A stretch of DNA of 64,000 nt, from contig CALIKQ010000048.1 in NCBI GenBank assembly GCA_938017975.1, positions 1 through 64,000 of the forward strand, in the 5' to 3' direction. Source of the DNA: an uncultured Pseudomonadales bacterium. Lineage in GTDB: Bacteria; Pseudomonadota; Gammaproteobacteria; Pseudomonadales; Azotimanducaceae. The notes under the pieces were generated by a model. That model saw only the letters and a program-made list of their open reading frames with translations, had not been told where the DNA came from and searched no databases. Position numbers and translations under genes: made by a program. Positions 1 to 64,000 of the stretch are shown here, piece by piece. The stretch's first letter is position 1. Each line of letters starts with the position of its first letter.

Positions 1-160
1 CTAGGATAATTTCACTTGACGCTCCCTCCGTTGCAGCGACGGCTAGTGCTGCCTGAAACTCCTCAGCTGTCGTCACTTCAAACACAACAGCTTTGGCCCC
101 TTGAGTAAAAAAGAGAATGGCACTGAGTATCAAAGCTTTGCGATTAATCATAGTTTTCAT
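1..160 (-). CDS. N-terminus of an exported protein (partial, runs off the window)
   Basis: An open frame begins with ATG at 160 and stays open to the window edge (53 residues seen). Residues 1-23 form a good signal peptide: a basic start (MKTMINRK), a hydrophobic core (ALILSAILFF) and an AKA-type cleavage site. The mature start, VVFEVTTAEEFQAAL, resembles the first strands of secreted right-handed beta-helix proteins, in which a phrase about 'values in a list' of this kind leads into the helix. That family assignment is inference from about 30 residues. The gene lies beyond tRNA-Pro and outside the conserved translation block, so it may belong to an accessory region. It is shorter than 60 codons here only because it is cut by the window edge. 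Confidence 0.6.
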   Translation of the reverse strand, partial: MKTMINRKALILSAILFFTQGAKAVVFEVTTAEEFQAALAVAATEGASSEIIL

Positions 161-743
161 GGGGATAATATTAACTACTTCTCACTAAGTGGGTAAGGTA
201 TATCTTCTGAGACCTATGAAGTCTTAATCTTTCGTCTGGTTAGCATTTTTACCCTAATACTTGCTCGCTTCAGAATGGATGTCCAAAGCAAGGAGAATTT
301 CTACACCCCCATTTACTGCCGAAGTGCTCGAAACGATCAGTGAATCTTAATTGGCTTGACTTTTTAGGGTCGCCGCGTAGCGGGGTTGACTGAGAGCCAA
401 AACCAAAACGAGCAACAAGGCGCCACAGTGAGCAAATGGTTCCGTTCTTTTCATATCGGTAATTCTACCTGAGTTTGAAGTCCCATCAACTGGCGCGGCG
501 CGAGTGGGCATCTTTCCAGAGCCTACCTCTAGCCGAAAGCAAAGCAATGTTGGATGAAGCATGGTCTTACTCTTCACTTCCCAAATATCTTTGGGAACAG
601 GAATCGGCGCCTTTTAATCGGCAAATCCCGTAAAAACCCCTGGATACGATTAGGTTTCTTGAGACGTTGTTGGATTAAAGTTCTATTAAACCAATCATTG
701 AATTTTCAAATAGAACTTAGACGGATGTCTTTAGATGGGAAAT
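161..743. other. Intergenic stretch between the exported protein and tRNA-Pro
   Basis: No convincing gene is visible in these 583 bp. A 35-codon minus-strand frame (347-454) encodes a signal-peptide-like segment (hydrophobic LLLVLVLAL) and then stops. It has no clear ribosome binding site, so it may be a decayed gene start or chance. The only clear structure is the inverted repeat at 678-718. Confidence 0.5.
678..718. repeat. 10-bp inverted repeat downstream of tRNA-Pro
   Basis: Perfect arms AAGTTCTATT (678-687) and AATAGAACTT (709-718) are separated by 21 nt. The repeat starts 26 nt past the 3' end of tRNA-Pro on the tRNA's strand. There is no U-tract after the stem, so it is not a standard intrinsic terminator. 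It could be a processing hairpin or a remnant of an integration event. Confidence 0.5.
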
Positions 744-820
744 TGGTCGGGACGGCAGGATTTGAACCTACGACCACCACACCCCCAGTGTGGTGCGCTA
801 CCAGACTGCGCTACGCCCCG
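744..820 (-). tRNA. tRNA-Pro (anticodon GGG)
   Basis: The minus strand folds as a full 77-nt cloverleaf. The 7-bp acceptor is CGGGGCG/CGTCCCG with one G-U pair. The D-arm is GCGC/GCGC, the anticodon stem CCACA/TGTGG closes the loop CTGGGGG (anticodon GGG), and the T-arm is GTAGG-TTCAAAT-CCTGC. Discriminator A is followed by an encoded CCA. In Pseudomonas a tRNA-Pro also lies next to the MerR/ihfA/pheT end of this block. Confidence 0.95.
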
Positions 821-907
821 AACGGCGAAGATTCTACCAGCATCGCTAACGTGAATCTAACTTAAAGAGCAAGTGGAATAAAACAAAGGCGGCTAGGGCC
901 CATAACG

Positions 908-1264
908 CTAAGGCTTAATAACCTTCAGAAGATCTTCTAACTCGGCGATCATTTGCTTGACCAATTGTTTCGATTGCGTCTTATCTTCTTTTTGCTCCTC
1001 GCCGGAGAGTCGCTGCCTAGCACCCGTGATGGTGAACCCCTGATCGTAAAGCAAAGCCCGGATCTGGCGAATCATTAACACATCCTGACGCTGATAATAG
1101 CGCCGGTTGCCTCGCCTTTTCACCGGAGACAATTGCGGGAATTCTTGCTCCCAGTAGCGCAGCACGTGCGGCTTCACCGCACACAGCTGGCTTACTTCAC
1201 CAATAGTGAAATAGCGCTTACCTGGGATAACCGGTAAATCAGAGGTCGCCGTCTGGTCCTGCAT
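908..1264 (-). CDS. MerR-family transcriptional regulator downstream of ihfA
   Basis: This 118-residue protein has a MerR winged helix in residues about 18-85. Seen motifs are [11 protein letters not shown] (first helix-turn-helix), VLRYWEQEF and RRYYQRQDV (wing). A short charged C-terminal helix follows, with no metal- or drug-binding domain and no conserved cysteine cluster. It matches the small MerR protein that sits after ihfA in many gammaproteobacteria. Its start overlaps the end of ihfA by 26 bp, so it is the last gene of the pheST-ihfA transcription unit. Its target genes are not known to me. The family is near certain and the function unassigned. Confidence 0.9.
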
Positions 1265-1547
1265 AGGTTTCTACTCGGGCCTTGAGCTTTTGGCCAGGTT
1301 TAAAGGTCACGACTCTGCGTGCGGAGATCGGAATGTCCTGGCCTGTCTTTGGGTTTCTTCCAGGCCTTGAGCGTTTGTCGCGGAGATCAAAATTTCCAAA
1401 ACCAGAAATTTTTACCTGCTCGTTGGATTCTAAAGACAGTCGGATTTCTTCAAAAAAAGCTTCGACAATTTCTTTAGCTTCTCGTTTATTCAGCCCCAAC
1501 TCTTCGAACAATTGGTCTGCCATCTCAGCTTTAGTCAATGCACCCAT
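1239..1547 (-). CDS. ihfA: Integration host factor, alpha subunit
   Basis: IHF alpha pairs with IHF beta (ihfB at 15637-15930 in this window) to bind and sharply bend DNA in the nucleoid, at promoters and in recombination. The 102-residue length is close to the E. coli protein. The DNA-binding arm carries the HU/IHF signature [20 protein letters not shown]. The start at 1547 lies 2 bp after the pheT stop, which is the usual pheST-ihfA arrangement in gammaproteobacteria. Nothing about the protein looks unusual. Confidence 0.97.
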
Positions 1548-1549
1548 GC

Positions 1550-4974
<3,425 letters not shown>

Positions 4975-5010
4975 TTACAGGCGGCCTTTATAGGCTGCTT
5001 GATGGGCATG

Positions 5011-5376
5011 TTAGGCCGCTGACGCGAGCGCTTCCTTGGCCTTTTCGGCTAAAGCGGCGAAAGCTTCCGCTTCATGCATCGCTAAATCAGCGAGCACACG
5101 GCGATCAATTTCAATGTCGGACTTCTTTAGTCCATTAATCATACGGCTGTAGGAAAGCCCGTGCTCGCGGGCAGCGGCATTAATACGCTGGATCCACAAT
5201 CCTCGGAACATTCTCTTTTTGACCTTCCGATCTCGGTACGCATATTGACCGGCTTTAGTGACCGCCTGCTTCGCAACGCGATAAACTCGGCTTCGGGCAC
5301 CATAATAACCTTTGGCCGCTTTCATCACCTTCTTATGGCGACGGTGTGCGGTGACACCTCTTTTTACTCTAGGCAT
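5011..5376 (-). CDS. rplT: Ribosomal protein bL20
   Basis: bL20 is an early-assembly protein of the 50S subunit. In E. coli it also represses its own operon by binding the rpmI-rplT messenger. The 121 residues begin with the typical MPRVKRGV and contain the basic core [19 protein letters not shown]. It is the last ribosomal gene of the infC-rpmI-rplT set and lies directly before pheST, as in E. coli. Whether the L20-binding pseudoknot is kept in the infC-rpmI gap cannot be judged by eye. Confidence 0.98.
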
Positions 5377-5427
5377 TTTTCAATCCTCAGAAATTGTTGT
5401 GCTGGTTTTTTGACCGGCGCTCGCGCG

Positions 5428-5619
5428 CTAATCTCCCAACATTCGACGAATGAGCGGGACATCGCTGGGCGCGATGGCCTTCATGTTACGCAAATGACGC
5501 TTACGCTTAGTCGGCTTTTTCGTCAGGATATGATTCCTGAAGGATTGACGGTGCTTATAGCCTTTAGCAGTCTTTTTAAACCGCTTGGCAGCACCACTAC
5601 TGGTTTTCAGTTTTGGCAT
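5428..5619 (-). CDS. rpmI: Ribosomal protein bL35
   Basis: bL35 is a small basic 50S protein of 63 residues. The start [15 protein letters not shown] and the ending RRMLGD are typical of the family, whose usual length is 64-66 residues. It lies between infC and rplT in the standard operon order, with a 148-bp gap after infC that in E. coli holds the L20 translational operator. Confidence 0.97.
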
Positions 5620-5767
5620 GGTTTGAACTCCGCATTGTTCAGTTTAATGGCTGCAAGTTCCACGTTTTTTTGCTCATCGCAATGAACAAACTCGCTCGTA
5701 TCACCCACAAACCTTGGCCGCGCCGGGGGCGGTATTGCCCATCTCGGCATTCGCTGTTGCGAATCAG

Positions 5768-6319
5768 TTAAGCAGTTGCCTCACTGGTGCCCTTCTTTTT
5801 TGTATTCGGTGCCAGCACCATGGTCAGTTGACGTCCTTCCATTTTTGGAAACATTTCAACCGTACCAAACTCTGCCAGATCTGCCTCAATTCGTTTGAGT
5901 AGATCGATACCGAGCTCTTGGTGCGCCATCTCACGTCCTCTAAACCGCAACGTCACCTTGGCTTTATCACCGTCATTAAGGAAACGGGTCAGGTTGCGTA
6001 GTTTTACCTGATAGTCTCCATCTTCAGTTCCTGGACGGAACTTAATTTCTTTAACTTGCATCCGGCGTTGCTTCTTTTTCGCCGCTGCTTTTCCCTTTTT
6101 TGCCTCGAAGATATGTTTGCCGTAATCCAGAATCTTACAAACCACTGGATTGGCGTCAGGCGCGATCTCAACAAGATCTAACTTCGCTTCCTGAGCTGCT
6201 TTTAGCGCTTCAGTAATGGAAACAATTCCAACCTGCTCGCCATCTGCACCAATTAAACGGACTGACTCCGCTTCAATATCATCATTAATCCGAGTCTTTT
6301 TTGAACCTTCTTTTTTAAT
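5768..6319 (-). CDS. infC: Translation initiation factor IF-3, with ATT start codon
   Basis: IF-3 keeps the 30S subunit free and checks the start codon and initiator tRNA. The protein has 183 residues: an N-domain, a lysine-rich linker ([13 protein letters not shown]) and a C-domain with [20 protein letters not shown] and [12 protein letters not shown]. The chosen start is ATT at 6319-6317, because a strong Shine-Dalgarno AAGGAGG lies 7 nt before it. It gives [13 protein letters not shown], matching the family's N-terminus. A TTG at 6340 is in frame but lies upstream of that Shine-Dalgarno. In E. coli the AUU start lets IF-3 repress its own synthesis, and the same control is likely here. Confidence 0.96.
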
Positions 6320-6363
6320 TCCGAAGCCTCCTTCAGGCAATAAGGCCGGGCATTATAGCAAAA

Positions 6364-8280
6364 TCATGCCGTTCGTCCCTTTTTTTCTTCATCTTTTCGC
6401 AAGACCGTTAAAAAATCAGAAATAGGCATTGATCCCAGATCATCGCCGTTTCTGGCACGCACGGCTATCTGGCCCGAATCCCGTTCTCGATCGCCGACCA
6501 CGAGCAGATAAGGTACTTTTTGCAGTGTGTGTTCACGAATCTTGAACCCTACTTTTTCATTTCGAGTATCGGCTTCAACGCGAACCCCTGCCCCAGCAAG
6601 TGTCTCGGTAACCGATTGAACATACTCTGATTGGCTATCGGTGATATTCATGACCACAGCTTGCACTGGCGCCAGCCAAACTGGGAAGTCCCCTGCATAG
6701 TGTTCGATCAGGATCCCAATAAATCGTTCGAAAGAACCCAGCATCGCGCGATGCAGCATCACAGGCACTTGACGACTACCATCCTCGGCAACGTACTGGG
6801 CGTCCAGCCGACCCGGCATTGAAAAATCGACCTGGATGGTACCGCATTGCCATACCCGGCCTAAACAATCTTTGAGCGAAAACTCTATTTTAGGGCCGTA
6901 AAAAGCGCCTTCACCTGGCAGCAGGTCCCAGGTGAGAGCCTTGACATCGAGCGCATCTGCCAGCGCTTTTTCTGCACGATCCCAGACCTCATCAGAACCC
7001 ACGCGCTCTTCGGGACGCGTAGAAAGCCTGATAATCAGGTCATCGAATCCAAAATCACGATAGACGTCGGTGATCACATCAATAAAGTGCACCACCTCAT
7101 CTTGAATTTGATCCTCTCGACAAAAAATATGCGCATCGTCCTGAACGAAGCCGCGCACGCGCATGATTCCCTGCAACGTCCCCGAGGGTTCATTGCGATG
7201 ACAGGATCCAAACTCTGCCAATCGGATGGGCAGCTCTCGGTAACTCTTTAACCCCTGATTAAACACCTGGACGTGACAAGGGCAGTTCATGGGCTTGATC
7301 GCGTATTGTCTCGAATCAGATTCCACCGAGAACATCCCATCGCCAAACTTGTCAGCATGGCCGGATTTTTCCCATAAACTCATATCCACGAGTTGTGGCG
7401 TTTTAATCTCTTGATAACCGTGGCTGTTTTGGACCTGCCTGATATACCGCTCCAAGATCTGCCAAATCTGCCAACCTTTCGGGTGCCAGAACACCATCCC
7501 CGGCGCTTCCTCTTGGGTATGAAATAGATCTAGGCGCTTCCCCAACTTTCTGTGATCGCGCTTTTCCGCTTCTTCTAATCGGAACAGGTATTCCTTCAGA
7601 GCCTTCTTATCACCCCAAGCCGTTCCATAGATTCGCTGTAGCATTTCGTTTTTTGAATCGCCCCGCCAATACGCGCCAGCAACTTTGGTCAATTTAAAGG
7701 CTTTGATTTTCCCTGTGTCCGGCACATGGGGCCCGCGGCACAAATCTACAAAGTCCCCCTGCTGGTAAAACGACAAGTCTTCACCCGAAGGGATACTTTG
7801 GAGAATTTCGACTTTATAGTGCTCACCTTTTTCTTGGAAAAAAGAGATCGCCTCATCACGAGACATGATGGAACGCGAAACGGTCTGCCGCGCACTCGCA
7901 AGATCCTTCATTTTCTTTTCTATCGCCGCGAGGTCCTCAGGCGTAAACGCTCTCTCGAATGCGAAATCATAGTAAAAGCCATCTTCAATGGTTGGCCCGA
8001 TCGTTACCTGAGCTTTTGGAAAGAGTTGCTGTACCGCTTGGGCCATAAGATGCGCACAAGAGTGTCGGAGCACTTCAATTCCTGCGTCGTCCTTTGCAGT
8101 GATGATCGACACTTCGGCGTCTTGATCGATGAGATGGGAGGTATCAACCAGTGCTCCGTTGACCTCTCCAGCAATGGCTGCGTTTGCGAGCCCTTCCCCT
8201 ATTGAGGCCGCGACGCCCTGGAGCGTGACTGGGGTTTCAAAATCTTTCTGAGTGCCATCCGGCAAAGTGATTACGGGCAT
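6364..8280 (-). CDS. thrS: Threonine--tRNA ligase
   Basis: ThrRS charges tRNA-Thr and removes mischarged serine. The 638 residues hold a TGS domain (1-61), the editing domain (about 65-240, with [11 protein letters not shown]), and a class II core (about 245-535) with zinc ligands in MNCPCHV, DDAHIF and [10 protein letters not shown]. The anticodon-binding domain (about 540-638) contains [16 protein letters not shown]. The start at 8280 (MPVITLPDG) is chosen over an upstream in-frame ATG at 8313 because AAGGAGA lies just before it and the family starts there. It heads the thrS-infC-rpmI-rplT-pheST order seen in E. coli and Pseudomonas. Confidence 0.98.
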
Positions 8281-8364
8281 CGCCGTCTCCTTTTCAGTGG
8301 TGACCCCTACCAAAGGCCACTTGCAGGTATTGATATGGCCTTTCTAGGCCAAATTCCCTTTGAT

Positions 8365-8441
8365 TGGTAGGAACGGTCGGATTCGAACCGACGACCCTCG
8401 CCTTGTCGAGGCGATGCTCTAACCAACTGAGCTACGTTCCT
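8365..8441 (-). tRNA. tRNA-Val (anticodon GAC), with C at position 33
   Basis: A full 77-nt cloverleaf is seen. The acceptor is AGGAACG/CGTTCCT, the D-arm GCTC/GAGC, the anticodon stem TCGCC/GGCGA and the T-arm GTCGG-TTCGAAT-CCGAC, with discriminator A and an encoded CCA. The anticodon loop reads TCGACAA, giving anticodon GAC (Val). Position 33 is C, not the near-universal U. The loop's outer bases (T and A) could pair and leave a 5-nt loop. It sits just upstream of thrS on the same strand, as a tRNA-Val does in Pseudomonas. Confidence 0.88.
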
Positions 8442-8556
8442 AAAGCTTTTCTTAGCGACCCTATATTAACAGCCCTATTTCAAAGGCTGTAGTGAATTCC
8501 GCTCTTTGCAGTACAAACTTTTCGCGCGCGACTATAACAAAACATCTGGGTCAGAA

Positions 8557-10584
8557 CTAGGTCCTAACGAACTGTTCACGAAGCTGCTCAATTTGATCCC
8601 TAACTTGAGCCGCTGCTTCAAATTCTAAATCCTTGGCAAGGGCAAACATTTCTTTCTCAAGGCTCCGCATCCGTTGCTCGAGCTGATCCGGGGTTGTGAG
8701 GAGTTCATCAGCAGCGACCCGATTCTCGGCCCGACCACGTCGATCTCTTTTCGACTTGGCACCCTTGCTCGATGGATCTCGAGCGCCTTCCATGATGTCG
8801 GCAACGTCTGTCGTTATGCTCACGGGCGTTATACCATGTTCGGCATTAAACGCCTCCTGGCGTTCTCGTCGACGATTGGTTTCATCAATTGCACGTTGCA
8901 TCGACTGAGTCACATGGTCCCCATAGAGGATTGCTTTGCCGTGGAGATTTCTAGCTGCGCGCCCAATGGTCTGGATCAAAGAGCGGTCAGACCTCAAAAA
9001 GCCTTCTTTGTCGGCATCTAGGATGGCGACCAAAGAAACTTCCGGCATATCCAAACCCTCACGAAGTAAATTGATACCGACGAGCACGTCAAATTCCCCC
9101 AGACGAAGGTCGCGGATAATCTCAACGCGTTCAACCGTATCGATATCGGAATGCAGGTAACGCACCTTTACCCCATTTTCATCAAGATAGTCGGTTAGGT
9201 CCTCTGCCATCCGCTTGGTGAGGGTGGTGATGAGCACTCGTTCTTTAACAGCCACTCGTTGACGAATTTCTCCCAGCACGTCATCAACTTGGGTTTTGGC
9301 AGGTCTCACTTCAAGAATTGGATCAACCAATCCAGTGGGGCGAACCACTTGATCGACGGTTTGACCGACCTTTTCTTTTTCGTATGGCCCTGGAGTTGCC
9401 GACACATAAATTGCCTGGGGCGCGCGGGCTTCCCATTCCTCAAATCGCATCGGCCGATTATCGAGCGCCGAGGGCAATCTAAAGCCGAACTCAACCAGCG
9501 TTTCCTTGCGCGAACGATCGCCCTTGAACATTGCTCCAATCTGGGGGATCGATACATGGGATTCATCAACTACCAATAAAGCATCATCCGGCAAATAGTC
9601 ATAAAGCGTGGGCGGCGCCTCTCCCGCGGCGCGGCCTGATAAATAGCGAGAATAATTTTCGATGCCATTGCAGTAACCCAATTCTTTGATCATCTCCAGA
9701 TCGTAGCGTGTTCGCTGCTCAAGGCGCTGAGCCTCTACCAGCTTATTATTGTCATGTAATTGCTTCAGGCGAATCTGAAGCTCAGCCTTGATCAGATCAA
9801 TTGAACGCTCGATGGTCTCTCTTGGCGTGACATAATGACTCTTGGGAAATATGGTAATCCGCGGCAATTTACGGAGCACCGCACCGGTCAACGGATCAAA
9901 AAGTGTGATCTGCTCAATTTCATCATCAAACAATTCAATACGAATCGCTTGTTTGTCTGATTCTGCCGGGAAAACATCAATCACATCGCCTTTAACGCGG
10001 TAAGTGGCGCGGCGCAATTCCAGATCGTTGCGCGTATATTGGAGTTCCGCAAGCCGCCTTAAAATAAAACGCTGATCAACTCGATCACCGCGATCCAAAT
10101 GTAAAACCATTTTCAAATAAGCACCCGGATCGCCTAATCCATAGATACTCGAAACCGACGCCACAACCAAAGCATCACGCCGCTCTAGTAGTGCCTTGGT
10201 TGCCGACAGCCGCATCTGCTCAATATGATCGTTGATAGCGGCGTCCTTCTCGATATAAGTATCCGAAGACGGCACGTAGGCTTCTGGCTGATAGTAATCA
10301 TAGTAAGAAACGAAGTATTCAACCGCGTTGTTGGGGAAAAATGCCTTAAATTCTCCGTACAGCTGAGCGGCGAGTGTCTTGTTAGGAGCCATCACCAAAG
10401 TCGGCCGCTGCAGTGCATTTACGACATTGGCGATGGTGAATGTTTTTCCAGACCCGGTAACTCCAAGCAACATTTGAGATGCCAGGCCCGATTCAACGCC
10501 TTCGATCAATCGTTCTATCGCGGCTGGCTGATCTCCCGCCGGCGAGAAATTTGACACCACCTGAAACGGATTGCTCTTCAACAC
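8557..10584 (-). CDS. uvrB: Excinuclease ABC subunit B
   Basis: UvrB is the damage-verifying helicase-like subunit of nucleotide excision repair; it is loaded by UvrA and recruits UvrC. The 675 residues show Walker [15 protein letters not shown] (about 39-52), the beta-hairpin region [20 protein letters not shown] (about 94-113), DEAD-like VVDESH, the helicase motif QTIGRAARN, and the C-terminal UVR motif (about 635-670) that binds UvrC. The start is GTG at 10584. I looked for a LexA box (CTGT-N8-ACAG) upstream and saw none. Confidence 0.98.
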
Positions 10585-10681
10585 AGTCTTTATCCATTCT
10601 AAAGCGCGTATTATGCCTGAGATTAGACCGAGATGATTGACGATCCGGAAACATCCTCGTAGAATCGCTCCGTTCCAATGT

Positions 10682-10757
10682 TCCCCGATAGCTCAGTTGG
10701 TAGAGCAAATGACTGTTAATCATTGGGTCCCTGGTTCGAGCCCAGGTCGGGGAGCCA
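10682..10757 (+). tRNA. tRNA-Asn (anticodon GTT)
   Basis: A standard 76-nt cloverleaf. The acceptor is TCCCCGA/TCGGGGA, the D-arm GCTC/GAGC, the anticodon loop CTGTTAA gives GTT, the T-arm is CCTGG-TTCGAGC-CCAGG, and GCCA closes the 3' end. A T-run follows directly (ATTTTTTAG), which may end transcription. Confidence 0.97.
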
Positions 10758-11224
10758 TTTTTTAGAGCGTTGCAGCCTAGCACCGCTTTTCGATCTAAAC
10801 CCTCGACGTACTGGTTGCCTTCGGGCCTTTGCCCCTTCCTGGTACGCCAGTCAACGTTTTCTTGATGCTCAAGACCCTACGCTGGGACCAGCAGTGAAAA
10901 GGTTTATGTTGTTAACCTCAAGCGTGCAACAAATTGCTCGAGTCTTTTTTAATCCGTCAGGCTCGCAGCCCTAAGCACCACCTGCTTATTCTCGTGCTCA
11001 ACACCAACCGAGACCCGCAGAGGGTACTTCGGTGCCTATTACTGTTTAACACCATCGCTTATCGAGCGTTGCCTTATTGTCTTGATCGATCCACCAAGCA
11101 ACTGATTCATCTCAGTTTAAAAAGGTCATCAATCGTTGACTCCGCAATACAGACTCACATCAATCAAAACATCGATAAAACCCACGTTGAACCTTCAAAA
11201 CCAAACCCCGCGGCTCAAGGTTGA
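10758..11224. other. Intergenic stretch after tRNA-Asn
   Basis: About 465 bp with no gene I can support. Short open frames on the plus strand have no ribosome binding site or recognisable protein pattern. In P. aeruginosa uvrB is followed by an aspartate aminotransferase gene; nothing like it is seen here. Confidence 0.5.
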
Positions 11225-11731
11225 TTAACCGTCCCTAGTTACCAGAAGCTTATGGGACCAGATCAAACAGCTCAGACTAACCAGCCTGAGCATCAGCGCA
11301 GAAAAAAATAACAAAGAGCTTTCCGTGGATAGCGTCAAATAAAGCCATTCCGAATCCTGCCAAATCAGACTACAAGAAACGGCAATCGCCGATATGGAAA
11401 TTGTTTTAATCAACCGAGCATCGTCTAACCAGTGCTGGTAGGCAGCTATGAAGATAAAAAGCACAGCCAATCTAAACAGCATCATGGCGCCATCAACCAT
11501 ATATCCTTGGGCATTACCCGAAGCAACAACATCATTGACGATAAAAAAGATTAGACAAGCTCTGATGAAATACAGGCAAAGCGCAACATAAAAGATTTTT
11601 TGGATTTTTAGCGTAATTTGCGCTCGGGCTTCGCCTTTTAATATTCTCAGATCATCGCTCCGACGATTTAAAAACCGCCGCTCCTCGCGACTGAGTATAT
11701 CCGCAGCCCCCTTATCCACTGACACTCTCAC
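11225..11731 (-). CDS. Small integral membrane protein of unknown function
   Basis: I do not recognise this 168-residue protein. The first 40 residues are soluble and rich in arginine and glutamate (REERRFLNRRSDD). Four hydrophobic segments follow at about 47-67, 83-101, 108-124 and 134-160, so it is likely a four-helix inner-membrane protein. It overlaps the end of the upstream small gene by 20 bp, which suggests co-transcription and coupling. The AraC-type regulator further upstream on the same strand may control the pair. No catalytic motif is visible. Confidence 0.6.
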   Translation of the reverse strand: MRVSVDKGAADILSREERRFLNRRSDDLRILKGEARAQITLKIQKIFYVALCLYFIRACLIFFIVNDVVASGNAQGYMVDGAMMLFRLAVLFIFIAAYQHWLDDARLIKTISISAIAVSCSLIWQDSEWLYLTLSTESSLLFFSALMLRLVSLSCLIWSHKLLVTRDG

Positions 11732-11993
11732 ACGGCGAGGGCCAACGGCGGGATTTTAATTTCTCAAAAATGAGCCTCATTTTGTAGATCGACTTTAAAC
11801 AACTGCAAAAAGTTCTTGCTGTAAACTGCAAAATAAACGCTTGCGGCGTAACTTGCTGTTGGCGCAATAGCTGCGAGTCTTCTTGAGCTAAGTTTCTAAA
11901 ACTGGGCCGCGAAATCTCTGTCAGGAAATATTCAAAGTATTCTTGACTGCTTAACGCAAAGGACCGGCGCTTTAAAAGTTCGATGACGTCCAC
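11712..11993 (-). CDS. Small soluble protein of unknown function
   Basis: A 93-residue frame that I do not recognise. It is likely helical and has two cysteines close together (FCSCLKSIYK). There is no signal peptide or membrane helix. Its reality rests mainly on the 20-bp overlap with the downstream membrane protein gene and on the shared strand with the AraC regulator 112 bp upstream. It could be a chance frame. Confidence 0.4.
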   Translation of the reverse strand: MDVIELLKRRSFALSSQEYFEYFLTEISRPSFRNLAQEDSQLLRQQQVTPQAFILQFTARTFCSCLKSIYKMRLIFEKLKSRRWPSPCESVSG

Positions 11994-12105
11994 AGTATGC
12001 CCTCCTCATCCGTCGACGCGACTAAGTTAAACGAATGAAAGATACTATTTCAGGGGGTTAGCCCCTATTTTGCGCGAACAAAAACGAGGCCATAGGCTAG
12101 GAGCA

Positions 12106-13131
12106 CTACATGAAAGCCGTGGTAGTTTCGGGGCAAAAAAGGCTGCGCCGAACCAAGCGTTTAACTGACAGTGCGTTTTTGAAATCTAGCCGCTGAGCAA
12201 TCTGCTCAGCCGAGACGCCATCTATCATCATTAACTGCGCCTGCTGAGCCCGGAAAAAGGTAATGAGAGGCTTGAAGCCGGTCGACTCCCTTTGCAAATG
12301 TCGGCGTAACGTCGATACATCAGCTCCCAAGCTGTTGCTGATGGCCTCCATCGATAGCGATGCCCCGGCTTCAAAATGCCTTAGGATCATCACATAGCAA
12401 CGATAAGTCCAAGGCGTTGCCTTGAGTCTTGAAGATAGGAGCGGGTTTACCAATGAATTGGTCAAGTTTCGCCAAGATCTATTGGCAAACTCATTGAGCT
12501 GATCTAAGGACTTTGCTTTATAGATAATTCGAGAGGGCGCGCTGTCAGAGGAAGTTATAGTGCCCTTACTTCCATCTGTCAGCGCGTCCAAGTCGCACGC
12601 AAGCCTTGCGCCGCACAGCACGACCTCTTCAACCTCTATATCCTCGTTGGAAGTTGTCCTGGCCAGACCTTCAGCAAACTGGTACGCAAAACATACATGC
12701 AACCATCTTGGGATTGGTACGATCGGAAGAAAAGTCAGGGCATACGCTTTACGAGATGGTAGATTCTCGAAGCGATATGTAAAAAAATTGGCGTTCAACA
12801 AAGAAGTATCAGCTGCTCTGATTAAAACAGCTTTTAGCGTTGGCTCGCCCAAAGATAACGACACCAAAGAAGTCATCTGGAAGCCCATCTGGCGCCGCAT
12901 AATTTCGGAAAGGGGAGTTGGAGCGGATAATTTACCAATCTGCCAGCATAGGGATTCAACAACGTCCATCGGAATCTGCCGTTCCTTACGGTCAGCGCGA
13001 GGACCTTCAGACATAATCCGCTCAAACCACTCTGCATCATATCCGACATCTGAAGCGATGCTTGTTAGACCGATTAAAAACGGACCCGGATACCATCCCA
13101 GCGAATTTTCCATCCGTCTACTGGCGTGCAT
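12106..13131 (-). CDS. AraC-family transcriptional regulator
   Basis: This 341-residue protein has an N-terminal ligand or sensing domain (about 20-200) of the kind found in OruR/ArgR-like AraC regulators. The C-terminal double helix-turn-helix occupies about 250-335, with ISNSLGADVSTLRRHLQ, PLITFFRAQQAQLM and IAQRLDFKNALSVKRL. The ATG at 13131 is chosen because GGGGAGG lies 8 nt upstream; an in-frame GTG at 13155 lies before that Shine-Dalgarno. Two 20-bp direct repeats sit 40-80 bp upstream and fit an autoregulatory site. The ligand is unknown. The two small genes downstream are the natural candidate targets. Confidence 0.88.
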   Translation of the reverse strand: MHASRRMENSLGWYPGPFLIGLTSIASDVGYDAEWFERIMSEGPRADRKERQIPMDVVESLCWQIGKLSAPTPLSEIMRRQMGFQMTSLVSLSLGEPTLKAVLIRAADTSLLNANFFTYRFENLPSRKAYALTFLPIVPIPRWLHVCFAYQFAEGLARTTSNEDIEVEEVVLCGARLACDLDALTDGSKGTITSSDSAPSRIIYKAKSLDQLNEFANRSWRNLTNSLVNPLLSSRLKATPWTYRCYVMILRHFEAGASLSMEAISNSLGADVSTLRRHLQRESTGFKPLITFFRAQQAQLMMIDGVSAEQIAQRLDFKNALSVKRLVRRSLFCPETTTAFM

Positions 13132-13170
13132 GTCATCCCCCTCCCCGAAGATCACAAAACCGTTGCCTTT

Positions 13171-13210
13171 TTACAAACTCAAAAATTGCCTTATAAACTC
13201 AAAAATTGAC
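13171..13210. repeat. Two 20-bp direct repeats upstream of the AraC regulator
   Basis: The units at 13171-13190 and 13191-13210 match at 18 of 20 positions. Their core is AAACTCAAAAATTG, and the 20-bp period is about two helical turns. AraC proteins commonly bind direct repeats with this phasing, so an operator is a reasonable inference. Confidence 0.55.
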
Positions 13211-13572
13211 CCTGTTTGCCGATTGATTAGACCAACTTAGCCTAAATATCAAACCAAAACAGCTTAATTTTTCTATATTTTGCGCGACAAACTGGGATGG
13301 CCCTTAAAGCGATACAAAGCTTGCAACACGCTCCAAAATTGACCGGTGGTTTTAACTGGTAAAAACATGGGCTTTTTCCCCGAATTATGACACCCAGCCA
13401 AGCATCACCCTGAAATACCTCGGTAAAGCGCTGTATCAAGGAAAAATTTTGAGATTAAACCAGGCGGGTTCAGTGGGCCACGTCTATCTTAGAACTCTAG
13501 CGGGGGTGCAGGTCGCTCTCCCTAAGCGTAAGCCCATCCTCTCCCTAAAACCTCTTTGCGACCTCGACACGA

Positions 13573-13606
13573 CCATGACCGAGGGAAGTCGCACCTTCGG
13601 TCATGG
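13573..13606. repeat. 10-bp perfect hairpin downstream of comEA
   Basis: Arms CCATGACCGA (13573-13582) and TCGGTCATGG (13597-13606) enclose a 14-nt loop. It lies 19 bp past the comEA stop on that gene's strand. No U-tract follows, so it is not a typical intrinsic terminator, but it may protect the 3' end of the comEA messenger. Confidence 0.5.
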
Positions 13607-13624
13607 CGCCCAATGCAAGACGGG

Positions 13625-13945
13625 CTACTCCACCATCTTAATTTTAATACGTGAGCGGTTACGTTTTATGGTATTGGCTCCAATACCCTTTACCGCTGTC
13701 AGCTCCTCCGCAGAGTAAAATTTCCCGAACCGGTCGCGGTAAGCGATGATCGCCTCAGCACGCTTTAAACCAATACCTTGCAAAGTATCCGCTAGCTGCT
13801 CAGCGGTCGCGGTGTTGATATCAACTGTCTCTTTTGACTTATCCGAAGCAACTTGAGCTTGCGGCGGCGCAGCGAAAGCCCCACTCGACAATAAAACCAA
13901 TGCGAGCATCCCTGCCGAAAACCGTTGTAACCTTTTTTTGATCAT
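13625..13945 (-). CDS. comEA: ComEA-type helix-hairpin-helix DNA-binding protein, exported
   Basis: The 106-residue protein has a signal peptide (about 1-25, ending in SSGAFAA), a short linker, and a ComEA HhH domain (about 41-104) with VDINTATAEQLADTLQGIG and VKGIGANTIKRN. Periplasmic ComEA proteins bind incoming DNA during natural transformation. Single-domain copies are common in gammaproteobacteria, including ones that have not been shown to be competent. GAGGAG lies 5 nt before the ATG. A similar gene lies between uvrB and the O-antigen locus in P. aeruginosa. Confidence 0.9.
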   Translation of the reverse strand: MIKKRLQRFSAGMLALVLLSSGAFAAPPQAQVASDKSKETVDINTATAEQLADTLQGIGLKRAEAIIAYRDRFGKFYSAEELTAVKGIGANTIKRNRSRIKIKMVE

Positions 13946-14073
13946 TGAAACTCCTCGTGTGAATTGAGAAAACCATCCAATTATTTGGTGGCCTCAATGT
14001 TACGCGGAGCCTTGCGGGATCAAGTCAGACCGGCGCTTGAAACGATGTACGCGGCATCTCATTGTGCCGAAAG

Positions 14074-15222
14074 TTAATCCCCCTCGATTCCTATAATGGG
14101 ACGAATCGAGGCCCAATTCCGACAGCTCGGGCAGTGCCAGCGCATGCGCTTGCCTTCAAAACCACAACTACCACAGCGATATGTCGATTTGTCGACGATG
14201 AGACGTTCAGCAAACTGTTTTAACAGCTCTAAATTTTGTTTGAGCGCGCCTTCGGCTGCGATTAAGTTCAGATCAATCAGCTCAATAAATCCACGAAGCG
14301 TCGGATTCTTTTGCATCTGATTGGCAATGAAACGCGCCAGAGCAGTGTCGCCCTCAGAAGATTGTATGACTCGCCCCAGAGCCAACACAACCGAGATAGA
14401 TGGATCTCGATCAAGGCACCGCTCAAGATAAGTTCGATACCGTTCCCCACTTCCTAGCTGTTCATGCGCTTGCTCAAGTGACAGCAGAGATTCACTGACA
14501 TAGCCTGGATCCTGATCCAGGACACGCTCTAGAAAGTGAATTGCCGCCTCAGCATCTCCTGATTTAAGCGCGACAGCGCCCTGCAGTAAACTCACTCGGG
14601 GATTCCGAGCATCGTGCCCGATGGCCTGCGTTAAGTGCGACGACGCTGCAACAAAATCATGATTTGCTAGGCTTAGTTCCGCTAATTCGCACCAATAATG
14701 AGAGATCGAGGGCTCGATGCTGGTACCGCCATCATCGCCAGTGATTTGTTTAGCAGTCTCAATTGCGCGATGCCAGTCGCGTTCTTGCTCATACACTTGA
14801 AGCGTCACCTTAAGGCTATCGCTTCGATATTCTGGATTCTCTTCAGCCAGTGCCACCGACATGGTCTCAGCTCGATCTAACAAACCTGCCTGCAAATAAT
14901 CCCGGGCCAACTCAATTTGAACCTCATGACGGGTCGCTCGATCGAGCCGAGCTCGACTTAGGACATTCTCGTGGACAAAAACCGCTTTTTCGAGCTCACC
15001 GCGTCTTCTCAGCAGCCCCCCAAGCGCCAGATGCGTGTCGATACTATCAGTCTCAACATCGAGCTCGGTCACAAGCGTTGCGACCGCTTCGTCCGGTTCA
15101 TCATTGAGCAAATGACGTAAACCCATTTCGTAATAACGACTTCTCTTACGTTCGCGTCGGCCCAATGCCCAACCGATTGCGATCGCTAATAAAATCAGCG
15201 GTAGCACCAACCAGTCGCTCAT
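14074..15222 (-). CDS. lapB: Lipopolysaccharide assembly protein B
   Basis: LapB (YciM) is an inner-membrane-anchored TPR protein that, with FtsH, controls LpxC levels and so lipopolysaccharide synthesis. The 382 residues show an N-terminal anchor (about 4-18), TPR repeats through about 30-340, and a C-terminal rubredoxin-type zinc ribbon with CGSCGF and CPSCRNW. It follows lapA by 97 bp in the conserved rpsA-ihfB-lapA-lapB order. Length and ribbon are normal for the family. Confidence 0.95.
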   Translation of the reverse strand: MSDWLVLPLILLAIAIGWALGRRERKRSRYYEMGLRHLLNDEPDEAVATLVTELDVETDSIDTHLALGGLLRRRGELEKAVFVHENVLSRARLDRATRHEVQIELARDYLQAGLLDRAETMSVALAEENPEYRSDSLKVTLQVYEQERDWHRAIETAKQITGDDGGTSIEPSISHYWCELAELSLANHDFVAASSHLTQAIGHDARNPRVSLLQGAVALKSGDAEAAIHFLERVLDQDPGYVSESLLSLEQAHEQLGSGERYRTYLERCLDRDPSISVVLALGRVIQSSEGDTALARFIANQMQKNPTLRGFIELIDLNLIAAEGALKQNLELLKQFAERLIVDKSTYRCGSCGFEGKRMRWHCPSCRNWASIRPIIGIEGD

Positions 15223-15319
15223 TTCCGCCTCGCTATTAAGCAGAATTGATCATAAGCGTTGAATCTTTTTTGATAAGAAAGGCGCCAATGGTGCCCTGAG
15301 CGATTAGCGAACCCAACAC

Positions 15320-15550
15320 TCATGATGATCGCGAGCCATGGATCCACTGCTTAACCTTGGCGGAGAAGCCACCAAGACTTAATCCGAGAATAAACACACC
15401 CACCAGCCACCAAGATAACGGCAGCTCCGGGGAACGAAGCGATAAAAATTGAAGCGACACACTGGTACTATTTTCCGTGGCCAGCAAAAACAGCACCCCA
15501 AAGAGGATCAGCAATAGCAATCGAAAGAGTTGGGTTTTGATCCACGCCAT
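15320..15550 (-). CDS. lapA: Lipopolysaccharide assembly protein A
   Basis: LapA (YciS) is a small membrane protein that acts with LapB in envelope assembly. The 76 residues have two hydrophobic helices (about 8-24 and 44-62) around the family segment LATENSTSVSLQFL. It lies between ihfB and lapB as in E. coli and Pseudomonas. Identification rests on size, topology and position together. Confidence 0.92.
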   Translation of the reverse strand: MAWIKTQLFRLLLLILFGVLFLLATENSTSVSLQFLSLRSPELPLSWWLVGVFILGLSLGGFSAKVKQWIHGSRSS

Positions 15551-15636
15551 GGAGCTCTTCTTCAGGTTCTACAGGCCACAACGACTTTTAACCTCTCAAA
15601 CAGGTTCGAGACGAACGAGATCTTTTTTGGGCGAAA

Positions 15637-15930
15637 TCAGTTGTTCGTCAAGCTCTGATTAACACGCTCTCTCAATTCTTTGCCCGGCTTAAAGTGAGGA
15701 ACGTACTTGCCAGGCAGAGAGACCGGATCACCAGTTTTCGGATTGCGCCCCATGCGAGGCGCACGATAATGCAAAGAAAAGCTACCAAAGCCCCGGATCT
15801 CGATCCGCTCACCACGTGCGAGCGAATCGGCCATCTGATCCAGGATCATCTTCACCGCGAGTTCCATATCCTTAGCGGTGAGCTGACTCTGAGATACCGT
15901 CAACTTCTCAATAAGCTCTGACTTTGTCAT
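15637..15930 (-). CDS. ihfB: Integration host factor, beta subunit
   Basis: The partner of ihfA in this window. The 97 residues carry the signature [20 protein letters not shown] in the DNA-binding arm and the typical start [10 protein letters not shown]. The gene follows rpsA by only 7 bp, the usual rpsA-ihfB arrangement, so both are likely transcribed together. Confidence 0.97.
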
Positions 15931-15937
15931 AAGCCGT

Positions 15938-17629
15938 TTATTCCGATTCAGTGGCTGCTTTATCTTGCTCTTGCTTGATCAAATCACCCAAGGTTGCCGG
16001 CGTCACTGCCGCGACCTCACGCTCGCGGTGTTCTTTCACAGCAGTCTGCTCATCCGCCAAGTCCTTGGCTTTCACAGAAACCCCGAGACCTCGATTCTTT
16101 CGATCAACGTTCACGATCTTCACTTCGATGGTATCACCAACTGTCAATGCAGTTCTAGCGTCAGACACGTGATCTATTGAAAGATCGCTCGCCTTCAGTA
16201 TTCCCTCTACTTCATCTGCCAATTGTATGGTTGCCTGCTTGGCATCAACCTCTTTAACGGTTCCTGTAACAATGCTGCCCTTATCATTGATGGCAACATA
16301 ATCTGAAAAAGGATCCTGCTCCATCTGCTTGAGGCCAAGTGAAATCCGCTCTCGCTCTGGATCGATCGCTAGAATCACCGTCTCAATCTCATCACCCTTA
16401 GTGAACCGGCGAACCGCTTGCTCACCGGGCTCGTTCCAAGAGATATCCGAGAGATGGACCAAACCGTCGATCTCGCCCTCCAGGCCAATAAAGATACCAA
16501 AGTCAGTGATTGACTTGATGTAACCCTTGATACGATCACCCTTGGCATGCAGTGCTGAGAAGTCTTCCCATGGATTACCCTTACATTGTTTGATACCGAG
16601 TGAAATTCGTCGCCGCTCTTCGTCGATATCGAGCACCATGACTTCTACTTCATCACCAACTTGAACGACTTTCGATGGGTGAATGTTGCGGTTGGTCCAA
16701 TCCATTTCAGATACGTGCACCAAACCTTCCACGCCTTCCTCAAGTTCTGCAAAGCAGCCATAGTCTGTTAGGTTCGTTACTTTGGCGACTGTGCGAGCCC
16801 CTTCTGGGTAACGACGCGTAATAGCAACCCACGGGTCTTCTCCCAGTTGTTTGAGCCCCAGAGAAACACGATTTCGTTCTCGATCAAACTTGAGAACCTT
16901 GACGTCAATCTCATCACCCACGGCTACGATCTCGCTTGGATGCTTGATTCGCTTCCAAGACATATCCGTGATGTGTAACAAGCCGTCAATACCACCCAAG
17001 TCGACGAATGCGCCGTAGTCGGTAAGATTCTTGACGATCCCCTTGAGCTCGTGGCCCTCTTGCAGATTTTTGAGGAGTTCCTCGCGCTCGACGCTGTTTT
17101 CGGCCTCAAGCACAGACCGACGCGAAACAACCACATTGTTGCGCTTTTGATCGAGTTTGATGACCTTAAAATCGAGGGTTTGGCCCTCGAGTTGCTCATT
17201 GTCCCTCAGTGGTCGTACGTCGACCAAAGAACCGGGTAAAAAGGCTCGTATGTCCCTAATCTCTACCGTGAATCCGCCTTTAACCCGTCCACTGATGTAG
17301 CCCTGGATCACTTCGGAATCCTGATAAACTTTTTCTAACACTTCCCACGATTCGTTTCGCTTAGCTTTCTCGCGCGAGAGTTTCGTTTCACCGAAGCCGT
17401 CATCTACTGCATCCATTGCGACCTTGACCGTGTCGCCTATTTCGATTTCCAGCTCGCCTTTCTCGTTCAAAAATTGACCGCGCGGAATCACCCCTTCCGA
17501 CTTCAAACCTGCATGGACCGTGACCCATTCGGAGTCGATGTCGACCACAACACCGGTAATGATGGACCCTGACTTCAGCTCAACGGTTTTTAAACTTTCT
17601 TCAAATAACTCTGCAAAACTCTCGCTCAT
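15938..17629 (-). CDS. rpsA: Ribosomal protein bS1
   Basis: S1 binds mRNA on the 30S subunit and is needed for initiation on structured or weak leaders. The 563 residues contain six S1 (OB-fold) domains: two degenerate N-terminal ones that bind the ribosome, then four RNA-binding ones (for example [20 protein letters not shown] and [20 protein letters not shown]). This is the full gammaproteobacterial form. It lies between cmk and ihfB as in E. coli. Confidence 0.98.
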
Positions 17630-17691
17630 TCATTCATCCTTGAGGTTACCCTCACCGCGCCCTCCAACTAAGGCCCGTCTATTGTTTCAAC

Positions 17692-18399
17692 TTAATCGGC
17701 GTTTGTGTTGGCACCCATTAAGTCACTGTTTTCGATGACGCTCCAAACCCTCGCGATCACTTCTGCAAGACTCAGATCAGAGCTATCGATGATAATTGCA
17801 TCTTCTGCTGGTACTAAAGGCGAAGTCGAACGGTTCGAATCCCGCTTATCCCGCGCCTCGATACTCTCCAGAAGGTCGGCAAGGCTAACATCCATACCCT
17901 TAGTTTTCAACTGGTTATAACGGCGATCCGCCCTCACCGAGGCACTCGCTGTTAGAAAAATCTTCACACCCGCGTCCTTAAAAACAACGGTGCCCATGTC
18001 TCTACCATCTGCAATCAGTCCCGGAGGTTTTCTAAAGCTCAATTGCAAATCTTCTAGGGCTTCACGAACCTTAGGCAAAGCGGCAACCGTTGAAGCGTCG
18101 ACCCCAGCTTCATCAGTTCGAATTTGGTGGGTCACTTCGCTATCTCCCAGCCAAACCGCCAGAGGCTCTGGTCCCTCATATGCAGGCTTGAAAGCGATAT
18201 CAAGCTCCCTGGCCAGCTTGGCAACCGCCTTCTCAGACGTGAGGTCGAGCCCGGATCGACGCGCAGCCAACCCAACCAATCGATAAAGCGCGCCGCTATC
18301 GAGCACATGAAATCCGGTTCGTGCAGCCAACGCTTGGGTAACGGCACCCTTGCCAGCCCCACTGGGACCATCGATCGCAATCACCTTGATCTCTGACAC
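17692..18399 (-). CDS. cmk: Cytidylate kinase
   Basis: Cmk phosphorylates CMP and dCMP. The 235 residues show the P-loop IDGPSGAGKGAVTQALA near the start, the substrate segment ADGRDMGTVVFKDAGVKIFL and the lid RDKRDSNRSTSPL. The start is taken as GTG at 18399, with AAGGAG 5 nt upstream. An ATG ten codons earlier is in frame but has that Shine-Dalgarno inside the coding region. The gene precedes rpsA, but the aroA normally found upstream is absent. Confidence 0.95.
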   Translation of the reverse strand: MSEIKVIAIDGPSGAGKGAVTQALAARTGFHVLDSGALYRLVGLAARRSGLDLTSEKAVAKLARELDIAFKPAYEGPEPLAVWLGDSEVTHQIRTDEAGVDASTVAALPKVREALEDLQLSFRKPPGLIADGRDMGTVVFKDAGVKIFLTASASVRADRRYNQLKTKGMDVSLADLLESIEARDKRDSNRSTSPLVPAEDAIIIDSSDLSLAEVIARVWSVIENSDLMGANTNAD

Positions 18400-19010
18400 A
18401 TGAACTCCTTGCAGCGCCCGCTCGCTCACAGGTACTTTTTGACTTTGATGCTTTTGAAATCGGCGCCATGAGGACTCTTCGCCCCGTGAACTTTCAGCCT
18501 TTTACACTTTCGCTGTTTTAACTTTCAGGTTTTAACCTTCCAACGCTCCAGTTTTTCAACATCATTCAATCAATAGACACAGTCTTCTTCAGCTTGGTCT
18601 GTGAACGGCGTGCCTGCGTTGATCCATCAAACCATCCGTTGCAACAAGCCCTCCGTTTCAACAAGCCCTCCGTTTCAACAAGCAATGAAACAGTCGCTTC
18701 ACCATCAATTGTGGTGATCGCAACAGCCCTGCTAACACTACCGCCAACACGCCTGACTTGTGTTTTGAATCTTTTGGTGGCCTTTGGTCGTGCCCCTCGG
18801 AAACTTCGGCCTAGGCATCACCGGCTTCTTTGCTCGCCGCTCACGCTACTGACAAGCCTACATTTTCTTTGCGCCTCGAAGAATCCATGCTCAAAAAGAG
18901 GTCCTTAACCACCAACAACGCCTCGACGCAGGCCGCTCTCACGTCAGGTCTCACATCAGGTCTCGCAGGCAGCAATCATTGCGCAACAGGTCGCAATTAC
19001 TGTTTCCAAA
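18400..19010. other. Gap at the usual position of aroA, with short tandem repeats
   Basis: About 610 bp between tyrA and cmk without a recognisable gene. In Pseudomonas this place is filled by aroA, fused to tyrA. I read the minus strand here and found no EPSP-synthase motif; one open frame lacks a start codon and resembles nothing I know. The stretch carries a 17-bp tandem repeat at 18642-18683 and a shorter 12-bp one near 18940-18965. Confidence 0.55.
18642..18683. repeat. 17-bp tandem repeat, 2.5 copies
   Basis: CAACAAGCCCTCCGTTT occurs at 18642-18658 and 18659-18675, followed by a partial copy CAACAAGC at 18676-18683. It lies in the non-coding gap where aroA would be expected, consistent with sequence no longer under coding constraint. 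Confidence 0.8.
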
Positions 19011-19880
19011 TTACAGTTTGGATTGCAGTTCGCTGAAATAGTCACGCGCCTGCTTGGCGCGCTCTAGCCGCGATAGCAAGGCCTCGGAATCTCCTTCCTC
19101 GATCAAATCAGCTGTCTCTTGCAGGGCTCCCATAAAGGTCTGGAGCAGTTTTAACAGGGCACCCCGGTTCGTTATAAAAATGTCGTGCCACATCTGAGGA
19201 TCACTCGCTGCGATGCGCGAAAAGTCTCTGAACCCTCCTGCAGCATAGTCAAATACCTCTCGTTCGTCCCCGAACCCGGCCAAGACGTCGACCAAAGTGT
19301 AGGCCAGCAAGTGCGGTAAATGGCTGGTTTGAGCAAGGATGTCATCATGATGCGCAACGCCCATCACGATCACCTCCGCTTCGAGCAAGTTCCAAAACTC
19401 ACGAACCATTTTAACAGCGGTCGGAGCGGTTATCTCCAACGGTGTCAAAATAACCTTATGGTTTACAAAGAGATCCGCGTCAGCAGCATGAACCGAATGC
19501 TGCTCAGAGCCTGCAATGGGATGACCTGGCACCCAATTCGCCGGTAGCTCGCCCCAAAGACGCTCAGCGGTTTTAACAATTGGTGCTTTGACGCTCCCCA
19601 CATCGGTTACCCAGCCTTTAAATCCCTCTAAAGCCGGCATACACTTTTCGATCTGCTGGACGGGCACACACACACAGATCAGATCGCAGCCATCGGTCAA
19701 AACGTCAAGCGAATCGGCGGCTTCATCGATGAGCTCTGAGGCCAGTCCAACTTCAAGAGATTCTCGTGCATTATCGTATGCAATGATGCGGATCCCCGGT
19801 AATCGCGCTTTGAGACCTTTCGCAATCGAGCCTCCAATCAGGCCAAGGCCCACCACGCCAACGGTTCGTATCGAATTCAC
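19011..19880 (-). CDS. tyrA: Prephenate dehydrogenase
   Basis: The enzyme oxidatively decarboxylates prephenate to 4-hydroxyphenylpyruvate on the way to tyrosine. The 289 residues have the NAD-binding fingerprint GVVGLGLIGGSIAKGL at the N-terminus, the catalytic-site segment GHPIAGSEQHS and a helical dimerisation domain (about 165-285). It is a stand-alone dehydrogenase, with neither the chorismate mutase of E. coli TyrA nor the AroA fusion seen in Pseudomonas. It starts 4 bp after hisC, so pheA-hisC-tyrA form one aromatic amino acid unit. Confidence 0.95.
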   Translation of the reverse strand: MNSIRTVGVVGLGLIGGSIAKGLKARLPGIRIIAYDNARESLEVGLASELIDEAADSLDVLTDGCDLICVCVPVQQIEKCMPALEGFKGWVTDVGSVKAPIVKTAERLWGELPANWVPGHPIAGSEQHSVHAADADLFVNHKVILTPLEITAPTAVKMVREFWNLLEAEVIVMGVAHHDDILAQTSHLPHLLAYTLVDVLAGFGDEREVFDYAAGGFRDFSRIAASDPQMWHDIFITNRGALLKLLQTFMGALQETADLIEEGDSEALLSRLERAKQARDYFSELQSKL

Positions 19881-19884
19881 AAAT

Positions 19885-20979
19885 TTAACCTAAGACGCTT
19901 TTGAGCGCGGTGGTGAATACTTGGTTTTCTGAAGGCGTGCCAACGGACACTCGCAAATGGTTGGGCAAACCATAAACGCCGACCGGCCTCACAATGACGC
20001 CTCGCTCAAGCAATCCTTGGTAAACCGGTAGGGCATCACTCTGGACATCGAAGCAAACAAAATTACCCGCAGAAGGAATCGCTGGCAGTGACAGTGATTC
20101 GAAAGCAGCATTGAGCACCGCTAATCCCTCTCGGTTAATCCGAACCCCCTCTGCAACATGCTCTGGATCATCAAGCGCCAATAACCCGGCTGCCAGCGCG
20201 ACGCTATTAACGTTGAATGGTTGACGAATTCGATTCATCAAATCTGCGATATCGGGATGACTGACAGAATAACCTAACCGTAACGCAGCAAGCCCAAAAG
20301 CCTTAGAGAACGTTCTCGTCACGACCAAATTCGGATAACGGTCCATGAGCTCAAGCCCATTGGGGTAATCAGCGTCTTCAACATATTCAACGTAGGCCTC
20401 ATCCAAAACCACGATGACAGAATCAGGTACGGCGCTCAAAAAAGCTTCGAGGGCGGTCTTGCCAACCCACGTGCCGGTGGGGTTATTGGGGTTCGCAATG
20501 AATACGAGCCGAGTCTGCGCATCAATGGCTTTAAGCGTTGCATCCAGATCCTGATAAAAGTTCTGGCATGGCACTTCTCTCAACGTCGCGCCGAGTGCCC
20601 GCGTCACTAAGCCGTACACGACAAACGCATGTTCCGAGACAACGGCATTTAATCCAGGACCGAGAAAAACACGCCCGAGTAGCTCGAGGACATCATTCGA
20701 TCCATTGCCTATGGTTATTTGATTCATGTCGCAATCGAGCAAACCTGACAACCGACGTTTTAACTCGTAGGCGCTACCGTCCGGATATCGCGCACCCTCT
20801 TTCAGTGTCGCCGCAAGGTCCGTATTCAACCTGGGGGTCGGCCCTAACGGATTTTCATTACTCGCCAATTTGACGATGCCAGTAATTCCAAGTTCTCGTT
20901 CGAGCTCTTCAATCGGCTTGCCGGGTTGATAGGGTGCGAGATCCAGAATGCCTGGGTTTGCGGCTTTAAAAAAATCCAT
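19885..20979 (-). CDS. hisC: Histidinol-phosphate / aromatic aminotransferase
   Basis: A PLP fold-type I aminotransferase of 364 residues, of the HisC2 type found next to pheA and tyrA. Seen motifs are KLASNENPLGP (substrate site), FIANPNNPTGTW, LDEAYVEY, and the PLP lysine in TFSKAFGLAALRLGY. Its place between pheA and tyrA suggests that it aminates phenylpyruvate and hydroxyphenylpyruvate as well as, or instead of, imidazole acetol phosphate. The spacing to both neighbours is only 2-4 bp. Confidence 0.93.
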   Translation of the reverse strand: MDFFKAANPGILDLAPYQPGKPIEELERELGITGIVKLASNENPLGPTPRLNTDLAATLKEGARYPDGSAYELKRRLSGLLDCDMNQITIGNGSNDVLELLGRVFLGPGLNAVVSEHAFVVYGLVTRALGATLREVPCQNFYQDLDATLKAIDAQTRLVFIANPNNPTGTWVGKTALEAFLSAVPDSVIVVLDEAYVEYVEDADYPNGLELMDRYPNLVVTRTFSKAFGLAALRLGYSVSHPDIADLMNRIRQPFNVNSVALAAGLLALDDPEHVAEGVRINREGLAVLNAAFESLSLPAIPSAGNFVCFDVQSDALPVYQGLLERGVIVRPVGVYGLPNHLRVSVGTPSENQVFTTALKSVLG

Positions 20980-20981
20980 CG

Positions 20982-22091
20982 TTAAGCCCTCAGGGCGCGG
21001 GGATAGCTGCCCAAAATTTTTACTTCTAATACGTCCTGATCAATCTCAGCAAGTACTGTCTCGATCATTGCGTCCGATGCATGGCCATCAAAATCAATAA
21101 AAAACACATAAGACCACATACCATGCTTCGAAGGTCTCGTTTCGATCGCTGTTAGGGAGATCTCATGCCGATGAAAAGGCTCGAGTACCTTAAACAAAGC
21201 CCCTGAATGGTTGTGGGTCGACACAATGATCGACGTTTTGTCATTGCCACTGGGCCCAACCGCCTCTCGACCGACTATAAGAAATCTTGTTGTATTATCA
21301 GAGAGATCTTCGATCTTTCGGGCTCGGATCATCAACCCATAGATTTGAGCCGCGACTTCCGAGGCAATGGCGCCCGCCTTCGGGTCGGACAAACACAGCT
21401 TAGCGGCTTCGGCATTGCTTGATACCACCACACGCGCCACGTTGGGGAAATGTGTATCCAGCCATCGCCGGCACTGCCCAAAAGTCTGCTGATGGGCATA
21501 GATTTTTTGAATCTCCGTTGAATCATCTAACGCCATGAAATGATGATGGACCTTGAGCTCGCACTCACCGCAAATTCGAAGCGAGGAGGTCAAAAAATTG
21601 TCTAATGTATGATTAACCACGCCCTCAGTCGAATTTTCTACAGGGACAACGCCGTAGTGACAATTTTCTGCAGCCACTTCTCGAAAAACATCATCTACAG
21701 TCACAAAAGGACGACAAATAACTGCCTCACCAAAGTGTTTCAGCGCCGCTTGCTGCGTAAATGTGCCCTCGGGACCCAAATAGGCAACTTCCATGGGTTC
21801 CTCAAGGGCCAAGCAAGCCGACATAACTTGACGAAAAATCTGCGTCACACGGTCATTGCTGAGCGGCCCCTGGTTTCTAGAGATTAAATGACGCAACACC
21901 TGCGCCTCTCGTTCGGGTCGATAAAAAATCGGCGTTGCATCCGGAGCCTCGGCTTGCTTTACTGCCGCGACGGATTGCGCGCAAGCTGCGCGGGCATTCA
22001 GCAATTCGAGGAGCTCTTGATCAATTTCATCGATTTTCTCGCGCAGCGCGCTTAAAGAAAGCTCAATGTCTTCATGCTTCGTCATGATCAT
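20982..22091 (-). CDS. pheA: Bifunctional chorismate mutase / prephenate dehydratase
   Basis: The P-protein makes phenylpyruvate from chorismate. The 369 residues comprise a chorismate mutase helix bundle (about 8-95, with [20 protein letters not shown]), the dehydratase (about 103-280, with [13 protein letters not shown] and the catalytic segment [11 protein letters not shown]) and a C-terminal ACT domain (about 290-365, with [20 protein letters not shown] and the ESRP-like ETRPSK) for phenylalanine feedback. The start overlaps the end of gyrA by 20 bp; a second in-frame ATG two codons later is equally possible. In Pseudomonas serC lies between gyrA and pheA, but here it does not. Confidence 0.96.
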
Positions 22092-24762
22092 CCTCAGTTA
22101 GATCATCATCGGGGGGCGCCCCCTCACCCATGCCGCCGGAATCCTCGGTTGCTCCCGTTGTCGGCACCTCCGTAGCTGTCACATCTGACGTGGCGTTATC
22201 GCCTGCCTCGTCCAGCAAAATATCTTCAAGTTCGGGTTCTTCAAACGATGCCAAACCTACCAGCGCCTCGCCCTCTCCTAAATTGATAAGACGGACACCC
22301 TGGGTATTGCGACCTTGTGATGAAACTTCATCGACCCGGGTTCTCACCAATGTCCCTTGATCACTAATGAGAATCACTTCAAAACCTTCTCCAACATCGG
22401 TCACGCCAACGAGCGCGCCATTACGATCGGAGCGCTTCATACAAATGACACCTTGACCGCCCCGACCTATCACAGAAAATTGGTCAACAGGCGTCCGCTT
22501 GCCGTAGCCATTCTCGCTGGCCATCAACAAAACGCCCTCTGCTTTTGGAATAATCAAAGAGATCACCCGTTCGGCATCCCGAAGCTTAATCCCACGGACC
22601 CCTCGCGCACTTCTTCCCATGGCTCGGACGTCTTGCTCGCGAAATCGAATCGCGCGTCCGCCAGAACTGAACAGCATGACATTAGAATCGCCGAAGGTAA
22701 CAGACGCACCAATCAGCGTATTATCGTCCTCGAGCTCAATGGCAATGAGTCCAGAGCTTCTCGGCCTCGAGAAATCCATCAACGGTGTCTTCTTGACAGT
22801 TCCGTTAGCCGTTGCCATAAAAATGAATTGATCATCGCTGTAGCCTTCAAGGGGCAGCATCGCAGTAATGCGCTCGTTTTCACCCAATGGCAAAATATTA
22901 ACAATTGGTCGGCCTCGCGCCGCCCGACTCGCAATCGGGATCTGAAAGGTTCTGAGCCAATAAACCTTACCCATATTGCTGAAACAAAGCAGCGTGTCGT
23001 GGCTGTTGGTCACGAGCAGCTTTTCAATGAAATCCTCTTCTTTTACCGCACTGGCAGAACGACCACGGCCGCCGCGCCTCTGGGCTTGATAGTCTGAAAG
23101 TGGTTGGGTTTTTGCGTACCCTCCGTTAGAAAGGGTCACGACCATATCCTGAGGTGTGATCAGGTCCTCCATGGTCAGATCTTCCTGAGACTCGACAATT
23201 TCAGACCGCCGCTCGTCACCATACTCGTCACGTACTGCGATTAATTCCTCTTTGATCAAGCTCATCAACCGCTCAGGAACGGTCAAAATTTCCAAGAGAT
23301 CAGCAATCGTATCGATAATCTCACGATATTCATCCAGCAGTTTTTCCTGCTCTAAACCGGTTAGACGGTTGAGCCGCATCTCCAAAATCGCCTGCGCTTG
23401 TTCAGGCGATAAGTAATATTGTCCATCTGCTTTGAGGCCGTACTTCTCATCTAAATCGTCGGGTTTTGCTGCATCAGGGCCGGCACGTTCTAACATCCGC
23501 GTAACGGTTTCAGATGACCACGGGCGCGCGAGCATTTTTTCCCGCGCTTCCTGTGCGTCAACACTCGTTTTGATCAATTCGATCATCGGGTCAATATTCG
23601 ACAACGCCACCGCGAGGCCCTCAAGCACATGACCTCGTGCTCGGGCGCGGCGCAGCAAATACACCGTTCGGCGAGTAACCACCTCTCTTCGGTGAACAAT
23701 AAAGTACTCGAGCACTTGCTTTAAATTGAGCACCTTTGGTTGATTGTCAACCAAAGCAACAATGTTGATCCCAAACACACTTTGGAGCTGGGTTTGGGCA
23801 TAGAGATTATTCAGCACAACTTCTGGCACCACATCTCTTCTGAGTTCAATGACGATGCGGGTTTCTTTTGCAGACTCGTCCCGCAAGTCTGTGATTCCGG
23901 TAATTTTTTTATCCTTATGCAACTCAGCGATTTTTTCGATCAATTTCGAGCGGTTGACCTGATAGGGAATTTCATGAACGACGATGGTCGATTTGCCAGA
24001 TTTTTCATCGGTGGTCACCTCACAGCGAGCGCGCATTTGAACTCGGCCATGGCCGGTTCTATAAGCCTGAACAATACCCGCTCGGCCATTGATGATGGCT
24101 GCCGTTGGGAAGTCTGGACCCTTGATGTGTGTCATCAAGTCGTCAATACCAAGCGCGGAATCATCAATCAGCGCGACGGTCGCATCGATGACCTCTGTGA
24201 GGTTGTGGGGTGGGATATTTGTTGCAAAGCCCACCGCAATACCGCTTGAACCGTTCACCAACAAATTGGGGATACGCGCGGGCAAGACCTCGGGCATTTG
24301 CAAAGTGCCGTCATAATTATCAACAAAATTGACCGTCTCTTTGTCAATATCTGTCAGCAGCTCATGGGCAATTTTTGCCATGCGCACTTCCGTATATCGC
24401 ATCGCGGCAGCCATATCCCCATCGAGAGAGCCGAAGTTACCCTGTCCGTCGACCAAGGGATACCGCATTTGCCAATCTTGCGCCATTCGAACAATGGTGT
24501 AGTAGGAGGCGGTGTCGCCATGTGGATGATACTTACCAATTACATCCCCTACGATTCGAGCCGATTTCATATAAGGCCGGTTATAAGCATTGTTTTGCTC
24601 ACTCATCGCAAAAAGCACCCTACGGTGCACTGGCTTTAATCCGTCACGGACATCAGGCAAGGCGCGCCCAACGATGACGCTCATCGCGTAATCGACATAC
24701 GATTGCCGCATCTCGTCTTCGATATTAATGGTTCGGATATCGTCGTTTTCGAAGTCTGTCAT
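22072..24762 (-). CDS. gyrA: DNA gyrase subunit A
   Basis: GyrA is the breakage-reunion subunit of DNA gyrase. The 896 residues include the catalytic tyrosine in [17 protein letters not shown] (about residue 123), the GyrA-box [10 protein letters not shown] (about 565-575) and the C-terminal beta-pinwheel, ending in an acidic tail rich in Asp and Glu. The quinolone-binding segment reads [15 protein letters not shown]. The residues equal to E. coli Ser83 and Asp87 are Thr (codon 24511-24513) and Tyr (codon 24499-24501). pheA overlaps its 3' end, so the aromatic genes may be read from the gyrA transcript. Confidence 0.98.
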
Positions 24763-25144
24763 GCTTTTACTGTCTTATTTTTCGATTGAGATGCAATCAA
24801 GCGCTATGGCCTGAATGATGATCCGGCGCTGAATTTCGTTACAGCCACCTGTGCTTAGAAAACCGCAAAAATACATGCAATTCACGTGCTAAAATCTCGC
24901 TTTTTAGACCTGATTTTAAGGCTTCAAAAGCAAGCTAATCTTAACACAGTGAGACTTAAAAACCTACCGCCCAAGACGACTTATACAGTCTATAAATTAT
25001 TGTTTTTTATGGTTTTTATTTCTTCTTTATCCGATTAAAATGATTAATCATGAACGCACACTCATCCAAGGCCGCTCGCCCCTTCTATCATCTCTAACTT
25101 GGCTGTCAAAAACCTCATCAAGCGGGGCTTAAGGAAACTCAAAT
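24763..25144. other. Divergent intergenic region between gyrA and the amidohydrolase gene
   Basis: About 380 bp that must hold promoters for both directions. The part at 24980-25050 is clearly AT-rich compared with the rest of the window. I could not settle on -35/-10 pairs, and saw no terminator hairpin or small gene. Confidence 0.5.
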
Positions 25145-26461
25145 ATGGCGAATGAAGAACGTCTTCAACCTCAATGGATCATACCGATCAAGCCAAAAGG
25201 TATCGTCCTGAAGAACCATGACCTTGTGCTTTCGGACGGGCGGATCAAACACCTCTTACCATCGACCGAAGCAGACCTGCTTTTTCCGCAAGCATCTGTC
25301 AGAAAATTACCGGGCCAGGTTTTGATGCCTGGCCTTATTAACGTCCATGGCCATGCCGCCATGACGCTTTTGCGGGGATATGCCGATGACCACAAGTTAC
25401 TCACTTGGCTCAACGACTATATCTGGCCTGTTGAAGCAAAAGTCGTTTGCCCTAATTTCGTCGAAACCGGGGCTTGGCTCGCGGCGACTGAAATGGTGCA
25501 ATCTGGCACCACCTGCGCCGCTGACAGCTACTTTTTCCCAGAGTCGACTGCTGCAGCTTTTGCTCGAGTGGGTCTGCGGGGTCAAATCACAACTCCGATT
25601 CTCACCTTCCCTACAACTTGGGCGGAAAAAGAAGACGACTACATTCAGCAAGGTTTAACCTTCTTCGAATGGGCTGAAACACAACCTAGATTGACTACAG
25701 GCTTCGCACCCCACGCTTGCTATTCAGTCTCCAACAAAGGCTTTGAGCAAGTACTGCGTTATAGCCAAGATCTCAACAAGGCCGTTCATCTTCATCTCCA
25801 TGAAACTCGCGAGGAGACAACCGATCATGAAACAAAATGGGGATGCCGTCCGATCGCTCGACTGATTGACCTAGGGCTCTTTAATCATCGTCTCCAAGCC
25901 GTTCACATGACCGACCTCAATGCCGAAGAAATAGCTCAAGTCGCTCAAAGCGATGTCACTATTGCGCACTGCCCTGAGTCTAATTTGAAATTAGCGAGCG
26001 GGATCTTTCCGATGAGCCAGATCAAGGCTGCCGGGATTAACGTTGCCTTGGGGTCGGATGGCGCCGCCAGCAACAACGACCTTGACCTCTTTCAGGAACT
26101 TCGCACGGCTGCTTTACTCGCCAAAGTTTCCAGTCAGGACCCAACGCTAATGGACGCCTTCAGTGCCTTGGAAATGGCGACCCTCAAAGGGGCCGAATTT
26201 CTAAACCTTGATCACGAAATTGGCACCCTTGAAATCGGCAAATCTGCCGATTTGATCGCTGTAGACTTGAGCGACATTCGACATCAGCCCGTGTATCATC
26301 CGATTTCGCATCTTGCTTATACAGCAACTGGACAGGATGTTACTCATACTTGGATCGCTGGCCAGCTGGTCTATGAAAACCGGCAACACCGCACGTCTGA
26401 CATCCTCGCCCTAAGCGCTCAAATCGATCAATGGCAGCAGACAATACAAGGCCTTGCATGA
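25145..26461 (+). CDS. mtaD: TRZ/ATZ-family amidohydrolase, likely MTA/S-adenosylhomocysteine deaminase
   Basis: A 438-residue metal-dependent hydrolase of the amidohydrolase superfamily. Metal ligands are visible in the order NVHGHAAM (HxH, about 62-64), the HLHLHETREE segment (about 214-224), TIAHCPESNLK, and ALGSDGAASNNDLDLF with the catalytic Asp. This pattern fits 5'-methylthioadenosine/S-adenosylhomocysteine deaminases and related purine deaminases. AAGGA lies upstream of the ATG. It overlaps ubiG by 4 bp, as its Pseudomonas counterpart precedes ubiG. Exact substrate is inference. Confidence 0.88.
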   Translation: MANEERLQPQWIIPIKPKGIVLKNHDLVLSDGRIKHLLPSTEADLLFPQASVRKLPGQVLMPGLINVHGHAAMTLLRGYADDHKLLTWLNDYIWPVEAKVVCPNFVETGAWLAATEMVQSGTTCAADSYFFPESTAAAFARVGLRGQITTPILTFPTTWAEKEDDYIQQGLTFFEWAETQPRLTTGFAPHACYSVSNKGFEQVLRYSQDLNKAVHLHLHETREETTDHETKWGCRPIARLIDLGLFNHRLQAVHMTDLNAEEIAQVAQSDVTIAHCPESNLKLASGIFPMSQIKAAGINVALGSDGAASNNDLDLFQELRTAALLAKVSSQDPTLMDAFSALEMATLKGAEFLNLDHEIGTLEIGKSADLIAVDLSDIRHQPVYHPISHLAYTATGQDVTHTWIAGQLVYENRQHRTSDILALSAQIDQWQQTIQGLA

Positions 26462-27165
26462 TTTCTTCCAACAACGTTGATCCCGCCGAAATTCAAAAAT
26501 TCGAAGACATTGCACGTCGATGGTGGGACCCGAGCAGCGAGTTTAAACCCCTTCACCAGATCAATCCGTTGAGGATGCATTATATCTCGGAGCGAACCGC
26601 TTTGGCGGGTAAGCAGGTCCTCGACATTGGCTGCGGCGGTGGATTGCTGACCGAGGCGCTAGCACGTGCTGGCGCGCAGACCACGGGCATTGATATGGGG
26701 ACCGTGCCACTACAAGTGGCCAAGTTGCATCGGCACGAGTCCAACCTCGAGATCGACTATATCCACAGTAACGCAGAAGATTTTGCGATCGAACACCCAG
26801 GACGTTTCGATGTTGTCACCTGCCTTGAGATGCTCGAACACGTACCCGACCCGGCCTCAATTATCCGCGCCAGCAGAAAATTGCTGAAACCTGGCGGCGA
26901 TCTTTTTATCTCAACCATCAACCGCAACCCAAAGTCCTATCTTTTCGCGATTGTAGGTGCCGAGTACGTTCTGAATCTCTTGCCGAGAGGCACTCATGAT
27001 TTCGAAAAGTTTATCCGACCCTCGGAACTTGCCAAAAGTTTGCGAGAAACCCATTTTCAACTTAAAGATATTACGGGGATGACTTTTAACGTGCTGCGTC
27101 AGACTTATTCACTAGGCAAGGACACAGACGTTAATTACCTGATGCATGCACGCTATGAACCCTGA
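26458..27165 (+). CDS. ubiG: Ubiquinone biosynthesis O-methyltransferase
   Basis: UbiG performs both O-methylations in ubiquinone synthesis using S-adenosylmethionine. The 235 residues show the family start KFEDIARRWWDPSSEFKPLH, SAM motif I LDIGCGGGLLTEALA, motif II-like VVTCLEMLEHVPDP and the LFISTINRNPKSY segment. The ATG at 26458 overlaps the amidohydrolase stop (ATGA). A longer frame from 26431 is rejected because it lies inside the upstream gene and adds residues the family lacks. The SDR gene follows with a 20-bp overlap. Confidence 0.97.
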   Translation: MISSNNVDPAEIQKFEDIARRWWDPSSEFKPLHQINPLRMHYISERTALAGKQVLDIGCGGGLLTEALARAGAQTTGIDMGTVPLQVAKLHRHESNLEIDYIHSNAEDFAIEHPGRFDVVTCLEMLEHVPDPASIIRASRKLLKPGGDLFISTINRNPKSYLFAIVGAEYVLNLLPRGTHDFEKFIRPSELAKSLRETHFQLKDITGMTFNVLRQTYSLGKDTDVNYLMHARYEP

Positions 27166-27928
27166 GCGCTCTGAGCCGCACTCCCAGACCCTTGCTGGGC
27201 GGGTCATTTTAATAACCGGCGCCACTGCTGGGATTGGCCGATCCATTGCACTGGCAATGGCCCAGCTCGGTGCGACAACCTTACTGCTCGGCCGTGATGT
27301 TCAGGCACTCGAGCGCCTTTATGACGAAATTGTCGGTAGGGACTGGCCCGAACCGGGCCTGATTCCTTTTGATCTTGCGCAATATGACGCACAGAGGCTT
27401 GATGAACTCACAGCAGCTATCACAGCCCAATACGGCAAGCTCCATGGATTAATTCACAACGCTGCGATTCTTGGAGATAGAGTTCCTTTTGAGCACTACA
27501 GTGCGACAGTCTGGGACCGTGTTATCAAAACTAACTTCGAAGCCCCGACCGCATTGACTCGAGCGCTCTTGCCGCTGCTACGAATTCCCGAAATGAGTGC
27601 TATGGTTTTTTTAAGCTCGAGTGTGGGCGCAAGGCCAAGAGCTTATTGGGGCGCCTATGCCGCATCCAAATACGCGCTTGAAGGGCTCGCCATGCTGCTA
27701 AGCGAAGAGCTCGAGAACACCTCAAACATCCGAATCAACGTGGTCAATCCGGGTGCAACCCGGACCGGAATGCGTCGAGCCGCCTATCCAGCAGAAGATC
27801 CATCCGAACTCAGGTCTCCTGAGGCATTGTCCGAGCTTTTCACTTTTTTAATGGCGCCCGATTCAGGCGCTAAGACCGGACAGCGGTACCAATTCGATGG
27901 CAGCTGTGAACCGCTTATATCCGCTTAA
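27146..27928 (+). CDS. yciK: YciK-type short-chain dehydrogenase
   Basis: A 260-residue classical SDR. It shows the cofactor motif TGATAGIGR, HNAAILGD, and the catalytic serine and Tyr-X3-Lys at SSSVGARPRAYWGAYAASKY. The neighbourhood after ubiG matches YciK of gammaproteobacteria, whose physiological substrate is not established. In P. aeruginosa mupP lies between ubiG and this gene; here the two genes overlap. A second ATG at 27155 is possible. Its stop overlaps the convergent rluB stop by 4 bp. Confidence 0.9.
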   Translation: MHAMNPERSEPHSQTLAGRVILITGATAGIGRSIALAMAQLGATTLLLGRDVQALERLYDEIVGRDWPEPGLIPFDLAQYDAQRLDELTAAITAQYGKLHGLIHNAAILGDRVPFEHYSATVWDRVIKTNFEAPTALTRALLPLLRIPEMSAMVFLSSSVGARPRAYWGAYAASKYALEGLAMLLSEELENTSNIRINVVNPGATRTGMRRAAYPAEDPSELRSPEALSELFTFLMAPDSGAKTGQRYQFDGSCEPLISA

Positions 27929-28812
27929 CTTCGAAATTTAGAGGGCCGACTCCGAGGGGGCTTTGTCTCACTTTTTGGCGCACCACCCGCCATCTGATAC
28001 AAGTCTTGTTCGTCTTTGCCTTGAATATCAATATACCGGCCCGATTTGACTGCAGCCGGAATAAAAAAGCTCCCATAACGTACACGTTTAAGTCGACTGA
28101 CCACCAAACCTTGGGATTCAAACAGGCGCCGAACCTCTCGATTACGTCCTTCGGCAATAACAACGTAGTACCATTGATTCGCGCCCGACTCATCGCGCCC
28201 TTTTCGGATATCAGAAAATTTTGCTATGCCGTCTTCCAGCAGCACTCCAGCCTTGAGCGTTTCTAACTGACTGTCTTGCACTTCACCAAGTATTCGAGCC
28301 GCATATTCACGATCTATTCCTGAACGCGGATGCATGAGCCGGTTGGCTAAGTCGCCGTCAGTGGTTAGAAGCAGCAAACCACTGGTATTAAAATCTAGCC
28401 GACCCACCGAAATCCATCGTTGATTTTTGAGCTTTGGGAGCCGCTGAAAAACCGTTTTTCGACCCTCTGGATCATCCCGGCTACAAATCTCGCCAGTCGG
28501 CTTGTTGTAGAGCAAGTGCCGGTGTTTCAACCGCTCTTGACGTAGGGCCTTGCCATCGACTGTGAGCTTATCGTCGGTTCCGACCCGGTCGCCCACTTTA
28601 GCGACATGGCCGTTGACCTGAACTCGACCTTCTGCAATCCACGTCTCCATGGTCCGGCGACTACCCAGACCCAACGTCGCCAATACCTTTTGGAGCTTTT
28701 CTGTCTGAGGCTTTTCACCTACAGGCTTCTTAGCCGCAGGCTTTCCGACTTGTGGCTTTTCCTTGCGGCGTTGCTCAGTCTTGGGCCTTGCTCTTTGGCG
28801 CTTTTCAACCAT
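27925..28812 (-). CDS. rluB: 23S rRNA pseudouridine synthase, RluB family
   Basis: RluB makes pseudouridine 2605 in 23S rRNA. The 295 residues begin with a lysine/proline-rich low-complexity stretch (about 1-40). An S4 RNA-binding domain follows (about 40-100, KVLATLGLGSRRTMETWIAEG), then the RsuA/RluB catalytic domain with catalytic Asp in GRLDFNTSGLLLLT and RNREVRRLFES. It is downstream of scpB on the same strand, the common scpA-scpB-rluB arrangement. RluE or RluF specificity is less likely given this position. Confidence 0.94.
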   Translation of the reverse strand: MVEKRQRARPKTEQRRKEKPQVGKPAAKKPVGEKPQTEKLQKVLATLGLGSRRTMETWIAEGRVQVNGHVAKVGDRVGTDDKLTVDGKALRQERLKHRHLLYNKPTGEICSRDDPEGRKTVFQRLPKLKNQRWISVGRLDFNTSGLLLLTTDGDLANRLMHPRSGIDREYAARILGEVQDSQLETLKAGVLLEDGIAKFSDIRKGRDESGANQWYYVVIAEGRNREVRRLFESQGLVVSRLKRVRYGSFFIPAAVKSGRYIDIQGKDEQDLYQMAGGAPKSETKPPRSRPSKFRS

Positions 28813-28838
28813 CTAAAATACGCTCCAGAAAACGCTGC

Positions 28839-29798
28839 TCACGACCCTTTGTCCGTTGTTCCATCTGCATCTGACGATTCTTGCGGCTCGTCCGCAAAAG
28901 CAGCACGCAAAATATCGTCTTGGGTATCTCGCATCGATTCAAAGGGTTCCTCGGTTTGAGGGTTTGACACATCAGCCTCTAAAGCATCGGATGATGCTGC
29001 ATCAGCATCCAGCCCACTGTTTGAACCCTCTCTTTGTTCATCTTTCAGAGATTCTTGTTCCAGAGATTCTTGTTCCAGAGATTCTTGCGTTTCTTCGTCT
29101 TCAGGGGCCGCCATTACCCGACGTATATTTTCTTTGATCGCATCAACGGTCGTAGACACTGCGTCTAAATCCGTTTCCTCGATTCCATCGAGTTCGGCCT
29201 CTTCATCATCGAGTTCGATCGACTTCATTTCTATCAGCGGCTCATCGAGCGCCAATCGGTCTGTCATCGCATCGAGATCTTTAATTTCCGACAGTGTGGG
29301 TAATTCATCCAAGCTCGTCAGATTGAAATAGTCCAAAAAGGTTTTGGTAGTCGCATACATCGCGGGACGCCCTGGAACATCACGATGACCCACAATGCGA
29401 ATCCACTCCCGCTCTAAGAGGCTTCTGATGATATTGGTCGAAACTGTGACACCCCTCACCGCTTCGATATCACCACGCGTAATGGGTTGCTTGTAGGCCA
29501 CCAACGCCAAGGTTTCAAGCAGCGCGCGAGTATAGCGCTGTGGACGTTCTTCCCACAATCGACTTACCCATTCACCATAATCGGCTTTCACCTGAAATCG
29601 ATATCCGCTCGCCAGTCGCTTCAACTCAAACCCTCGGCTTGCACAGTCTTCTTCAATTTCCTTAATAACTGCTCTGACCGCATCTCTGGAGGGTGAGTCC
29701 AAATCGAACAAGGACATCAAATTATCCAAGGACAAGGGACTTTCGGAGGCCAGAATCGCACCCTCCACTATTTGCTTAAGATTGTTTTCCCAGTTCAT
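28839..29798 (-). CDS. scpB: Segregation and condensation protein B, with long acidic tail
   Basis: ScpB is the winged-helix kite protein that dimerises and binds ScpA in the SMC-type condensin. The ScpB fold covers about residues 5-165, with ALLETLALVAYKQPITRGDI and VRGVTVSTNIIRSLLERE. The rest, about 150 residues, is acidic low-complexity sequence rich in Glu, Asp and Ser, including the repeated LEQES. ScpB proteins are usually about 190-250 residues, so the tail is long. It overlaps scpA by 4 bp. Confidence 0.94.
   Translation of the reverse strand: MNWENNLKQIVEGAILASESPLSLDNLMSLFDLDSPSRDAVRAVIKEIEEDCASRGFELKRLASGYRFQVKADYGEWVSRLWEERPQRYTRALLETLALVAYKQPITRGDIEAVRGVTVSTNIIRSLLEREWIRIVGHRDVPGRPAMYATTKTFLDYFNLTSLDELPTLSEIKDLDAMTDRLALDEPLIEMKSIELDDEEAELDGIEETDLDAVSTTVDAIKENIRRVMAAPEDEETQESLEQESLEQESLKDEQREGSNSGLDADAASSDALEADVSNPQTEEPFESMRDTQDDILRAAFADEPQESSDADGTTDKGS
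29046..29087. repeat. 15-bp in-frame tandem repeat in scpB
   Basis: CAGAGATTCTTGTTC occurs at 29046-29060 and 29061-29075, and a third copy at 29076-29087 diverges at the end. It encodes the repeated five residues LEQES in the acidic tail, so slippage here changes tail length without breaking the frame. Confidence 0.85.
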
Positions 29799-30676
29799 AG
29801 ATTAGGCTCTGAGTTATCAACTTCGATTGCAGTGGATCGCGACCGCACGTGAATCGGCGCAAAGGGTTCAGTCTGAATCATTTCGATCAAGGATTCTTTA
29901 ATCAGCTCCAACATCGCGATAAAGGTCACGACGACGCCTGCACGACCCTCAGTAACATCAAACATTTCAACGAAGGACAAATACTGATCCCCTCGTTGTT
30001 GGATACGCGCCAATATATTGGACATGCGCTCGCGAGTGGACAATGGTTCTAACTGGATTTGATGGCTGGCATTTTGATCTGCCCGTCGTAAGACCCCCGC
30101 CAGCGAGATCAGTAGCTCCTGAAGATCGACGTCCGGCAGTGGTCGAGGTCGAGTGGATACAGGTGCCTCTGCATGTGCTACCCAGAAGTCTCGATTCTCA
30201 CGCGGGAGGGCATCGAGATTTAAGGCTGCGGACTTAAACTGTTCGTACTCTTGAAGCCGACGAATCAGCTCTGCGCGGGGATCACCCTCCTCATCATCAG
30301 ATTCCGTTTGTCTCGGAAGCAACATTCGAGATTTAATTTCCGCGAGCATGGCTGCCATTACCAAATACTCGGCGGCAAGCTCAAACTGCAGTTCCTTCAT
30401 GAGGTCGATGTACTGCATGTACTGCTGGGTGATGTCAGCGACGCGAATATCTAAAATATCTAGATTTTGGCGTTTGATGAGATACAGCAGTAGATCCAGC
30501 GGCCCTTCAAAAGCTTCCAAAAAAACTTCAAGGGCATCCGGGGGAATGTAGAGGTCATCGGGTAATTCGTTGAAAGGCACACCTGCGACCAGCGCCAACT
30601 CGCCTTGTTTCTTTAGCATCTCTGCTGGCGGATGAACCCCATCACTTGGAGGAGCAGGAGTCTGAGACACAATCAA
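29795..30676 (-). CDS. scpA: Segregation and condensation protein A
   Basis: ScpA is the kleisin that bridges SMC heads and binds ScpB. The 293 residues contain the kleisin start FEGPLDLLLYLIKRQNLDILDI (about 54-75), which binds the SMC neck, a helical middle, and the C-terminal winged helix with VVTFIAMLELIKESLIEM. The N-terminal 45 residues are an extension rich in Pro. It overlaps trpS by 4 bp and scpB by 4 bp. Confidence 0.95.
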   Translation of the reverse strand: MIVSQTPAPPSDGVHPPAEMLKKQGELALVAGVPFNELPDDLYIPPDALEVFLEAFEGPLDLLLYLIKRQNLDILDIRVADITQQYMQYIDLMKELQFELAAEYLVMAAMLAEIKSRMLLPRQTESDDEEGDPRAELIRRLQEYEQFKSAALNLDALPRENRDFWVAHAEAPVSTRPRPLPDVDLQELLISLAGVLRRADQNASHQIQLEPLSTRERMSNILARIQQRGDQYLSFVEMFDVTEGRAGVVVTFIAMLELIKESLIEMIQTEPFAPIHVRSRSTAIEVDNSEPNL

Positions 30677-31893
30677 AGCATCCTGTAGTCTAGACCCATA
30701 GCGGACCGGACTTCTTCAAGTGTTTCTTTGGCTTGGGTCCGCGCTTTGTCACAGCCCTCAGCAATAATGTTGCGGACAAGATCCGGACTTTCCTCAAACT
30801 GCAGCGCCCGCTCCCGCATCGGTTGCTGCTCCTGAAGAATCGCTTCTATCAATGGGCTTTTACAGTCCAAACACCCAATTCCTGCTGAAGTACAACCCTC
30901 TGTAATCCAAGCACGCGTTGCGTCATCCGAATAAATTTTGTGTAGATCAAAAACTGGACACTTCTTGGGATCACCACGATCCGTTCTCTTTACCCGCGCC
31001 GGATCCGTCGTCATCGTGCGAACCTTTTTCGTCACAGACTCAGGGTCCTCTCGAAGAGATATCGTATTGTTATAGCTCTTGGACATTTTTTGTCCATCCA
31101 GCCCTGGCATCACGGGATTTTCAGTTAACAGCGCTTGAGGCTCTGGTAAAATGATTTTGCCCGAGCCTTCTGCATAGCCCAGCAACCGATCACGGTCTCC
31201 CATCGACAAATTACCTTGGCCAGACACCATCGATTGAGCCCGGGTCAATGCTTCTTCTTGTCCTTGCTCCATGTAACTGCGCCTGAGTTCACGGTAGAGC
31301 TTTCCGTTCTTCCTCCCGAGCTTTTTAATCGCTTCCTCGGCTGCATTCTCAAACCCCTCGTCTCGGCCAAAAATATGGTTGAACCGGCGCGCAAGCTCTC
31401 GGGTCATTTCAACATGAGGCACTTGATCCGCACCCACAGGGACTTGCCCAGCCCTATAGATCAAGATGTCTGCCCCCTGAAGAACTGGGTAGCCTAAAAA
31501 ACCATACGTTGATAAATCACGATCTTTTTGCTTGCTGACTTGATCCTTAAAAGTGGGGACACGCTCAACCCAACTGAGGGGAGTGATCATCGATAACAAA
31601 AGGTGGAGTTCCGCATGCTCGGGCACCTTAGACTGGATGAAGAGTGTCGTTGAGCTCGGATTAACCCCAGCTGCCAGCCAATCTACAATCATCTGCCAGG
31701 TGTTCTCTTCAATGCGCCGAGTCTCTTCGTAGTGACTGGTCAATGCATGCCAATCCGCTACAAAGAAGAAACTCTCATACTCAAGCTGAAGCTTGACCCA
31801 ATTTTTTAGGACACCATGATAGTGGCCTAAATGCAGCCGTCCTGTAGGACGCATGCCCGATAAAACTCTCGACTGGGGATCACTCAGGCTCAA
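30673..31893 (-). CDS. trpS: Tryptophan--tRNA ligase
   Basis: A class I aminoacyl-tRNA synthetase of 406 residues. The HIGH motif is RLHLGHYHGVLKNW and the KMSKS motif is GQKMSKSYNNTI. It is longer than E. coli TrpS (334 residues) because of extra sequence in the middle and a cysteine-containing C-terminal part (GIGCLDCKSPLIEAI), a form seen in Pseudomonas and others. It heads the trpS-scpA-scpB-rluB run, all tightly linked. Confidence 0.96.
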   Translation of the reverse strand: MSLSDPQSRVLSGMRPTGRLHLGHYHGVLKNWVKLQLEYESFFFVADWHALTSHYEETRRIEENTWQMIVDWLAAGVNPSSTTLFIQSKVPEHAELHLLLSMITPLSWVERVPTFKDQVSKQKDRDLSTYGFLGYPVLQGADILIYRAGQVPVGADQVPHVEMTRELARRFNHIFGRDEGFENAAEEAIKKLGRKNGKLYRELRRSYMEQGQEEALTRAQSMVSGQGNLSMGDRDRLLGYAEGSGKIILPEPQALLTENPVMPGLDGQKMSKSYNNTISLREDPESVTKKVRTMTTDPARVKRTDRGDPKKCPVFDLHKIYSDDATRAWITEGCTSAGIGCLDCKSPLIEAILQEQQPMRERALQFEESPDLVRNIIAEGCDKARTQAKETLEEVRSAMGLDYRML

Positions 31894-32061
31894 GAACGCA
31901 CCTTCTTATCTAACGCTAATTTGAACGACTCTGGTTTAACCGCACCTGATTCGAACATAGCTCAGCTGCGGCATGGCGATTATGCACGCCCGACCAGATG
32001 AGACGCGCCTAAAAACGAATCAGAATTAAATTATATCACTCTCTGTTAACAAAGTGCCGCT

Positions 32062-32685
32062 CTAGACGCCAAATACTGATGGATCACCACATCCTTTGCG
32101 CAACACTTCAGGAATACCATCCGTGACGTCAACGACGGTTGTGGGGTCTAGTCCACCGTATCCACCGTCCACAATAATTTCGACTTCTCTCTCTAAAGAA
32201 ACTCGAATATCAAATGGATCATTAAGCGGATATTCATCTCCAGGCATCGCCAAAGTTGTGCTGACGATGGGTGATCCGTAGGTTTCTAGAATTGCGCTTA
32301 AAATTGGATGTTCAGGGACCCGCAACCCAATGGTCTTTCGCTTGGGCTGCACTAAACGTTTAGGCACCAGCTTACTCGCTTCTAAAATAAACGTATAAGG
32401 ACCGGGAGTTGCGAGCTTCAGCATTCGATACACCGGATTCGGGACCTGAGCGTAAAGCCCTAAATCAGATAGATCTCGACATAACAGCGTGAATTCGTGG
32501 TCTTCGCGCAATTGTCGAATCCTTCGAATACGATCCATCCCACGCTTATTGTCAAGACTGCAACCCACGCCATAACAAGCATCGGTTGGATACACCACAA
32601 CGCCGCCTGCAGACAACGCTTCGGCAACTTGGACCACCAACCGCATTTGAGGGTTCTCGGCATGAATGTTGAGGATTTGAGCCAT
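32062..32685 (-). CDS. yciO: YciO-type protein of the Sua5/YrdC family
   Basis: A 207-residue protein of the YrdC fold, which in TsaC/Sua5 makes threonylcarbamoyl-adenylate for tRNA t6A37. It matches E. coli YciO closely in length and motifs: IHAENPQMR, VVYPTDACYGVGCS, IRRIRQLREDHEFTLLCRDL, KRKTIGLRVPEHPI and VVDVTDGIPEVLRKG. YciO's own role is less clear than that of TsaC. The start at 32685 (MAQILNIH) fits the family; the frame stays open to 32766 without a better ribosome binding site. It lies near trpS and scpAB, as in many gammaproteobacteria. Confidence 0.92.
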   Translation of the reverse strand: MAQILNIHAENPQMRLVVQVAEALSAGGVVVYPTDACYGVGCSLDNKRGMDRIRRIRQLREDHEFTLLCRDLSDLGLYAQVPNPVYRMLKLATPGPYTFILEASKLVPKRLVQPKRKTIGLRVPEHPILSAILETYGSPIVSTTLAMPGDEYPLNDPFDIRVSLEREVEIIVDGGYGGLDPTTVVDVTDGIPEVLRKGCGDPSVFGV

Positions 32686-32866
32686 TGGTGCGCTGCTACC
32701 GGGTCTAAGAGAAAATAGTTCAGCCTTGGGGAAAACAAAATCGCTAGGCCAAAACTCGCACCACATTAAACCAGACTCAGTCGAGGTATTCGACGCCTAA
32801 TTGCACACCCCTTCGGCAGTCCTCAATAGTGCGGTATCATCGATCTTTTTAAAAGATGTCCATATT

Positions 32867-33427
32867 ATGTCAAAACTCATTGAGCTCGCCGCACCCATCG
32901 CTTTCTTTGCTTGTTGGGTCATGACCAGTGACATTATTTTGAGTACTCAAGTTTTGATGGTTATGATCTCACTTCAAGCACTCATTGAGTACGCGAGCAC
33001 CAAAACCATCAAGCCAATGACCAAGTTGTTACTGGTCAGCGTACTTGTGTTTGGCGGCCTAACCGTCGCCTTTCGTGATGAAACTTTCATTTTGTGGAAG
33101 CCAACAATTGTGAACTGGGCGCTTGGACTGCTACTCGCGGGGAGCCAATTACTTCTGAAAAGGCCCATTCTTGGGAGTCTGATGGGCACCCAAATCAAGT
33201 TGCCTGATCCGGTATGGCTTAAGTTGGGTTATGGATGGGCCGTTGGATTTTTCATAGCCGGATGTGTCAATTTAGTAGTCGCTTTTCAATTCAGCCTTGA
33301 TTTCTGGATGACTTACAAATTAGTCGGAGGCCCCGCGCTGACCTTCGTCTACATCATTATCACCATGGTGTATCTCAATCGCAGTGGCGTTTCTATTGAA
33401 CAACCTGCGCAGAATTCGGGAGAATGA
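32867..33427 (+). CDS. yciB: Inner membrane septation protein YciB
   Basis: YciB (IspZ/septation protein A) is a multi-pass inner-membrane protein linked to cell division and envelope synthesis. The 186 residues show five or six hydrophobic helices and the family segments VFGGLTVAFRDETFILWKPT and NLVVAFQFSLDFWMTYKLVG. The start at 32867 (MSKLIELAAP) matches the family. An in-frame ATG at 32801 would add 22 residues with no Shine-Dalgarno, so I rejected it. Confidence 0.95.
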   Translation: MSKLIELAAPIAFFACWVMTSDIILSTQVLMVMISLQALIEYASTKTIKPMTKLLLVSVLVFGGLTVAFRDETFILWKPTIVNWALGLLLAGSQLLLKRPILGSLMGTQIKLPDPVWLKLGYGWAVGFFIAGCVNLVVAFQFSLDFWMTYKLVGGPALTFVYIIITMVYLNRSGVSIEQPAQNSGE

Positions 33428-33555
33428 TCATTATCGTCAAAGTACTCATCAGCATTGAGGCGGTTGAAAAAATATAGCGATTTGAGAATACTTTAGGCGA
33501 GCAATTAGCCCATGATGAAGGGTCTGCGGTAATCAAGATCGAGGAAAACAATACC

Positions 33556-33855
33556 ATGCTCTACGTTATCATCGGAGAAGACCGACCCAATAGCTTATCT
33601 GCACGAATGGATGCCAGACCTGCGCACCTTGAGCGCATTCAAGCCCTTGTCAATGAGGGGCGATTAATCATTGGAGGGCCCATGCCTGCGATTGACAGCG
33701 AAAATCCAGGCGAGGACGGTTTTCAAGGCTCTGTCATCATAGCTGAGTTTGCGTCCCTTGAAGATGCAGAAACTTGGGCATTTTCAGACCCTTACCAGCT
33801 CGAAGGCATCTTTGAAACCTTGTCGGTCCGCCCTTTTAAACAGGTGCTTCCATGA
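33556..33855 (+). CDS. yciI: YciI-like protein
   Basis: A 99-residue YCII-domain protein with MLYVIIGEDRPNSLSARMDA, RPAHLERIQ (the conserved His) and the FSDPYQLEGIFE segment. The family adopts a ferredoxin-like fold; its function is unknown, though an enzymatic role has been proposed for the His-Asp pair. It follows yciB, as in many gammaproteobacteria, and overlaps the SH3 protein gene by 4 bp. The 128 bp before it hold no gene. Confidence 0.92.
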   Translation: MLYVIIGEDRPNSLSARMDARPAHLERIQALVNEGRLIIGGPMPAIDSENPGEDGFQGSVIIAEFASLEDAETWAFSDPYQLEGIFETLSVRPFKQVLP

Positions 33856-34562
33856 CGCTAGGGGCTGCGCGCTTAGTCGTCATCATCGCGATCTTGTCAT
33901 CCTTTAATATCTCTGCTGAAACCGTCTTCGTCAGGGATACCCTCTATGTTCCGCTTCGGGCTGCGCCGACTGAGGATGCCCGCTTAGTCAGAAGCAGCCT
34001 GAAAAGCGGTACGCCGTTAACGGTTCTAGCGATTGATTCAGAATCCGGGTTCAGCCGAGTTGAATATCGAGAAGCGAACGGTCATCGAATTGAAGGATAT
34101 ATCCCTTCGCAATATCTTGATGATCAACCCACCGCCAGAATGCAGCTCAAGGATGCCCAAGCTCAAGGCGCGCAACTTCGCGCCAAAATCGATGAATTAA
34201 ACGAGCGTCGAGTCGCAGATCAAGCATCTATTGATGCGCTCACCGAATCCTTTGATGCGGCCAACCAGCAGATCTTTGAACTGAGTACTGAATTGACAAA
34301 AGCTCAAAGCGAAACAGTCCGTGTCACTGATCTTGCCAGCGATGCAATTGCCCTCAGTGAAGCACTGAAATCTCTAAAAGAGGCGAATCTGCGCCTTGAG
34401 AACGAGTTAGCTACGACAGACGAGAAAATTGCAATACTGAGTGAAACCCGCGACCAGCAGTGGTTCCTGCTTGGCAGCGTAGTTGTTCTCAGTGGCGCAT
34501 TAGTAGGGTTTTGGATTAGTCGGCGGGTCTACCATCGACGGTTTTCTGGAGGATGGTCGTAA
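33852..34562 (+). CDS. Membrane-anchored SH3 / coiled-coil protein (TIGR04211 type)
   Basis: A 236-residue envelope protein with a signal peptide (about 1-23, ending NISAE), a bacterial SH3 domain (about 24-92, VFVRDTLYVPLRAAP and EGYIPSQYL), a long coiled coil (about 95-205) and a C-terminal membrane helix (about 208-226) followed by a basic tail. This layout matches the TIGR04211 family, related to E. coli YgiM. The SH3 domain would face the periplasm and may contact peptidoglycan. Function is not established. It overlaps pdxJ by 1 bp (TAATG). Confidence 0.9.
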   Translation: MTLGAARLVVIIAILSSFNISAETVFVRDTLYVPLRAAPTEDARLVRSSLKSGTPLTVLAIDSESGFSRVEYREANGHRIEGYIPSQYLDDQPTARMQLKDAQAQGAQLRAKIDELNERRVADQASIDALTESFDAANQQIFELSTELTKAQSETVRVTDLASDAIALSEALKSLKEANLRLENELATTDEKIAILSETRDQQWFLLGSVVVLSGALVGFWISRRVYHRRFSGGWS

Positions 34563-35329
34563 TGGTGATGCTCAGCGTTAACCTCAACAAAGTTGCGCTC
34601 CTTCGCAACTCTAGACTCACTAAAATTCCGAGCGTCGTTGAGGCTGCCAAAACCTGTATAGAATCTGGCGCGATGGGAATCACCGTGCACCCAAGGCCTG
34701 ATCAACGACACATTCGCGTCTCCGACGTCTATGATCTCAAAACACTTCTGAGCAATTACCCCGACGTCGAATTTAATATTGAAGGCAATCCACTTGCTGG
34801 GCCTGAGAGCAATGGGTATCCGGGCTTTATGGCGCTCATCGAGGCCATCAATCCAGACCAATGCACGCTTGTACCCGATGACCCAACCCAACTGACCAGC
34901 GATCATGGCTGGAGCCTCTCTAATCAAAGCAGAACCATCGCACCTTTTTTAGAGCAATTGCGGAGCTGGTCGATCCGATCTAGTGTCTTTCTTGATGCGC
35001 TGCCAGACGAACTAACCTATGCACAAGGTCTCGGCATCGATCGCGTGGAATTGTACACCGGGCCCTATGCCGATCACTTTCAAGCCCTTGGCCCTAACCC
35101 GAACCTTCATGCCTTTGCTAAAACCGCCGAGCGCGCTAGCGAATGCGGGATCGGCGTGAATGCCGGTCACGACTTGAATCTCGATAATTTACCGCTTTTT
35201 GTTGCCGCACTACCCAACCTGCTGGAAGTCTCTATCGGTCATGCGCTCATCACCGACGCACTCTGGCTTGGCATGTCCGAAACTGTGAAACGCTATCTTA
35301 AAGCGCTCGAGCCCCCCAAAGTCCTTTAA
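34562..35329 (+). CDS. pdxJ: Pyridoxine 5'-phosphate synthase, divergent type
   Basis: PdxJ joins 1-deoxyxylulose 5-phosphate with 3-amino-1-hydroxyacetone phosphate in vitamin B6 synthesis. The 255 residues form a TIM barrel with LSVNLNKVALLRNSR at the start, ITVHPRPDQRHIR, the catalytic Glu in FNIEGNP and the His in VNAGHDLNLDNLP. The VNLNK and HPRPD forms differ from E. coli (VNIDH and HLRED) and resemble PdxJ of other groups. It is not next to acpS or recO as usual. The start at 34562 has TGGAGG 9 nt upstream; ATGs at 34553 and 34568 are also in frame. Confidence 0.92.
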   Translation: MVMLSVNLNKVALLRNSRLTKIPSVVEAAKTCIESGAMGITVHPRPDQRHIRVSDVYDLKTLLSNYPDVEFNIEGNPLAGPESNGYPGFMALIEAINPDQCTLVPDDPTQLTSDHGWSLSNQSRTIAPFLEQLRSWSIRSSVFLDALPDELTYAQGLGIDRVELYTGPYADHFQALGPNPNLHAFAKTAERASECGIGVNAGHDLNLDNLPLFVAALPNLLEVSIGHALITDALWLGMSETVKRYLKALEPPKVL

Positions 35330-35385
35330 CGCTAGGCTTGGAACCAGTATCATCTACGCCCTTCACAAAATGTTTTAAGGTCCAT

Positions 35386-35814
35386 ATGTTCACCAAATTT
35401 TTAATCGCCGCCGTAATGGCATCCCTTGTCTCTCTTGCTAACGGTTTTCTTGCCGACCAGTCGCTGTCCTTTCCTGCTAACGCAACCGATTGGGGCCAAC
35501 TCGCCATTTTGTTTTCAGGAATCATGGTTGCTGTTTTGTTGACCAGCCAAAGCGAAGCGCACGGCTATGACGAAGAAGACGATGAAGAGGAAGACGTTTT
35601 TGCTCCGGAAGACTTTGAAGTGGGTACAGTCAAATGGTTTAACACGAAAAAAGGGTACGGCTTCATCACCCGAGACCAGGGCGAAGACATCTTTGTTCAT
35701 TTTAGAAATATCAAAGGGCAGGGCCGACGCAGCCTGAGCGATGGAGAGCGTGTTTCTTTTGTCGTAACCCACGGTGACAAAGGGCTACAAGCTGACCAAG
35801 TTAGCGCTGCTTGA
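35386..35814 (+). CDS. Cold-shock-domain protein with N-terminal membrane segment
   Basis: A 142-residue protein in two parts. Residues 1-60 hold one or two hydrophobic segments (FLIAAVMASLVSLANGF and LAILFSGIMVAVLL), then a Glu/Asp-rich linker (about 63-80). Residues 81-142 are a complete cold-shock domain with RNP1 KGYGFITRD and RNP2 DIFVHFRNI. It would place an RNA/DNA-binding cold-shock domain at the inner membrane or act as a tethered chaperone for mRNA. The start at 35386 fits the signal-like N-terminus. Topology is inference from the hydrophobicity. Confidence 0.88.
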   Translation: MFTKFLIAAVMASLVSLANGFLADQSLSFPANATDWGQLAILFSGIMVAVLLTSQSEAHGYDEEDDEEEDVFAPEDFEVGTVKWFNTKKGYGFITRDQGEDIFVHFRNIKGQGRRSLSDGERVSFVVTHGDKGLQADQVSAA

Positions 35815-35823
35815 TTCGCCTCG

Positions 35824-36249
35824 ATGCCTGACGTTTATCTCCTAGGCAAACCCGACGAGATCGAAGCACTTGCACCGGGGGATCCACCTGATGAGGTGGC
35901 GCTCTGTTTGAATACCGGCCCGCTCGATCGTGAGGCACGACTTCCGCTTTATGCGCTGCTTGAGGGGTTGCTTATCGAGGAGGCAGGAGGACTTGAAAGT
36001 CTTGTTCATGAGATTGATGTCGATGGGCCTTATCTTTTTCAAGTCAATGAAACAGTGTGTAACAAGCTCGCAAGTTTTGAGGACGAGGCCATCGAGACAC
36101 TGCTGCTCCACTGGCGAGGTTGCGACGCTATTGAAAGCTTACAAATCGATCAAGATGATCTCCTAAAATTTCTTTTCGAACTGACCCACCTTTGCAAGAT
36201 CCGCGATCAAAACGCTGAGCTTGATTTATACCTCTATCACGAAGGTTAA
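35824..36249 (+). CDS. Protein of unknown function between cold-shock and SUI1 genes
   Basis: A 141-residue acidic soluble protein that I do not recognise. It has no signal peptide or membrane helix. It looks alpha-helical with a strongly negative charge (many Glu and Asp in LLIEEAGGLESLVHEIDVDG). It starts 9 bp after the cold-shock gene and ends 2 bp before the SUI1-family gene, so it is almost certainly translated as part of the run. Possible links to translation or nucleic-acid control come only from these neighbours. Confidence 0.75.
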   Translation: MPDVYLLGKPDEIEALAPGDPPDEVALCLNTGPLDREARLPLYALLEGLLIEEAGGLESLVHEIDVDGPYLFQVNETVCNKLASFEDEAIETLLLHWRGCDAIESLQIDQDDLLKFLFELTHLCKIRDQNAELDLYLYHEG

Positions 36250-36251
36250 CC

Positions 36252-36590
36252 ATGGCCGTTTATTCAACCGATCATGGGCGTTTATGCCCGCGCTGTAATC
36301 AGCCCGTTGCGAAGTGCATGGGACATCCGAAGAGCCAGCAAACAGCCCCATCTGATATCGTCCGTGTCCACCGGGAGATTAAAGGCCGAGGAGGCAAACC
36401 TGTATCGATTATTCGCGGACTTGCCCTTGACCACAGCGAGCTAAAGCGTTTGTGCAAGCAACTCAAAAAACACTGCGGCGTTGGCGGCAGCGTTAGCGAC
36501 ACAGAACTCATTATTCAAGGTGATCAGCGTCACAAGATATTGGCCTTTCTAGAGCAGGAAGGTATTACGGCAAAGTTGGGTGGCGGCTGA
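36252..36590 (+). CDS. yciH: SUI1/eIF1-family translation factor (YciH)
   Basis: YciH proteins are bacterial relatives of eukaryotic eIF1 and have been tied to start-codon discrimination and stress-time inhibition of translation. The 112 residues start with a small Cys pair region (LCPRCNQPVAKC) and end with the SUI1 core, KGRGGKPVSIIRGL, LKKHCGVGGSV and IIQGDQRHKILAFL. The ATG of the next gene overlaps its stop (TGATG). Confidence 0.95.
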   Translation: MAVYSTDHGRLCPRCNQPVAKCMGHPKSQQTAPSDIVRVHREIKGRGGKPVSIIRGLALDHSELKRLCKQLKKHCGVGGSVSDTELIIQGDQRHKILAFLEQEGITAKLGGG

Positions 36591-37432
36591 TGTCACATCT
36601 CATCGACTCCAAAACGCTGATGGAACAGTTAGAACAAGATGCGCCACCGGTCATTGTTGATTGTCGGTTCGATCTATCCAACCCCGAACTAGGGCATCAG
36701 CAATACACCCAAGGGCACATTCCACAAGCGCACTACCTCGATCTCAATTGTGATCTAAGTGGCCAAGTCGTTGCTGGTCAGACCGGGCGACATCCACTTC
36801 CAGAGCCCAAGGCGCTATGCATAAAATTAGGGTCTTTGGGTATCTCAAGTACAGAAGCTGTGGTCGCCTATGATGGTGCTCAAGGCGCTTTTGCAGCAAG
36901 GCTCTGGTGGCTACTCCGTTGGCTTGGACACGATCGAGTCCAAGTGCTCGACGGTGGGCTTGCTAACTGGGTCTCTGAGGGAGGTGCGCTCAGCAACGCA
37001 CTGCCGTCGCCCAAAAAAGCGAAATTCGTACAACGCGCTTCTTTAACCCGCACTTGCCAGATGCAAGATATTCGTCATCGCAAAGCACATCTGGTTGATG
37101 CCCGGGATGAACCCCGCTTCCTAGGTCGCCATGAACCGATTGACCCTGTTGCCGGTCATATCCCTGGGGCAATCAACATACCGTTTCAAAACAACCTCCA
37201 GAACGGGCGGTTCAAAGCTCCGACGGATCTTCGCACCCAATTTACCACCAAAGCGATCGGGCTCGACGATGAGGTCATTTGTTACTGCGGATCAGGGGTG
37301 ACTGCCGCGCATACCCTGCTGGCACTGCTCGAGGCAGGCTATCCCGAACCCTCACTTTATCCCGGTTCTTGGAGCGAGTGGATTGTCGATCCGCAGAATC
37401 CCGTTGCTCGAGGGGATCATGACGGACCGTAA
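36590..37432 (+). CDS. sseA: Two-domain rhodanese sulfurtransferase
   Basis: A thiosulfate or 3-mercaptopyruvate sulfurtransferase of 280 residues with two rhodanese domains (about 10-125 inactive, 150-275 active). The catalytic cysteine is in ICYCGSGVTAAHTLLALL (about residue 234). The active loop CGSGVT resembles 3-mercaptopyruvate sulfurtransferases, so SseA is the best name. Its end overlaps mnmC by 14 bp; a supply of sulfur for tRNA thiolation upstream of MnmC is an attractive but unproven link. Confidence 0.92.
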   Translation: MSHLIDSKTLMEQLEQDAPPVIVDCRFDLSNPELGHQQYTQGHIPQAHYLDLNCDLSGQVVAGQTGRHPLPEPKALCIKLGSLGISSTEAVVAYDGAQGAFAARLWWLLRWLGHDRVQVLDGGLANWVSEGGALSNALPSPKKAKFVQRASLTRTCQMQDIRHRKAHLVDARDEPRFLGRHEPIDPVAGHIPGAINIPFQNNLQNGRFKAPTDLRTQFTTKAIGLDDEVICYCGSGVTAAHTLLALLEAGYPEPSLYPGSWSEWIVDPQNPVARGDHDGP

Positions 37433-39164
37433 TTATCGTACGCTCGCGCCAGAGATCGTTTGGGATGGCGAACGACCTCGATCTGCTGAATTTTCAGATT
37501 ACTATTGGTCTCAGGGTGATCCGAGGCTCGAGAAGCGCGCGGTTTTTGCCGACCAACATCATCTTGCGGTTCGCGCACAACGGGCCGAGCAATTCGTCTT
37601 GCTGGAGCTTGGGTTTGGCTTCGGCCACAATTTCCTGCAAACAGCCGAGCTTTGGTCCCGGGAGTGTACACAAACCATTCTGCACTACATAGCCATCGAG
37701 CGTGCCCCGCCTAGCTTACGATCTCTTGAAAGAGTCTATTCCAAAGACGATTCTGAACTCACTCAAAGGTTGCTAAACGCCTACCCGCCCCGGGTTGAAG
37801 GCTGGTTCACCCAATGGATCTCACCCAAAGTTCGTCTGACACTTATTTTCGAGGACGCGAGAACCGCTCTACCCGAGCTCGACGCACGCGTCGATGCCTT
37901 TTATCTTGACGGATTTAAGCCCAGTCACAACCCGGAACTTTTCAACTCTTTCGTTTTTGAGCGTCTTCATCGTCTCGCTCAGCCCGGCGCAACATTGAGC
38001 ACATATTCGGTAGCTGGGGTGGTTAAACAAGGGCTCACTGCCGCAGGATTTGCGATTGAAAAGCGCGCCGGGTTTGGTCAAAAACGAGCACTGCTCTACG
38101 CACAAAAGCAAGGGGCTTGGGCGGGCCAAACCCTCAAGAGGCCTTCCATCCAAATCGTTGGTGCAGGACTCGCGGGCCGAGCCCTTCAGCAAAGTCTGAG
38201 CCGGTTTGGGCAAGACGCGATGGTATTTTCAGACCCCCGTTCGATTGGTTCATCCGATCAACCCCGCTTGAAACTCTATCCGCAAGTCGCGTTGCAGCGT
38301 GACGCCGCATCGGACTTCTCTCTTGCAGCCAGCCACTTCGCACTCCAGCACAACCCTTTGATAGAACCGAGACCGATACAGTGGCACAGCGACAATGCGG
38401 ACCGAGAGCGGAGAATGTCTAAACTCAACGCACTGCTACCCGATACAGTATTGGCGTCCTCGGCGGAGGGGTTTACCTATCACTTGGCGGGTATTTGGCG
38501 CCCTGGTGAGCCCATTACACCCACACAAACGGGGAGGGTCGAGCGTATTGGATTCGGCAAAACCGCAACCCAGTTGATTGGGCTGACTGGCAAAATACTC
38601 TCAGAGGCTGACACCACCATCATCGCTGCCGGCATGGGAACCCTAGAATTAACGGGTCTCGACTTGAGGTGCATCCAGGGTCAGTCCATGATCATTCACT
38701 CGGAAGACATACTCCCAAACGCTATGACAGGCGATCTGAACATTACAGCACTGGGCGAGGCGCAGTTTCTAGTGGGCAGTACTTATTGTCTCGATAATTC
38801 AGACCCAAAGCCGACACGGTCTAACACCAACCTTCTGTGCCAGCGACTCTCAAAGCTCCTTGGTCACTCGCAATTTAAGGTTATCTCCGAGCATTCGGGT
38901 GTGCGAGTGGCTTACCCGGATCGAAAAATTGGCTTTGGTCCAATCCACTCGAGAAATGTGGCTCACTCCGTCGGGCAAAACGACGCGGTCGCCGGCACCG
39001 ACCATCAAAGCCTCTATGTGTTGACCGGCCTAGGGTCTCACGGCTTAACGCACTCGTCTCTCGCTGCTGAAGCCATCATTTCAAAAATCGTTGGCGCGCC
39101 AAACGTCACCCCACGTGCTCACCTAGCCGCGTTTAGACCAGACCGAGCCTTACGAAAAAGTTAG
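37419..39164 (+). CDS. mnmC: tRNA 5-methylaminomethyl-2-thiouridine biosynthesis bifunctional protein
   Basis: MnmC finishes mnm5s2U34 in tRNA. The 581 residues combine a methyltransferase domain (about 1-245, with LLELGFGFGHNFLQTA as SAM motif and FYLDGFKPSHNPELF) and an FAD-dependent oxidase domain (about 250-580, IQIVGAGLAGRALQQSL). The protein is shorter than E. coli MnmC (668 residues), with the loss in the FAD domain. The ATG at 37419 matches the family start (PEIVWDGERPRS a few residues in). A longer frame from 37383 lies inside sseA. Confidence 0.93.
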   Translation: MTDRNYRTLAPEIVWDGERPRSAEFSDYYWSQGDPRLEKRAVFADQHHLAVRAQRAEQFVLLELGFGFGHNFLQTAELWSRECTQTILHYIAIERAPPSLRSLERVYSKDDSELTQRLLNAYPPRVEGWFTQWISPKVRLTLIFEDARTALPELDARVDAFYLDGFKPSHNPELFNSFVFERLHRLAQPGATLSTYSVAGVVKQGLTAAGFAIEKRAGFGQKRALLYAQKQGAWAGQTLKRPSIQIVGAGLAGRALQQSLSRFGQDAMVFSDPRSIGSSDQPRLKLYPQVALQRDAASDFSLAASHFALQHNPLIEPRPIQWHSDNADRERRMSKLNALLPDTVLASSAEGFTYHLAGIWRPGEPITPTQTGRVERIGFGKTATQLIGLTGKILSEADTTIIAAGMGTLELTGLDLRCIQGQSMIIHSEDILPNAMTGDLNITALGEAQFLVGSTYCLDNSDPKPTRSNTNLLCQRLSKLLGHSQFKVISEHSGVRVAYPDRKIGFGPIHSRNVAHSVGQNDAVAGTDHQSLYVLTGLGSHGLTHSSLAAEAIISKIVGAPNVTPRAHLAAFRPDRALRKS

Positions 39165-39192
39165 AGCCCGCATCTCAGGGAGCGCATCCATT

Positions 39193-40368
39193 TCAGGGCA
39201 GCATACGAACGTTGATTACATCCTCAATGGACGCAATGGCATCTACCAGTTCAGCATCCGGCTCAGATTCGATATCGATCAGATTGTAGGCAATGTCATC
39301 TCGACTCTTGTTGAGCATATCGATGACATTAATATTTCGGTCTGCAAGAAGCGATAAGACCGATCCTAATATCCTGGGCACATTTCTATTAGAGAATGCA
39401 ATTCTTGAACCCAGCGGGCTTCGCTCAAGAAAAACCGTGGGGAAATTTACTGAATTCTTAATATTCCCATTCTTGAGAAAATCGATCAGTTGATCTGCAA
39501 CCATCACCGCGCAGTTTTCTTCCGCCTCGTCTGTGCTGGCACCTAAGTGCGGCGTTGCCATCACACCATCGAGGCCCATGAGTTCAGGCTCGGGGAAATC
39601 TGAAATATACTGCGACAAGCCTCCGCTCGATAGAGCCTCCCGTATGGCGCTAGGGTCAACAATTTCACCGCGCGCAAAGTTGAGCAACACACAGTGAGGC
39701 TGAGTCAGAGATAAGAGTGCTCGATTAACGAGACCGAGGGTCTCTGGTATCGCGGGCACGTGCAGACTGATCAAATCTGAGCGCGAAAACAACGCTTCTA
39801 TACTGTCCATTTTTTCGACTCGACTCGACAACCGCCAAGCCGCGTCGACCGAGAGTGCTGGGTCATAACCAATCACTTTCATGTCCAACTCAAGCGCAAT
39901 GTCAGCAACCATCGACCCTATGGCGCCCAACCCGAGTACTCCGAGCGTCCGGCCTTTGAGTTCTGAACCTTTAAACTGCTTTTTGCTGGATTCGACCAAA
40001 ACATTCAGCGCGCCTTTATCCTGCTCACTCGAAAGTCCGTCGACGTAATCAATGCCCTGAACAATCCCTCGTCGAGACAACAGCATCCCGGCAACAACAA
40101 GCTCCTTGACGGCATTGGCATTGGCTCCAGGCGTATTAAATACAACAATGCCGCGCTCAGTACACGCCGCAACTGGAATATTATTCACCCCTGCACCGGC
40201 TCTTCCAACGGCCAGCACCCCATCGGTGGTCTGTGCTTCCGCCAGCTTAAAACTTCGCAGCAGAATCGCATCGGGAGTATCAACTGCATCTCCAACAGCA
40301 AAGCCTTGCCCATCAAACCGATCTAGGCCTTTCTGAGCGATATTATTGAGCGTTAGAACTTTATGCAT
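39193..40368 (-). CDS. serA: D-3-phosphoglycerate dehydrogenase
   Basis: SerA starts serine synthesis from 3-phosphoglycerate. The 391 residues have the NAD site LGVLGLGAIGSMVADIA, catalytic Arg in LLNFARGEIVD and the His in TPHLGAST, plus a C-terminal ACT domain (about 318-391). The segment VGRAGAGVNNIPVAACTERG resembles SerA forms found in Firmicutes and Bacteroidetes more than the E. coli enzyme. The start at 40368 is preferred to a longer frame from 40404. It is convergent with mnmC. Confidence 0.94.
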   Translation of the reverse strand: MHKVLTLNNIAQKGLDRFDGQGFAVGDAVDTPDAILLRSFKLAEAQTTDGVLAVGRAGAGVNNIPVAACTERGIVVFNTPGANANAVKELVVAGMLLSRRGIVQGIDYVDGLSSEQDKGALNVLVESSKKQFKGSELKGRTLGVLGLGAIGSMVADIALELDMKVIGYDPALSVDAAWRLSSRVEKMDSIEALFSRSDLISLHVPAIPETLGLVNRALLSLTQPHCVLLNFARGEIVDPSAIREALSSGGLSQYISDFPEPELMGLDGVMATPHLGASTDEAEENCAVMVADQLIDFLKNGNIKNSVNFPTVFLERSPLGSRIAFSNRNVPRILGSVLSLLADRNINVIDMLNKSRDDIAYNLIDIESEPDAELVDAIASIEDVINVRMLP

Positions 40369-40767
40369 AACTCCGCGCCTTTCCAAAAGCCGCGTATTGT
40401 ACACAGGTTCGGCTTAATTATTCACCGTTAATTCAAACCTTTGGACTTTATATCCACTAACTTTGCTTCAAACCATATTTCAAACTATGTTTCAGTTTTC
40501 ATCGTGTCAGCCGCGATTTGTCCAGATCCAGAAAATCTTGCCGATTCGAGCCTCGCGCCATCAGGAACAACACCAACATCCAGTCTCTACCGTCGCAACC
40601 ACATTATCCAAGACGACTTCTAGGCCCAAACAGGTCATTTTAAAATGCGAACCTGCTTCGTTTTTTGGGTGTAGACCAAGCGAATAAGTGACGCAAACGG
40701 AACCCTCTCAGGCGATAGGCAAGGCACACATCCGCCCTAAAGGAGGAACTTAATTCACTAGAGGACT
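40369..40767. other. Intergenic stretch between serA and the ABC permease gene
   Basis: About 400 bp with no supported gene. It must contain the serA promoter. A plus-strand frame at 40441-40623 has no ribosome binding site and no recognisable pattern. Confidence 0.5.
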
Positions 40768-41664
40768 TCAGATGTCCCTGAAGTGACGGCGCGCAAAAAC
40801 GGCGGCAATGAACAGTACTGCCGCAACAAAGATCGACGTTAACAAACCGATTGGCTCTAATGCTGGACCCGAAGAGACAGGTGCCCATTCCCCCGAAGCG
40901 AATGGCAGTGGCGTTGCTCGAGCCCAAAGCCAGCCGAAAAATGGAGTGCCGTCAAACATTGTCAACTCAATCAGGTAACCCAAGCCAGGAATTCCAAAGG
41001 CCCATAAGAACGGTGCACTTCTAGCTGTGCTCGACACTAAAAGAATCCAAAGAAAAAAGGGTCCGCCCCAAATCAACTGCCCCAACAACATTCCTAACCA
41101 GGAAATCAATGATTTGATGCCGACGAGATAAAACAGGGACAAAGAAAATTCGAAAGGCGTGCCGATAGAGAGCCCTATCCAGATAACGCCCGTCACCAGC
41201 AAAGCCGTAGCGGCACTGCCTAGCCAAAAAATAATAGGAATCACCAAAAGCCCTATAACAGCTTTGCTGAAAACAACCATGAGGTCTGAGACAGGCAAAG
41301 ATTTCCAGAACAGAATGCTACGATCTTCTCGCTCACGGTAAAGTGCACTCAGCACATAGCTGAGCGTAACGAGCTGCCCAATCAGAAAAAATCCGAACAA
41401 AAAGAATTTAAAGAAAGCCTCCGCACTTTCAGCTTCCCCGAAACTCAGTTCTCCGCCCTCGACCTTGAGAGAAAATTCATTGAAATCAGCGACACCGAGA
41501 TAATTCAAACCAAGCACGATTGACGCCATACATAAAAGTACATTGATTAGACCCAGCCCGACGGGGATCTTCCATATCAGTGGGTGCTCCCATAGTTCTC
41601 GGTACAATAAATACCGAAGCGTTCTAGTCAATACCATTATTTTTACCCCGTTTAATTCGCCCAT
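40768..41664 (-). CDS. ABC-2-type transporter permease
   Basis: A 298-residue membrane protein with about six or seven helices and a large extracytoplasmic loop between the first two (about 55-90), as in ABC-2 permeases. Helices are clear at about 33-52, 92-115, 145-175, 180-205 and 270-290. It is the membrane half of the GntR-ATPase-permease operon and starts 82 bp after the ATPase stop. GAGG lies 5 nt before the ATG at 41664; a later in-frame ATG at 41637 has no such site. Substrate is unknown; related operons respond to cell-envelope antibiotics. Confidence 0.88.
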   Translation of the reverse strand: MGELNGVKIMVLTRTLRYLLYRELWEHPLIWKIPVGLGLINVLLCMASIVLGLNYLGVADFNEFSLKVEGGELSFGEAESAEAFFKFFLFGFFLIGQLVTLSYVLSALYREREDRSILFWKSLPVSDLMVVFSKAVIGLLVIPIIFWLGSAATALLVTGVIWIGLSIGTPFEFSLSLFYLVGIKSLISWLGMLLGQLIWGGPFFLWILLVSSTARSAPFLWAFGIPGLGYLIELTMFDGTPFFGWLWARATPLPFASGEWAPVSSGPALEPIGLLTSIFVAAVLFIAAVFARRHFRDI

Positions 41665-41746
41665 TGAATCCTCAGCCCTATAGTCTTCTGTTTGAGGATC
41701 AACCTGGCTGGCCAGATCCTTTCAGAGTCAACGTTGCCGCGCTTGG

Positions 41747-42598
41747 CTAATCACGCTTTACCATGGCCACAAATAATTCTGCCACTCTCACCGCACGCAC
41801 CGGCCCGATTGCTTCCAATAACGGCCTTTTGAAACCACCATCAAATATCATCACTGTACCGCCGAGCCCAGGTTGCTCCGAGATCGGTTCGAGCTTTATC
41901 GCCGCATCGATCTGCTCTTTGGCCACATCGACAGCTAAAAAGCGCTCAAAAACGTCATCCATCGAGGCATTTAGACAAATTTTTCCGCGATCAATGAAGA
42001 GCAAATGCGTCAGTAAATGCTCTATTTCTTCAACCTGATGGGTGCTGATCAAAAGGCTTTGATCCTCTCGCAAGAAATCATCCAAAATTCGCTGGTAGAA
42101 CTCACTCCGATAAACAATGTCTAGCCCCAACGTCGGCTCATCAAGAATCAAAAGCTTCGCATTCATCGCCAACACGAGCGCCAGGTGCAACTGAGTCACC
42201 ATGCCCTTTGACAGCGCTTTCACCGTGGCATTGCTACGTATCTGTGTTGTCGAAAGGATGGTCTCGGCCTTAGCGCGATCGAAATTCAAATGCACTCCTG
42301 CGGTGAAATCCAATACCTCCGACACCTTCATCCAGCGGGGCAAGACTCCCACGTCAGAAATAAACCCGAGGTGCTGCATCATTTTGTGGCGCTCCGACCG
42401 CGGCGAAAAACCAAGAACGTCGATGGCGCCCTCGTGGCCAGTCAGCCCCAGCAGTGCCTTGAGCGTTGTGGTCTTGCCGGCGCCATTGGGACCAATTAAG
42501 CCAACCACCGCACCTCTTGGGATTTCAAAATCGATCTGATCGAGAACTAAGTGATCTTTAAAACGCTTTGACAGTCCTTTAACAGAGACATAGTTCAT
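41747..42598 (-). CDS. ABC transporter ATP-binding protein
   Basis: A 283-residue ATPase with Walker A GLIGPNGAGKTTTLKALLGL, Walker B KLLILDEPTLGLD and the switch His in LLISTHQVEEIE. The signature motif reads KALSKGMVTQ, a variant of LSGGQ common in exporters of this type. The start at 42598 overlaps the GntR gene stop by 4 bp (ATGA). Longer in-frame starts lie inside the GntR gene. It is likely the partner of the permease downstream. Confidence 0.94.
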   Translation of the reverse strand: MNYVSVKGLSKRFKDHLVLDQIDFEIPRGAVVGLIGPNGAGKTTTLKALLGLTGHEGAIDVLGFSPRSERHKMMQHLGFISDVGVLPRWMKVSEVLDFTAGVHLNFDRAKAETILSTTQIRSNATVKALSKGMVTQLHLALVLAMNAKLLILDEPTLGLDIVYRSEFYQRILDDFLREDQSLLISTHQVEEIEHLLTHLLFIDRGKICLNASMDDVFERFLAVDVAKEQIDAAIKLEPISEQPGLGGTVMIFDGGFKRPLLEAIGPVRAVRVAELFVAMVKRD

Positions 42599-42951
42599 GG
42601 GTCTGAATCCTTTAATAGTTGTTCCACCGAGAGACCAAGCAAGTCGATTCGACGGCGGATACTCGGCCACTCGCTACGCAGAAACTTTTTTCGTAGCTGA
42701 GCTTTTAAAGTTGCCGCCGCACCCGTGGTCACGAACATGCCCAAACCGCGTCGTTTTTCGACAATCTTGTCATCCACAAGTAGCTGAATTGCTCTGGAGA
42801 CCGTTATCGGATTGACCCGCTGCTCACTCGCAATTTCCCGTACGGATGGCAGCGGCGCGCCCTCCTCGATGACCTGCTCCACGATCAACCGTGCCAGATA
42901 CTGGTACAACTGCACGTAGATAGGCTCCTGCTCGTTCCAGACGATTTTCAT
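42595..42951 (-). CDS. GntR-family regulator, YtrA type
   Basis: A 118-residue regulator with a GntR winged helix (about 8-75; SVREIASEQRVNPITVSRAI and VEKRRGLGMFV) and only a short C-terminal helix, so no room for a ligand domain. This is the YtrA subfamily, which represses adjacent ABC transporter operons. It is first in the operon and is tightly coupled to the ATPase gene. A strong promoter with an overlapping palindrome lies at 43128-43160, which supports autorepression. Confidence 0.93.
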   Translation of the reverse strand: MKIVWNEQEPIYVQLYQYLARLIVEQVIEEGAPLPSVREIASEQRVNPITVSRAIQLLVDDKIVEKRRGLGMFVTTGAAATLKAQLRKKFLRSEWPSIRRRIDLLGLSVEQLLKDSDP

Positions 42952-43042
42952 TGGCTGCTCGCTTGAATCCCATTTCGATCATGATCTCTAAACTCAGGAA
43001 AGCTGCCACCTGTCCAGAAGAGATCGATCCTCCAGTCTCGAG

Positions 43043-43086
43043 CTTGATAACGGTTCTTACTATTCTTGATAACGGTTCTTACTATT
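43043..43086. repeat. 22-bp perfect tandem repeat upstream of the GntR gene
   Basis: CTTGATAACGGTTCTTACTATT is present twice without a gap, at 43043-43064 and 43065-43086. It lies between the promoter palindrome and the GntR start codon, so it would be in the 5' untranslated leader. It could be a second regulator site or a recent duplication. Confidence 0.9.
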
Positions 43087-43127
43087 TTAGAAGCAACCCA
43101 CCGGCTCGAAATTTTAACTTTGTTAAC

Positions 43128-43160
43128 TAGTGTTATAGTAAAGTATAACACTACGCTCAA
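43128..43160 (-). promoter_or_regulatory. Promoter and overlapping operator palindrome of the GntR-ABC operon
   Basis: On the minus strand TTGAGC (43155-43160) and TATAAC (43132-43137) are separated by exactly 17 bp, a good sigma-70 promoter. A perfect 10-bp inverted repeat, TAGTGTTATA and TATAACACTA around a 6-bp centre (43128-43153), covers the spacer and the -10. A bound repressor would block polymerase. YtrA-type regulators bind such palindromes, so self-repression is the likely logic. Confidence 0.75.
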
Positions 43161-43201
43161 GAACTACAAACACTGAAGTTCGGTTTTCTCCCAGATTCGT
43201 T

Positions 43202-44689
43202 TTAATCGATATTTCGGTAATCGAGGGGCGGCGCCCGGTCGCCCAGCAGTGGGCGATAAACAAAGTCTCGCCCCCGACGCTGGCTCATCTCATCACCGGC
43301 CTCTTTAACAAGATCGGGATTCATCAGCAGCGTTTGCATGGTCAGCGCGAGTGTCTTGGCCGCAACCATCATGCCTTTGATTCCGATGCTCATCCCACCC
43401 GCAGCAATGGCTTGCCAACTGTGTGCCGAGGTACCCGGCACCCAGGTCGCTGTATTCAAGCCGGCAGTAGGAACCATCCAACTGACGTCACCCACATCGG
43501 TTGAACCTTTTCCTTGGTCAAAACCGAAGGGTAAAATTTTTGATTCGAGGCCCAGCAGACTTTCGTCACGGCCAAAGGATTTTTCAAGCGCCTCTGCAAA
43601 AAAACGCTCATCATCGGTCATGGTGTACCCCCCAACCAAAGAGAGGTTGCGATGCATTACTTTTGCAAGGGTTTCATTTGGCAGTATGGAGTGATTGCCG
43701 TGCATGGTTTCGACTCGAACTTCTGTCGACGTGCCAAGTGCTGCTGCCTCGGCCGCATTCATCACACGCGTCCATATTTTCGCGAGCTCACTCGCTTGGG
43801 GATGACGTACATAGTAATAAACTTCTGCAAAATCTGGCACAACGTTCGGCGCAAGACCACCGTGAGTGATGACGTAGTGAATTCGAGTGCTATCCGGGAC
43901 ATGCTCGCGAAGCAGGTTCACCATATAATTCATCGCCTCAACCCCATCGAGCGCAGATCGCCCTCGCTCTGGCGCAGCCGCGGCGTGGGAAGACTGGCCG
44001 TAAAACCTGATTCTGGCAGATTTATTCGCGAGCGTCGTACCTGCATTTGCGGCATTTCGGTCGGAGGCGTGCCAGTGCAGGACCGTGTCGACGTCATCAA
44101 AGTATCCTTCGCGAACGAGATACACCTTCCCGGACCCACCCTCTTCCGCGGGTGTTCCGTAAACGCGTACCGTTCCAGGTTGATCTCGCTTTGAAAGCCA
44201 ACCACTGACAGCGATCGCTGCCGCCGCAGACCCCGCGCCAAACAGGTGATGACCGCAGGCATGACCCGCTCGTTGATGCTCGATAATTTCACGGTGGGGT
44301 AACGCCGCTTGAGTCAGGCCAGGCAACGCATCGAACTCTGCCAAAATTCCGATCACGGGCGACCCCTCGCCATAACTGGCGACGAAGGCCGTTGGCATCC
44401 CAGCGAGTCCAGCCTGAACCTCAAAACCTGATTCTTTTAAGGTTTCTTGCAGCAAAAGACTGCTTTGATGCTCCTGATAACCCACCTCAGCATAATCCCA
44501 GATCTTCATCGCGACATTGCCGAATCGGGTCTTCTCAGCAGCCACATCCGCCAACAATTGAGCCTGCGCTTCAGACAGCGAATTGGCCCCTGCATTGGCG
44601 CACATCGCAGCAAGTGCCACCAGCATCCAATCTCGCCAGAGCACTCCGAGATGACGCTGTTTACTTTTTTGAAGATCTGACCTTCTCAT
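43202..44689 (-). CDS. Exported M20-family amidohydrolase
   Basis: A 495-residue zinc peptidase/amidase of the AbgB / carboxypeptidase-like M20 family. A signal peptide is seen (about 1-36, hydrophobic MLVALAAMCANAGANS). Metal-site motifs follow: GILAEFDALPG, GHACGHHLFG, TPAEEGGSGKVYL and the C-terminal GTSAHSWQ. Related proteins cleave N-acyl or p-aminobenzoyl amino acids. The start at 44689 has GGAGG 7 nt upstream; an ATG at 44716 is in frame but lacks one. It is alone in its unit; the substrate is unknown. Confidence 0.9.
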   Translation of the reverse strand: MRRSDLQKSKQRHLGVLWRDWMLVALAAMCANAGANSLSEAQAQLLADVAAEKTRFGNVAMKIWDYAEVGYQEHQSSLLLQETLKESGFEVQAGLAGMPTAFVASYGEGSPVIGILAEFDALPGLTQAALPHREIIEHQRAGHACGHHLFGAGSAAAAIAVSGWLSKRDQPGTVRVYGTPAEEGGSGKVYLVREGYFDDVDTVLHWHASDRNAANAGTTLANKSARIRFYGQSSHAAAAPERGRSALDGVEAMNYMVNLLREHVPDSTRIHYVITHGGLAPNVVPDFAEVYYYVRHPQASELAKIWTRVMNAAEAAALGTSTEVRVETMHGNHSILPNETLAKVMHRNLSLVGGYTMTDDERFFAEALEKSFGRDESLLGLESKILPFGFDQGKGSTDVGDVSWMVPTAGLNTATWVPGTSAHSWQAIAAGGMSIGIKGMMVAAKTLALTMQTLLMNPDLVKEAGDEMSQRRGRDFVYRPLLGDRAPPLDYRNID

Positions 44690-44827
44690 CGATTTCCCTC
44701 CCCGCCAGTTCACCATCCTTCTCCAAACCTGACATGGATTTTAGGCCCATGCAAGAATCTCACTTGCAGCGTTCATTAAGGACTCGATTGCAGAGGGTAT
44801 CGAAACCTCGACTCAAGAAAGAGCCCA

Positions 44828-45907
44828 CTAACGGCCCCTCGAGTAATCCCTGATCAGATCAACGATGATTTGAACACTATCGGTTTTTTTGAAATGTCCC
44901 ATTGCGCTGATCATCGATTCCCGGGCGCCCCAGGCGCGCTCAACCACAGCCGCCAAATCTCCCGCCTTGAGCGATTCCTGAGGCGCAACGACGGCGTAGC
45001 CTTTTTGCTCGAAGAAAGCCGCATTTTCGAGTTGGTCACCCCGGCTGGCTGCCGCTGGCAGCGGAACCAAAACTTGGGGCTTATGGAAGGAGACGTGCTC
45101 ATAGAGCGCGTTTGCGCCCGCTCTCGAAACGAGAAGGTCAGCACAGGCCAAAACATCTCCAAAGCGCTCATCTAGAAACTCAAACTGCAGATAATTCTGA
45201 TCTGTCAATCGCGTCTCGTCGACGCCACCCCGACCCACAAGGTGCACAACAAAGAATCGCTGACAAAGCAATTCCAAATCTTCTCGAACCAATTCGTTCA
45301 ATGATCGCGACCCCAGACTCCCACCAGATATCAATAAAATGGGGGTTTCGGGCTTAAACGCACGCAAGGTTTGCAGCCAATCACGACCCCGCGATGCATC
45401 AGCACGCAACAGAACTTCGCGTAAAGGCGTTCCGGTAACCTCGCATTTTTTCGACGGAAAATACTTGACTGAGGCATCGAAGTTAAGACAAACGAGCACC
45501 GAAACAGGGGCACTTAACCGATTGGCGAGCCCGGGCGTCAAGTCAGATTCGTGAATAATTACGGGAATCCGCAACAAACCAGCGGCAAAGACAACCGGAA
45601 CAGCCACAAACCCACCCTTGGAGAAGAGCACCTGAGGCTTAATCCGATACATGTGGCCCAAAGCTTGGAAGAACCCCCAGATAATTTTGAAAGGATCAAC
45701 AAAATTTTCCCAAGAAAAATACCGCCGAAGTTTTCCTGAAGCAATACTGCAAAAAGTGACGTCTCGCCCTTCCAGCAATTGCGATTCAATCCCGATTTTT
45801 GAACCCAAGTAGAAACAATCTACTCCGTCATCGAGCAGTCGCTCGATCAAGGCTAAATTGGGTGTCACATGTCCAGCCGTACCTCCTCCAGTAAAGGCAA
45901 CCTTCAC
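44828..45907 (-). CDS. murG: MurG-type UDP-GlcNAc transferase, Gram-positive-like
   Basis: MurG adds GlcNAc to lipid I to make lipid II on the inner face of the membrane. The 359 residues show GGGTAGHVTPNLALIERL, the HESDLTPGLANRL segment, ISGGSLGSRSLNELV and the donor-site PLPAAASRGDQLENAAFFE. These forms are those of Bacillus-type MurG (HESD...PGLAN, ASRGDQ), not the HEQN/QGAR forms of E. coli. It is the last gene of DUF2066-perM-hda-murG, 2 bp after hda, and far from any dcw genes. It may be a second MurG, a replacement, or an enzyme for another lipid-linked sugar. Confidence 0.85.
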   Translation of the reverse strand: MKVAFTGGGTAGHVTPNLALIERLLDDGVDCFYLGSKIGIESQLLEGRDVTFCSIASGKLRRYFSWENFVDPFKIIWGFFQALGHMYRIKPQVLFSKGGFVAVPVVFAAGLLRIPVIIHESDLTPGLANRLSAPVSVLVCLNFDASVKYFPSKKCEVTGTPLREVLLRADASRGRDWLQTLRAFKPETPILLISGGSLGSRSLNELVREDLELLCQRFFVVHLVGRGGVDETRLTDQNYLQFEFLDERFGDVLACADLLVSRAGANALYEHVSFHKPQVLVPLPAAASRGDQLENAAFFEQKGYAVVAPQESLKAGDLAAVVERAWGARESMISAMGHFKKTDSVQIIVDLIRDYSRGR

Positions 45908-45909
45908 GG

Positions 45910-46575
45910 CTATAGCTCTAAGACTTGTTTAAGAAAAGGTACCGTTAACCGCCTCTGGGCTCGAAGGCTTTCCTCAGCCAACCGATTCAGCAGACTGATC
46001 AGCGTGCCTATTTCTCTCGGTGCGCGGCCCAAAAGAAACCCTAATACTTCATCGGGCAACTGAAATCCTGATTCCTGAGCGACCCGCTTGAGCACTTCCA
46101 CCTTTTCCTCATCGGTCAGCTGCCCAGTTTGCATCCAATGCATTGCCCGTGCCCTCGACGCGAAATCAGCCAACAGAAACCCGATATCAGGCAAGGGCGC
46201 CCGGGAAGCGAGGACCAACCAAGAACCGCCCAAATCACAGACTGAGTTATTCAAATCAAAAAGCGCCAGCTCCCAATCAGGATGACCGATCACTGCGTCA
46301 ACCCCATCCAAAGCGATCAGATCAAATACCGCTAAATCCTTCAGAATCTGAGGATCAAGTGCCGGCTCTAGGGCAATGTAGACAGCACGCGCCTGCTCCG
46401 ATTCAACGGCCTGACAGAGCCCCTGCAGCAGGTGCGACTTCCCCGATTCTGCAGCACCGGAAATCCAGAGCGACTCCCCTCGAAGCGCCAGTGCTTTTTC
46501 TGCGAGGCCACCAACAAAGCGGTCCAGCGAGTAATGCCCTATCCGAGGAAAATCAAAGATTAATTGTGCGGTCAA
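45910..46575 (-). CDS. hda: DnaA regulatory inactivator Hda
   Basis: Hda works with the sliding clamp to turn DnaA-ATP into DnaA-ADP and prevent re-initiation. The 221 residues begin with a clamp-binding motif (QLIFDF, residues 4-9), then Walker A GAAESGKSHLLQGL, a DnaA-like AAA+ core and the C-terminal lid with LGRAPREIGTLISLLNRL. It overlaps perM by 4 bp, the perM-hda pairing seen in Pseudomonas. Length is slightly shorter than E. coli Hda (233). Confidence 0.95.
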   Translation of the reverse strand: MTAQLIFDFPRIGHYSLDRFVGGLAEKALALRGESLWISGAAESGKSHLLQGLCQAVESEQARAVYIALEPALDPQILKDLAVFDLIALDGVDAVIGHPDWELALFDLNNSVCDLGGSWLVLASRAPLPDIGFLLADFASRARAMHWMQTGQLTDEEKVEVLKRVAQESGFQLPDEVLGFLLGRAPREIGTLISLLNRLAEESLRAQRRLTVPFLKQVLEL

Positions 46576-47843
46576 ACCGGTTTCTCTTCTGGGGCTGGGT
46601 GGGAAGGGGCCTCCTCGGCTTGGAGAGAATCCCCTTCCGCTGTTTGACCTTGCGCCGCTTCGGCGACCGGATCAGCCTCTGAGACTACCGAAGCAATTGC
46701 CGAATCATCACTCAGTTCGCCGTTGGGTTCGGAAGCTTCAAAAAAACTACTTTGCAGATAAACAGCGACCCCATAGCGCACCAGTACCATCAATAGCGCA
46801 GCCACGGGCAAAGCAAGCAAGATACCAATAAAGCCAAACAACTGACCACCGGCCAACACAGCAAAAATAACGGCTACCGGATGAAGTCCTATCCGGTCAC
46901 CAACAAGCCAAGGCGTTAACAGCGATCCCTCCAGCACCTGTCCAATAACAAAGACAACCAAGACATAGCCAGGATGCATCCAATCCTGAAACTGATAGGC
47001 GGCTGCAATTACCGCCAGCAGCAGCCCGATGACAAACCCCAAGTAAGGCACAATACTCGCAAGCCCGGCAACTAAGCCTATGACAATCGCCATCTCGATC
47101 CCCACAAAGGACAAACCGATCGCGTAAAAAACACCCAGCAAGATCATGACCAAGAATTGCCCTCGGATGAACGCTGCAAGCATTTCGTCACCATCCTTGC
47201 AAAGTCTGCGCACAACGCTGAGCGACGCGGTGGGAATCAATCGGTCAATCTGGGCGACCAATACATCCCAATCACGCATGAGATAAAAGGCCACCACCGG
47301 TGTTAAAGCCACCGTCATCAATCCGCCAAACAAAGCCATTCCTGAAGCACTGATGTGACCCACCATATATCCCAACAAATCACCCGACTGTTGCCACTCC
47401 CCAAGGAAATTCTGGGCCACCGACTTTAAATCGAGGGTCAGTGGATCAAGACCTGTCCACTCTGCGATCATTGGCGCAGCAGTGGCCTGGAGCCAAATAA
47501 GCGCCGCCGGGAGATTGAGCATTAACTCACTCAACTCTCTGGAGACTAAGGGCACAACCAGCATCAATCCCATAATCAACATTAACGCGATACAAGCAAA
47601 CACGAGTGTTGCACTGACCGCTCGACTCAGTCCCCAAGACTCTAACCGATCGACCCAAGGGTCTCCCAAATACGCAAGCAAGGCGCCCAGCAAAAATGGC
47701 GTCAAAATGGGCGCCAACGCGTTCAATGCAAGCCCAACTATGAGCACCACACTTGTGACGACAAAAAACTTTAAAGACATACCCAAATCAGCTTCCCCAC
47801 TTGCTTTATCTTTGACAAATGATTCTTGCGTTTCTTCAACCAT
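46572..47843 (-). CDS. perM: AI-2E family transporter (PerM-like)
   Basis: A 423-residue integral membrane protein with about eight helices, of the AI-2E/PerM family (FLLGALLAYLGDPWVDRLE, VEGSLLTPWLVGDRIGLHPVAVI-type C-terminal region, seen here as LEGSLLTPWLVGDRIG). Family members export small molecules; the PerM substrate is not settled. Residues after about 365 are an acidic Glu/Ala-rich cytoplasmic tail. It lies between the DUF2066 gene and hda as in Pseudomonas. Confidence 0.93.
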   Translation of the reverse strand: MVEETQESFVKDKASGEADLGMSLKFFVVTSVVLIVGLALNALAPILTPFLLGALLAYLGDPWVDRLESWGLSRAVSATLVFACIALMLIMGLMLVVPLVSRELSELMLNLPAALIWLQATAAPMIAEWTGLDPLTLDLKSVAQNFLGEWQQSGDLLGYMVGHISASGMALFGGLMTVALTPVVAFYLMRDWDVLVAQIDRLIPTASLSVVRRLCKDGDEMLAAFIRGQFLVMILLGVFYAIGLSFVGIEMAIVIGLVAGLASIVPYLGFVIGLLLAVIAAAYQFQDWMHPGYVLVVFVIGQVLEGSLLTPWLVGDRIGLHPVAVIFAVLAGGQLFGFIGILLALPVAALLMVLVRYGVAVYLQSSFFEASEPNGELSDDSAIASVVSEADPVAEAAQGQTAEGDSLQAEEAPSHPAPEEKPV

Positions 47844-47903
47844 AATTTTAGCGCACTGTCCTTCTCTACGTCTGCTCGCGACTTCACCGCTGCCTTGAAC
47901 GCA

Positions 47904-49007
47904 TCAGGGTATCCAGCGATACCAAAGCATCGCCGTGCCCTCATCCTGACGTAACAGAGACAGCTGTCGATCCAACTCAATGACATCCACAATTTGCTGG
48001 ACCTCACCTTCAGAACGAAGTTTGAATGCGACGATGTCGGAATAAACGCGGACCGGTTGAACACTGACAATCTGCGTTAAGCCTTCAAGATATTTACTAA
48101 CCGCCGCATAGCGTTCAGCATTTGTAATTCCCTCAACGGTCAACATCACCTCAGAGCGCATGGACCCCACGCCATATTGATCGCTCAAGGCGATGGCAAT
48201 CGCGTTGACCAATGCTTGCGCCAGTTCGCTTTGGTCCGATCCATAGACTGTACCCCCTCGCCATCGCCCCGCCTCCCCGAGTGACCATTCTCCTTGCCAC
48301 TCATTGAGATAAGGTGCTTCAGCTCGAAAAACTAAAATTTTGTCGGGTGAATATCGCTCGGAGGCGGACTCGATGCGGTCCATGAACCGACCCCATATTT
48401 CTGAGGATGAGATCATTTGGGTGTCTTCGAGATCCCAAAGAGGCAGCAGCAAGGGAACGCCGCGCTGCGATGCTGCCTTAATGACATCTTCAGCAAACGG
48501 TACAGGGGTCTCTGCGCCAATAACGACGCGACTGTCAACTTCTCGAATCGCCATCCAGCTCAATACCGCCGGACGATTGCTTCCCCAAACCGGCAATTCC
48601 GCGGCACGCAGTAATTTCGACACCAAGCTCGGCTCGAATCGAATACGCATCACCTGGGAAGGCCTCTGAGGTTCTTCTGAAGCGATCAGTTCGATCCCAG
48701 ATGCGTCCTGTTCTGAATTGGACGAATCCTCTAACTGATCAACATAACTAAATTCTGAATAGTAGGATTCAGGTTTTCGCAACGCGCCAGCAATTATCGG
48801 GTTCGACTCAATGTCTGCTCGACCTGAGACTCGAACCAAAACCTGAAGCAGCCCCTCCGCCGCGTCCTTCCGTCGCTGAGCATCACTTTGGCCTTTGGTG
48901 ATTACGGTAGCGAGATACAAATCTTCGACCACTACCGCATTTATAGGTTGGGCGACGAAGAGGAGGAAAATCAGTAAACTTCGGGAACTTTTTAACACAA
49001 ATTGCAT
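47904..49007 (-). CDS. DUF2066 exported protein
   Basis: A 367-residue protein with a signal peptide (residues 1-24, SLLIFLLFVAQPINA) and the DUF2066 pattern: ATVITKGQSDAQRRKDAAEG, VRVSGRADIESNP, and a long beta-rich region (VLSWMAIREVDSRVVIG). DUF2066 proteins are conserved beside perM-hda and purMN in Pseudomonas; their function is unknown. The start at 49007 gives the signal peptide; an ATG at 49052 is in frame but would bury it. It is 60 bp upstream of perM. Confidence 0.92.
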   Translation of the reverse strand: MQFVLKSSRSLLIFLLFVAQPINAVVVEDLYLATVITKGQSDAQRRKDAAEGLLQVLVRVSGRADIESNPIIAGALRKPESYYSEFSYVDQLEDSSNSEQDASGIELIASEEPQRPSQVMRIRFEPSLVSKLLRAAELPVWGSNRPAVLSWMAIREVDSRVVIGAETPVPFAEDVIKAASQRGVPLLLPLWDLEDTQMISSSEIWGRFMDRIESASERYSPDKILVFRAEAPYLNEWQGEWSLGEAGRWRGGTVYGSDQSELAQALVNAIAIALSDQYGVGSMRSEVMLTVEGITNAERYAAVSKYLEGLTQIVSVQPVRVYSDIVAFKLRSEGEVQQIVDVIELDRQLSLLRQDEGTAMLWYRWIP

Positions 49008-49186
49008 TCTGATCTTATAGACCTCAAACAATGAGCTTATTTTGACGACCACGACCCTCTCAGTCTACACCTTTCCTCAAGCTGAAGCAGGGTTGCGCCC
49101 AGGAAATTATGGGTCCTTGCAGTCCTTCAATCCCCTGACTCGTATCAAAAGGATGATGGGCCCATGACCCAGAGGAAAGACAGGTA

Positions 49187-50041
49187 ATGATCCAGCGCAT
49201 TGCATACGCCTCGACAATCCCACGGCGCATTGGCTCAGTGCTTCTGGGAATGGCACCCCTGGTTTCAGCGTTTTTTATTTCTGGAGTACTGAATTCAGGG
49301 TTAACCAACAAAGCGATCGCATCGCAGGCGGCCAGCGGGTCACCCCAGGCAGAGACATCAGGCCCTATTACCATACCCCGACCTTTCAAGGTGATATACA
49401 AAGCCGACTATAAAGGACTCCCCATCAGCGCCACGGGCATTCGCGAGTTTTCAGTAATCGCAGATACTGATCAACGGATCTACTCCTTGGCGTCTTCTGC
49501 AGTGAGCATCTTTGCAAAGCTTACGGAACAATCCGATTTTACGATGGCCGCTGGGAAGGCCCAGCCCCTATTTTACCGATACGACCGAACAGGCCTCGGA
49601 AAAAACAAAAGTTTGCGCCTTAATTTTGACTGGCTACAGCATCAAGTTACAAACTTGGACTCCGGCAAAATCTGGTCGCTTCCCGATCAGACCCTGTCAG
49701 ATCGCCTCCTGTATCAATTCCAACTTCAGACTGATCTTATGAACCTAGGACCCGAGATTACCTTGGGCCATGAGTTGAAATACCAAGTGCAGGACAAGGA
49801 TCAAATCAAGGATTATCACTTCACGGTGAGACGCCAAATAGAACTGCAAACACCTCTCGGTGCTGTAAACACCTATGAGATCATTCGCTCCAATGCAGAG
49901 CGTAGAGACACCACCCTCTGGCTGGCGCCAGACCATGAGTTCATGCTGATTCGATTTGAACAACGTGCGAATGATGGCGAGAATTTTTCACTTGCGATCG
50001 AGAAGGCATTTATCGACGATCAGCCGGTAGAGCAATTCTAA
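49187..50041 (+). CDS. DUF3108 exported protein
   Basis: A 284-residue protein with a hydrophobic N-terminus (about 16-35) that looks like a signal peptide, then the DUF3108 beta-rich fold (FKVIYKADYKGLPISATG, QPLFYRYDRTG, TYEIIRSNAERRDTTLWLAP). Such proteins are placed in the periplasm or outer envelope; the function is unknown. In Pseudomonas it lies after purN. Here purM and purN are absent and it is divergent from the DUF2066 gene across 180 bp. Confidence 0.92.
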   Translation: MIQRIAYASTIPRRIGSVLLGMAPLVSAFFISGVLNSGLTNKAIASQAASGSPQAETSGPITIPRPFKVIYKADYKGLPISATGIREFSVIADTDQRIYSLASSAVSIFAKLTEQSDFTMAAGKAQPLFYRYDRTGLGKNKSLRLNFDWLQHQVTNLDSGKIWSLPDQTLSDRLLYQFQLQTDLMNLGPEITLGHELKYQVQDKDQIKDYHFTVRRQIELQTPLGAVNTYEIIRSNAERRDTTLWLAPDHEFMLIRFEQRANDGENFSLAIEKAFIDDQPVEQF

Positions 50042-50161
50042 TCTGAAACAGAGCGATCGACCTCAGCCTCGGAATCGCTGGGTAAAAGCAAACTGCAATT
50101 AAAGCGTTCCCGCCCCATGCCGACAACCCAAAGGCACATTCACTAAGATCCGTTTTTCGAT

Positions 50162-50728
50162 TCAGGTCTTTGGCAGCGTCACCCCAGTTTGACCTTGATA
50201 CTTGCCGCCACGGTCTCGATAACTCATTTCACAGATTTCATCACTTTCGAAAAACAGCATTTGTGCAACACCCTCGTTGGCATAAATTTTAGCCGGCAAA
50301 GTCGTCGTATTCGAAAATTCTAAAGTCACATGCCCTTCCCATTCTGGTTCTAGCGGCGTGACGTTAACAATGATGCCGCAACGAGCGTAGGTAGATTTAC
50401 CCAAACACACTGTGAGCACACTGCGGGGTATCTTGAAGTACTCGACAGTCCGAGCCAGCGCAAAAGAATTAGGTGGAATAATGCAGACGTCACTTTTTAT
50501 ATCAACAAAACTGCGCTCATCAAATGCCTTGGGGTCAACCGTCGCAGAATGAATGTTGGTAAAGACTTTGAATTCATCCGCACAACGAACGTCATAACCA
50601 TAGCTCGAAGTACCAAAAGAGATCACCCGCTCACCATTGACGGCTCGCACCTGACCGCTCTCAAAGGGCGCAATCATCGCTGACCCCTCTGCCATTTTGC
50701 GTATCCATCCATCTGATTTAATGGCCAT
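50162..50728 (-). CDS. dcd: dCTP deaminase
   Basis: Dcd makes dUTP from dCTP for thymidylate synthesis. The 188 residues show the family segments [66 protein letters not shown] and the C-terminal [12 protein letters not shown]. The catalytic Glu is in the ...PLEPEWEG... loop. It sits 80 bp downstream of apbC on the same strand, as in Pseudomonas, where dcd is next to apbC and metG. Confidence 0.97.
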
Positions 50729-50808
50729 TACTACCCTCTCCTCGTTAAAACCCTTTCAGTCCAATCCTTTGCGGCTGCTAAACGCCTCAAAACGCATTCA
50801 GCACATCA

Positions 50809-51645
50809 TTATTCGTCTACAATCGAAATGGTGGGTGCAGACGCAGGCTCTTGCATCAACAGTTTAGACGCCACTTCCGCACTGAGCGCTGTAAACTCCC
50901 GGGCAGCGGTGCTCTCTGGTTGATCGATGACAATCGGTTGTCCCGCATCGGAGGCCAACCGCGTCTCCAGTGATAAAGCTAAGCGCGCAAGTACAGGCAC
51001 CTGATACTCCTGTGCAATCCGATCACCGCCCCCTGTGCCAAAAATCGCGCTTTTATGACCACATTCACTGCAGGTGTGGGCGCTCATGTTTTCAACGATA
51101 CCCAACACAGGAACTTCTACCTTGTTAAACATTTCGATGCCTTTTCTTGCGTCTAGAAGCGCAATGTCTTGGGGCGTGGTCACGATGATCGCGCCAGTCA
51201 CAGGCACCCGCTGGGCAAGCGTCAATTGGATATCACCAGTGCCCGGGGGCATATCGATCACTAAAACATCAAGGTTGGGCCAAGCCGTCTGGGTCAACAT
51301 TTGTTGCAGCGCACCGCTGGCCATCGGACCTCGCCAAATCGCAGGCGTTTTGCTCGATGCAAGAAAACTCATCGACATGCAAAAAAGACCATGCGCCTCG
51401 ATTGGAATCAACTGATCATTTTGAACGTCGGGCCGGGTCTCAGGAGGCAGGCCCAACAATGTCCCCTGACTGGGCCCATAAATATCAGCGTCGAGCAGCC
51501 CAACTCTTTGGCCCGCCCTCGACAGAGCAACCGCAAGATTCGTCGCCACAGTTGACTTACCAACCCCACCCTTTCCGGAGGCCACCGCGAGGATCGCTTT
51601 GACTCCGGGCAGATTAAGTGGCTCAACTCCTTTGTTCTCTGACAC
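50809..51645 (-). CDS. apbC: Iron-sulfur carrier protein ApbC/Mrp
   Basis: ApbC is an ATPase of the NBP35/Mrp class that carries Fe-S clusters to target proteins. The 278 residues have the deviant Walker A VASGKGGVGKSTVATNLAV, switch II VIDMPPGTGDIQL and the cluster-binding CxxC in SAHTCSECGHKS. The N-terminal MIP18-like domain of E. coli Mrp (about 90 residues) is absent; only a short lead precedes the P-loop. It is divergent from metG, as in Pseudomonas and E. coli. Confidence 0.94.
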   Translation of the reverse strand: MSENKGVEPLNLPGVKAILAVASGKGGVGKSTVATNLAVALSRAGQRVGLLDADIYGPSQGTLLGLPPETRPDVQNDQLIPIEAHGLFCMSMSFLASSKTPAIWRGPMASGALQQMLTQTAWPNLDVLVIDMPPGTGDIQLTLAQRVPVTGAIIVTTPQDIALLDARKGIEMFNKVEVPVLGIVENMSAHTCSECGHKSAIFGTGGGDRIAQEYQVPVLARLALSLETRLASDAGQPIVIDQPESTAAREFTALSAEVASKLLMQEPASAPTISIVDE

Positions 51646-51799
51646 GACTCGATCCTCACCAAATAACTAGAAGCCCCATTGTACCGAGGCTGTGCGCCAA
51701 AATCAGTTTATCGATCGCTGACAAAGTCAAATGAGAGGAAAATATAGCGCCGAATCGCTAGATCCAATAAACTTGCGCCTTCTTAACGGGAGTCTCGCG

Positions 51800-53833
51800 A
51801 TGGCAGATCGTCGACGCATCCTGGTGACAAGTGCGCTGCCCTATGCCAACGGCGCCATTCACCTAGGCCACATACTCGAACACATACAGACCGATATTTT
51901 TGTTCGGTTTCAAAGGCTTCGGGGTCACGAATGCATTTATGTGTGTGCCGATGATGTACACGGTACGGCCGTGATGTTGAATGCCGAATCAGACAATCTG
52001 TCACCTGAGGCATATACCGCAGAGATCACCGCTAATCATATCAGGGACTTTAAGGCATTTTTAATCAGTCACGATTGCTATAGCACCACGCATCATGCGG
52101 AGAACAAAAGCCGTACCGAAGAAATCTACCACCGCCTAAAACAGGCAGGTCAGGTCAAAAAGGCGTCGGTCGAGCAGCTCTTCGACACCCAAAAACAGCT
52201 TTTCCTTGCCGACCGATTCGTGACTGGTGGCTGCCCAAATTGCAAAGCGCCCGATCAATACGGCGACAACTGCGATGCGTGCGGCGCAACCTACGCAGCA
52301 ACAGACCTCCTCAATCCTATTTCGAAACTATCGAATACGCCGCCAGAGCTGCGGTCTTCCGACCATATTTTCTTCGCGTTGTCTAACTTCACCGATTTCC
52401 TAAAAGAATGGACGAACAGCGGTACGCTCCATCCAGCGGTCACCAACAAGCTTGCTGAATGGCTCGATGAGGGACTACAAGACTGGGATATTTCCAGAGA
52501 TGCACCCTATTTCGGTTTTGAAATCCCTGATGAGCCCGGTAAATACTTCTACGTTTGGATGGATGCTCCTATCGGATATATGGCGACCTTTGCCCAGTAT
52601 TGCCAAGCCAATGCAATCAATTTCGAAGATTACTGGCGGCCGGACTCTGAGTGCGAGGTTCATCACTTCATTGGTAAAGACATCGTAAATTTCCACGCCC
52701 TGTTTTGGCCGGCAATCCTTAAGACCGCTCAATACCGAACGCCAACTCACGTCCACGCCCACGGCTTCGCCACCATCAATGGTGAAAAAATGTCGAAATC
52801 AAAAGGCACGTTTATCAACGCGAAGACTTATCTCAGCGAGCTATCACCCGAATATTTAAGGTATTACTACGCCTCAAAACTCAACCCGGGGGTCGGCGAT
52901 CTTGATCTCAATCTCGAAGACTTCGTCCAAAAATCTAACTCGGATTTAGTCGGCAAGGTCGCTAATATCGCCAGTCGGTGCGCGGGGTTTATCAACAAAC
53001 AATTCGACGGCCAAATCAAGGCTACCACCGGAACGCCGCTGCTGGCCAAAACGCAAGCAGCGGCGACCGAGCTAGCATCGCTATTTGATGCAACTGAGTT
53101 CAGCAAGGCCATGCGGCAAATCATGGGTTTGGCCGATCAGGCCAATCAATTTATCGCTGAGCAAGCGCCTTGGCAGCTCATCAAGGATCCCGCAACACGA
53201 GACCAGGCAGAAGCGGTCTGCGCCGATGGACTGAATTTATTCCGACTGTTGGTGCTTTATCTCAAACCAGTTTTACCGGGTTTAGCCGAACGTTCGGAAT
53301 CATTTCTAAATATTCCACCGCTAAGCTGGGCTGATCACGCGCATCTGCTAACCAACCATCACATTAAGCCGTTTACACCGTTAATACAGCGCATCGAAAT
53401 TGACCAGGTCAATGCCATCGTCGAGGCTGAGCGGAAAGCCTATGCAGCCAACAACGAGCCGCAGGATGCCGGTTCGGACACGGCGGAACCTGAAACTGAC
53501 AGCGAGGCCCTGATCGACATTGATGCCTTCAATGCCGTGGAGCTCAAAGTTGCGCGAATCATCGAAGCCAAAGCGGTTGATGGCGCAGATAAGCTGTTAG
53601 CGCTCAGGCTTGATGTCGGCGATCACGAGCGAACCGTTTTCTCGGGCATTAAAGCCGCTTATTCACCAGAAGACCTAGAAGGAAAACTGACGGTGTTAGT
53701 GGCAAACCTCAAACCTCGGACCATGAAATTTGGCGTGTCAGAGGGCATGGTTTTAGCTGCAGGACCAGGCGGAGAAAACATTTTCCTCTTGAGCCCAGAC
53801 TCGGGCGCCAAACCCGGCATGACGGTGAGCTGA
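51800..53833 (+). CDS. metG: Methionine--tRNA ligase
   Basis: A class I synthetase of 677 residues: HIGH as [15 protein letters not shown], a zinc knuckle with [20 protein letters not shown] (about 145-165), KMSKS in [12 protein letters not shown], the anticodon domain (about 390-540) and a C-terminal tRNA-binding OB domain (about 575-677, [20 protein letters not shown]) after an acidic linker. The start at 51800 has GGGAG upstream; a frame from 51731 would add residues the family lacks. It runs 8 bp into the rsx operon. Confidence 0.97.
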
Positions 53834-53841
53834 GTGATCCG

Positions 53842-54423
53842 ATGCTGACTGAGGCACTGATCGTGCTGTTTACCGCAATCTTCGTGAACAATTTTGTCGT
53901 GGTCCAATTTCTGGGACTGTGTCCGTTTATGGGCGCCAGTCAGAGGATCAGCAGCGCAGTCGGGATGGCCAGCGCAACGCTTTTTGTGCTCACGCTCAGC
54001 GCTGGATTGTCCTACCTGATTGAGCACTACATTTTGCAACCCTTTGAATTGACGGCGCTCCGAATCCTAACGTTTATTATTTTAATAGCTGGGCTTGTCC
54101 AATTTATGGAGATTGTGATCCGGGCAACCCAACCGCTACTCCATGAATTTCTAGGTGTCTATATCCCGCTGATTACAACGAACTGCATGGTATTGGGCGT
54201 TGCACTGATCAATGTCCGCACCAGCGATAGCTTTCTCGGCGCCGTCTTGCTTGGTCTTGGCGCTGGCCTGGGTTTCGGGCTTTTGTTGGTTATCTTTGCC
54301 GCGCTTCGTGAGCGCCAATCTAGCTTATCGGTACCCAAACCATTTCAAGGCGCCGCCATCAACATGATCACAGCCGGCTTGATCGCGCTCGCGTTCTCTG
54401 GGCTAACTGCAATGCGCGTGTAA
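53842..54423 (+). CDS. rsxA: Rnf/Rsx complex subunit A
   Basis: RsxA is one of two homologous membrane subunits that hold a [2Fe-2S] cluster between them. The 193 residues span six helices. The cluster cysteines are in FLGLCPFMGAS and ITTNCMVLGVA. Length equals E. coli RsxA. It opens the operon 8 bp after metG and its stop overlaps the rsxB start by 1 bp. In E. coli Rsx reduces SoxR; in other bacteria Rnf couples ferredoxin and NADH to ion movement. Confidence 0.97.
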   Translation: MLTEALIVLFTAIFVNNFVVVQFLGLCPFMGASQRISSAVGMASATLFVLTLSAGLSYLIEHYILQPFELTALRILTFIILIAGLVQFMEIVIRATQPLLHEFLGVYIPLITTNCMVLGVALINVRTSDSFLGAVLLGLGAGLGFGLLLVIFAALRERQSSLSVPKPFQGAAINMITAGLIALAFSGLTAMRV

Positions 54424-55310
54424 TGATCGGCTCACTCGCTTTAATGCTAGGCACTGCACTGACGATCTTTGCGCTTATTTTCTCAGCAAAAAGATGGTTC
54501 AAAGAGGATCCTGGAACGCTTGAACATCTGATCTTACAAACGCTGCCTCAAACGCAATGCGCCCAATGTGGCTATCCTGGCTGCCGTCCTTACGCCCAAG
54601 CCATTGCCGCAGGGGAAGCCATTAACCGCTGTCCACCAGGTGGAGATACCCTGATCGCTACGCTCGCTGAGCTATTAAACAGAGAGATCGTTCCGCTTGC
54701 TGACGGGCTCAAAGCGGTGCCTACGCCTCTAAAAGCTCGAATCCGTGAAGAGGACTGCATCGGCTGCACACTGTGCATCAAGGCTTGCCCCGTGGACGCG
54801 ATTATTGGGAGCCAAAACCTGATGCACAGTGTCATCGACGCCAATTGCACAGGATGCGAACTCTGCTTGCCCCCTTGTCCGGTGGACTGTATTGATCTTG
54901 TTGCACAAGTCCCGGTGACGACGGAGCGGTCAAAGCCCGCATTCCCAACGCCGTGCATCTTCTGCGGCGCTTGCGTGCCCGTTTGTCCCAAACAGCTATC
55001 GCCCCATGTCTTACTCCTCGCCTATGACCAGCCCGAAGCTCAGCGAGCTGCCAACCTATCGGGCTGTGTCGAATGCACGCTCTGTGACCAGGTCTGTCCC
55101 AGCGAAATCCCCCTCACAAAGACGTTTCAATCGATGAAGCACAACAGCCAATTGCGCGCAGAACAAAAAGACTTTGCAGAGGCGACAGAGCAGCGATACT
55201 TAGCACGTGAGAAAAGAATAAAAACCGTCGAGCAAACGGTGATTAATCGACCCAAAGCCGATGCGGCCGCGAGTTTGATCAATCAAATCAAGCGAGACTT
55301 CTCCGAATGA
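54423..55310 (+). CDS. rsxB: RsxB with fused ferredoxin part of RsxC
   Basis: A 295-residue membrane-anchored iron-sulfur protein; E. coli RsxB has 192. Residues 1-22 are the membrane helix. The RsxB part follows: a first cluster site C46, C49, C54, C70 (QCAQCGYPGCRPYAQAIAAG) and two ferredoxin motifs with C112/115/118/122 and C142/145/148/152. Then come two more motifs, CIFCGACVPVCP (178-188) and CVECTLCDQVCP (215-225), and a charged tail. These match the C-terminal domain of RsxC (CIRCxxCxxxCP, DCIECGACxxVCPSNIPL, then a Glu/Lys/Arg-rich tail). No rsxC lies in the operon; rsxD starts 4 bp before this stop. The NADH/FMN part of RsxC is missing. Confidence 0.93.
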   Translation: MIGSLALMLGTALTIFALIFSAKRWFKEDPGTLEHLILQTLPQTQCAQCGYPGCRPYAQAIAAGEAINRCPPGGDTLIATLAELLNREIVPLADGLKAVPTPLKARIREEDCIGCTLCIKACPVDAIIGSQNLMHSVIDANCTGCELCLPPCPVDCIDLVAQVPVTTERSKPAFPTPCIFCGACVPVCPKQLSPHVLLLAYDQPEAQRAANLSGCVECTLCDQVCPSEIPLTKTFQSMKHNSQLRAEQKDFAEATEQRYLAREKRIKTVEQTVINRPKADAAASLINQIKRDFSE

Positions 55311-56260
55311 ATGCGCATCGTCAAATGGTGCATACCAGCCTTGCACTCTTGCCTGGTTTCCTGGCCGCCAGTTTCGTTTTTGGCCCAGGCATTGGGATAA
55401 ATGTACTCGCTGCCTTGTTGACGGCCTTTGTGCTTGAGCTCGGGTTTTATCGAGTCCAGAACAGCCATCCACCGAAGGCAGCAGTCTCAGCGGGATTGCT
55501 CGCAGCCGCGTTACTCGGTCTTTGTCTGCCACCTTACCTGCCGCTCACCCACGTCATTCTGGGCGTCAGTTTTGGGCTGATTTTCGGTAAATATGTCTAT
55601 GGCGGGCTGGGCCAAAATCTTTTCAATCCAGCCATGGTTGGTTATGCGGGCCTGATTGTCTCAGCGCCGCTGCTCATGAGCCAATGGTACCTGGACCGAC
55701 CCCTCGGCCTCAGCTGGATGGAGCTGCTGGCTGTCAAGGCAGGTTTGCTTGAACTCGACGGCTATTCCGGCGCCACGGCGCTTGACCTATTACGCAATCG
55801 GCAAGGAACAACGATGGTTGAATATTGGCGCCTTGCGGAGCACCGGTTTGAGCCTCAGGCCATGATCAGCCTCGGCTATTTTATCGGTGGCCTCTATCTT
55901 TTGAAATGCAAAATCATTCAATGGCAGCTTCCAGCTGCAATGCTCGCAGGCCTACTCCTCCCCGCCGCGCTCCTGTTTGATGCAGGGAGCTCTGATAGCT
56001 TTGGCTCACCCCTGCTGCACCTGCTTGGCGGAGCTACATTGTTCGGTGCGTTTTTCATCATTACCGATCCTGTGAGCTCACCCAATACACGCTCAGGACT
56101 GATCCTCTACGGTCTGGCCATTGGCGCTTTGACATTTCTGATTCGTGGTTTTGGTAGTTTTCCAGATGGTTTGGCCTTCGCAGTCTTACTCGCTAATGCT
56201 CTCGGTCCGCTTCTGGACTTGATGGCTCCTAAACCTAATCGATCACAAGCACCCTTATGA
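55307..56260 (+). CDS. rsxD: Rnf/Rsx complex subunit D
   Basis: RsxD is a membrane subunit with covalently bound FMN. The 317 residues have about eight helices and the flavin attachment motif DGYSGATALD, where Thr in SGAT carries FMN, plus the family segments GKYVYGGLGQNLFNPAMVGY and ITDPVSSPNTRSG. It is shorter than E. coli RsxD (352), mostly in loops. It is coupled to rsxB and rsxG by 4-bp overlaps. Confidence 0.96.
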   Translation: MNAHRQMVHTSLALLPGFLAASFVFGPGIGINVLAALLTAFVLELGFYRVQNSHPPKAAVSAGLLAAALLGLCLPPYLPLTHVILGVSFGLIFGKYVYGGLGQNLFNPAMVGYAGLIVSAPLLMSQWYLDRPLGLSWMELLAVKAGLLELDGYSGATALDLLRNRQGTTMVEYWRLAEHRFEPQAMISLGYFIGGLYLLKCKIIQWQLPAAMLAGLLLPAALLFDAGSSDSFGSPLLHLLGGATLFGAFFIITDPVSSPNTRSGLILYGLAIGALTFLIRGFGSFPDGLAFAVLLANALGPLLDLMAPKPNRSQAPL

Positions 56261-56808
56261 AATCCGCTTTCGGAACATTGATGATTGCAGCAGGAATGTC
56301 CGCACTTCTGATCGGCGGTATCCATCTGCTTACCAAATCGCGAGTCCATGACAACCAGCAAACCTATGCGCTTGAGGTTTTAAAGACAGTGGTCCCTCGG
56401 GATGAGATTGCATTGGCCCTACAAAAAAAACCCTCACCCTATTACACGATTGACGAAGCTGGCCGCTTTATTGGCGTCTTATTCAACATTTCGACGGAGC
56501 ACGGATATAACGGGCGCATCGAAGCGTGGCTTGCGGTCGGCCTAGACCATAAAGTACTCGGCGTTCAAACAACGTTTCATCAAGAGACACCCGGGCTGGG
56601 GGACTTTATCAATGCTGGATCACTTTGGAATCGCCAATTCTTAGGAAAACAACTGAACCAGGCTCGCTTCGACATCCGGCTAGACAAGGGTGATTTTGAC
56701 AACGTAACCGGTGCCACAGTGACGAGTCGGGCTTATACTCGAATGATTAAGACCGGAATCGATCATCCCGCATTGATGAGACTGACCCAAGAGCAACAAA
56801 GTGACTGA
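56257..56808 (+). CDS. rsxG: Rnf/Rsx complex subunit G
   Basis: RsxG has one N-terminal membrane helix (about 6-24) and a periplasmic FMN-binding domain. The 183 residues include HQETPGLGD and the covalent FMN motif DNVTGATVTSRA, where the Thr after TGA(T) is the attachment site. Length is near that of E. coli RsxG (206). Overlaps: 4 bp with rsxD, 8 bp with rsxE. Confidence 0.95.
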   Translation: MKSAFGTLMIAAGMSALLIGGIHLLTKSRVHDNQQTYALEVLKTVVPRDEIALALQKKPSPYYTIDEAGRFIGVLFNISTEHGYNGRIEAWLAVGLDHKVLGVQTTFHQETPGLGDFINAGSLWNRQFLGKQLNQARFDIRLDKGDFDNVTGATVTSRAYTRMIKTGIDHPALMRLTQEQQSD

Positions 56809-57469
56809 CGCAACCCACCACCTTCAAGACGGTCTTTGGCGCAATAATCCCGCTCTGGTGCAGTTGCTAGGATTGTGTCCGCTGCTTGCTGTCAGCCAAC
56901 AATTGGTCACTGCGCTGGCACTTGGACTCGTAACACTGATTGTTTTAACCACCTCAAACCTTTTAATCAGTCTATTTCGGCGTTTCTTGATCAGCGACAT
57001 CCGGCTACCACTGCAGATTTTGGTCATCGCAACATTGGTATCGGCTGCAGATTTACTCCTGCAAGCCTTTTTCTTCGAACTGCACCAGCGAATTGGATTA
57101 TTCGTTGCCCTGATTGTGACCAATTGTACAATCCTTGGACGGGCAGAGTTGTTTGCTCGTCGCAACGCTATCACGGCCTCAATCGCCGATGGCTTTTGGA
57201 TGGGATTTGGATTCTTATGGGTCATCACCCTCCTAGGCGGAATTCGTGAAATCATAGGACGCGGAACCCTGTTCGGAGGTTTTGACCTCATTTTGGGTCC
57301 ATCTGCTCAATCCTGGGTTATTGAGTTTTCATCAACACCCATTATTATCGCCGGCATGGCACCCGGTGCCTTTTTAGCTCTAGGCTGCATGATTGCTTGC
57401 AAAAACTGGTTGGACCAACGATATGAATCAAGCAAAAAGGATCGCGTTTCTCAGCACCCTGCGCGCTGA
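56801..57469 (+). CDS. rsxE: Rnf/Rsx complex subunit E
   Basis: RsxE pairs with RsxA. The 222 residues have six helices; the cluster cysteines are in LLGLCPLLAVSQQ and IVTNCTILGRAE, and ADGFWMGFGFLWV and GGIREIIGRGTLFGG are family segments. It closes the rsx operon and overlaps nth by 47 bp, the usual rsx-nth order of gammaproteobacteria. Confidence 0.96.
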   Translation: MTDATHHLQDGLWRNNPALVQLLGLCPLLAVSQQLVTALALGLVTLIVLTTSNLLISLFRRFLISDIRLPLQILVIATLVSAADLLLQAFFFELHQRIGLFVALIVTNCTILGRAELFARRNAITASIADGFWMGFGFLWVITLLGGIREIIGRGTLFGGFDLILGPSAQSWVIEFSSTPIIIAGMAPGAFLALGCMIACKNWLDQRYESSKKDRVSQHPAR

Positions 57470-58079
57470 AAATCCAGCACCCACAACCGAGCTACGATAC
57501 GACTCGGATTTTCAACTCCTGATTGCCGTCATGCTCTCGGCGCAGTCGACAGACGTTGGCGTGAATAAAGCTACCGACAAACTTTTTCCCGTGGCCGGCA
57601 CGCCCAAAGCTATCGCTCAACTCGGCGTGTCAAAGCTCAAAGGCTACATCAAGACCATCGGCTTGTTTAACACCAAAGCAGAAAACATCATCAAGACCTG
57701 CAAGATCTTGCTCTCAGAACATAACGGTGAGGTCCCCGCTACTCGAGCAGAGCTTGAAGCACTTCCAGGGGTCGGACGAAAGACAGCCAATGTGGTCTTA
57801 AACACCGCATTCGGTGCCCCTACAATGGCCGTTGACACCCACATCTACCGAGTTTCAAATCGAACACGCTTTGCGCCAGGCAAGACTGTTTTACAAGTCG
57901 AAAAAAAACTACTCAAAGTCATTCCCGACGAATTTATTCGGGATGCCCATCATTGGCTGATTCTTCACGGACGATATATCTGCACCGCACGGAGCCCTCG
58001 CTGTGCGGCTTGCGCCGTTTTTAACGAATGTGAATACCCACAACGCGAGAAACAAGCTCAAAAAGACCGCGAGTCCTGA
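57423..58079 (+). CDS. nth: Endonuclease III
   Basis: Nth removes oxidised pyrimidines and cuts at abasic sites. The 218 residues contain the helix-hairpin-helix with catalytic Lys in EALPGVGRKTANVVLN (about residue 120), the catalytic Asp in VDTHIYRVSNR, and the [4Fe-4S] cysteines in CTARSPRCAACAVFNEC. The ATG at 57423 lies inside rsxE. The C-terminus meets argG (convergent, 1 bp apart). Confidence 0.97.
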   Translation: MNQAKRIAFLSTLRAENPAPTTELRYDSDFQLLIAVMLSAQSTDVGVNKATDKLFPVAGTPKAIAQLGVSKLKGYIKTIGLFNTKAENIIKTCKILLSEHNGEVPATRAELEALPGVGRKTANVVLNTAFGAPTMAVDTHIYRVSNRTRFAPGKTVLQVEKKLLKVIPDEFIRDAHHWLILHGRYICTARSPRCAACAVFNECEYPQREKQAQKDRES

Positions 58080-58080
58080 G

Positions 58081-59301
58081 CTAAGTTGGCGATCGGCGAC
58101 GGCTCTCCATTTTTAAACGAAGCGCATTAAGTTTAATAAAGCCCTCTGCGTCTTTTTGATCATAGGCTCCAGCATCATCTTCAAACGTCACAATATTGCC
58201 GTCATAAAGACTATCTGTTTCTGACCAGCGTCCTACAACAGTCACATTACCTTTGTAGAGTTTCAATCGAACGACGCCGTTCACCTGGGCCTGAGACTCA
58301 TCGATCAGTGCTTGCAACGCCTGGCGCTCTGGACTCCACCAATAACCGTTATAAATGAGCTTGGCATAGCGAGGCATGAGCTCATCCTTGAGGTGACCCA
58401 ATTCTCGATCCAAGGTCAACGATTCCATCGCGCGGTGCGCCTTGAGCAAGATGGTGCCCCCGGGGGTTTCATAGCAACCCCGAGCCTTCATCCCAACATA
58501 CCGATTTTCGATGATATCAACTCGACCGATTCCGTTGCGGCCTCCCAGGTCATTGAGTCCAGACAAAATTTCTGCCGGCGACTTGTGCTGTCCATCAACA
58601 GCAACAGGGTCACCCCGCCGATACGTTAGTTCAACATAGCTTGGTGTGTCGGGGGCGTCCTCGGGAGAAACAGACCACAACCACATACTCGATTCCGGCT
58701 CTTGGCTTGGATCTTCTAACACACCGCCCTCATAGGAGATGTGCAAAAGATTAGCATCCATTGAGTAAGGCGATTTCTCTCCCGAATGCTTTTGATCCAC
58801 CTGAATTTGATACTTCTGACAAAATGCCATCAACGCTTCACGAGAATTTAGATCCCATTCTCGCCAAGGCGCGATCACCTTAATCGCTGGGTCTAGCGCA
58901 TAAGCTCCAAGTTCGAACCGCACTTGGTCGTTCCCCTTACCGGTTGCGCCATGAGCCATCGCTTCGGCCCCTGTCTCAGCTGCAACCTCAACAAGACGCT
59001 TTGCGATCAGTGGCCGCGCAATACTGGTGCCGAGCAGATACTCACCTTCGTAGAGGGTATTGCATCGAAACATGGGAAACACAAAGTCTCTAACAAACTC
59101 TTCCCGGACATCGTCAATGTATATTTCTTTGATGCCCATACTTGCAGCCTTGGCTCTCGCCGGCTCGAGCTCCTCGCCCTGCCCCAAATCCGCTGTATAA
59201 GTCACAACCTCGCAGCCGTAAGTCTCTTGCAACCAGCGCAAAATCACAGAGGTGTCGAGCCCTCCCGAATACGCCAGCACGACCTTCGTAATCTCCGACA
59301 T
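58081..59301 (-). CDS. argG: Argininosuccinate synthase
   Basis: ArgG joins citrulline and aspartate in arginine synthesis. The 406 residues begin with the P-loop of the PP-motif, [17 protein letters not shown], and include the segments [16 protein letters not shown] and [14 protein letters not shown]. The start at 59301 is the family start; an in-frame ATG at 59373 would add 24 residues. It is divergent from pyrC. A related arginine gene, argD, lies at the end of this window. Confidence 0.97.
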
Positions 59302-59497
59302 AACATCACCACTTAAACGTTGAGGGCGTATGGTAATCTTTTGCCAGAGTTGAGGCCAGATCTCTTCGGCCATGATCCCCTTTGTTCAGGATCTCAGGCC
59401 TTTTTATTCAAATCACGCTGATTGCACGACCACAATCAGGCGCAGAGATTCGCCGGTCCCAGCAACAACTGGACATCTGAGGTGGTACAATCTCGGC

Positions 59498-60553
59498 ATG
59501 CAAACAATCACGCTCACTCAACCCGACGACTGGCACATTCATCTCAGAGATGGCGACTACCTCGCGACCACCGTTCCCGACGTCGCGCGTTACTTTGCTC
59601 GAGCCATTGTTATGCCCAACCTAACGCCTCCGGTCACAACAGCAGCGCAAGCGCTGAAATATCGCGATGAAATCCTCGCGCATCGTCCAAAGGGAAGTGC
59701 ATTTGAGCCGCTGATGACGCTGTACTTGACCGATCAAACCACTGCCGATGATATTCAAGCTGCAGCGCTATCCCCCGCCATCGCCGCCTGCAAACTCTAC
59801 CCTGCGGGCGCTACAACGAATTCTGAGGCCGGCATCGCATCCATAACCAACTTGTATCCAATTTTTGCAGCGATGGAGCAACATCAGCTACCGCTTTTAC
59901 TTCACGGCGAGGTCACTGACCCAAGCACAGATATTTTTGATCGAGAACGCCTATTCATTGATCAATATTTATCACAACTGGTCAGGGAGTTCCCCGAGCT
60001 CAAGATCGTCTTTGAACACATCACGACTCGCGAAGCGGTCCAGTTTGTTCGAGACGCCGGCCCATTGATCGGCGCAACGATCACAGCGCACCATCTGCTC
60101 TATGACCGAACCGCAATGTTCCAAGGCGGCCTCAAGCCTATTTTGTATTGCCTTCCTGTACTTAAAAGAGATGTACACCGGGCAGCACTGTTAGAAGCAG
60201 CCACATCGGCAAACCCAAAATTTTTTATCGGTACAGATTCAGCGCCGCACCCACGTCATCAAAAAGAAAATGCATGTGGTTGCGCCGCAGGATGCTACAC
60301 CGCAGCCTGCGCCATTGAGCTCTACGCAGAAGCCTTCTCACAAGCTGGGCAGATCGAAAAATTAGAGGGATTCGCAAGCCATTTTGGGCCTGACTTTTAC
60401 GGCCTGCCCAGAAACGCACATACCATCACCTTAGAGGCATCGCCCTGGACGCTCCCTGAAACACTTCCGTTTGGAGCGGATGCACTCATGCCATTACGCG
60501 GCGGTGAATTAATCCAATGGCGGCTACGAACTGAGACTCAGCAAAGTGCCTGA
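59498..60553 (+). CDS. pyrC: Dihydroorotase (class II)
   Basis: PyrC closes the pyrimidine ring. The 351 residues show the metal ligands of class II: DWHIHLRDG (HxH), the carboxylated Lys in CKLYPAGATTNSEAG, His in LLHGEVTD and FEHITTREA, and FIGTDSAPH with the catalytic Asp. The start at 59498 is preferred to 59372, which would add 42 residues. It overlaps rnt by 8 bp, the pyrC-rnt pairing of Pseudomonas. Confidence 0.97.
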   Translation: MQTITLTQPDDWHIHLRDGDYLATTVPDVARYFARAIVMPNLTPPVTTAAQALKYRDEILAHRPKGSAFEPLMTLYLTDQTTADDIQAAALSPAIAACKLYPAGATTNSEAGIASITNLYPIFAAMEQHQLPLLLHGEVTDPSTDIFDRERLFIDQYLSQLVREFPELKIVFEHITTREAVQFVRDAGPLIGATITAHHLLYDRTAMFQGGLKPILYCLPVLKRDVHRAALLEAATSANPKFFIGTDSAPHPRHQKENACGCAAGCYTAACAIELYAEAFSQAGQIEKLEGFASHFGPDFYGLPRNAHTITLEASPWTLPETLPFGADALMPLRGGELIQWRLRTETQQSA

Positions 60554-61202
60554 ACCCAAAGCCCCTATTGCCCATCGCTTTCGAGGTTTTCTTCCGGTCG
60601 TGATTGATGTTGAAACCGGGGGTTTTAATGCCGACACTGATGCACTTTTAGAGATTGCTGCGGTGCTGATCGAAATGGATGACCGCGGTCGACTGTGCCT
60701 TGGCGAGCAATTCTTCTTCAATGTAGAGCCTTTTGAAGGCGCCAACATCGAACCGGCTGCCCTCGAGTTCACGGGCATTGATCCTAACAGCGCTCTGCGT
60801 GGCGCCGTGCCAGAAAAAGAAGCGTTAACCGCAATTTTTAGTGGTATCAGAGCGGAGGTAAAGCGTACTGGTTCCCAACGCGCCGTCGTGGTGGCGCACA
60901 ACGCGTCCTTCGATCTTGGTTTCTTAAATCAGGCAGTCGCGCGAACAAAGATCAAACGCAATCCGTTTCACCCTTTTTCGAGTTTCGATACGGCAACTCT
61001 TTGCGGCCTAGTGTATGGACAGACTGTTTTAGCCAGAGCTTGCGCGGCGGCGGGCATTCCGTTTAACAACAAAGAAGCACATTCAGCCATCTACGATTGC
61101 GAAAAAACAGCCGAGATATTTTGTGATGTTGTTAATCGATGGCCGCAACCTGTTGATCTTGCTGCATTAGAAGCAGAGGATTCACAGGAGACTGACGATT
61201 AG
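60546..61202 (+). CDS. rnt: Ribonuclease T
   Basis: RNase T trims 3' ends of tRNAs and other stable RNAs. The 218 residues carry the DEDDh exonuclease sites: FLPVVIDVETGGFN (Exo I), VVVAHNASFDLGFL (Exo II), and HSAIYDCEKTAEIF (Exo III, with the catalytic His and Asp). The start is GTG at 60546, overlapping pyrC. It is convergent with grxD, with stops 1 bp apart. Confidence 0.96.
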   Translation: MPEPKAPIAHRFRGFLPVVIDVETGGFNADTDALLEIAAVLIEMDDRGRLCLGEQFFFNVEPFEGANIEPAALEFTGIDPNSALRGAVPEKEALTAIFSGIRAEVKRTGSQRAVVVAHNASFDLGFLNQAVARTKIKRNPFHPFSSFDTATLCGLVYGQTVLARACAAAGIPFNNKEAHSAIYDCEKTAEIFCDVVNRWPQPVDLAALEAEDSQETDD

Positions 61203-61203
61203 A

Positions 61204-61536
61204 TCAAGATGGATTATCTTCCAGAGGAACTTCATCGATCAGAGCTTGTAACTCACCGCTCTGATACATCTCTGTAATGATGTCGCATCCACCTACCAAT
61301 TCGCCAGAAACAAACAACTGGGGAAAGGTGGGCCAATCGGAGTATTGCGGAAGGTTCGCTCGAATTTCCGGATTGGCAAGGATGTCGATGTAGGCAAAGG
61401 GTTTTCCACAGGCCATCAGCATTTGTGATGCCTGAGATGAGAAGCCGCATTGCGGCTGATCTGGCGACCCCTTCATGTAAATCAGAATCGCGTTGTTCTC
61501 TACCTGCTGCGCAATGCTTTCTAAAATGTCCGTCAT
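61204..61536 (-). CDS. grxD: Monothiol glutaredoxin, Grx4 type
   Basis: Grx4 binds a shared [2Fe-2S] cluster with glutathione and passes it on in iron-sulfur metabolism. The 110 residues show the CGFS active site in QPQCGFSSQASQML and the glutathione-binding WPTFPQLFVSGELVGGCDII. Length and motifs are typical. The grxD-rnt convergence is found in Pseudomonas too. Confidence 0.97.
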   Translation of the reverse strand: MTDILESIAQQVENNAILIYMKGSPDQPQCGFSSQASQMLMACGKPFAYIDILANPEIRANLPQYSDWPTFPQLFVSGELVGGCDIITEMYQSGELQALIDEVPLEDNPS

Positions 61537-61884
61537 GATGGTGTCGCTCGCTGTCGTTGGGCCTGCATTTTAGCAACTTTTGCCCAAAGATAAACGACCT
61601 CTAAAACTTATTTCGAGACTGGCGATGTCCCCTTTTAAGCTCGCGCCTTACTTTCTAGCGAAGCCATCGCTCCAGCCCAAACACAGGGGCAATACAAAGT
61701 CGTCAGGGCCATTCGGCGCTCTGTCGTAAAAAGGACACGCAACAAAAAGCCAACCGAGCATCAGTCTTGTCCTGTTACCGCACGCTCATTTCAAAGCCGC
61801 TATTGATCAGGAACCACACCTTTGGTTGCTCAAGTTCAGTCACTGCCCTCAACGCAATTGCGAGGATGAAGGGATCATTGCTAT
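61537..61884. other. Intergenic stretch between grxD and the hydantoinase-B gene
   Basis: About 350 bp with no supported gene. It must hold the grxD promoter and the 3' end region of the hydantoinase gene. I saw no terminator hairpin with a U-tract. Confidence 0.5.
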
Positions 61885-63459
61885 CTATGATCGCTGGACT
61901 TCCTCACCAGAATTCGCCGCCTCCGCCGGTGGAAGGCCCCAGCCGCCGCCACCTGGGGTCTGCACGGTCAGTATATCCAAGGCTTTAACCTCCAACTGCA
62001 CTTTGTCAGGAATTGCTCGGTCGTTGAGTGTGTTGTGCCCATTTGAACCGGGAGCGCCGCCTGCAAGTCCCCAAGGCTGAGATCGCCTGCGTTCCGTAAT
62101 TAAGGTCACTTCGGCATCCTCTAAAAAACGATAACTTCGAATCAAACCTTCTCCGCCAGAATGTAAACCTCCACCGCCAGAACCGGACCGAATGCCATAA
62201 CGGACAATTTCGACGGGATAATTCGATTCCAGCACTTCAATCGGCGTATTGAGCGTATTGGTCATATGGCTCTGCACAGCGTTTATTCCTGGTCCAAGCT
62301 CGCTCGCCCCAACGCCACCTCCCAGTGTTTCATAGTAGTCCCATTGACCCACGCGGCCCATCGCAACATTATTCATCGTGCCCTGACTGGCCGCAGGAAT
62401 CTCGCTAGGCAAAGCTGTGGAGAGCGCACCAAACATGCAATCAACAATTCGCATCGATGTCTCAACATTTCCCGCAGCGGTTGCCGAAGGCCTTTCTGCG
62501 TTGATCAGGCAGCCTGGCTCGGCGCGCAGCGTTATGACACTAAATGCACCGGCACAGGCGGGCGTATTCTCCGGCAACAGACATCGCATCGCATAGTAAA
62601 CGCCGGATGCAGTGACCGAAATTGGACAATTGATATTGCCAGCCACCGCGGCGCTTGTGCCAGAGAAATCAACGTTGACGTTTCCTTCAGCTATGGTGAC
62701 TTCAACGCGTATTTTTACGCCCTCTGCATCTAGGCCATCGCTGTCCATAACATCTTCAAAGCCATAGACACCCTCCGGAATTCGCGCGATCCCTGCGAGT
62801 GCCATGGTGCGGCCATAGGCATTTAATTGCTGGATCGCGAACAGGAAATCATCGCCTGCAAATTCTTTGACTAAAGCCGCTAGCCGCTCAGAGCCCACTC
62901 TGTTAGCACTGGATTGAGCAGCAAGATCCGCCATGGTGCCAGCGCCCAATGTCTTTTTTAACCAGACCATCATCGCCCTAACAGGTCGACTCCTGGCTTG
63001 TAATAAAGCCGGCGCAATGACACAGCCTTCTTCATCAATAGACGTTGAAATCGGCATCGACCCAGGAGTGTCTGCGCCAATCTGGGCGTGATGTGCGCGA
63101 TTGACCACAAAGCCCATTAACCGACCTTCTAAAAAATGAGGTCTCACCAATGTCACATCCGGCAAATGGGTCCCGCCCAAAAACGGGTCGTTAAAGATGA
63201 GTTCATCACCAGGATGCCAATCACGGGACTGCGCGATATCGCGCATGGCGAAGGCCATACTTCCTAAATGCACAGGCACATGAGCGGCCTGAGCAAACAT
63301 ACCCCCTTCCGCATCAAACAGAGCGCAGGAAAAATCGAGTCGGTCTTTAATGTTTGGCGAGCATGCCGCTGACCTGAGCACCATCCCCATCTCATCACAA
63401 ATTCCAGCACAGCGAGAAACGAAGATCGCAAGTTCGACTGGGTTTAAAGGCTCTGTCAT
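61885..63459 (-). CDS. hyuB: Hydantoinase B / oxoprolinase-family protein, without partner
   Basis: A 524-residue protein of the HyuB family, the B subunit of ATP-dependent hydantoinase or 5-oxoprolinase. Seen segments are MGMVLRSAACSPNIKDRLDFS near the N-terminus, FNDPFLGGTHLPDVTLV, FSGTSAAVAGNINCP and the Gly-rich C-terminal GGGGWGLPPAEA. The partner HyuA (actin-like ATPase) is not next to it: downstream is grxD and upstream is a divergent aminotransferase. It may use a distant HyuA or act on another substrate. Confidence 0.9.
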   Translation of the reverse strand: MTEPLNPVELAIFVSRCAGICDEMGMVLRSAACSPNIKDRLDFSCALFDAEGGMFAQAAHVPVHLGSMAFAMRDIAQSRDWHPGDELIFNDPFLGGTHLPDVTLVRPHFLEGRLMGFVVNRAHHAQIGADTPGSMPISTSIDEEGCVIAPALLQARSRPVRAMMVWLKKTLGAGTMADLAAQSSANRVGSERLAALVKEFAGDDFLFAIQQLNAYGRTMALAGIARIPEGVYGFEDVMDSDGLDAEGVKIRVEVTIAEGNVNVDFSGTSAAVAGNINCPISVTASGVYYAMRCLLPENTPACAGAFSVITLRAEPGCLINAERPSATAAGNVETSMRIVDCMFGALSTALPSEIPAASQGTMNNVAMGRVGQWDYYETLGGGVGASELGPGINAVQSHMTNTLNTPIEVLESNYPVEIVRYGIRSGSGGGGLHSGGEGLIRSYRFLEDAEVTLITERRRSQPWGLAGGAPGSNGHNTLNDRAIPDKVQLEVKALDILTVQTPGGGGWGLPPAEAANSGEEVQRS

Positions 63460-63542
63460 ATCGGGACTTTAGTGAATTGCTATTCTGGTTTATCATCGCG
63501 TGCTCGACTAATTTGTGTCAGCACACCCTTGAGGACTCTCTC

Positions 63543-64000
63543 ATGAACCCAGCCGTTATGCCAACTTATGGTCGCACAGACGTTCAGTTTGTTCGCGGTG
63601 AAGGGGTCTGGCTCATCGATCACCAAGGTGAGCGCTATCTAGACGGACTATCGGGGCTCGGGGTCGTCGCCCTAGGACACGCAAACCCAGTCGTGGCCAA
63701 GGCGCTTGCAGATCAAAGCGAGCAACTCCTACACACGTCGAATCTCTACCGCATTCCAGCCCAAGAACATCTCGCTGAACGTTTGGCAAAGCTTTCAGGG
63801 ATGGAGAATATGTTCTTTGGAAATTCTGGCGCTGAAGCGTGCGAATGCGCCATCAAAATCGCCCGCATGTTTGGTCATCAAAAAGGGTTTTCTGACCCAA
63901 CCATTATCGTGATGGACTCAGCCTTTCACGGCAGAACCATGGCAACGCTGACGGCCACAGGTAATCGAAAAGTCCACGCCGGTTTTGAACCTCTGGTCTC
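63543..64000 (+). CDS. argD: Acetylornithine / aspartate-family aminotransferase (partial)
   Basis: The first 152 residues of a class III PLP aminotransferase, cut by the window end. It begins MNPAVMPTYGRTDVQFVRGE and shows YLDGLSGLGVVALGHANP, MFFGNSGAEACECAIKIAR (PLP phosphate site) and AFHGRTMATLTATGN. GAGG lies 9 nt before the ATG. This matches the ArgD group that acts on acetylornithine. In P. putida and relatives argD and argF are close to grxD, which supports the name. Succinyldiaminopimelate or ornithine activity cannot be excluded. Confidence 0.9.
   Translation, partial: MNPAVMPTYGRTDVQFVRGEGVWLIDHQGERYLDGLSGLGVVALGHANPVVAKALADQSEQLLHTSNLYRIPAQEHLAERLAKLSGMENMFFGNSGAEACECAIKIARMFGHQKGFSDPTIIVMDSAFHGRTMATLTATGNRKVHAGFEPLV

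Follow-up and report, generated by a model that had tools for sequence, protein, structure and literature searches.

A bacterial Rnf/Rsx operon has been found in which RsxB is fused to the ferredoxin tail of RsxC. It lies in a 64,000-nucleotide stretch of DNA from an uncultured member of the Azotimanducaceae (contig CALIKQ010000048.1), which we call the window. We put the probability at about one half that RsxA, the fused RsxB, RsxD, RsxG and RsxE make up a real and selected variant of the Rnf/Rsx complex, predicted from sequence, from which the NADH/FMN module has been removed. The motifs for one-electron cofactors are kept in this variant, and its tail end would be open to a one-electron carrier.

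The fused gene and its operon

The five rsx genes of the window form one locus with homologues of the A, B, D, G and E members of the Rnf/Rsx set. They run in the order rsxA-B-D-G-E on the plus strand, with metG (51731-53833) ahead of rsxA and an nth-like gene after rsxE. The names of the two flanking genes are our own; Pfam recognises a class I tRNA synthetase M domain in the former and an HhH-GPD domain in the latter. Neighbouring rsx genes overlap by 1, 4, 4 and 8 bases, which bears out the order and overlaps described in a first-pass annotation of this DNA. As rsxB and rsxD overlap, there is room for no gene between them. The minus strand immediately before metG (50809-51645) carries a gene for what by eye is an Mrp/ApbC-like P-loop ATPase.

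All five genes are recognised by Pfam and NCBIfam models. RsxA (53842..54423) matches NF003481 at 242 bits (cut-off 240) and hosts the GLCP and TNC motifs for a membrane [2Fe-2S] cluster; the same GLCP and TNC cysteine motifs can be read in the sequence of RsxE (56801..57469). RsxD (55307..56260) has an SGAT FMN-threonine motif, with just 6 residues ahead of its conserved core. RsxG (56257..56808) has the FMN-threonine motif TGATVT, and its 98.8 bits against TIGR01947 are slightly below the cut-off of 102.

The fused gene (54423..55310, plus strand) encodes 295 residues with five [4Fe-4S] sites, judged by motif. Residues 1-162 (54423..54908) are the RsxB part, with the N-terminal helix kept, a FeS domain with C46/49/54/70 (PF04060 at 41-72) and two ferredoxin motifs; residues 4-162 match the rnfB model TIGR01944 at 194.8 bits, against a cut-off of 68.7. 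The RsxC-tail part, residues 164-283 (54912..55271), consists of two [4Fe-4S] motifs followed by a long charged helix. The first-pass annotation had placed these two motifs at 178-188 and 215-225, and this is indeed where the cysteines are located (C178/181/184/188 and C215/218/221/225).

Several comparisons trace the tail to RsxC. Residues 164-283 correspond to positions 355-476 of the 556 in the RsxC model NF003454 (67.5 bits, E 8e-19), and residues 173-241 to positions 360-430 of the 435 in TIGR01945 (45.1 bits, E 5e-12). Both scores fall far under the whole-protein cut-offs (345 and 246), as is expected since only the tail is present. When residues 164-295 were searched against the PDB, the top match was RnfC of A. 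vinelandii (E 1.4e-10) and the second RnfC of A. woodii (4.9e-8), with C. tetanomorphum RnfC at 2.1e-5; the best unrelated ferredoxins were formate hydrogenlyase subunit 6 (3.9e-6) and the alpha subunit of acetyl-CoA decarbonylase/synthase (5.5e-6). Two RnfC proteins therefore rank ahead of any unrelated ferredoxin. In an alignment with the RsxC tails of 19 other loci, of which every second row was inspected, the motifs CIxCxxCxxxCP and CxECxxCxxVCPSxIPL match up, and in the rows inspected the charged helix behind them lines up too. An AlphaFold model of the fused protein places this helix at 231-274, and in a Foldseek search with the model the sole match below E 0.001 was chain B of the A. 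woodii Rnf. However, the model has a pTM of 0.41 and low confidence in the cluster regions, so we build little on it. By the profile and PDB matches, which agree with the first-pass annotation, the extension on RsxB is derived from the C-terminal ferredoxin domain of RsxC.

A possibly working complex and its probable electron path

Is the complex likely to function? The cofactor motifs are well kept. All 20 cysteines of the [4Fe-4S] motifs, including the 8 in the tail, are invariant in 19 of 19 fused proteins (that of the window among them). The [2Fe-2S] cysteine motifs are found in RsxE at 42 of 42 fused loci and in RsxA at 42 of 43, the sole miss being a 73-residue fragment at the end of a contig. 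The FMN-threonine motif is found in every complete fused locus (RsxD 42/42, RsxG 33/33) by a widened pattern; a narrower one tried first had found 35/44 and 34/40, counting loci that are cut. In full operons the wider search recovers only 56 of 73 RsxD and 46 of 62 RsxG sequences. ApbE attaches FMN. It is present in all of the 52 genomes examined, which were hand-chosen from 200 genomes of the family (27 with the fused gene, 25 with RnfC), and in the genome of the window it is found on G000:C20.

Comparison of the window with its nearest relative (84% identity) gives dN/dS values of 0.053 in the RsxB core, 0.075 in the ferredoxin part of the tail and 0.15 in the charged helix; they are rough, as dS is about 0.8-1.25. 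Judged by these values, the tail of the fused gene is under purifying selection.

The electron path of Rnf is described in excerpts of review and structural work (PMC12174285, PMC11889175). It leads from ferredoxin at RnfB through the [2Fe-2S] cluster of A/E, FMN-G, FMN-D, the riboflavin of D, two RnfC clusters and FMN-C to NAD. According to the same excerpts, the A. woodii RnfC contacts RnfB via its C-terminal helix, and the A. vinelandii RnfC has a longer helix that contacts both RnfB and RnfH (PMC12174285, PMC11889175).

In the fused complex, we infer, electrons would run between the RsxB clusters, the [2Fe-2S] cluster of A/E, FMN-G, the FMN and riboflavin of D and the two clusters of the tail. 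This flow along a one-electron path would be coupled to the movement of H+ or Na+, as in the solved Rnf complexes. The tail clusters, which normally bridge the riboflavin of RsxD to the FMN of RsxC, would here end at the cytosol, and so would exchange electrons with ferredoxin, flavodoxin or a flavoprotein that docks in trans, not directly with NADH. The fusion would hold the tail beside RsxB, like the C-terminal RnfC helix in the solved complexes, and the cut would fall between the one-electron wire and the two-electron chemistry of NADH. A complex with two one-electron ports that retains its coupling to an ion gradient would be the most economical reading.

It is unlikely, in our judgement, that the fused protein is mainly a polyferredoxin, with tail and RsxB clusters that exchange electrons directly or serve Fe-S enzymes while pumping is minor or lost. 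That said, in some distant families the fused protein is also found without D, G and E nearby, so it may act independently of the pump. One such locus (L206, genome G456; apparently the same contig as the named record L091, isolate OFTM369) has rsxA and the fused rsxB, followed by an unrelated gene. Another (L208, G538) has rsxA and the fused rsxB with rsxD about 3 kb distant, adjoining an HhH-GPD gene; rsxG and rsxE were not found within the stretch read. In L209 (G416, 3381-4963) the fused gene lacks its N-terminal helix and immediately precedes an HhH-GPD (nth-like) gene; neither rsxA nor any further rsx gene was found in the 8 kb read. L141 and L147 show RsxB as the single rsx gene found. 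Against a polyferredoxin, the loci read in the family of the window keep A, the fused B and D consecutive, along with G and E where the stretch extends that far, and they retain the cofactor motifs. Furthermore, the closest clusters of RnfB and RnfC are more than 30 A apart in the A. woodii complex, according to excerpts of PMC11889175, which speaks against direct exchange.

Some neighbouring genes at these reduced loci are worth recording. The gene after the fused rsxB in L091/L206 encodes a 596-residue Pro/Ala-rich protein. An ATPase-like gene (by eye) lies downstream of rsxA and the fused rsxB in L207 (G432) and in L208, where it sits between this pair and rsxD with the HhH-GPD gene.

A ferredoxin:quinone version of the complex strikes us as improbable. 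Here the riboflavin of RsxD would pass electrons to a membrane quinone as in NqrB, and the tail would merely cap RsxD, like the cofactor-free NqrA may. The precedent is Nqr, whose related membrane core uses quinone and whose RnfC equivalent has no cofactors (excerpts of PMC12174285, PMC11889175). However, the eight tail cysteines are invariant in all 19 rows, which is unexpected of a cap.

The apparent absence of the NADH module, in this genome and in many relatives

The draft genome of the window comprises 3.19 Mb in 79 contigs, with an estimated completeness of 96.5% and contamination of 2.7%. A full-length RnfC (TIGR01945) was not found in it, the matches being the fused tail, a NuoE/F-like protein and two weak partials. 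The Complex1_51K domain (PF01512) occurs once, in that same 711-residue NuoE/F-like protein, the neighbour of which reads as a putative formate dehydrogenase large subunit. The RnfC_N family PF13375 was also tried as a marker. It matched in 100 of 200 genomes, 48 above the cut-off and many in frames of about 450 and about 1,100 residues, and since this was too noisy TIGR01945 and PF01512 were taken instead. No full-length stand-alone rsxC was found elsewhere in the genome. Neither of the two outcomes that the first-pass annotation named as refuting, such an rsxC or a better alignment of the extension to unrelated ferredoxins, was seen. The first-pass annotation proposed that the operon encodes an Rnf-like complex without an NADH module, and the profile searches of the genome and many relatives agree with it. 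The predicted absence of the NADH module from this genome is strongly supported.

The N-terminus of RsxD may carry another mark of the loss. Excerpts of PMC11889175 describe how both loose termini of RnfD occupy cavities of RnfC in A. woodii. RsxD has a median of 20 residues before its conserved core in full operons and of 7.5 in fused operons. An SPH-like motif ([SAG]P[HYFTL]) at this N-terminus is found in 65 of 75 full operons, a class that includes L180-L182 with a degraded N-terminal part of RsxC, and in none of 44 fused ones. It is likewise missing from all 6 operons with a shortened RsxC and both with a separate tail gene, and present in 3 of 4 loci without RsxC. These loci are the best matches of several searches and hence an uneven sample, from which 12 duplicates and the loci without a clear RsxD start were excluded. 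With kinship taken into account over random pairings, the motif agrees in about 2.7 of 5 independent pairs, is equal in 2.3 and disagrees in 0, which is not significant (median p 0.25); the same test lends no support to the N-terminal length alone. The loss of the segment is consistent with a true absence of the module, but it is neither proof nor, given kinship, independent evidence.

Could the NADH module be supplied in trans, by NuoF, a formate dehydrogenase-type subunit or an unrelated flavoprotein? The NuoE/F-like protein is a candidate of this kind in the genome of the window, and an unrelated flavoprotein might conceivably act in trans, yet we regard such a supply as very unlikely. In 10 of the 27 fused genomes, all ten of them 91-100% complete, a search for Complex1_51K at E 1e-6 gives no match; in the other 17 no match lies on the contig that bears rsx. 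In addition, RsxD has lost the segment with which it may help to anchor RnfC. All 25 chosen genomes with RnfC have Complex1_51K matches at the same threshold. At least three fused genomes of the family (G170, G184, G235) also encode an RnfC with its flavin domain elsewhere.

The fused architecture is widely spread among relatives, where the first-pass annotation advised looking for it. In the genus it is found in at least 14 of 15 genomes, and the fifteenth (G293) is 72% complete. Among 200 genomes drawn evenly from the family, at least about 96 have a single match that runs from RsxB to residue 232 or beyond, at least 53 have an RnfC with a flavin domain and at least 3 have both; these tallies were picked by hand from the matches listed. 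Three of the family's fused matches are interrupted by a stop within the alignment; those of G289, G241, G158 and G216 are partial with a late start. Further out, long single matches occur in at least 4 of 145 genomes of the order (G000, G039, G137, G101), and among 276 genomes of the class that are at least 90% complete the window is joined by at least 6 others (G527, G418, G456, G432, G538, G416). Of the best 80 loci from named records, 7 carry the fused gene (L088-L094). All are MAGs, and one is from a K189A-clade bacterium that falls among the rows of the window's family in the locus tree; the K189A clade includes strain HTCC2089 (NCBI taxonomy), so the family of the window may be the one around that strain. 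A plasmid search matched 26 records, one of which covers at least 80% of the query; the five matches listed span RsxB only (54%).

There is a negligible chance that the fusion comes from faulty assembly or binning, or that it is a relic in decay. The draft is in 79 contigs with 2.7% contamination, but the same architecture recurs in those 96 or more family genomes, two single-contig assemblies (G216, G260) among them, and in the seven named records, and dN/dS is 0.05-0.15 in the parts measured; an artefact is thereby refuted.

When the loci are classified with profiles built from the 80 named loci, four states can be told apart: a full RsxC with a normal RsxB, a shortened RsxC, a separate gene for the tail only, and the fused gene. 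The shortened RsxC has frames of about 340-365 codons with no N-terminal domain and an altered ECEP motif, which becomes ETDP (L178-L179), DCNP (L186) or ASEP (L168-L170). In full RsxC we take this motif to lie at the FMN site. A separate tail-only gene is found in L187 and in L167 (Pseudohongiella sp. HyVt-330), where rsxB, a 177-residue RsxC-tail gene and a divergent rsxD follow each other at 5647-7795; the RsxA-like match of L167 has no cysteine motifs.

In a quick LG+G4 tree of 119 loci, based on RsxA, B and D and with several long branches flagged, the fused state requires 6 changes, at least 5 of them on well-supported branches. The tree does not separate gain of the fusion from its loss, and the full RsxC is inferred to be ancestral because it is widely spread. 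In genus g124 the fused loci L171-L173 are nested among rows with a shortened RsxC. Of 42 fused loci, 40 have 23-37 residues of linker between the final motif of RsxB and the first one of the tail (the outliers are L174 with 47, and L048 with 54 and ambiguous bases), and this range suggests a shared spatial constraint. Tentatively, and with slightly more doubt than belief, we propose a class of NADH-free, ion-coupled Rnf that works between two one-electron carriers. It would have arisen several times in the Gammaproteobacteria as RnfC lost its flavin module step by step and RnfB took over the cluster domain of RnfC, and each step would still be represented by living intermediates.

Comparison with known systems

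Rnf is known as a ferredoxin:NAD+ oxidoreductase whose mechanism is under active structural study. Like the Rnf/Rsx systems of E. coli (RsxABCDGE), A. vinelandii (Rnf1), A. woodii and C. tetanomorphum, the complex of the window has subunits A, B, D, G and E with their genes in the customary order, and it keeps the motifs for the [2Fe-2S] clusters, the FMN-threonines, the clusters of RsxB and both clusters of the RsxC tail. It differs in that the RnfC_N and FMN/NADH domains are missing, the tail is on RsxB and the N-terminus of RsxD is shorter. Searches of the open-access PMC literature turned up neither an Rnf that lacks RnfC nor a fusion of the C tail to B, in keeping with the first-pass annotation, which knew of no well-described case; nothing relevant on rnf in HTCC2089 or K189A was found among the best matches of the open-access literature.

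The E. coli Rsx reduces SoxR. The genome of the window has an RseC-like protein (27.6 bits, cut-off 24.4) but zero SoxR matches at E 0.001, and for nifH only two weak model matches (best E 7e-6). An RseC-like match occurs in 17 of the 27 genomes with the fused gene and in 23 of the 25 that have RnfC. For SoxR above the cut-off the figures are 2 of 27 and 6 of 25, and for nifH 0 of 27 and 1 of 25. The suggestion of the first-pass annotation that the complex serves mainly to reduce SoxR or nitrogenase-like partners is thus not upheld. As a side note, G217 of the same family encodes two NifH-like proteins (on C136 and C95) far under the nitrogenase cut-off (E 2e-64, 4e-58), possibly of the chlorophyllide-reductase type.

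Other RsxB proteins are also found without RsxC in the stretch read, namely those of the models NF005415 (PRK06991) and NF006446 (PRK08764) and of loci L141 and L147. These two models presumably stand for stand-alone RsxB genes. The fused protein matches them no further than residue 169 or 161, which leaves its ferredoxin extension uncovered. Three further loci, L153, L160 and L164 (Pseudomonas alcaligenes RU38D, Pseudomonas sp. AL03 and Stutzerimonas urumqiensis; about 5400-9200), have rsxABDGE without rsxC. Unlike the fused protein, their RsxB has no ferredoxin tail; it is lengthened by seemingly RsxC-like C-terminal Ala/Lys repeats and by eye lacks the N-terminal helix. The [2Fe-2S] cysteine motifs of RsxA and RsxE are found in 0 of 3, RsxG has AGAT (seen by eye, missed by the pattern) and RsxD has SQAT or similar.

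If the reading of a selected NADH-free variant is true, the complex would separate the pump from its substrate chemistry and suggest that NADH is dispensable to the core. It would also offer a smaller system for testing the direction, the partner and the ion coupling.

Na+-NQR (NqrABCDEF) has a Rnf-type membrane core too, and its RnfC equivalent no longer handles NADH (excerpts of PMC4014512, PMC12174285, PMC11889175). The rsx operon of the window encodes neither NqrA nor NqrF by Pfam and NCBIfam, and the N-terminus of its RsxD, the region in which NqrB has its quinone-site helices, is short. The nearest published parallel that we found is the route to Nqr proposed in excerpts of PMC4014512, in which rnfB was lost and RnfC decayed to NqrA. 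Na+-NQR kept the NqrA fold without its clusters and gained NqrF; in the complex of the window the fold is lost, the clusters are kept and RsxB is retained. The series of states within one family shows a path of module loss opposite to the route proposed for Nqr, which kept the fold and gave up the clusters.
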